NCBI GenBank assembly: GCA_012729355.1
Contig: JAAYDG010000015.1
Location: 1-32,426 of the forward strand
Origin: Clostridiales bacterium
GTDB taxonomy: Bacteria; Bacillota; Clostridia; Peptostreptococcales; Anaerovoracaceae
Direction: 5' to 3'
DNA length: 32,426 nt
Numbering within the stretch: position 1 is the stretch's first letter; every line of letters begins with the position of its first letter. Under the pieces are notes generated by a model. The model did not search any database. It was not told the origin of the DNA and saw only the letters and a program-made list of their open reading frames with translations. The translations under genes were made by a program, and so were the position numbers. Shown here one piece after another: positions 1-32,426 of the stretch.

Positions 1-632
1 GCGATCACAAACGAACTGTCGAATAGGTGCACGACGCCCAGGTTCGGTGTGGTCGTTGTAAAGTGATAATTTCCGATCTTGGGAGATGCGCTCGTCGCTA
101 CGGAAAGAAGTGTGGATTTTCCCACGTTGGGGTAGCCGACCAGCCCCACGTCGGCGATGAGCTTTAACACCAGCTCGATCTCCTTTTCCACCGGGAATCC
201 GCCTGCTTCCGCAAAATTCGGAGCCTGTCGAACGGAATTTTTGAAGCGAACATTCCCGCGACCGCCGCGACCGCCTCTTGCGGCGATCACCCGATCATCG
301 TGGGTCTTCAGGTCTTTCATGACTGCCTTCGACTTTGCATCGATTACCAGGGTGCCCACCGGCACTCTGACGTAAAGGTCTTCTCCGTTTTTGCCGAATT
401 GCTTCTTTTTCCTTCCGTCTTCCCCGCTCTGTGCTTCATATTTTCTTTTATAACGAAAATCCATCAGCGTTCTCAGGTTTTCGTCGGCAACGATCACCAC
501 ATCCCCGCCCTTGCCGCCGTCTCCTCCATCCGGTCCGCCCTGAGGAACAAAAGGTTCTCGACGAAAAGAGACGGAACCGTTGCCGCCTCTGCCGGATGTA
601 ATCAATATCTTTGCTCGATCCACAAACATCAT
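1..632 (-). CDS. obgE: GTPase Obg/CgtA, 5' part of gene (runs off left edge)
   Basis: Minus-frame translation from ATGATG at 632: [59 protein letters not shown]...[42 protein letters not shown]; Obg glycine-rich fold plus G1 motif. Not in the ORF track because it is open at the edge. Confidence 0.95.
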
Positions 633-648
633 TTCTTCTCGATTCCAA

Positions 649-681
649 AGAAAAGAAAACCCCTATGTACTCATAGGGGCC
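649..681 (-). terminator. Rho-independent terminator between rpmA and obgE
   Basis: Minus strand CCCCTATG-AGTA-CATAGGGG followed by TTTTCTTTTC; 8-bp perfect stem. Confidence 0.8.
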
Positions 682-686
682 TTTTC

Positions 687-947
687 TTACGCTTCCTGGG
701 AATAAACGCTTACCTGTTTCCGTTTCTTGTCTTTTCTCTCGAATTTGACAACTCCGGATTCCTTTGCAAACAGCGTATCGTCTCCGCCAATACCCACGTT
801 GTTTCCCGGATGGAACTTCGTTCCTCTCTGTCGAACCAGAATGGTACCGGCATTCACAAACTGACCGTCAGCCCTTTTGACTCCTAAACGTTTCGATTCA
901 CTATCGCGACCGTTTTTGGAACTGCCGACTCCTTTTTTACTTGCCAT
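687..947 (-). CDS. rpmA: 50S ribosomal protein L27
   Basis: [73 protein letters not shown] upstream. Confidence 0.98.
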
Positions 948-976
948 GGTTCTTCACCTCCTTTGTTGAAGTGGGA

Positions 977-1456
977 TTATTGCATTGCAGCTTCGATCGT
1001 TTCGATGATCACTGCATTCGTTGCTTTTTCGTCGATCTCGATCCCGTTGATAGTGGCATATTCGATGAGTTCTGCCTTTTTCATGGATTTGATCGATCCT
1101 TTTGCGGCAGGCTCCGTATCATTGACTGTATCCCCGCCGTTGGCGGCTTTCGTAATCTCTTCGATCTCCACCATGGTATACGGTTGTCTGTGACCCTGCT
1201 TTTTCCTGTAATCTTTTTTGGCTTTGTACTTAAAGGTAACGACCTTTTTCGCCTTGCCGTTTTCTACAACGGTTCCGGACACAAACGCACCTTCGACAAA
1301 AGGATTTCCGATCATCGTTCCCGCTTCGTCGCTGATCAGCAGGACTTGGTCCAACTTGATGCTTTGGCCTGCTTCCCCGGCTAACCTCTCCACGGTGATG
1401 ACGTCGCCTTTGGAAACGCGGTACTGTTTTCCGCCCGTTTTAACGATTGCATACAT
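977..1456 (-). CDS. rplU: 50S ribosomal protein L21 with C-terminal extension
   Basis: [25 protein letters not shown]...[19 protein letters not shown]. Start set at 1456 (AGGAGG 8 nt upstream), not 1504. About 55 extra C-terminal residues. Confidence 0.96.
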
Positions 1457-1462
1457 AAACAT

Positions 1463-1530
1463 AACCTCCTCTATCCGTCTCGCCCGTATGGGTGGCATCT
1501 GCACTTACGATACCCACTCAGAGCGGCAAC
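1463..1530 (-). promoter_or_regulatory. L21 (rplU) leader-like structured 5' UTR
   Basis: Minus strand ATGTTGCCGCTCTGAGTGGGTATCGTAAGTGCAGATGCCACCCATACGGGCGAGACGG sits between the promoter and the rplU SD; GTGGgTATC pairs with GATGCCAC. Resembles the Firmicutes L21 leader from memory. Confidence 0.65.
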
Positions 1531-1536
1531 ATTGGT

Positions 1537-1565
1537 AATATATCACAGGTCGACATGCGTGTCAA
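1537..1565 (-). promoter_or_regulatory. sigma-A type promoter for rplU
   Basis: Minus strand TTGACA-N17-TATATT. Confidence 0.8.
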
Positions 1566-1598
1566 ACACTATTTCTTATCCGCAGCATGACCCGTTGT

Positions 1599-2684
1599 TC
1601 ATGATTCTTCCAGTATCACACCGTCTTCGTCGGTAATCAGAGCAGACAGATCTTCTTTATGGTTGACCTTCACCGGCTTGATGTACATCTTGATGATCGC
1701 ATCTTCCAATTCCTGAAGAATCTCGAGATTTTCGTTGAGGTAATTCTTCACATTCTCGCGTCCCTGCCCGATTCGATTTCCGTTGTAACTGTACCAGGCG
1801 CCGGATTTTTCCACGATTCCCGCTTCCGCCGCGCAATCGAGCACATCGCCTGCCTTGGAGATTCCCTGTCCGTACATAATATCGAATTCCGCCATTTTGA
1901 AGGGCGGGGCCACTTTGTTCTTTACGACTTTGACGCGCGTTCGGTTCCCGATCATCTGATCACCGCTCTTGATGGTTTCGATGCGACGCACATCCAGTCG
2001 CAAGGAAGAATAGAATTTAAGTGCGCGGCCGCCGGTCGTCACTTCGGGATTCCCGAACATGATGCCTACTTTTTCTCTCAGCTGATTGATGAAAACCACG
2101 GATGTTTTGGTCTTGTTGATGACTCCTGTGAGTTTCCGCAGCGCTTGGGACATGAGCCTTGCCTGAAGCCCCATGTGGCTATCCCCCATCTCTCCCTGGA
2201 TCTCTGCTTTCGGTACCAGCGCAGCCACGGAGTCGATGACGACGACGGCGATCGCTCCGCTCCGAACCAGCATCTCGCAAATCTCCAGTGCATCTTCGCC
2301 GGTGTCCGGTTGGGAGACCAGAAGTTCGTCTATATCCACACCCAATGCTCTGGCGTATTCGGAATCCAGGGCATGCTCCGCATCGATAAAGGCAGCTTTA
2401 CCGCCTGCTTTCTGCGCTTCCGCGATAATGTGCAGCGCCAGTGTGGTTTTGCCGGAGGATTCCGGGCCGAATATTTCCGTTACTCTTCCTTTGGGAACGC
2501 CGCCGACACCGCAGGCGATATCCAGCGTGACGGATCCTGTCGAAATCGCTCCCACGTTGAGTCTGGCGCTGTCGTCCCCCAATTCCATGATGGTCCCTTT
2601 TCCGAATTTTTTATCGATTTGAAGCAAAGCTGCTTCCAGCGCCTTATCTTTGTCAGAAGTTTTTTCCTTCTTCGCAGTTGCCAT
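1599..2684 (-). CDS. recA: recombinase RecA
   Basis: [38 protein letters not shown]...[13 protein letters not shown]. Start set at 2684 (GGAGGAAACCATG) rather than 2744. Confidence 0.98.
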
Positions 2685-2738
2685 GGTTTCCTCCATTCTG
2701 CCTGGAGCGTGGTGCTCCTGTGTCAATACGGCCGATAA

Positions 2739-2750
2739 GAACAAATGTTC
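2739..2750. promoter_or_regulatory. Gram-positive LexA/SOS box
   Basis: GAACAAATGTTC, extended AGAAC-AAAT-GTTCT; fits the Gram-positive GAAC-N4-GTTC operator and lies at the recA transcription start. Confidence 0.85.
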
Positions 2751-2757
2751 TCATGCC

Positions 2758-2786
2758 ATCATAAAACAAAATCAGCCATTCGTCAA
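2758..2786 (-). promoter_or_regulatory. recA promoter
   Basis: Minus strand TTGACG-N17-TATGAT just upstream of the SOS box. Confidence 0.8.
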
Positions 2787-2836
2787 TACTTTGTTCGATC
2801 ATATTTTACATATATTACCATATTTAGATTCTTGTG

Positions 2837-4078
2837 TCAATCCTCCCGAAAGAGCGTTTTATACAAAACAAGAAACATGTGCATCACAGCGTTGCTTCGA
2901 ATATAGCGACGATTGGAATTGCGCAGTTGGTACCGATAGCTTCGAACTTCCCCGCGATGACGCAATCCGATATAAATCAGCCCTACGGGCTTTTCGGCGC
3001 TGCCGCCGTCGGGTCCCGCAATCCCTGTAATCGAGAGGCATAAGTCGCTTCGGCTCGCGCGGTACAGGCCGTCGGCCATCTCTTCGGCAACCTGGGAACT
3101 CACAGCTCCGTATTGCGCCAAAGTTTCGGCTCGGACCCCCAATTCCTGCATCTTTGCTTGATTGCTGTACGTCACGATTCCCCGGTCGAAAACAGCAGAT
3201 ACGCCCGGCACATCGGTTACAGCTTTGGAAAACGCTCCGCCGGTGCAGGATTCCGCCACCGACAAACTCAAGCCGTCCTGTAGCAATTTGCGCAAGACGA
3301 TTCGTGAAAGATCCTCATCCTCCTCGCTGTAGATGAAGGGACCGATGCGCTCCCGTACTTTGGCAAGCATTTCCGATACAGCCGCCTCCGCTTCTGCCCG
3401 GGTCTTCCGCTTGGATGCAATCCGCAGTGTGGATTCGTGATCCTTGGCATACGTAGCCAACGTGGGATCCGTCTGACTGTTGATGAGATCCAGAAGGCGT
3501 GTTTCCAGCATGGATTCTCCCAATTCGAAGACACGCAGCGTCTTATAGAAAAGCGCCCCGTCGCTGCGATTCTCAAGAAAGGGTCTTACTTGCTGTTCAA
3601 ACATAGGAACCATTTCCTTTGGAGGACCGGGCATGGAAACGATCAGCTTTCCGCTTTTTTCCAAAGCAAATCCCGGGGCTGTTCCGTTGGGATTGGGGAA
3701 GACCGTTGCGTTTTTGGGGAAATTCGCCTGTTTCAGATTGTTTTCCGTCATGGGGCGATCGTATCGTTTGAAGTGATTCTGCAAAATCTCCAACTGTTCC
3801 GGAAATGTGATGATCTCCTCACCGAAGGCTTCGGCAATCATTTCCTTGGTCAGGTCATCCTGTGTGGGCCCGAGACCGCCGGTCGTGATGATCATGTCGC
3901 AATCCACATAAGCGTGGCGAATCATGTCCTTCAGGCGGAGGGGATTATCCCCTACCGTCATATGGTACATGACGTCGATTCCCATTTCATTCATTTGCTG
4001 TGATAAATAGACTGTGTTTGTGTTGAGAATCGATCCAAACAACAGTTCGGTTCCGACGCTCAGAATGGTGCATTTCAT
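2837..4078 (-). CDS. cinA: CinA family protein (competence/damage-inducible, nicotinamide-nucleotide amidase)
   Basis: MKCTILSVGTELLFGSILNTNTVYLSQQ...TTGGLGPTQDDLTKE...VAESCTGG...GIAGPDGGSAEKPVGLIYIGL. Confidence 0.95.
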   Translation of the reverse strand: MKCTILSVGTELLFGSILNTNTVYLSQQMNEMGIDVMYHMTVGDNPLRLKDMIRHAYVDCDMIITTGGLGPTQDDLTKEMIAEAFGEEIITFPEQLEILQNHFKRYDRPMTENNLKQANFPKNATVFPNPNGTAPGFALEKSGKLIVSMPGPPKEMVPMFEQQVRPFLENRSDGALFYKTLRVFELGESMLETRLLDLINSQTDPTLATYAKDHESTLRIASKRKTRAEAEAAVSEMLAKVRERIGPFIYSEEDEDLSRIVLRKLLQDGLSLSVAESCTGGAFSKAVTDVPGVSAVFDRGIVTYSNQAKMQELGVRAETLAQYGAVSSQVAEEMADGLYRASRSDLCLSITGIAGPDGGSAEKPVGLIYIGLRHRGEVRSYRYQLRNSNRRYIRSNAVMHMFLVLYKTLFRED

Positions 4079-4094
4079 CCGTTTGTGCCTCCGT

Positions 4095-4613
4095 TTACGA
4101 ATTGAATATTTTTCGATTGTGATAAATATATTCCACGCCGGACAAGACGGTCATGATCACAGATGCCCACAAAAATAGCTGTGCGGCGACAGCGATCCAC
4201 TCCGGCCGGTTGAGTATGAGCAGCGGAACGGCAATCATCTGAAGGCCCGTTTTGATTTTCCCCGTGGTTCCGGCAGCGATCACAAGCCCTTCCGACGCAG
4301 CTACCGTACGCATCCCTGCCACCGTAAACTCTCTTGCAAGGATCACGATCAGCATCCACGCGGGAATCGTACCGTTTTCGACCATGCAACAAAAAGCGGA
4401 ATAGACAAGCACTTTATCCGCCAAGGGATCCATGATTTTCCCGAAGTTTGTAATCAACCGGTATTTCCGTGCCCAATAGCCGTCCAGGTAATCCGTAAAG
4501 GATGCAGCCAGAAATACAGCCAGTGCGGCTGTTGTATTCCCCTGCATATAGAGAACCACAAATACGGGAACAAGGACCACGCGTGCCACAGTGAGCTTAT
4601 TGGGCAGATTCAT
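4095..4613 (-). CDS. pgsA: CDP-diacylglycerol--glycerol-3-phosphate 3-phosphatidyltransferase
   Basis: MNLPNKLTVARVVLVPVFV...SFTDYLDGYWARKYRLITNFGKIMDPLADK; CDP-alcohol phosphotransferase motif. Confidence 0.95.
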   Translation of the reverse strand: MNLPNKLTVARVVLVPVFVVLYMQGNTTAALAVFLAASFTDYLDGYWARKYRLITNFGKIMDPLADKVLVYSAFCCMVENGTIPAWMLIVILAREFTVAGMRTVAASEGLVIAAGTTGKIKTGLQMIAVPLLILNRPEWIAVAAQLFLWASVIMTVLSGVEYIYHNRKIFNS

Positions 4614-5934
4614 GAGTCACCTCCGGTTGGGCCACACCTGTCAGATCGTAATCAAAAGCATCGGTCACGAGTACCGGCACGATGTCGCCCGGCTTCAGCG
4701 CACGGTCCGAAGTAAAAAGAATGCCGTTGTCGATTTCCGGAGCATCCCGATAGGTCCGGCCGCCGAAACTTCCGTCGTCAAAGGGTTCATCCACCAGAAC
4801 ATCCAGCGTCTTCCCGATCATTCGGCGATTGCTTTCCAGCGAAATTTCTCTTTGCCGGGCCATGATACGATCTCGGCGTCGCTCCCGGACATCTCGTCGA
4901 ACCTGCCGGGGAAGAGCCGCTGCCGGGGTGCCTTCCTCTTTGGAATAAGCGAAAACGCCTAGCCGTTCAAACCGCATTTCATCGACGAAGTCCATCAGTT
5001 CGGCGAAATCCTCTTTCGTTTCTCCGGGAAAACCGACGATTAACGTGGTCCGCAACACAATTTCCGGCACTTGTTCACGTAATTTTGTTATCGTCTTTCT
5101 GATGGAACTGTTTGTGGAATGCCTGTTCATCTTCCGAAGAATGGAATCACTGCTGTGTTGAAGCGGAATATCTATATAGTTGCATATTTTCGGCTCTCTT
5201 CGAATCAACTCGATCAATGCATCCGTAATGCGATCTTCGTAACAATACATCAGTCGGATCCAAGAAATCTTCTCGATACGACATAAGTCTTCCAGCAGAC
5301 GGATAAGATGACCTTCGCCGGGCAGATCACATCCGTATGCCGTTACGTCCTGGGCAACGACGACCAGTTCCCTGCAGCCCGCTTCTGCCAACGCCTCAGC
5401 TTCTTTGATGATCTCGAACGCTTTTCGACTGCGGTAACACCCCCGGATGGAAGGAATGCTGCAGTAACTGCAGACATTGTTGCATCCTTCCGCAATCTTG
5501 ATCGGCGCCGTATGCACCGGTCCGTCTGTGATTCGACACCCGATCTCCTCATACAACGTTTCACAGGAACTCTGAAAGACACGCGGCCCTTTTGACTTTC
5601 CGTTCAAGATGTCAGGCAGTCTGCTGTAATCGTTCACACCCAAAAAAAAGTCCGCTTCCGGAATCAGTTTCGCCAGTTGTTCTCCGTAACGCTGCGAGAG
5701 GCAGCCGCTGACAATCAGCAGCTGATGTGCTTTTTTCTCCGCAGCCAGCGCCAGAATGGTGTCGATGGATTCCTGTTTGGCGTCCTGGATAAAGCCGCAG
5801 GTATTGACCATGATCACATCCGCTCCGGCTGCATCACCTGTCAACCGATGCCCTTTGCTCACAAGCAGGCCTGCGGTGCTCTGACTGTCGACTGTATTTT
5901 TATCGCAGCCGAGTGTTTTCATATAGATCTTCAA
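4597..5934 (-). CDS. rimO: ribosomal protein S12 methylthiotransferase RimO
   Basis: MKIYMKTLGCDKNTVDSQ...IAEGCNNVCSYCSIPSIRG (radical SAM CxxxCxxC), TRAM-like C-terminus. Confidence 0.95.
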   Translation of the reverse strand: MKIYMKTLGCDKNTVDSQSTAGLLVSKGHRLTGDAAGADVIMVNTCGFIQDAKQESIDTILALAAEKKAHQLLIVSGCLSQRYGEQLAKLIPEADFFLGVNDYSRLPDILNGKSKGPRVFQSSCETLYEEIGCRITDGPVHTAPIKIAEGCNNVCSYCSIPSIRGCYRSRKAFEIIKEAEALAEAGCRELVVVAQDVTAYGCDLPGEGHLIRLLEDLCRIEKISWIRLMYCYEDRITDALIELIRREPKICNYIDIPLQHSSDSILRKMNRHSTNSSIRKTITKLREQVPEIVLRTTLIVGFPGETKEDFAELMDFVDEMRFERLGVFAYSKEEGTPAAALPRQVRRDVRERRRDRIMARQREISLESNRRMIGKTLDVLVDEPFDDGSFGGRTYRDAPEIDNGILFTSDRALKPGDIVPVLVTDAFDYDLTGVAQPEVTHESAQ

Positions 5935-5950
5935 TCACGAAACCTTTCTG

Positions 5951-8491
5951 TTACTGATCTTTTGCCTGCTCTTCCAACAGAAGAAACTGATCCAGAGACA
6001 TCAGTACTTTTCTGGGTCTGGATCCATCGGACGGACCGATGATGCCGCGTTCCTCCATCATATCCACCAGGCGGGCCGCACGATTGTAACCGATCCTGAA
6101 TCGACGCTGCAGCATGGACACCGATGCCTGTTCGGCACGAACCACGGTTTCGATGGCGTCTGTGAGCAGTTCGTCGGCTTCCTCTTCGTGGCGTCCGCCG
6201 CCGGAACCGACGCGATCGATGGCGGCGATCACGTCTCCTGCGTATTCCGGCTCGGGCATATGTTTTTCCATATAGCTGATAATACTGTGCACTTCCGCAT
6301 CGGAGATGAAACAGCCCTGCACCCGCAGAGGCTTGCCCAGGCCCTGAGGACTGAAAAGCATATCTCCCTTCCCCACCAGCTTTTCGGCGCCGCCCATATC
6401 CAGAATCGTTCTGGAGTCGAACTGGGAAGACACAGCGAAAGCGATCCTGGAAGGAATGTTGGCCTTGATCACACCTGTAATGACATCTACGGAAGGACGC
6501 TGCGTGGCAACGATCAGATGCATGCCTGCGGCACGAGCCATTTGCGCCAGTCTGCAGATCGATTCTTCCACCTGGGACGGCGCAATCATCATTAGGTCCG
6601 CCAACTCGTCGATGATCATGACGATCTGGGGCAAGACAAGCGCATCCTCCCCCTTCGCGCGGACCGATTCGTTGTAGGAGTCCAGATCCCGAACGCCTTC
6701 CTCCGCAAATTTTTTATAGCGGTCGGTCATTTCCGAAACCGCCCAACTCAATGCGGCAGCTGCTTTCTGCGGTTCTGTCACAACAGGAATCAACAAGTGA
6801 GGTATTCCGTTGTAATTCCCGAGTTCCACGACTTTTGGATCGATGAGCAGGAGCTTGACTTCCTCCGGCTTTGCACGATATAAAATACTGATGATCAGCG
6901 TGTTGATGTAAACCGACTTTCCGGATCCGGTAGCTCCTGCGATCAACAGATGAGGCATATCCTTGAGATCGGTAACGATGCAGTCTCCCGAAATTCCTTT
7001 TCCGACCGCCACGGCGATCTTCGATTTATGCTGGCGAAACTCTTTGGATTCGATGAGCTCCCGCAGAACGACTTTATTGATGGATTCATTTTCCACCTCG
7101 ATGCCGATGGCTGCTTTTCCCGGAATCGGTGCTTCGATCCGGATGCTCTTTGCCTTGAGATTCAGTGCGATATCATCTGCCAAACGTACGATACTGGCCA
7201 CTTTTACGCCTGCGCTGGGTTGGATTTCGTACCGGGTGACCGTAGGGCCTTTTACCACATTGAGCACACTGGCGCTGACCCCGAAGCTGCTCAGCGTCTC
7301 TTCCAGCAGTTTTGCTTTGTTCTGGAGTGTGCTCTTTTCAAAGGTTCCCCGAATCATTTCCGGTTTTTTCAACAGATCAACGGGAGGAAACCGATAGACC
7401 TTTTCCGCAGGTGTCTTGCTTTCCTCCTTTTCCTCAAAAGGGCTCTTGGCCTTGCGATCCGGAGCTACAGGACTGCCCTCCAGCCCAAACCCTTCCGACG
7501 TTTTCTTTTTGCCGTCGCCGAAGAGCGTTTCATCGGTGACGTACTCGATGATCTTTTTGTGCCTGTCCGTCAGTTCCTGCGGCTCTTTGGCCGGATTCAG
7601 GCCGATGGTTTCCGGTGTAAACCGCGGCAGAGATTCTTCCTCGGGCATGGCTTTGAATTCTTCTCCGCTGATGTGTATGTCGGGAGCGCCCCGAGTTTCT
7701 TCTCTTTCCGGTGCCCGTTCTTCTTTGGCACGCTCCGAGGCCTCTTTGACTTTTCTTGCTCTTTCCAGTTCTTCTTCCATGCGCTGGCGTCCGGTGCCCT
7801 GAGCGCTTTTTTCGATGATCGAGCGGTTGATGGCCAACTGTTCTTCCTTCGTTTGCCGGGATGCCATTCGTTTGATTTTCCAGCTGTCGAAAAAAGTGGC
7901 AAGAGGGGTGTCGATGATGAACAGCAGCGTGATCATGATTCCGACGACGGAAACGATGTACAATCCTGCTTTGCCCACCGATTTCACCAGCAGGGATGCG
8001 GGAAGGATCCCCAGGACGCCGCCGTTTTCTGCGCCTGCTGCAAAGATCTGTCGCAAGGCCGCTATGCTCATCGTATCGTTCGCCTGCGGGTAGAACGACG
8101 CGTTGATCACCGAAGCAAAAAGAAACAAAAGAATCAGACACAGGATCGACCGAAACGTCATATACGACGCTTTTCTGGAAAATACCAGTATGCCGTATAA
8201 AATCAAATAATAAGGCAGGCCGTAGGCGATCCGCCCGAAACATCCGAACAACAACACCTGCACGAAATGACCGATCTCACCGGTTGCCTCCGTCTGCAGA
8301 CTGATGGCAAAGAACGTACCGATTGCGATCAGAACGATTGCCCAGATCTCGTCGTGCATGCGCTTTTTCCGTTGCAGCACTTCCTGCTTTTCTTTTTCTT
8401 TCGCCTGGATTTTCTCTTTTTCTGCTTTCCGTGCAGACGTCTTTTTCGAAGAGGCTGATGCTGTTGATTTGCCCTTCCTGGTGTTCGGCAT
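5951..8491 (-). CDS. ftsK: FtsK/SpoIIIE family DNA translocase
   Basis: N-terminal membrane segments, MPHLLIAGATGSGKSVYINTLIISILYRAKPEEVKLLLIDPKVVEL, C-terminal gamma winged helix. Start set at 8491 (GGAGGAACCAATATG) rather than 8533. Confidence 0.96.
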   Translation of the reverse strand: MPNTRKGKSTASASSKKTSARKAEKEKIQAKEKEKQEVLQRKKRMHDEIWAIVLIAIGTFFAISLQTEATGEIGHFVQVLLFGCFGRIAYGLPYYLILYGILVFSRKASYMTFRSILCLILLFLFASVINASFYPQANDTMSIAALRQIFAAGAENGGVLGILPASLLVKSVGKAGLYIVSVVGIMITLLFIIDTPLATFFDSWKIKRMASRQTKEEQLAINRSIIEKSAQGTGRQRMEEELERARKVKEASERAKEERAPEREETRGAPDIHISGEEFKAMPEEESLPRFTPETIGLNPAKEPQELTDRHKKIIEYVTDETLFGDGKKKTSEGFGLEGSPVAPDRKAKSPFEEKEESKTPAEKVYRFPPVDLLKKPEMIRGTFEKSTLQNKAKLLEETLSSFGVSASVLNVVKGPTVTRYEIQPSAGVKVASIVRLADDIALNLKAKSIRIEAPIPGKAAIGIEVENESINKVVLRELIESKEFRQHKSKIAVAVGKGISGDCIVTDLKDMPHLLIAGATGSGKSVYINTLIISILYRAKPEEVKLLLIDPKVVELGNYNGIPHLLIPVVTEPQKAAAALSWAVSEMTDRYKKFAEEGVRDLDSYNESVRAKGEDALVLPQIVMIIDELADLMMIAPSQVEESICRLAQMARAAGMHLIVATQRPSVDVITGVIKANIPSRIAFAVSSQFDSRTILDMGGAEKLVGKGDMLFSPQGLGKPLRVQGCFISDAEVHSIISYMEKHMPEPEYAGDVIAAIDRVGSGGGRHEEEADELLTDAIETVVRAEQASVSMLQRRFRIGYNRAARLVDMMEERGIIGPSDGSRPRKVLMSLDQFLLLEEQAKDQ

Positions 8492-8632
8492 ATTGGTTCC
8501 TCCGTGTGCTTTCGACAAACAACTGTCGCCCATCCGCTTTCATTGAAATCGTCACGATCATGTTATCACAATTCCGGAGGCTCTGCAATTCGCTTCGCTA
8601 CCGATCATTACGGCCGGATCGCCGAATTCAAC

Positions 8633-8662
8633 TTGTATTCTGTGTTTTGTTGTGTATATAAT
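8633..8662 (+). promoter_or_regulatory. putative asd promoter
   Basis: TTGTAT-N18-TATAAT upstream of asd. Confidence 0.5.
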
Positions 8663-8717
8663 TATGTTTAAACTACGGTAAACAAAAACATTATATACCG
8701 ACAAGGAGGTGTCGTAA

Positions 8718-9713
8718 ATGAATAAAAAACCCACTATCGCCGTCGTGGGAGCCACCGGGCTGGTGGGAACCACTTTCCTGAAGATCCTGGAAGAACGTGC
8801 GTTTCCTTTCGAGAACCTGTATCTGATGGCCAGCGCCAAATCAGCCGGGAAATCCATTCGATTCAGAGGGGTCGAATACGTCGTCGAAGAACTCGGTGAA
8901 GACTCGTTCCGAAAACCCATCGACATTGCTCTCTTTTCGGCAGGTGCCGGTATTTCTCTGAAATACGCCCCGATTGCAGCGGCCTCCGGCTGCATCGTTG
9001 TAGACAACAGCAGCGCTTGGCGAATGGATCCGGACGTCCCGTTGATCGTCCCTGAAGTAAATCCCGAAGCTGTGGAAAAGGCAACGAAGGGGATCATCGC
9101 AAACCCTAACTGTTCTACGATCCAGGCAATGTTACCGATCAAAGCGCTGCACGACGCATATAAAGTCCGACGCATTGTATATGCGACCTACCAGTCGGTA
9201 TCCGGAGCAGGGGTCAAAGGCCTTCGCGATTTGGAGGAGGGATTGAAAGGAAATGACATCTGCAAGGCTTTTCCCCACCCCATCGCAGGCAATTGCATCC
9301 CGCACATCGACGTTTTTCTGGATAACGGGTACACGAAAGAAGAGATGAAAATGGTCAATGAGACACGGAAGATCCTGGGAGACGAATCGATCCAGATTAC
9401 TGCGACTACCGTCCGGGTCCCGGTGCGCGGCTCTCACAGCGAATCGATCAATCTGGAATTCGAACGGCCTTTCGACTTGCAGGATGCAAAAGCAAAGCTC
9501 GCGGCTATGAGTGGGCTTGTTGTCCTCGATGATCCGGCAACCAACACTTATCCGCTGGCTAGGGATGCGGAAGGAACCGACGAAGTCTATGTGGGACGAA
9601 TTCGTAGGGATTTCAGTGTGGAAAGCGGCCTCAACCTCTGGTGCGTAGCCGACAATATTCGGAAGGGCGCAGCAACCAACACGGTGCAAATCGCAGAACT
9701 GCTTATCAAATAG
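8718..9713 (+). CDS. asd: aspartate-semialdehyde dehydrogenase
   Basis: MNKKPTIAVVGATGLVGTTFLKILEERAFP...IIANPNCSTIQAMLPIKALHD; SD AAGGAGG. Confidence 0.97.
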   Translation: MNKKPTIAVVGATGLVGTTFLKILEERAFPFENLYLMASAKSAGKSIRFRGVEYVVEELGEDSFRKPIDIALFSAGAGISLKYAPIAAASGCIVVDNSSAWRMDPDVPLIVPEVNPEAVEKATKGIIANPNCSTIQAMLPIKALHDAYKVRRIVYATYQSVSGAGVKGLRDLEEGLKGNDICKAFPHPIAGNCIPHIDVFLDNGYTKEEMKMVNETRKILGDESIQITATTVRVPVRGSHSESINLEFERPFDLQDAKAKLAAMSGLVVLDDPATNTYPLARDAEGTDEVYVGRIRRDFSVESGLNLWCVADNIRKGAATNTVQIAELLIK

Positions 9714-9792
9714 TGCGAAGTCATGTATACTATTGTCGTCAGCTATTCCACAATCCGAATCACATAAACTTGGAATTTAGAGGAGAAGAAAC

Positions 9793-10824
9793 ATGCAAAG
9801 AGCAGACGCCGGCCTCGGGTTCATCATGCAGTACGAAAACGTCGCTTGGTTTCAGGACGGAAAAGTGCGTATTTTGGACCGTCGCATCTATCCCATCCGC
9901 ACCGAATACGTTACGTGTCAGAAACACGAAGAAGTAGCACAAGCCATCGCCGACATGGTAACCCAGAGCGGAGGCCCCTATACCGCGGCCAGCATGGGGA
10001 TGGTTCTGGCCTGTTACGAATCCGAAGCGATGAAGGAAGCCGATCGACTCGCTTATTTAAAAAAAGCAGCCTATACCCTTTCCCATGCGAGACCGACCAC
10101 CTCCGCAAAAATGGAACGTTTCACCGGCAGCATCCTGAATGCCGCTGCGAAGGCCATGCGCGAAGGCGGCGACGTGGTGGACGCAGCCAGAGAAAAAGCT
10201 GTTCAAGATCTGAACGATCGATACAATCGCTTCGAACCTGTCGGTGAAATCATCGCTTCGTTGATCCCGAAAAACGGAACAATCCTCACACAATGCTGGG
10301 CGGAAACCGATATCGCCATGACTCTGCGTGCCTGCCGCAACCAAGGGAACGAGATCAAAGTCATCTGTGCGGAGACAAGGCCCTATTTTCAGGGGGCCCG
10401 TCTCACTGCCAGTTGCGCCCGCGATATGGGCTTCGACGTGACGGTCATCTGCGACAACATGCCCGCATACACGATGAAAATGAAGAAGATCGATCTGTTC
10501 ACTTCCGCAGCGGATGTGATCAGCTGCGACGGCTATGTCGTGAACAAAATCGGAACGTTCCAGATCGCACTGGCCGCCGATTACTGGGGTGTCCCCTACT
10601 ACGCCACGGGAAACCCCAACGCCGCGCACCCGACGATCGACACCGTCACCATCGAAGAACGGGATCCGGAGCTGGCGCTGCACGCCATGGATGTCAAACT
10701 GACCCTGGAGGGCGTCAAGGGATACTATCCGGCTTTCGACATCACACCGCCGGAACTGATCACCGGAATTGCCACGGTCAAAGGACTCATGAAACCCGAC
10801 GAACTTTCCGGCTATTTTGCGTAA
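9793..10824 (+). CDS. divergent MtnA/eIF2B-alpha-like sugar-phosphate isomerase (S-methyl-5-thioribose-1-phosphate isomerase-like)
   Basis: ICAETRPYFQGARLTASCARDMGFDVTVICDNMPAYTMK, AADVISCDGYVVNKIGTFQIALAADYWGVPYYA, IEERDPELA, YYPAFDITPPELITGIATVKGLM; the canonical RGAPAIG segment is absent. Confidence 0.8.
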   Translation: MQRADAGLGFIMQYENVAWFQDGKVRILDRRIYPIRTEYVTCQKHEEVAQAIADMVTQSGGPYTAASMGMVLACYESEAMKEADRLAYLKKAAYTLSHARPTTSAKMERFTGSILNAAAKAMREGGDVVDAAREKAVQDLNDRYNRFEPVGEIIASLIPKNGTILTQCWAETDIAMTLRACRNQGNEIKVICAETRPYFQGARLTASCARDMGFDVTVICDNMPAYTMKMKKIDLFTSAADVISCDGYVVNKIGTFQIALAADYWGVPYYATGNPNAAHPTIDTVTIEERDPELALHAMDVKLTLEGVKGYYPAFDITPPELITGIATVKGLMKPDELSGYFA

Positions 10825-10839
10825 CAGGAGGAACCGAGC

Positions 10840-12027
10840 ATGTACACAGCTGAATCCATCATCCCTTATGCCGTCGATCGATTGCCGAAATTTTTTTCCA
10901 AGGATGCGAAATTGGTATCCGAAGAGATCGGCGACGGAAACATCAATTATGTGTATCGAATCAAAGATGAAACATCCGGAAAATCTTTGATCGTGAAACA
11001 TGCGGAAAACGAACTTCGCATCTACAAAGCCCGTTTTGTCGGGACGGACAGAAACCGGATCGAATACGAAGTGCTGTCGTTCCAACGTCGCCTTGCACCT
11101 GAATACATACCGGAGCTGTATCTCTACGACGATGAAAATAAAAACATCTTCATGGAAGATATGCAGGGATACGAGAACATGCGCTATGAGCTGTGTGCGC
11201 ATAAAATATTCCAATACGCGGCAGAACACCTGGCAGATTTCTGCGCCAAAGTATTGATCAATACAACGGATACGGTGGTCGGCGCTATGGACAAAAAGGA
11301 ACTGGTCAAACGATACATCAATGTGTATCCCTGCGAAATCACGGAACGGCATGTTCTGACAGAACCGTATCAGGATCTGGAAGAAAACGGTGTCTGTCCG
11401 GCTAACGACGCATTTATGCGGAAGATGATTTACGAAAACGACGCACTCAAAGCCCGGGTCGGGATCCTGAAGGATCGTTTTCAGACCAAGGCCCAGGCGC
11501 TGATTCACGGAGACTTGCACACAGGTTCGATTTTCGTGACTCCCGAGCGAACCTGCATCCTGGACCCTGAATTTGCTTTCTACGGACCCATCGGCTATGA
11601 CACCGGCAATTTTGTCGCCAACATGATCTTTGCCTATGCCAATGCCCGGGTCACCATGGAAGACGGGCCGGAAAAGACAGCGTATATCGATTGGATCCTT
11701 CGTACCATAGAATCTTTTACCGATCGATTCGTTTCGAAGTCTTTGCAGATCCTCAGAAATCAATCCAAAGATTTCATGATGCAATCCGAGGAGTTCTTCG
11801 CACTGTATATCAGAGACATCCTCGAAGATACCGCAGGGTACGCCGGAACCGAATTGATCCGCAGGATCGTGGGAAGTTCTGGCGTCCGGGATATCAAATC
11901 CATCCCGGACGAATCGGGCAAGGCCAGAGCTGAAATGATCTGCCTGAAGGCCGGAATCCACTTCATCATGCACCCGGATCGGTTTACAACCGGCACAGCG
12001 TATACGGAATATCTGCGCTCCCTATGA
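10840..12027 (+). CDS. mtnK: S-methyl-5-thioribose kinase-like protein
   Basis: EIGDGNINYVYRIKDETSGKSLIVKHAE...ALIHGDLHTGSIFVTPERTCILDPEFAFYGPIGYDTGNFVANMI; aminoglycoside-phosphotransferase-like kinase of the MtnK type. Confidence 0.88.
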   Translation: MYTAESIIPYAVDRLPKFFSKDAKLVSEEIGDGNINYVYRIKDETSGKSLIVKHAENELRIYKARFVGTDRNRIEYEVLSFQRRLAPEYIPELYLYDDENKNIFMEDMQGYENMRYELCAHKIFQYAAEHLADFCAKVLINTTDTVVGAMDKKELVKRYINVYPCEITERHVLTEPYQDLEENGVCPANDAFMRKMIYENDALKARVGILKDRFQTKAQALIHGDLHTGSIFVTPERTCILDPEFAFYGPIGYDTGNFVANMIFAYANARVTMEDGPEKTAYIDWILRTIESFTDRFVSKSLQILRNQSKDFMMQSEEFFALYIRDILEDTAGYAGTELIRRIVGSSGVRDIKSIPDESGKARAEMICLKAGIHFIMHPDRFTTGTAYTEYLRSL

Positions 12028-12070
12028 TCTGCAACCGGAGGTTCTGGTGCTTATCGAATTGCTCTCCAAA

Positions 12071-12105
12071 AGAAGCCCCGGGAATCGACCCGGGGCTTCT
12101 TTTTC
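12071..12105. terminator. Terminator between convergent mtnK and coaE
   Basis: AGAAGCCCCGGG-AATCGA-CCCGGGGCTTCT-TTTTC; 12-bp perfect stem. Confidence 0.9.
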
Positions 12106-12108
12106 TGT

Positions 12109-12717
12109 TCACTGCTGCACCACATTATCCAGTGATGCCACGGCCTTTTCCACCTGCTCTGCCAGGTCCGATTCCGAGCCGGAATTGTCCAAGATCAGGT
12201 CAGCTCGAGCGATCTTTTCCTCTTCGCTCATCTGGAGCTTCATGCGGGCCAGCACTTCCTGCCGTCGACTGTGATCCCTCCGGACGACTCTTTTGAGGCG
12301 AATATCTTGCGGCGCGGTGACCAGCCATACCTCATCCGTATATTTATCCCATCCGGCTTCGTACAGCATCGGTACATCAAAGAAACATGCATCCACTTCT
12401 CCGGACATGCGCAAATGGTTGAAATATTCCAGCGCACGCACCAAGATCGCAGTCTGAACGAGTTCATTGAGCCTGCGCGTACCGTGCTGAGAGTCGAACG
12501 CAAGGTCGGCCAGTTTCTTTCGATCCATGGTGCCGTCTTCCCGTATGATTTCAATGCCGAACTCCCGTACCAACAACCGCAGCAGCGGCGAGCCCTTTTT
12601 ACAGACTTCGCGCGAGAGTTCATCTGCATCCACGACGGTGTATCCGCGCTCTTTCAACAACTCGGAAACAGTACTTTTTCCTGATCCGATGCCTCCGGTC
12701 AATCCAATAATTTTCAT
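12109..12717 (-). CDS. coaE: dephospho-CoA kinase
   Basis: MKIIGLTGGIGSGKSTVSELLKERGYTVVDADELSREV. Confidence 0.97.
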   Translation of the reverse strand: MKIIGLTGGIGSGKSTVSELLKERGYTVVDADELSREVCKKGSPLLRLLVREFGIEIIREDGTMDRKKLADLAFDSQHGTRRLNELVQTAILVRALEYFNHLRMSGEVDACFFDVPMLYEAGWDKYTDEVWLVTAPQDIRLKRVVRRDHSRRQEVLARMKLQMSEEEKIARADLILDNSGSESDLAEQVEKAVASLDNVVQQ

Positions 12718-12725
12718 GTTGTCTC

Positions 12726-15410
12726 CTACTTCAGTAAGTACCAGTTTTCTCCTTCATTCAACGACACGTCCATTGTCACGGTCAGCTCTGCCGCCCCTTT
12801 CATAGAGTCTTCCAACAGTCTGCGCACTTTCTCCGTCTCCGTGCGATGCGCCTGTATGATCAGTTCGTCGTGGATTTGGAGAATCAGAGCCGACTTTGGG
12901 CAATCCCGCTTCAATGCATCGTAGGCCTTGATCATCGCCAGCTTAATGATATCTGCTGCGCTTCCCTGGATCGGTGTGTTCATAGCCAACCGCTCTCCCT
13001 GCTGCCGGACCGTAAAAGCGGATGCATTGATCTCCGGAATCGGGCGTTTGCGGCCAAACATCGTCGTTACATAGCCCTTCTCACGGCATTCCCTGATCGT
13101 CGTGTCCATGAAAGTTTTGACCTGCTCATACTTGGCAAAATACTCGTTGATATAGTGCTCGGCCTGTGCCCGGCTGATGGTCAGTTCGTTTGCCAGACGA
13201 AATCCACCCATACCGTAGATCACACCAAAATTCACCGCCTTGGCATCGGAACGCATGCCATCGGTCACTTGGTCTTCCGGAACGCCGAACACTTTCGATG
13301 CCGTAATCCGATGGACATCAAGCCCTTTGTTGAATCCTTCGATCAACGTGGGATCCTGAGACATGTGTGCCAGCACACGCAGTTCGATCTGCGAGTAATC
13401 TGCGCCGACCAGAATGTAGTCCTGACTTTCCGCAACAAAAGCTTTTCGAAGCTGTCTGCCCAACTCCTGTCGAATGGGGATGTTCTGCAAATTGGGCTCT
13501 GTACAGCTGATCCGGCCTGTGGCCGCCACCGTCTGCTGAAAGTGAGCATGGATCTTTCCGTTTTCATCGATGAGCGGGATCAATCCTTCCACATAGGTGC
13601 TGTTCAACTTGGTCAGCGTCCTGTACGAAAGCACCTTTTCCACGATCGGATGATCCGGCGCCAGCTTTTCCAGGATTTCCGCATGGGTGGCGAATCCGCG
13701 TTTTGTTTTCTTGGCGCCCGGGAGATTCAATTCTTCGAACAGGATCTGTCCCAGTTGTTGGGGAGAGTTGATATTGAATTCCCGTCCGGCCGATTCGTGG
13801 ATCTCTGTTTCCAGCGCATGGATGTCTTTTTTTAATCTGTCTCCGAATTCCTTCAGTGCGGCTTTGTCCACTTTCATGCCCTGCACTTCCATATCGGCAA
13901 GGATTCTGCATAAAGGAAATTCTATCGTATATAAGACTTCTTCCAGTTCCTGTTCACGAATCTGTTCTTTCAACATATCCTTCAGTTGATTCAACATGTG
14001 GAGCTTGGTCCCGACGGCCCGGAGACGTTCCCCTTCCGGATCATCCGCAAAGAAACCGATCTGCTCTTCCCGATCATCACTGCCCTCGTAGTCCTTGTGG
14101 AAGGTCTCGTACAACAGTGTTTTGAGACTGAGAGATCTCTTGTTGGGAGACAGAATGTACTGGGCGAGTGCGCAGTCGAACTTCGTGTTGAAGTTCCCGA
14201 TATCCACTCCTTGCGACATCAGCACATAGTAAACCCGCTGAAGATCGAATCCGATGAGATCCAGCGATTTTCCGGAAAGGACTTCCCGCAGTAATTCCGG
14301 AAGCTGTGACGTGCCGGGCATGTAGACGCACGTTCCGTCAACCAACCATTCGATACCGTCTAACGATGGCTTTCGCGTATGGCTGTCATCACTTTGCACG
14401 TCAATGACCACATCCTTTGCATTGTCCAGTTCCTTCAGCCATTTGCGCATATCTTCGTCCTGATCGATTCGCCGGGCAGGAGGAAATGGCGTATCGTTCG
14501 GCGCACGGTCTTCTTCGGATTCGTACATCCCCTCTTTTTCCTGTTCCATCAGGTTTTTCATGTGCGTTCTGAATTCCAGGCGGCGATACAATTCGATCAG
14601 TTCATGGATATTCGGCGACTGCATGCGGCATTCTTCCAATGTGAATGACAGTGGAACCCGGGTAAAGATCGTAGCCAGGCGCTTGCTCATCAGTGCAACG
14701 GTTGCATGTTCCTGCATTTTCTCCCGAAGCTTGGGACTTTCGATCTGATCGATATGGTCCAGCAGATTTTCGATGCTTCCGAACTGGCGGATCAGCTTGA
14801 CGGCAGTCTTCTCTCCCACGCCGGGCACACCCGGAATATTGTCGGAGGGATCTCCCCGCAAGCCTTTGTAGTCGATAAACTGAATGTGGCCGAAGCCGAA
14901 TTCTTCCTGCATGGCCTCTTCGTCGTAGGAGGCAAATTCGGAAATTCCTTTTTTCGTGATGATGACCGTAGTTTGATCATTGGCCAGCTGAAGCGCGTCT
15001 TTATCTCCTGTGATCACGTAGGCCTGGATGCCTTCCTCTTCCGATTTCTTTGCAACGGTCCCGATGATATCGTCCGCTTCGTAGCCATCCAGTTCATACA
15101 TCCTGATGTTCATGGCAGAGAGAATATCTTTCAGCAGCGGAAGCTGCATTGCCAGCTCGGGAGGCATTTTCTGACGACCCGCTTTGTATGCATCGTATTC
15201 CTGATGACGAAACGTGGGTGCCTTTCTGTCCCATGCGACTAACATATGGGTAGGTTCATAGTCGTTTCGTATCTTCTGCAGCATACTTAAAAACCCGTAA
15301 ATACCTTGAGTATACAGGCCTTCTTTGGTGATCATCGGACGCTGGATTGCATAATATGCCCGGTTCACCAGGCTGTTGCCGTCGATGATTACAATTCGTT
15401 CTCGCTCCAA
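12726..15410 (-). CDS. polA: DNA polymerase I
   Basis: 5' nuclease domain (VIIDGNSLVNRAYYAI), polymerase motifs (ADYSQIELRVLAHMSQDPTLIEGF, DAKAVNFGVIYGMG, LQIHDELIIQ). TTG start at 15410 preferred (AGGAG-TTTCAA-TTG); ATG at 15443 is the alternative. Confidence 0.96.
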   Translation of the reverse strand: MERERIVIIDGNSLVNRAYYAIQRPMITKEGLYTQGIYGFLSMLQKIRNDYEPTHMLVAWDRKAPTFRHQEYDAYKAGRQKMPPELAMQLPLLKDILSAMNIRMYELDGYEADDIIGTVAKKSEEEGIQAYVITGDKDALQLANDQTTVIITKKGISEFASYDEEAMQEEFGFGHIQFIDYKGLRGDPSDNIPGVPGVGEKTAVKLIRQFGSIENLLDHIDQIESPKLREKMQEHATVALMSKRLATIFTRVPLSFTLEECRMQSPNIHELIELYRRLEFRTHMKNLMEQEKEGMYESEEDRAPNDTPFPPARRIDQDEDMRKWLKELDNAKDVVIDVQSDDSHTRKPSLDGIEWLVDGTCVYMPGTSQLPELLREVLSGKSLDLIGFDLQRVYYVLMSQGVDIGNFNTKFDCALAQYILSPNKRSLSLKTLLYETFHKDYEGSDDREEQIGFFADDPEGERLRAVGTKLHMLNQLKDMLKEQIREQELEEVLYTIEFPLCRILADMEVQGMKVDKAALKEFGDRLKKDIHALETEIHESAGREFNINSPQQLGQILFEELNLPGAKKTKRGFATHAEILEKLAPDHPIVEKVLSYRTLTKLNSTYVEGLIPLIDENGKIHAHFQQTVAATGRISCTEPNLQNIPIRQELGRQLRKAFVAESQDYILVGADYSQIELRVLAHMSQDPTLIEGFNKGLDVHRITASKVFGVPEDQVTDGMRSDAKAVNFGVIYGMGGFRLANELTISRAQAEHYINEYFAKYEQVKTFMDTTIRECREKGYVTTMFGRKRPIPEINASAFTVRQQGERLAMNTPIQGSAADIIKLAMIKAYDALKRDCPKSALILQIHDELIIQAHRTETEKVRRLLEDSMKGAAELTVTMDVSLNEGENWYLLK

Positions 15411-16147
15411 TTGAAACTCCTGACGTTCGAATAGGATAGCCATCCGGGGTCCGATGCGTCGTATCGCAGCGTACGGCGTTCGTCCTCATAGAAGTATATC
15501 ACAAAAGTCGCACTTCCGTCTTCCTCCGGGATACACTCCACCAATTCGTATCCGTAGCCCAAATCGTTTTCAGTGAGCCAATCGTTGAATATCGGGTCCT
15601 GCAGCGCCCGGTCGAAAGCGTCCGGTCCTTTCTCCGTTTCGCACTCTACATAGCGCAGTGCGTCGACTGTCTCCTGCGTGTCCGTGTATCCGTCTCCGTC
15701 CGATTGCTGTTCAGGCGGCAATTCGCCGACCGAGGAAGCGCCATAGTCCGGTTCTTCTCCTTCGGCCTCCTTTATCCCACTCGTATGTGATAAATGTTCA
15801 TCCTTCGCCTGCTGCGTATCGATCCCTCCCTGGTTCATGACCAGCGCGGAACCTGCGAATACCAGCAGCACGGCGGCCACACTGACCCACTGCCTGTGTT
15901 TTGAGCGGTTTCGATTTCGGGCCGATGCAATGATCTCCGTTACATCCGGGATGACTGCCGTCGGAACGTCCACCTCCGGTTCGGCGCGCAGCAAATCCGT
16001 GATCTGCTCGAATTCACGAAGCAGTTCACGGCATTTGCTGCAGGATCTCAGATGCTGCGTCAACGCTTCCTGCAGTGCAGGGTTCAACGTGCCGTCCCGA
16101 TAATCCTGAAACATCGATGTGTAATTTTGGCAATCCTGATTCAACAT
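15389..16147 (-). CDS. anti-sigma factor with N-terminal zinc-finger domain and one TM segment
   Basis: ALTQHLRSCSKCRELLREFEQ (HxxxCxxC zinc anti-sigma motif) then VSVAAVLLVFAGSALVM; directly follows an ECF sigma gene. Confidence 0.85.
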   Translation of the reverse strand: MLNQDCQNYTSMFQDYRDGTLNPALQEALTQHLRSCSKCRELLREFEQITDLLRAEPEVDVPTAVIPDVTEIIASARNRNRSKHRQWVSVAAVLLVFAGSALVMNQGGIDTQQAKDEHLSHTSGIKEAEGEEPDYGASSVGELPPEQQSDGDGYTDTQETVDALRYVECETEKGPDAFDRALQDPIFNDWLTENDLGYGYELVECIPEEDGSATFVIYFYEDERRTLRYDASDPGWLSYSNVRSFNWSENEL

Positions 16148-16176
16148 GGTTATCCTTGTAGGAGCGCTTTTATTCT

Positions 16177-16764
16177 TTAGACGAAGAACTCCGGGTTTTG
16201 TTCCTTCAATATCTCACACAATCGGAGTTTGGCGCGATTGATCCTGGATTTCACAGTACCTTCGGAGAGCTCCAGGATCCGTGAGATCTCTTCGTAGGAA
16301 TACTGCTGATACTCCCTTAGGACCAATACATCCCGGTGCTCCGGCGAAAGGGATTCCATCGCTTTCTCGAGCATTGAACGTCTTTCTTCTTTCAGCACAG
16401 CTTCTTCCGGGGAGTCCTCCGGGCCGGTTCCCGGCATCATGTCCCGGGGGTCGTCGCCCTCATCGGCCGGATTCCTTCTGTTTCGGGTACTCTTTTGTTG
16501 CCGCAGCGCATCGTAGCAGCAGTTGATGACGATTCGGATGAACCACGTGTCAAAGCTGCTCCTGTGAGAGAACGTCTTCAGTTTTGTATACAGTTTGATA
16601 TAGGCTTCCTGGAGTACGTCCTGGGTATCCGATTCGTTTTTCATATAGCGAAACGCCACGGCATACGCTTTGCTGTGACAAGATAAAATGAGCGCTTCAA
16701 ATGCTTCGGCGCTCCCTTTTTTTGCTCTTTGTATCAGTTGTTCCTGTTTCAGATCGATTGCCAT
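16177..16764 (-). CDS. RNA polymerase ECF-type sigma-70 factor
   Basis: MAIDLKQEQLIQRAKKGSAEAFEALILSCHSKAYAVAFRYMKNESDTQDVLQEAYIKLYTKL...SSFDTWFIRIVINCCYD...LSPEHRDVLVLREYQQYSYEEISRILELSEGTVKSRINRAKLRL. Confidence 0.93.
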   Translation of the reverse strand: MAIDLKQEQLIQRAKKGSAEAFEALILSCHSKAYAVAFRYMKNESDTQDVLQEAYIKLYTKLKTFSHRSSFDTWFIRIVINCCYDALRQQKSTRNRRNPADEGDDPRDMMPGTGPEDSPEEAVLKEERRSMLEKAMESLSPEHRDVLVLREYQQYSYEEISRILELSEGTVKSRINRAKLRLCEILKEQNPEFFV

Positions 16765-16771
16765 CTTGAGA

Positions 16772-17758
16772 TCATTGAACGTCGGCCTGAAAATCCGCCG
16801 CACATTTGAGTCCGTAGGCAGGACGCGCTTCTTTGACGGCACGATTGATTGCCCGCGCAACCGCCTCCCTGGCCAGGATGCCTGCGGCAAGAGGATCCGC
16901 ATCCACTTCGCCCAATGCCAGTGTAAATACCGTATCCCCGTCGTTCATGGTGTGTACGGGAGAGATCACGTCTACAAGGCCGTTTTGGGCGATCGAAGCC
17001 AATTTTCCCGCCTGAGGCTTTGTGAGTCTCGCATTGGTCACGACGCAGCAAATCGTCGTGTTTCCGGAAAAAACATCCTTTTCGGGCGTTCGGTTCTCCA
17101 AAACGAGACGGCACGTGTCATCGATGCCGCTCAAATCTTCGTTCAGTACGCCGGCAAGCTTTTCCTTCCTGTCGCAGGAAAGCACATCACCCAATGCGTT
17201 TACCGCAACGATGGCTCCGACTTTCAGTTTGCCGGATTGCAGCGCATACTGTCCGATACCGGATTTCATCATGCGGCTGGGGCCTGCATATTTTCCCACA
17301 GTGGCTCCGGTGCCCGCACCGTGATTTCCTTCCAAAAGCGGAGTCCGGTCAAAAGCATTTCCGCACGCTTTGTATCCCATCTCTGCATCGGGGCGGACCG
17401 ATCCGTTCCCGACGGCCAAATCGAACAGCGACGCTCCGCACACGATGGGAACGACCATTTCTCCCACCGGAAATCCGATGTGTTTCTCTTCCAGGAAACG
17501 CATGACGCCGCCGGCGGCATCCAGTCCGTATGCGCTCCCTCCCGACAGGATCACCGCAAAGACCGTTTCCACCATATTGACGGGATCCAGTAAATCTGTT
17601 TCCCGGGTGGCGGGCCCTCCGCCGCGCACATCCACTCCGCCGACAGCACCGCCGGGAACAACGATCACGGTACAGCCGGTTCCGGCGTCGGAATCTTCCG
17701 CCTGGCCGATCCGAAGATCTCCCACATCACGGATATCGATGATCTTTGTCGCTCTCAT
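16772..17758 (-). CDS. P1 family peptidase (DmpA/NylC-like N-terminal nucleophile hydrolase)
   Basis: GTGCTVIVVPGGAVGGVDVRGGGPATRETDLLDP...LSGGSAYGLDAAGGVMRFLEE...GNTTICCVVTNARLTK. Confidence 0.9.
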   Translation of the reverse strand: MRATKIIDIRDVGDLRIGQAEDSDAGTGCTVIVVPGGAVGGVDVRGGGPATRETDLLDPVNMVETVFAVILSGGSAYGLDAAGGVMRFLEEKHIGFPVGEMVVPIVCGASLFDLAVGNGSVRPDAEMGYKACGNAFDRTPLLEGNHGAGTGATVGKYAGPSRMMKSGIGQYALQSGKLKVGAIVAVNALGDVLSCDRKEKLAGVLNEDLSGIDDTCRLVLENRTPEKDVFSGNTTICCVVTNARLTKPQAGKLASIAQNGLVDVISPVHTMNDGDTVFTLALGEVDADPLAAGILAREAVARAINRAVKEARPAYGLKCAADFQADVQ

Positions 17759-17759
17759 C

Positions 17760-18356
17760 TTACTGAAGTTCCCTTTCTACTTGTTTCATCAAATCTCGGG
17801 CCCGCTTGATCCCCTCCGGGATCAGCACATCCAGAAGCATTTCGAATTCTTTCCGTACGTTCGGTGCGCCGATGTATCGGAGGTTCACCAAGATATTGAT
17901 GCGGCTCGTTTCCAGCGCTGCAGCAGCACAGCAAGCTCCGACGCCTACGTCGCTCAAAACATTCTTGTTGCCCTTCTCTTTGAATACATTCAGGATGTCC
18001 AAGAGCGTAACGATTTCGTGGATTGTCCGTGCAGCCGGTTCCGAAGCATTGGCGTATGCCTGGTCGTTCGCACCGGTTTTCCACGCTTTCATCAACGCTT
18101 CGAAGGCAATCGCATCCTCATCGATCAGCTGCAGCAGACGATTCCGAAGTTCATTGGCCTTTTGGATCAGCTTTTCACACTCGAGTGAAAACGCTTCGTA
18201 TCCTTTTTTTTCGACAGTCAGGTTCCCTACCATGGAAGCCAGACAAGCGGAGAGCACACCCAGCAAAGCACCGACGCCGCCGCCGCCGGGGATCGGTGCC
18301 GCAGAAGACAGCGCATCCGTCCACTCGCTGATTGTCATGCTCTGTGCTTTGTTCAT
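17760..18356 (-). CDS. fchA: cyclodeaminase/cyclohydrolase family protein (FchA-like)
   Basis: MTISEWTDALSSAAPIPGGGGVGALLGVLSACLASMVGNLTVEKKGYE...RLLQLIDEDAIAFEALMKAW. Confidence 0.88.
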   Translation of the reverse strand: MNKAQSMTISEWTDALSSAAPIPGGGGVGALLGVLSACLASMVGNLTVEKKGYEAFSLECEKLIQKANELRNRLLQLIDEDAIAFEALMKAWKTGANDQAYANASEPAARTIHEIVTLLDILNVFKEKGNKNVLSDVGVGACCAAAALETSRINILVNLRYIGAPNVRKEFEMLLDVLIPEGIKRARDLMKQVERELQ

Positions 18357-18371
18357 GAATCCGCTCCGCTC

Positions 18372-18547
18372 AAAAAAATCCCAAAGTGCCGTCAGACCCT
18401 AATTCACGCCCTATCATCCGATAGGTGGGTTACCTGTTACCGTTTTCTGCCTTCCACTCTGCAGAGGCCTGACATAGTCGGATAAACGCGGAGTCCCGAA
18501 AAATTAGTGTAGGTTGAATTAACGGTCTTAACGAACACCCCAGGATA
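18372..18547 (-). ncRNA. ssrS: 6S RNA (SsrS-type)
   Basis: Minus strand: 5' TCCTGGGGTG pairs with 3' CACTTTGGGA (10 bp with G-U), ending in U7; AGACC...TAATTCA pairs with TGAATTA...GGTCT; CCTATC-GGAT-GATAGG hairpin in the central 3' strand; GTGTTCGTTAAGACC resembles Firmicutes 6S. Confidence 0.83.
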
Positions 18548-18553
18548 GTTGTT

Positions 18554-19282
18554 TTACTCTTCGTACAGATCGATCGTACAATTTGTATAGACTTTTTGCA
18601 CGTCGTCATCTTCTTCCAGTGTTTCGATCATTTTCTTTAAATTTTTGATATCTTCTTCCGAAGTGGGCGTCGATTCCATCGAGGGAATTTGATCCACATC
18701 TGCTTCCAGAGGATTCAGCCCCGCTTCCTTGAAACTTTCTCCGACTGAATCGAATTGCTCCGGCGCGCAGAGAACTTCGAAGCTGTCATCGTATACAAGC
18801 ACATCGTCGGCTCCGGCTTCCAACGCGACCTCCATCAATTCCTCTTCCGTGATCCCGTCGGCCTTGTCGAAGACGAAAACTCCTTTTCGGTCGAACATAT
18901 AAGAAACGCATCCCGGAACACCCAGATTTCCGCCGTATTTATCAAAAGCATGTTTCACCGAAGCAGTTGTTCGGTTTCTGTTATCGGTGAGCACATCCAC
19001 CACGACGGCAACGCCTCCGGCACCGTATCCTTCGAAGCTTCCTGTTTCGTAGGTTTCGCCCTCCAGTTCACCGGTACCCTTTTTAATGGCACGGGTGATG
19101 TTGTCGTTGGGCATATTGATGCTTTTCGCTTTATCGATCGCATGCTTCAAAGATACATTGTACTCCGGGTCGCCTCCGCTTTTTGCGGCTACCGTAATGG
19201 CTCTTGCGTACTTCGTAAAAACTGCTGCTCTCTTTGAATCCTGCGAGGCTTTCCGCCCAGCGATCGTGCCGTGCCTGCCCAA
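18554..19282 (-). CDS. yebC: YebC/PmpR family DNA-binding regulator
   Basis: MGRHGTIAGRKASQDSKRAAVFTKYARAITVAAKSGGDPEYN...NMPNDNITRAIKKGTGE. TTG start at 19282 preceded by GGGAG. Confidence 0.95.
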   Translation of the reverse strand: MGRHGTIAGRKASQDSKRAAVFTKYARAITVAAKSGGDPEYNVSLKHAIDKAKSINMPNDNITRAIKKGTGELEGETYETGSFEGYGAGGVAVVVDVLTDNRNRTTASVKHAFDKYGGNLGVPGCVSYMFDRKGVFVFDKADGITEEELMEVALEAGADDVLVYDDSFEVLCAPEQFDSVGESFKEAGLNPLEADVDQIPSMESTPTSEEDIKNLKKMIETLEEDDDVQKVYTNCTIDLYEE

Positions 19283-19312
19283 TGGTATCAGCTCCCTTCT
19301 CGTTGTGCCTAA

Positions 19313-19341
19313 ATAATAGCATAAATGAGAACAAATTTCAA
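19313..19341 (-). promoter_or_regulatory. yebC promoter
   Basis: Minus strand TTGAAA-N17-TATTAT. Confidence 0.7.
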
Positions 19342-19368
19342 GAACCGACACCGTTGACGCAAACGAAC

Positions 19369-19397
19369 TTGACAGAAAAAATTTGCACCTATATAGT
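19369..19397 (+). promoter_or_regulatory. MATE transporter promoter
   Basis: TTGACA-N17-TATAGT. Confidence 0.75.
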
Positions 19398-19427
19398 GAA
19401 AAGGCGTGAAAGGATACCGGTTACCGT

Positions 19428-20816
19428 ATGTCACAAAATCTGCCACCTGCAAATCAAAATGAAACGACTTCTTCCCGTAAGAATCGCATGGGCACCGATC
19501 CGATTCTCCCGCTGATCATGAAAATGTCTCTGCCTGCCATGTTTTCCATGTTTATTCAGGCGTTTTACAACATCGTAGACAGTATTTATGTGTCAAGGTT
19601 GGGGGAAAGTGCACTATCGGCAGTTTCTCTGATCTATCCGATCCAACTTCTTTCCATCGCTATCGGTGTCGGTACCGGCGTTGGTCTTGCATCTCTCATC
19701 TCCAGACGGCTGGGCGAAGGCAGACAAAAGGAGGCGGATTTGACCGCTGCGCACGGTATATTTCTTGCACTCTGCAGTTGGATCGTGTTTGCGTTGTTCG
19801 GACTCTTTTTTTCGGAGGTGTTCGTCCGCGCATTCAGTGACGATCCCCTGCTGATCGTGCCGGCAGCTTCGTACTGCCGGATTATTTGTACCGGATCTCT
19901 TTTCATTTTTACCGCAATCAACGCAGAACGAATCATGCAGGCAACAGGGAATATGATCCTCCCGATGTTGTGCGCACTGAGTGGCGCGATCACGAACATC
20001 ATTCTGGATCCGATCCTGATCTTCGGACTGCTGGGGATGCCTGCCATGGGTGTGACCGGCGCAGCGATCGCCACCGTCATCGGCCGATTCGTCGCCATGG
20101 TTCTTTCGATGACCCTGCTTTACACCAAACCGTTTTCCGTCAAAATCCATCTCCGAAACTTTCGGCCTGTTGCAAGGATCATCAAGGATGTGTACATCGT
20201 AGGACTGCCCAGCATTATCATGCAGTCGGTGGGTTCGATCCTGACGCTGGGACTGAACGCACTGCTGATTCAGTTCAGCGCCACAGCCGTTGCAGTACTC
20301 GGTGTTTACTATAAAGTTCAAACCTTCGTCTTCTTACCGGTGTTCGGGCTGAACCAAGGTCTTCTGCCCGTGCTCGGGTATAATTACGGCGCCAAAAACC
20401 GGGGCCGATTGAAGAAGACATTCTTTGTGGGAATCGTTACCGCTCTCACGATCATGCTGTTTGGAACATTTGTATTTCAAACGTTTCCGCGGGAAGTCAT
20501 GGGACTCTTCCGGGCAGAAGGTGAACTGATGCGCATGGGCGTTGATGCATTGCGTATCATCAGTCTTTGCTATCCTTTTGCCGCAGTCGGCATATTGATG
20601 TCTACCTTTTTTCAAGCGACGGGACACGGCATTTACGCACTGATCTCTTCGATCCTGCGACAACTGATCCTTCTGCTCCCCCTCGCATACATTCTGGCAT
20701 ACACGCTGGGATTGGACACCGTTTGGTGGTCCTACGTGATTGCCGATGTGGCAGCGACCTGCGTGAGCCTATATCTGCTCCGAAGGCTTTGGAAGAAGGA
20801 AATACAGACCTTGTAA
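19428..20816 (+). CDS. MATE family efflux transporter
   Basis: PLIMKMSLPAMFSMFIQAFYNIVDSIYVSRLGESALSAVSLIYPIQLL; about 12 hydrophobic segments. Confidence 0.94.
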   Translation: MSQNLPPANQNETTSSRKNRMGTDPILPLIMKMSLPAMFSMFIQAFYNIVDSIYVSRLGESALSAVSLIYPIQLLSIAIGVGTGVGLASLISRRLGEGRQKEADLTAAHGIFLALCSWIVFALFGLFFSEVFVRAFSDDPLLIVPAASYCRIICTGSLFIFTAINAERIMQATGNMILPMLCALSGAITNIILDPILIFGLLGMPAMGVTGAAIATVIGRFVAMVLSMTLLYTKPFSVKIHLRNFRPVARIIKDVYIVGLPSIIMQSVGSILTLGLNALLIQFSATAVAVLGVYYKVQTFVFLPVFGLNQGLLPVLGYNYGAKNRGRLKKTFFVGIVTALTIMLFGTFVFQTFPREVMGLFRAEGELMRMGVDALRIISLCYPFAAVGILMSTFFQATGHGIYALISSILRQLILLLPLAYILAYTLGLDTVWWSYVIADVAATCVSLYLLRRLWKKEIQTL

Positions 20817-20817
20817 A

Positions 20818-20854
20818 AAAACCCGGAAGCGAACACGCGGCGCTTCCGGGGTTT
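20818..20854. terminator. Terminator between convergent MATE and GNAT genes
   Basis: AAACCCGGAAGCG...CGCTTCCGGGGTTT stem. Confidence 0.75.
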
Positions 20855-20863
20855 CTGCAAGGG

Positions 20864-21697
20864 TTACAATATTCTTTCCATCATGATGATGTCGTTGCCA
20901 TTCAGTGTGAAGCCGCGGGCCCTCAGCACATCGGCCAGTTCCTGCCTGTCGCTGGGAATCATGCAGACGATCTTGGGTACGCTCTGTCGAAGACCTTCGG
21001 CAACAGCGAAATCGATGCAGTGATCTGCGTTGCCGCACAGCATACCCACGTGCAGCGCGGATTCGTGACGATACCGAGACCCGACCACGACGACCGCATC
21101 ATCTTTTGCCCATATTTTCCCGTCTTCGGCCAATGCTTTGTAGAGCGCATCGTTCATTTCGTAAAAGGTACGATTGGTGAAATAATAGCCATGGTACCCG
21201 TCTTTATAGGGTGCCAGCACCCGCGCTGCGTCTTTGTAAGCAACCGGCTGAAAATCATGTTTGAAAGGCGCCGGAACATTCTGCAATTTCAATTCGTATT
21301 CATGGGTGTTCAGACAGATTCCCAATCCGTTACGGTAAGCCAGCTTGATCGATCCGTCGTTTCCGATATTGGTATACATGCGAACGGCCGGCGGATTCAT
21401 TTCTCTGCATTTTTCCATGATTCGGTCCCAGATCGCCGCACCGGCGCCCTTCTTCTGCAGAGGCGGATCCACGCGCAGCGTTTCGATCCAGGCGGCATTA
21501 TCGTACTGGATCGAATAGTGTGCAAAACCGGCCACGATACCGTCGATCTCGGCTACGATCAGCTCGCCTCTGTCCGGATCGTAAAACTCCTCTTCCACTT
21601 CCGCCAGATATCTTGTCGAAGGCAAAGCGGCGGCTTCGATGGCCAGCAGACGCTGCAAATCACCTCTTTCGGCGAACCTGGTCGTTACATTTCTCAT
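20864..21697 (-). CDS. GNAT family N-acetyltransferase
   Basis: RFAERGDLQRLLAIEAAALPS...VAEIDGIVAGFAHYSI...AWIETLRVDPPLQKKGAGAAIWDRIMEKC; second GNAT-like half at the C-terminus. Confidence 0.82.
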   Translation of the reverse strand: MRNVTTRFAERGDLQRLLAIEAAALPSTRYLAEVEEEFYDPDRGELIVAEIDGIVAGFAHYSIQYDNAAWIETLRVDPPLQKKGAGAAIWDRIMEKCREMNPPAVRMYTNIGNDGSIKLAYRNGLGICLNTHEYELKLQNVPAPFKHDFQPVAYKDAARVLAPYKDGYHGYYFTNRTFYEMNDALYKALAEDGKIWAKDDAVVVVGSRYRHESALHVGMLCGNADHCIDFAVAEGLRQSVPKIVCMIPSDRQELADVLRARGFTLNGNDIIMMERIL

Positions 21698-21771
21698 GGT
21701 CGGATCCCTCCTTGCGCCATTGCGTTATTCTCTTTTTCTGCTGTTGCATTCTTTGCACTTACACCCATTGC

Positions 21772-22662
21772 TTACAAGCAATCGCCGGCTACGGCAGCAC
21801 CTACGATTCCCGCATCGTTGCCCATTGAGGCCCTGACAATCCGGCGCTCCGCGACGAAGAAAGATTTTTCACGCACTTTTCGGGCCGTCATGTCGATCAA
21901 CGGCGCACCTGCGTTGGAGATCCCGCCACCCAATGCGATCACCTCGGGATCCAGTAAGTTCACGATGGACACCAAAGCACTGCTCAAAGCATCGGTGTAT
22001 CGATCCAACACTTTTTCCGATTCGGCATCGCCCCGTCGAATCCCTTCGATGATCTCTCGCGGCGTTGCCTCCGGTTTCTCTGTAGCCAGACCGTGTGCTC
22101 CGCAGTACATTTCCACGCAGCCATTGTTGCCGCAAATGTGAGGCTCTCCGTCATAGCGAAGTGTCATATGCCCCGGTTCCACACCATTCCCCAGTCCTCC
22201 GCCGAAAAGTTTTCCGTTCAGGATCAAGCCTCCGCCTACCCCGGTACCCAGGGTTAAGAGTACGGCGGTACGCGCTCCTTTCAATACTCCGAATTGATGT
22301 TCGGCAACGGTGGCCGCATCACCGTCGTTCATGACGGCAAGAGGAGTATGCGGAAAGCGTTCTTGCAGAGGTCTGTAAACCAGTGTGCCGTGGAAATTCA
22401 GATTATAGGCGTGGATCACCGTGGTTTTATCCGGGCTCAATGTGCCCGGCAGGGCCACGCCGACGAAGCCAAGGTCCGCCGGATCCATCTTCTGCGATCG
22501 AAGCAGTTTCTTGACGGACGCATCCACAAGATCCCAGACAGCCTCTTCGCCCTGTCCTTTCGGAAACGGGACAGAACAGCGCGCTTTGATCCGGCCGTTT
22601 GCGGTATCGACCAAGCCTGCCTTGATGAAGGATCCACCGATATCTACGCCAGCAGCAATCAT
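21772..22662 (-). CDS. ROK family sugar kinase (glucokinase-like)
   Basis: AGVDIGGSFIKAGLVD...LTLGTGVGGGLILNGKLFGG...GHMTL...HICGNNGCVEMYCG. Confidence 0.92.
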   Translation of the reverse strand: MIAAGVDIGGSFIKAGLVDTANGRIKARCSVPFPKGQGEEAVWDLVDASVKKLLRSQKMDPADLGFVGVALPGTLSPDKTTVIHAYNLNFHGTLVYRPLQERFPHTPLAVMNDGDAATVAEHQFGVLKGARTAVLLTLGTGVGGGLILNGKLFGGGLGNGVEPGHMTLRYDGEPHICGNNGCVEMYCGAHGLATEKPEATPREIIEGIRRGDAESEKVLDRYTDALSSALVSIVNLLDPEVIALGGGISNAGAPLIDMTARKVREKSFFVAERRIVRASMGNDAGIVGAAVAGDCL

Positions 22663-22671
22663 CGATTCCTC

Positions 22672-23427
22672 CTAAAGGTCAATATCCAGTACAACGGGGC
22701 AGTGATCGCTGCCCATGATGTCATCCCGTATGATGACATCGCAAATCGATGAGACGATCCGGTTTGAAACAACGAAATGATCGATCCGCCATCCTGCGTT
22801 CCGCTCTCTGGCACGAAAGCGATAGCTCCACCAGGTGTAGGCCTCCTTTTTCTCCGGGAAGAGATGTCTGAATGCATCGGTAAAACCGGAGGCCAGCAAC
22901 GAAGCAAATGCTTCTCTTTCTTCATCTGTAAACCCCGCGTTTCTGCGGTTGCTCGACGGATTTTTCAAGTCGATCTCCTGCGGCGCCACGTTCAGATCCC
23001 CGCAGAGAATGACCGGTTTCTTCTGATCCAGACTTTCGAGAAACGTCCGGTTGTCCGTTTCCCACTGCAACCGGTATGCCAATCGCGCCAACTGATCCTG
23101 GGAATTGGGGGTATAATTGGTCACCATATAGAATGTCGGGTATTCCAGGGTCAAGGCGCGTCCTTCTGTGCCGTGCACATCGATACCGATATCCATGAGA
23201 ACGTGCAAGGGCTCTTTTTTGGTGAATATTGCAGTGCCGGAATATCCTTTTTTTTCAGCACTGTTCCAATATTGAAAATACCCGGGCAGATCCACGACTG
23301 CCTGGCCGACTTGCATTTTGGTTTCCTGAATACATATTATGTCTGCGTCTTCGCTTTGCACGTAATCCAGAAAGCCTTTCCCCAGGCATGCCCGAATTCC
23401 GTTTACATTCCATGTGATTATTTTCAA
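22672..23427 (-). CDS. exoA: exodeoxyribonuclease III / AP endonuclease
   Basis: MKIITWNVNGIRACLGKGFLDYVQSEDADIICIQETKMQ...RAREKNAGWRIDHFVVS-type C-terminus (RARERNAGWRIDHFVVS) and GSDHCPVVLDIDL. TTG start at 23427 with AAGGAG. Confidence 0.95.
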   Translation of the reverse strand: MKIITWNVNGIRACLGKGFLDYVQSEDADIICIQETKMQVGQAVVDLPGYFQYWNSAEKKGYSGTAIFTKKEPLHVLMDIGIDVHGTEGRALTLEYPTFYMVTNYTPNSQDQLARLAYRLQWETDNRTFLESLDQKKPVILCGDLNVAPQEIDLKNPSSNRRNAGFTDEEREAFASLLASGFTDAFRHLFPEKKEAYTWWSYRFRARERNAGWRIDHFVVSNRIVSSICDVIIRDDIMGSDHCPVVLDIDL

Positions 23428-23512
23428 TTCGCACTCCTTTTGTGATAAACTGTGTACAGTATACCATATTCGCAATTGATTTCGAAAGTCATTTATACAA
23501 CAGGAGGAATCG

Positions 23513-24364
23513 ATGAGTACAATCAAATTTGAACAGTTCTCTGTTATGAGCGTGCAGTATGTTCAGCACTCTCTTGCCTATTATCTGGATTCCATGGTCC
23601 GGTGCGGGATCCGCAATGTGGATTTTTGGGGCGGTGTTCCCCACTATAACCGGATGAGTTATTCTACAGCCGCAGAGGCAGAACAAAGATTGAAGCAAAT
23701 TCGCCGCAACATTGATGACAGGGGATTGCATGTCGTAGTCTATACCCCGGAAACACTCTCCTATCCGTTCAGCTATGCCTCTCCGGAAAAGGCTGTTCGC
23801 AACAGCACGATCCGATACATGGAAGCAGCAATGGAAGATGCGGAAATCCTGGGCACGAATCAGGTGTTTCTGAATACGGGATGCGGTCTTCGGGATCTAC
23901 CCCGGGAAGAATCGTGGAAACGATGTGTAGAATCGATACGAACACTGTGCGAAAAAGCGGAATCCAGAGGCATCGAAATGATTATTGAGCAATTGCAGCC
24001 TTACGAAAGCAATTTGCTCGTCTCCCGGGAAGATATGACGCGTATGCTCCGAGAGGTCGACAGCCCCGCCCTGAACGTTTGCGTCGATGTGGTCGCCATG
24101 GAAGTGATGGGTGAAACGCTGCGGGATCAATACGACCGATTCCGGGATCATATCCGCCTTATCCATTACTGTGACGGCGACCCTTCGGGACACTCGATCC
24201 TGGGCACGGGAAACCTTCCGTTGAAGGAATATATCGACATCTTGGAGGAAAACGATTTCACCGGCTATCTAAGCCTGGAAATCAACGATTCCATCTACTG
24301 GATGGATCCACACGACAGCATACAGAAAAGTGTGGACTACATCCACAATGAACTGGGACTCTAA
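23513..24364 (+). CDS. sugar phosphate isomerase/epimerase, FrlC-like TIM barrel
   Basis: GIRNVDFWGGVPHYN...VVVYTPETLSYPFSYASPE...IEMIIEQLQPYESNLLVSREDMTRML...LIHYCDGDPSGHSILGTGNLPLKEYI; resembles fructoselysine 3-epimerase. Confidence 0.85.
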   Translation: MSTIKFEQFSVMSVQYVQHSLAYYLDSMVRCGIRNVDFWGGVPHYNRMSYSTAAEAEQRLKQIRRNIDDRGLHVVVYTPETLSYPFSYASPEKAVRNSTIRYMEAAMEDAEILGTNQVFLNTGCGLRDLPREESWKRCVESIRTLCEKAESRGIEMIIEQLQPYESNLLVSREDMTRMLREVDSPALNVCVDVVAMEVMGETLRDQYDRFRDHIRLIHYCDGDPSGHSILGTGNLPLKEYIDILEENDFTGYLSLEINDSIYWMDPHDSIQKSVDYIHNELGL

Positions 24365-24366
24365 AA

Positions 24367-24408
24367 GAACAACGCTGCGCATCTGCGCAGCGTTGTTCGG
24401 CTTTTTTA
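24367..24408. terminator. Bidirectional terminator, FrlC-like gene / porB
   Basis: GAACAACGCTGCGC-ATCT-GCGCAGCGTTGTTC-GG-CTTTTTT; 14-bp perfect stem. Confidence 0.9.
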
Positions 24409-25341
24409 GAGACTGCATTTTTTCTGCAGCAATTCCCATCTTTTGTCGACTTCGGCCTGAAGTTTTGCGACCTGGTCTTCTTTTCCGGGCTGCAGCAGGT
24501 GGCGAAACCGCCCCTGCAGCTTCAGGAATTCTTCGATCGGCAGCTTTTTCTTCGGTTCATAGGTAATAGTCCACTTTTCGCCGTTTTCGACCTCGTAAAG
24601 CGGCCAGAAACAGGTGTCTGCGGCTGCTTTACAAATATCCATGATATTTTCGGCTTCGTAGCGCCATCCTCTCGGACAAGGTGCCAGGATATTCAGGAAG
24701 CAGGCACCTTCCGTATAAATCGCTTTTTCGGCTTTCACGATCAAGTCCTTGAAGTTTCCCATCAATGTGGTTTGACCCGCATAGGGGATCTTGTGGGCCG
24801 CCATTACTTCGGTCAGATCCTTCCGGTTTTGTTTTTTCCCGTCAGACACCGTCCCGCTGGGCGTTGTCGTGGTGTCTGCAAACATGGGCGTTGCGGAAGA
24901 CCTCTGGATGCCCGTGTTCATGTAGGCTTCATTGTCGTAGCAGACGTATACCATATCGTGGTTGCGTTCCATCGCCCCCGACAGGGATTGGAAGCCGATG
25001 TCATACGTTCCCCCGTCACCGCCCACTGCGAGGAATTTGAATGTTTCGTCGATCTTGCCCCGCTTCTTCAGCGCATTGTATGCTGCTTCCACACCGCCGG
25101 CTGTAGACGCGGCGTTTTCAAACGCATTGTGGATGTAGCTGTCCGTCCAGGCCGAATACGGATACGTAAAAGTGGATACTTCCATGCATCCGGTGGCGTT
25201 GGCGATGACTGCCTTATCTTCGGGTTTGATTGCTTTCAGCACGTTCCTGAGCGCTACGGTGGCTCCGCAGCCTGCACACATTCTGTGGCCGGGCACCAGG
25301 CGCTCCGGACGGCTCATTACTTCTTTGAAATTATATGCCAT
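24406..25341 (-). CDS. porB: 2-oxoacid:ferredoxin oxidoreductase beta subunit (pyruvate type)
   Basis: RLVPGHRMCAGCGATVALRNVLKAI...VGGDGGTYDIGFQSLSGAMERNHDMVYVCYDNEAYMNTGIQRSSATP (TPP binding). Confidence 0.93.
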   Translation of the reverse strand: MAYNFKEVMSRPERLVPGHRMCAGCGATVALRNVLKAIKPEDKAVIANATGCMEVSTFTYPYSAWTDSYIHNAFENAASTAGGVEAAYNALKKRGKIDETFKFLAVGGDGGTYDIGFQSLSGAMERNHDMVYVCYDNEAYMNTGIQRSSATPMFADTTTTPSGTVSDGKKQNRKDLTEVMAAHKIPYAGQTTLMGNFKDLIVKAEKAIYTEGACFLNILAPCPRGWRYEAENIMDICKAAADTCFWPLYEVENGEKWTITYEPKKKLPIEEFLKLQGRFRHLLQPGKEDQVAKLQAEVDKRWELLQKKCSL

Positions 25342-25353
25342 GGTCCGCACCCC

Positions 25354-26532
25354 CTACTCTCTGACATTTACATAACGGTACGGAAGCTCTTTGCACTCGA
25401 AGTTTCCTGCTTCGAGATCCGCATAGATCATTTCCATATCTTCCACTGTGATATCTCTTCCGCCCAATCCGTACACCATGGAGAGGATCTCGGGGCACTG
25501 TTTCGCGTCGAAAAGCGCCGCTTTCAGCTCGGCTGCCATGGGACCGCTGTTGCCGCTGAAACTTTCGGCACGGTCCATTGCGGCGATCGCTTTTGCATTT
25601 TTCAGGGCAGCTGCCAACTCTGCCGCAGGGAACGGACGGAATACTCTGATCTTCAGTACACCGACTTTCTTCCCTTTTGCTCTGAGTTTGTCGCAGGCAT
25701 CCTTGGCCGCGCCGGAAGCTGATCCCATGATTACGATGACATAGTCTGCGTCTTTCGTGTGATATTCTTCGAAAAAGCTATAACCGCGTCCGCTGAGGGT
25801 TTCATATTCTCTCGCGATATCCAGGATGACTTTCCTGGAGGCGACCATACCTTCCGCCATAGATCTTCTGGCTTCCATATAATAATTCGTTACGGCATAA
25901 GGCCCCACCGCCATGGGGTTTTCTGCGTTGAGAAGGTAATTTTCGGGGGTGTATTCGCCCACGAATTTTTTGACTTCTTCATCTTCGAGCAAAAGTATGT
26001 TCTGAACGGCATGACTGGTGATAAATCCGTCCTGGCACACCATGACCGGAAGCAAGACATCCGGGTGTTCCGCGATGCGGAAGGCCATGACCATATTGTC
26101 GTAGGCTTCCTGATTGTCTTCCGAATAGAGCTGGATCCACCCGCAATCTCTGGCGCCCATTCCATCGGAGTGGTCTGCGTTGATATTGATGGGCCCGGAC
26201 AATGCTCGATTCACCAAAGCCAACACCACCGGAACCCTGTCGGAAGATGCGATGTGCAGTTCTTCCCACATGAGAGCCAATCCGGCAGAAGAGGTCGCTG
26301 TGAGCGCTCTGGCTCCTGCCGCCGATGCGCCGATGGTGGCGCTCATGGCGCTGTGTTCGCTTTCCACGGCAACAAACTCAGTGTCAATCAGTCCGTCAGC
26401 CACATAAGAAGATACGTATTGGGGTATCTCCGTAGAAGGTGTGATCGGAAATGCGGGCATGACATCCGGGTTGATCTGACGAATGGCAGTGGAGACTGCC
26501 TCGTTGCCGGATAATCTTTCACGTATGGCCAT
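25354..26532 (-). CDS. porA: 2-oxoacid:ferredoxin oxidoreductase alpha subunit
   Basis: MAIRERLSGNEAVSTAIRQINPDVMPAFPITPSTEIPQYVSSYV...VESEHSAMSATIGASAAGARALTATSSAGLALM. Confidence 0.93.
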   Translation of the reverse strand: MAIRERLSGNEAVSTAIRQINPDVMPAFPITPSTEIPQYVSSYVADGLIDTEFVAVESEHSAMSATIGASAAGARALTATSSAGLALMWEELHIASSDRVPVVLALVNRALSGPININADHSDGMGARDCGWIQLYSEDNQEAYDNMVMAFRIAEHPDVLLPVMVCQDGFITSHAVQNILLLEDEEVKKFVGEYTPENYLLNAENPMAVGPYAVTNYYMEARRSMAEGMVASRKVILDIAREYETLSGRGYSFFEEYHTKDADYVIVIMGSASGAAKDACDKLRAKGKKVGVLKIRVFRPFPAAELAAALKNAKAIAAMDRAESFSGNSGPMAAELKAALFDAKQCPEILSMVYGLGGRDITVEDMEMIYADLEAGNFECKELPYRYVNVRE

Positions 26533-26838
26533 TTACTTTACCCCCTTTTTCATTTCAATTGCACCAAAGGGGCAAACCTTGGCGCAGATCCCACAGCCTT
26601 TGCAGTGGTCATAATCAAAATCGGTACGTTTTCCGTCCACGACGGGAATGGAACTGTCGGGGCATACAGGCACGCACAGCAAGCATTGCTTGCATTGATC
26701 GACCAGGAAGATCGGTCTGTCCACACGCCATTCACCGGTATTAAACTGTTCGCTGCCGCCACTGTGAACAATACTGGCACCTATGGTCATATCCTGCCAT
26801 TTCACATCCAGTCCTTGTTTGCTGATATCTGTCTTCAT
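26533..26838 (-). CDS. porD: 2-oxoacid:ferredoxin oxidoreductase delta subunit (2x[4Fe-4S] ferredoxin)
   Basis: VDQCKQCLLCVPVCPDSSIPV...YDHCKGCGICAKVCPFGAIEM; two CxxCxxCxxxCP clusters. Confidence 0.94.
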   Translation of the reverse strand: MKTDISKQGLDVKWQDMTIGASIVHSGGSEQFNTGEWRVDRPIFLVDQCKQCLLCVPVCPDSSIPVVDGKRTDFDYDHCKGCGICAKVCPFGAIEMKKGVK

Positions 26839-27413
26839 TATTCCTTCACCTCCTTGAGAGCGATCTTCAACGCCTTCATGTTCCCTTCGATCACTTGGGG
26901 TTTTGAGGCGAACTTGTGCTCATAGGACATTTGCATTTCTTCCAAAAACTTCTCTTCGGGCATGATTCCGCTTACCTTGATCACGGCAGCCAGCATGGGA
27001 GAATTCGGGAAATACATTCCCAGAGCTTCCATGGAAACCTTGCGCGCGTCGATGGTACAAACTCTGCCCTGATATCCCTTCAACAGCGGTATGATTTCTT
27101 CCTTATCCTTCGCTGTATTAATGATTACCGCACCTTCTTCTGAAAGTCCGGCAGTGACATCGATGTCCTCCAGCAGTGTTTCGTCTACGACGACGACGTA
27201 ATCCGGCGCGTAGATGTTTGAGTGGACTCGAATGGGCTTGTCGCTGACCCGATTGTATGCCGTTATCGGCGCACCCATACGTTCCGGACCGTACTCGGGA
27301 AACCCCTGTACTTCCGCACCCGTGCTGAATGCAACGTCGGCTAACAGAAGAGCGGCTGTCTTGGCGCCTTGGCCGCCGCGACCGTGCCATCTGATTTCGG
27401 TTAAACCTTTCAT
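26838..27413 (-). CDS. porG: 2-oxoacid:ferredoxin oxidoreductase gamma subunit
   Basis: MKGLTEIRWHGRGGQGAKTAALLLADVAFSTGAEVQGFPEYGPERMGAPITAYNRVSDKPIR. Confidence 0.95.
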   Translation of the reverse strand: MKGLTEIRWHGRGGQGAKTAALLLADVAFSTGAEVQGFPEYGPERMGAPITAYNRVSDKPIRVHSNIYAPDYVVVVDETLLEDIDVTAGLSEEGAVIINTAKDKEEIIPLLKGYQGRVCTIDARKVSMEALGMYFPNSPMLAAVIKVSGIMPEEKFLEEMQMSYEHKFASKPQVIEGNMKALKIALKEVKE

Positions 27414-27546
27414 TATTATTACCTCCGGTTTAAAAGTGTTGGTGGTTGAGTGTTTCAGTCAATTCACATTAACACTCATAATAGTATATCATAATGGTCC
27501 AAGCTGTGCCATCGATAAATCTCCCATAAAGAAATTTGAAGGGAAA

Positions 27547-28443
27547 CTAATCTCGAATTTCAGATAAGTTGGGGGATTCTTTGCGAAGAACATTCAAAAA
27601 TGCCTTAGTGTTTGCGTCAAAAGCTGCCACAGGCTGATCCTCATGACCCTTTACTTTTGTGCACCAAATTTGTTCTCTGCAGGCCTGCATCACTTCTTCG
27701 TCACAGCAGCCCCTTCCCCATTCCTTCAGGACCAGATTTTTAAATGCAGCCGCGCTATTTTTTGCCAGTGTGAAATAAGCTTCCGGCGACAGATCAGATA
27801 TCTTGCCGTAATGAGAAACATAAAGGGTCTCCGCGCCCAATGCCTTGCACTTCTCGATGGAATCCATCGTCTGACCGTATCCGGTAAGGATCGACACGTC
27901 TACCCATGTGGGGTCCACGTAGACTCCGGTGCTTTCGGAAAGGAGAAGGATCTTGTCCTCCGGTTCATAAAAAGTGAGGCTGCACGTCGTATGACCGGGT
28001 GTCTCGTAGACCCTGAGACGTCGGGATCCCAGATCGATTTCGTCTCCTTCTCCGATGATCTCGTCCACACAGAGCGCATTTTCGTCAAAGGCGTCCAGTT
28101 CCGCATCCTCACCGATATAGGTCTTGGCTGCTTCCAGCCCCAGTTGCCGCATCACTTTTCTCGCCCCGGGGCGCTGCAGCACATAGGCCGCGTAGGCAGA
28201 GCCGTAGACCTTGATTCCGGGAAAAGCTTTCCGAATCGCCGGAATGCCGCCCACGTGATCGTAGTGCGTATGGGTAAGCAGCACAAAATCGGGATGTCTC
28301 CCTTCCAGCGCTTCCCGGATCACCGCAACGGTCTGTTCTGCACAGTGAAACATTCCCGTATCCAGGACCGCTGCTTTTTCTTCGGTTTGAAGCAGATATA
28401 AGTCACACCCTCTGCTCGGAACGAGCCTTTTGACCTTCAACAT
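27547..28443 (-). CDS. MBL-fold metallo-hydrolase
   Basis: DFVLLTHTHYDHVGGIPAIRKAFP (HxHxDH), YETPGHTTCSLTFYEPEDKILLLSES. Confidence 0.88.
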   Translation of the reverse strand: MLKVKRLVPSRGCDLYLLQTEEKAAVLDTGMFHCAEQTVAVIREALEGRHPDFVLLTHTHYDHVGGIPAIRKAFPGIKVYGSAYAAYVLQRPGARKVMRQLGLEAAKTYIGEDAELDAFDENALCVDEIIGEGDEIDLGSRRLRVYETPGHTTCSLTFYEPEDKILLLSESTGVYVDPTWVDVSILTGYGQTMDSIEKCKALGAETLYVSHYGKISDLSPEAYFTLAKNSAAAFKNLVLKEWGRGCCDEEVMQACREQIWCTKVKGHEDQPVAAFDANTKAFLNVLRKESPNLSEIRD

Positions 28444-28465
28444 ACATAGCTCCTTGCTGTTTTAT

Positions 28466-28499
28466 GAAAACTCGGAAGCCGTCGGACTTCCGAGTTTTC
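28466..28499 (-). terminator. Terminator downstream of megL
   Basis: GAAAACTCGGAAG-CCGTCGGA-CTTCCGAGTTTTC; 13-bp perfect stem. Confidence 0.85.
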
Positions 28500-28522
28500 A
28501 AATGTATTCTGACTCTAATTCG

Positions 28523-29719
28523 TTATTTGGTCGCGATATCCAGAGCCTGCAGCACATCCCAGATAATATCGTCGGGATCTTCCAGACCTACGGAAAGACG
28601 GACCAGGCACTTGGAAAAGCCGGCGGCTTCCATTTCTGCGTCACTGTATGTGGAATGGGTCATGGAGCCGGGATGCTGGATCAAGGTTTCGGCATCGCCC
28701 AGGCTTACAGCCAGTGTGCAAAGCTGAACATTGTTCATCATTTTCTCGGCGATTTCCGGTGTTTCTGTATCAAATGCGATCATACCGCCGAAGTTCTTCA
28801 GCTGCTTCTTAATGACGGCTGCATCCACATGGCTTGCCAAACCGGGATAATAAATGTTTTTGATTCTGGAGTCTTTTTCCAGAGCCTGTGCGATCTTCAG
28901 CGCGTTCTCGCAATGCTTCTGCATCCGGATCGTAAGTGTTTTGAGTCCTCTGTTGACCAGGAAAGCTTCCTGGGGGCCCAACACGGAACCGGTCAGGTCC
29001 TTAAGACCTACCCCTTTGATTGTAGCCATATATTTGTTTGAAGATGCTGCGAATCCTGCGATCACGTCGCCATGGCCATTCAGGTATTTCGTAGCGCTGT
29101 GTACGACGATATCCGCGCCAAGATTCAGCGGTTTGCATATCAATCCGGTGGCAAATGTGTTGTCTACCACAACGATACAATCCTTGTTGGCATCGTGAGC
29201 CAATTTTGCAGCTGCTTCGATATCGACTACCTTCATGGTCGGATTAGCGATGGTTTCAAAATAGATCATATCTGTCTTTTTTTCCAGAGCTTTCTTGACT
29301 GCGGCAAGATCTCTGAAATCAACAAATTCCACGTCGATCCCGAACTGGGAAAGCTTGTGGCTGAAGAGCGCGAACGTACAGCCGTAGAGAGCTTTGTCGG
29401 CAACCATTCTGTCGCCGGCCTTGAGGAAAGTGGTCGTCGAGGAGGAAATCGCGCCCATGCCGGAAGAAAAAGCACAAGCGGCTTCTGCATCTTCCAGATA
29501 AGCGACTTTTTCTTCTACTTGTGTCGTGGTCGGCGAGCCGAGTCTGCTGTAGATATAGCCGCCTTCTTTGCCTGCAAAACGAGCTGCGCCTTGTGCGGTG
29601 TTTTCGAATTCGAATGTGGAAGTCTGGAAAATAGGCATCTGTAAAGAGCCGTAGGGATTCATCCCGTGCTTTTCGCCGTGGATAATTTTGGTATCCGGTG
29701 CAAATTCTCTCTTACTCAT
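28523..29719 (-). CDS. megL: methionine gamma-lyase (Cys/Met metabolism PLP enzyme)
   Basis: PIFQTSTFEFENTAQGAARFAGKEGGYIYSRLGSPTTTQVEEK, ADKALYGCTFALFSHKLSQFGIDV (MGL-type YGCT), VVHSATKYLNGHGDVIAGF (PLP lysine). Confidence 0.9.
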   Translation of the reverse strand: MSKREFAPDTKIIHGEKHGMNPYGSLQMPIFQTSTFEFENTAQGAARFAGKEGGYIYSRLGSPTTTQVEEKVAYLEDAEAACAFSSGMGAISSSTTTFLKAGDRMVADKALYGCTFALFSHKLSQFGIDVEFVDFRDLAAVKKALEKKTDMIYFETIANPTMKVVDIEAAAKLAHDANKDCIVVVDNTFATGLICKPLNLGADIVVHSATKYLNGHGDVIAGFAASSNKYMATIKGVGLKDLTGSVLGPQEAFLVNRGLKTLTIRMQKHCENALKIAQALEKDSRIKNIYYPGLASHVDAAVIKKQLKNFGGMIAFDTETPEIAEKMMNNVQLCTLAVSLGDAETLIQHPGSMTHSTYSDAEMEAAGFSKCLVRLSVGLEDPDDIIWDVLQALDIATK

Positions 29720-29769
29720 TATAAATCTCCTTTGTTTGCAATGTTATTGCAGATATACGTTCCATGAAA

Positions 29770-29798
29770 ATTATATGCTTTAAACGCCCGAATATCAA
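29770..29798 (-). promoter_or_regulatory. megL promoter
   Basis: Minus strand TTGATA-N17-TATAAT, about 50 bp upstream of the megL ATG. Confidence 0.8.
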
Positions 29799-29907
29799 GG
29801 CGAAAAGCGATTATTTGGAATTAAGAAAAAATTGTCGTATATTCTGTTTTCACGAAAATCATCCCGCATGACTACCTTATTCATGCACGTTAAGCCGAAT
29901 TGCTTAA

Positions 29908-29922
29908 TGATAATTATTATCA
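29908..29922. promoter_or_regulatory. Fur-family (Fur/PerR/Zur) 7-1-7 box
   Basis: TGATAATTATTATCA is a perfect 7-1-7 inverted repeat identical to the Bacillus-type Fur heptamer core TGATAATnATTATCA. Confidence 0.75.
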
Positions 29923-30031
29923 ACTGCACCCCATCATTCCAACCGCGTCAATATATCACTGCGTTCCGTTAAAAAGTGATAAGTTGTCTCTTCATACTGG
30001 TGTAAAATGAATCGCAAGGAGGCGTTGAATC

Positions 30032-30877
30032 ATGAGAGAGATCCATACCGACAAGATCCGGGATGCTGTGAGACAGTTATACTTGGATATGCTATGCACC
30101 ATAGGGGATGACATCACATTGGCCCTTCGATCCGGACTGGAACAGGAAGAATCCCCGATCGGATGCATGTTGCTTCGGCAATTGCTGGAGAACAATGAAA
30201 TCGCCCGCAACGAACGGGTCGGCATTTGCCAGGACACCGGCATGGCGATCCTGTTTGTGGAACTGGGACAGGAAATACACTTAACAGGGGGATCCTTTGA
30301 GGATGCAGTCAATCAAGGCGTACGGGAAGCTTATGAAGAAGGATATTTTCGAAAATCCGTGGTTGACGACCCGTTGTTTGATCGCATCAATACCAAAGAC
30401 AACACTCCTGCCGTGATCCATCTCCGGCTCCTCCCCGGTGACAAGATCTGCATCACGGCCATGGCTAAAGGATTTGGCAGCGAAAACATGAGCGCGATGC
30501 GCATGCTTGTGCCTGCTGACGGCGAAGAAGGCGTTCTGAAGACGATTCTGGACACTGTGAGACAGGCAGGACCGAATCCATGTCCGCCGATCATCGTCGG
30601 TGTTGGGATCGGCGGAACGATGGAAGTCGCGGCGCAACTTGCCAAATATGCCACCGCCCGACCGATCGGCGATCGTCATGCCGATCCGCGCTATGCCGAT
30701 CTTGAACAGAAAGCGTTGTCTGCGATTAATGCTCTCGGGATCGGTCCGGGAGGCTTGGGCGGGCGAGTCACCGCGCTGGATGTTCACATCGAATCCTGTC
30801 CGACGCACATCGCGGGTCTGCCGGTCGCTGTTAATATTTGCTGCCACGCGTCACGCCATGGAAAATGCGAAATCTGA
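30032..30877 (+). CDS. fumA: fumarate hydratase class I, alpha subunit
   Basis: REIHTDKIRDAVRQLYLDMLCTIGDDI...ERVGICQDTGMAILFVELGQE...GPNPCPPIIVGVGIGGTMEVAAQLAK; SD AAGGAGG. Confidence 0.93.
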   Translation: MREIHTDKIRDAVRQLYLDMLCTIGDDITLALRSGLEQEESPIGCMLLRQLLENNEIARNERVGICQDTGMAILFVELGQEIHLTGGSFEDAVNQGVREAYEEGYFRKSVVDDPLFDRINTKDNTPAVIHLRLLPGDKICITAMAKGFGSENMSAMRMLVPADGEEGVLKTILDTVRQAGPNPCPPIIVGVGIGGTMEVAAQLAKYATARPIGDRHADPRYADLEQKALSAINALGIGPGGLGGRVTALDVHIESCPTHIAGLPVAVNICCHASRHGKCEI

Positions 30878-30891
30878 AGGAGCTGACATTG

Positions 30892-31452
30892 ATGGATTAT
30901 AAGAAGATAACCCCACCGCTCAACGAAATGACTGCCCGTTCGCTCCGTGCGGGAGATCTGGTCATGATCAGCGGGATCATCTACACCGGCCGGGATGCGG
31001 CGCATAAAAGGCTATTCGAATTGCTGGAAAAAGGAAAAGAGCTTCCTCTGGACCTGCGGGATCAAATCATCTATTATGTAGGGCCTACCCCTGCGCGCCC
31101 GGGCAGAGCCTGTGGCTCTGCCGGTCCCACGACCAGCTACCGAATGGACAAATACACACCGGCCTTACTGGATCGTGGGTTGCGCGGAATGATCGGCAAG
31201 GGCCTGCGCAGCAATGAAGTCATCGAGGCCATGGAGCGCAACGGTGCGGTCTATTTTGCTGCGACCGGTGGCGCGGGGGCATTGATCTCCTCCTGCATAA
31301 CAGAGGCCGTACCGATTCTCTACGAAGATTTGGGCACAGAAGCGATCCATCAAATGCATGTCCGTAATTTTCCGGTTACCGTTGTGATAGACAGCCTGGG
31401 CAACAACTTGTATGAGCAGGGACCGGTCCGCTATCGCAGAGACACGCCGTAA
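30892..31452 (+). CDS. fumB: fumarate hydratase class I, beta subunit
   Basis: LRAGDLVMISGIIYTGRDAAHKRLFELLEKGKELPLDLRDQIIYYVGPTPARPGRACGSAGPTTSYRMDKYTPALLDRGLRGMIGKG. Confidence 0.94.
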   Translation: MDYKKITPPLNEMTARSLRAGDLVMISGIIYTGRDAAHKRLFELLEKGKELPLDLRDQIIYYVGPTPARPGRACGSAGPTTSYRMDKYTPALLDRGLRGMIGKGLRSNEVIEAMERNGAVYFAATGGAGALISSCITEAVPILYEDLGTEAIHQMHVRNFPVTVVIDSLGNNLYEQGPVRYRRDTP

Positions 31453-31480
31453 TTAGCCGGGACAAAACTGAATACGATAA

Positions 31481-31515
31481 AAAAGCCGGATAAGCGATAC
31501 GCCTATCCGGCTTTT
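31481..31515. terminator. Bidirectional terminator between fumB (+) and rnpB (-)
   Basis: AAAAGCCGGATA-AGCGATACGCC-TATCCGGCTTTT; A/T runs on both sides. Confidence 0.88.
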
Positions 31516-31555
31516 GACAACTTCTGCGGGTGCTCCGCAGAGGCTGCAAAACAAA

Positions 31556-31931
31556 ATGAGTAATCCTATAAGCCGGGTTCTGTATTCGGCAATCATCTAT
31601 CTAGGCGCATCGTTGCCGATGCGCTCATGCGACCTACCTTCCGGGAAGCGACGGGCCGCCGCCTTTCAGGCACTTTGCGCTTTGCGCAGTTACCTCCCTG
31701 CTTGGTCTTGCTCCGAATGGGGTTTGCATTGACGCGAGATCGTTACCGATCCGCCGGTGAGCTCTTACCTCGCCTTTTCACCCTTACCGCGAAATGCGGC
31801 GGTTGTTTTCTGTTGCACTTTCCTTAGGGTCACCCCCACCGGACGTTATCCGGCATCCTCGCCCTGCGGAGCCCGGACTTTCCTCATGAAACGAAATTCC
31901 TTTCGCCCATGCGATTGCCTGGATTACTCAT
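31556..31931 (-). ncRNA. rnpB: RNase P RNA
   Basis: Minus strand: 5' ATGAGTAATCC pairs with 3' GGATTACTCAT (P1); conserved GAGGAAAGTCCGGGCTCC near the 5' end and AGATAGATGATTGCC...ACAGAACCCGGCTTAT at the 3' end. Confidence 0.95.
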
Positions 31932-31937
31932 ATTGTA

Positions 31938-32426
31938 CTAAAGGATGAAGTCATATGGATTCTGCATGACTTCGCTGCAGATGACCGTCAATGCGCCGAC
32001 GCTCTTCTGTTTCAGTTGCTGTGCCATGTTTTGCACAAAGATCCGCTCAGTGCCGTAATGCCCGGCATCCACCACGCATAAGCCCGATTCTCTGGCGTTC
32101 TGCGCCTCATGATGCTTGATATCTCCACTTACAAAGACATCGGCTCCGGCAGCCAGAGCGCCCTTATAGTATTCTCCGCCTCCGCCGCAGCAAACCGCCA
32201 CCTTTTGGATCAGTCTGCCGGGATCGCCGGAAACCTTAATGCCACCGGGATGTCCCAAAGCATGATCAAGCTTTTCCAAAAACCGGGATAAGAACATCGG
32301 CTCCGGCAGTGTTCCGATTCGCGCAAGCGTACTGTCTTCGAATCCTTTTCCCGGCAGGTTCAGCCTGGAATACCTTTGAATCCCCAGAAGGCTCATCAAA
32401 CGATCATTGTTGCCGTTGCGGGCGGA
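31938..32426 (-). CDS. Nif3-like dinuclear metal center hexameric protein, C-terminal part (runs off right edge)
   Basis: KVAVCCGGGGEYYKGALAAGADVFVSGDIKHHEAQNARESGLCVVDAGHYGTERIFVQNMAQQL; open frame to position 32426. Confidence 0.9.
   Translation of the reverse strand, partial: SARNGNNDRLMSLLGIQRYSRLNLPGKGFEDSTLARIGTLPEPMFLSRFLEKLDHALGHPGGIKVSGDPGRLIQKVAVCCGGGGEYYKGALAAGADVFVSGDIKHHEAQNARESGLCVVDAGHYGTERIFVQNMAQQLKQKSVGALTVICSEVMQNPYDFIL

Follow-up and report, generated by a model that had tools for sequence, protein, structure and literature searches.

The pair of genes studied here, encoding an MtnA-like isomerase and an MtnK-type kinase, raises the question of which sugar phosphate the two enzymes handle and to which pathway they belong. 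The genes lie in a genome of a Clostridiales bacterium (family Anaerovoracaceae, 97.5% complete), of which one stretch of 32,426 nucleotides, termed the window in the following, was analysed. A first-pass annotation of this DNA had proposed a distinct isomerase subfamily paired with MtnK, belonging either to a partial methionine salvage module or to a module of the 5-deoxyribose/DHAP-shunt type.

The isomerase and its active site

Both reading frames were recovered as annotated, 15 bp apart on the same strand with the isomerase gene upstream (Table 1). Of the 149 genomes examined from the bacterial family, 14 had the isomerase frame at 51-90% identity, and it is therefore not a chance ORF. Its product scored 142 bits against Pfam IF-2B and exceeded the cut-off of the NCBIfam model PRK05720 (NF004326), which describes a broad 's-methyl-5-thioribose-1-phosphate isomerase' subfamily (317.5 vs 271 bits). 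It fell below the cut-offs of the equivalog models TIGR00512 for MtnA (183.3 vs 279 bits) and TIGR00511 for ribose-1,5-bisphosphate isomerase (133.2 vs 314.1 bits). All superfamily landmarks quoted in the annotation were found in the translation, and the structure prediction it had suggested yielded an AlphaFold model (pLDDT 88) with best matches to the MtnA folds 6a34, 1t9k and 2yvk and, less closely, to ribose-1,5-bisphosphate isomerase. Judged by these sequence-based criteria, the product is a genuine sugar-1-phosphate isomerase of the MtnA/eIF2B-alpha fold. An antisense ORF of 638 aa (window positions 10057-11973, reverse strand) covers most of the isomerase and kinase genes and looks like an incidental by-product of codon usage. 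A promoter and terminator scan performed no better than on shuffled sequence.

Table 1. Positions of the gene pair, its neighbour and selected isomerase residues in the window
Feature	Position	Strand	Basis
asd, aspartate-semialdehyde dehydrogenase, neighbour	8718..9713	+	profile; locus comparison
Likely ribosome-binding site GAGGAGAA of the isomerase gene	9780..9787	+	sequence read just 5' of ATG
Divergent MtnA-like sugar-1-phosphate isomerase, 343 aa, kinase-linked clade of the subfamily	9793..10824	+	profiles, tree, AlphaFold model
TQSGGP, residues 57-62, in place of canonical MtnA VRGAPA	9961..9978	+	Q, S, G and P each 1.0 of 128 sequences
Arg100, equivalent to Arg94 of B. subtilis MtnA, retained	10090..10092	+	alignment
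Cys168-Glu171 (CWAE), catalytic-cysteine position retained	10294..10305	+	alignment
Asp241, equivalent to catalytic Asp240 of B. subtilis MtnA, retained	10513..10515	+	1.0 of 128 sequences
Asn251-Lys252 (NKIGT), equivalent to Asn250/Lys251, retained	10543..10548	+	alignment
MtnK-type 5-methylthioribose/5-deoxyribose kinase, 395 aa, clade accompanying the divergent isomerase	10840..12027	+	profile, PDB match, tree

Phylogenetic analysis separated the window protein and its relatives from canonical MtnA with branch supports of 100/92 and 97/96. The canonical side comprised MtnA of B. subtilis, T. maritima and K. pneumoniae as well as the E. coli DHAP-shunt MtnA. By sequence, the window isomerase is thus a member of a well-separated subfamily outside canonical MtnA, as had been suspected. 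Subfamily members were widely distributed. A contig scan found 529 relatives, and the 80 that were kept mostly belonged to Clostridia or other Bacillota and included some spirochaetes; further members occurred in plasmid-collection records of Fusobacterium, Enterococcus and Lactobacillus. A profile for close relatives, run over 393 genomes of Clostridia, gave 17 genomes with at least 475 bits, the next score being 248. A class search around genome G534 returned nine matches in 296 genomes, with no identifiable Bacillus among them. The subfamily side of the tree also took in two proteobacterial outliers. An isomerase outlier on a plasmid of Polaromonas sp. P1-6 (CP087967.1, locus L148, 2023-4992), shares 43% identity with the window protein and is annotated as two hypothetical proteins; a methylthioinosine phosphorylase gene is divergently oriented to it and ABC transporter genes follow.

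We compared the active-site residues of 128 subfamily sequences with those of 43 canonical MtnA sequences, in which the RGAPAIG and TxCNAG motifs were near-invariant. With canonical MtnA (2yrf/2yvk, 1t9k) the subfamily shares the fold and the equivalents of Cys160, Asp240, Arg94, Gln199, Asn250 and Lys251 (B. subtilis numbering), the cysteine (Cys168 in the window protein) being present at 0.99 of the subfamily sequences. Unlike canonical MtnA, to which the window protein is 26-31% identical, all subfamily members compared carry Gln58 in place of Arg51, and the RGAPAIG segment, whose replacement the annotation had already noticed, reads TQSxGP in every sequence. The CNAG motif has become C[FW]xE, and the 7 residues after it are deleted. 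The RGAPAIG loop presumably forms part of the MtnA phosphate site. Fold and Cys/Asp pair are also shared with archaeal ribose-1,5-bisphosphate isomerase (3a11, 5yfj; about 28% identity), and the PDB contains C135S and D204N mutants of the archaeal enzyme that affect these catalytic residues of the superfamily; the window enzyme differs from it by its score under the TIGR00511 cut-off and by the lack of any bisphosphate context.

The kinase and the gene neighbourhoods of relatives

The kinase exceeded the cut-off of the MTR kinase equivalog model TIGR01767 (353.2 vs 275 bits), had its best PDB match in B. subtilis MtnK (E 6e-60) and retained the catalytic HGDLHTGS and RR residues (Asp225, Arg341-Arg342), in agreement with its earlier description as MtnK-like. 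Kinases adjoining subfamily isomerases formed a clade with 100/100 support apart from those adjoining canonical MtnA. The sole other member of this clade was a basal kinase from genome G586, which has an isomerase with a canonical-level score. These sequence trees demonstrate that kinase and isomerase diverged together. Clostridium ganghwense encodes both a canonical mtnA-mtnK pair and a divergent isomerase-kinase-aldolase cluster in one genome, the same paralogy pattern as described for the drd and mtn genes of Bacillus (PMC6079011).

The neighbourhoods of relatives supplied genes that are missing next to the window pair, namely a class II aldolase, a regulator and importers, or a deaminase and a nucleoside phosphorylase. 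Directly adjoining the isomerase on the same strand, a class II aldolase was encoded in 32 of 91 subfamily loci and MtnK in 20 of 91. Clusters of this kind include an annotated mtnK-isomerase-aldolase trio in Lactobacillus intestinalis and, in Clostridium, the order DeoR regulator, iron alcohol dehydrogenase, aldolase, isomerase, kinase and NhaC-like transporter. The recurrent combination of kinase, isomerase and class II aldolase fits the 5-deoxyribose/DHAP-shunt type that the first-pass annotation had considered. One aldolase beside a subfamily isomerase showed 59% identity to the biochemically characterised DrdA, for which activity on 5-deoxyribulose-1-phosphate has been published (PMC6079011).

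The drdK-drdI-drdA system and the DHAP shunt (B. thuringiensis, PMC6079011; E. coli, PMC10986504) resemble the present system in that kinase and isomerase are paralogous to methionine-salvage enzymes and that DrdA-like class II aldolases (up to 59% identity) stand beside subfamily isomerases in relatives, the sequence comparison covering DrdA. They differ from it in that the window pair has no linked aldolase and that its isomerase is remodelled in the RGAPAIG and CNAG segments. The E. coli shunt isomerase belongs to the canonical group; it has the canonical motifs and, at 116 bits, lies far from the subfamily, so that shunt function neither requires nor explains the remodelled site. This finding speaks against a shunt reading of the window pair.

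Shunt genes were also seen in other E. coli records. Plasmid pBone7_3 (CP054241.1, 3239-4376) carries the DHAP-shunt kinase and aldolase genes together with an unannotated mtnA that matches in two pieces and also occurs in 1,109 of 5,426 complete E. coli genomes. At 99.7% identity, the DHAP-shunt mtnA is also present in NZ_CP022686.1 (3375797-3376938), a record that bears the name E. coli Nissle 1917, contrary to the listing of Nissle among strains without the shunt (PMC10986504).

Genome inventory and methionine salvage

The window's genome encodes exactly two IF-2B-family proteins, both of the subfamily. The second isomerase gene lies on another contig (C78) behind genes for an amidohydrolase of the MTA/5'-deoxyadenosine deaminase type and a phosphorylase, which is of the inosine/guanosine type by NCBIfam (298.8 vs a cut-off of 293.35), so that a deaminase step before the phosphorylase fits. 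Both types of copy co-occurred in all five family genomes with a kinase-type copy. The two types also differed in context across relatives: MtnK was found in 26 of 52 loci of the window's isomerase clade, whereas the clade of the second copy had MtnK in 0 of 28 loci, a deaminase in 14 and a purine nucleoside phosphorylase in 8, all loci being counted without correction for relatedness. Two genomes (G049 and G119) encoded a complete phosphorylase-deaminase-isomerase-aldolase operon. A similar layout is known from Methanocaldococcus jannaschii, where 5'-deoxyadenosine deaminase, MTI phosphorylase and the MtnA-like isomerase MJ0454 act in sequence (PMC6302742); the likeness to the second copy and to relatives' operons is one of layout, and the relatives here differ in being bacterial and in having an added class II aldolase. 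In the literature searched we found no description of the remodelled active site or of this two-module arrangement, while the type of pathway is already published.

The annotation had listed mtnD, mtnN and a class II aldolase as missing from the window and had left the downstream step open. The first two absences extended to the whole genome: acireductone dioxygenase (ARD/mtnD, PF03079) had 0 matches, and no MTA/SAH nucleosidase (mtnN) was present, the sole PNP_UDP_1-family gene being a purine nucleoside phosphorylase. The third held for the window and for genes adjoining the pair, as neither an aldolase nor a transporter adjoins it or the pairs of its closest relatives; on other contigs, however, the genome encodes three class II aldolases, which are candidates for the downstream step. 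Among them, the C153 aldolase was nearest to DrdA (48% identity, compared with 53% to S. pneumoniae FucA), and in the aldolase tree those on C72 and C119 were placed beside the isomerase-linked clade; no one aldolase of the genome was singled out.

These data bear on the methionine-salvage alternative, according to which a canonical MTR-1-P isomerase and an MTR kinase would start the ordinary route with the remaining genes elsewhere in the genome. The kinase score over the MTR kinase model and the isomerase score over the broad PRK05720 model are in line with it. The isomerase is under TIGR00512 and outside the canonical clade, however, and besides lacking ARD the genome has only class II aldolases below the MtnB cut-off (59-72 vs 137 bits). 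Methionine salvage via ARD requires oxygen, whereas most of the close relatives are MAGs that were recovered from the gut, the rumen or faeces. Canonical salvage is largely refuted by the absence of ARD, the TIGR00512 score and the tree position, and we consider it very improbable. An anaerobic variant, in which the shunt would turn MTR into methylthioacetaldehyde and Cys/Met PLP enzymes would help to make a methylthiol product and finally methionine from it, appears doubtful to us. A gene for such an enzyme is present in the window (28523-29719, reverse strand), a related one stands beside the C153 aldolase (L008, 1-761), and Rhodospirillum rubrum uses the shunt for sulphur salvage (PMC10986504), but PLP enzymes are common and these are unlinked to the pair.

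Two further gene groups of the window were noted. The asd gene directly upstream of the pair, as pointed out in the annotation, adjoins it in this genus only, and the pair of the sister genus has no asd next to it; a functional link was therefore rejected, and asd is probably outside the module. A split 2-oxoacid:ferredoxin oxidoreductase is encoded by three genes at 24406-27413 (reverse strand).

Substrate and proposed pathway

We slightly favour a reading in which the pair is the kinase-entry half of a DHAP shunt for 5-deoxyribose disposal and scavenges free 5-deoxyribose and/or methylthioribose. MtnK would phosphorylate a free 5-deoxypentose at C1, most likely 5-deoxyribose and/or 5-methylthioribose. 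This sugar would be imported or made by an unrecognised enzyme, as no recognised nucleosidase was found in the cell: none scored over cut-off in the five family genomes with a kinase-type copy, and a nucleoside hydrolase as its source was ruled out because this enzyme is absent in the window's genus, occurring among kinase-carrying genomes only in the sister genus (G046/G117). The isomerase would then convert the aldose-1-phosphate to the ketose-1-phosphate with Cys168/Asp241 chemistry, and one of the three unlinked aldolases would cleave this, releasing DHAP together with an aldehyde, either acetaldehyde or methylthioacetaldehyde. The second isomerase copy may serve the cell's own 5'-deoxynucleosides. 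The kinase and isomerase steps are derived from family membership and the aldolase step from clustering in relatives. Fold, catalytic residues, gene pairing, the recurrent aldolase clusters of relatives and the genome inventory were read directly from the sequences; substrate, uptake, pathway flux, choice of aldolase and division of labour between the isomerase copies are what we infer from them, with 5-deoxyribose-1-P, MTR-1-P and ribose-1-P as candidate substrates of the isomerase.

Some clusters of the window's own clade point to ribose-1-P and thus argue against a 5-deoxy substrate. They combine aldolase and isomerase with a cytidine deaminase (over cut-off), uridine-phosphorylase-family proteins, inosine/guanosine phosphorylase, ribonucleoside-hydrolase-like genes and BMP-type nucleoside importers. 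Pyrimidine nucleosides would yield ribose-1-P and not 5-deoxyribose-1-P. In this alternative, which as an account of the window pair seems rather unlikely to us, the subfamily isomerases would convert ribose-1-P, nucleoside-derived or made by a kinase (in the window, MtnK acting on ribose), to ribulose-1-P, and a class II aldolase would form DHAP and glycolaldehyde, bypassing phosphopentomutase. It would agree with the altered residues Q58, S59 and E171, all of which are polar, and with the lack of a detectable phosphopentomutase (DeoB) in the window's genome. The congeners G037 and G112 carry one, though, so a gap in the assembly may account for its absence; phosphopentomutase occurs in about half of the subfamily genomes. 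In haloarchaea, the non-carboxylating pentose bisphosphate pathway (PMC9700705) likewise arrives at ribulose-1-P and also uses an MtnA-superfamily isomerase and a FucA-like aldolase to turn nucleosides into DHAP and an aldehyde, but it proceeds over bisphosphates via kinase and phosphatase, whereas here the isomerase would act directly on the monophosphate.

Several findings speak against ribose. The uridine-phosphorylase-like proteins of the clusters are under the TIGR01718 cut-off (158-257 vs 280), as are the hydrolase-like proteins under their curated cut-offs; the window's genome has neither a uridine phosphorylase nor a nucleoside hydrolase; and MtnK is well above the MTR kinase cut-off. 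The acylating aldehyde dehydrogenase encoded in other clusters is most similar to enzymes for acetaldehyde and sulfoacetaldehyde, in keeping with the formation of acetaldehyde from 5-deoxyribose. We see only a modest chance that the subfamily includes, or perhaps mainly consists of, ribose-1-phosphate isomerases that lead nucleosides (or ribose via an MtnK-like kinase) through ribulose-1-phosphate to DHAP and glycolaldehyde independently of phosphopentomutase. A pentose-1-phosphate isomerase with broad substrate range would reconcile the 5-deoxy and the ribose evidence. No description of such a phosphopentomutase-independent nucleoside route was found in the literature searched, nor of a bacterial ribose-1-P isomerase of this kind in the open-access literature searched, the coverage of which was incomplete.

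A bacterial microcompartment beside the ribose-importer-type clusters was considered and rejected: acylating aldehyde dehydrogenase and a thiolase-like plus Zn-ribbon protein were encoded, and no shell proteins. In five loci (L048, 8789-12325; L050; L123; L131; L135) the subfamily isomerase gene is flanked by a small lipoprotein-like gene on one side and two genes for AMP-binding ligases on the other, without kinase, phosphorylase or aldolase. A plasmid of Pusillibacter faecalis (pMM59_01, locus L149, 1248-9029) encodes a canonical-type MtnA with class II aldolase, DeoR regulator, purine nucleoside phosphorylase and BMP nucleoside importer, which indicates that nucleoside-linked isomerase-aldolase clusters arose outside the subfamily too.

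The window pair is thus a distinct enzyme variant, probably within a known kind of pathway. The database name MtnA for subfamily proteins implies methionine salvage in organisms without the rest of this route. Whether the substrate is 5-deoxyribose, methylthioribose or ribose is open to direct test with two small enzymes, and the ribose reading, if true, would add a new exit from nucleosides to glycolysis. The invariant remodelled site provides, with TQSxGP and TQC[FW]xET, a sequence signature by which this widespread branch of anaerobic 5-deoxysugar or nucleoside metabolism can be recognised.
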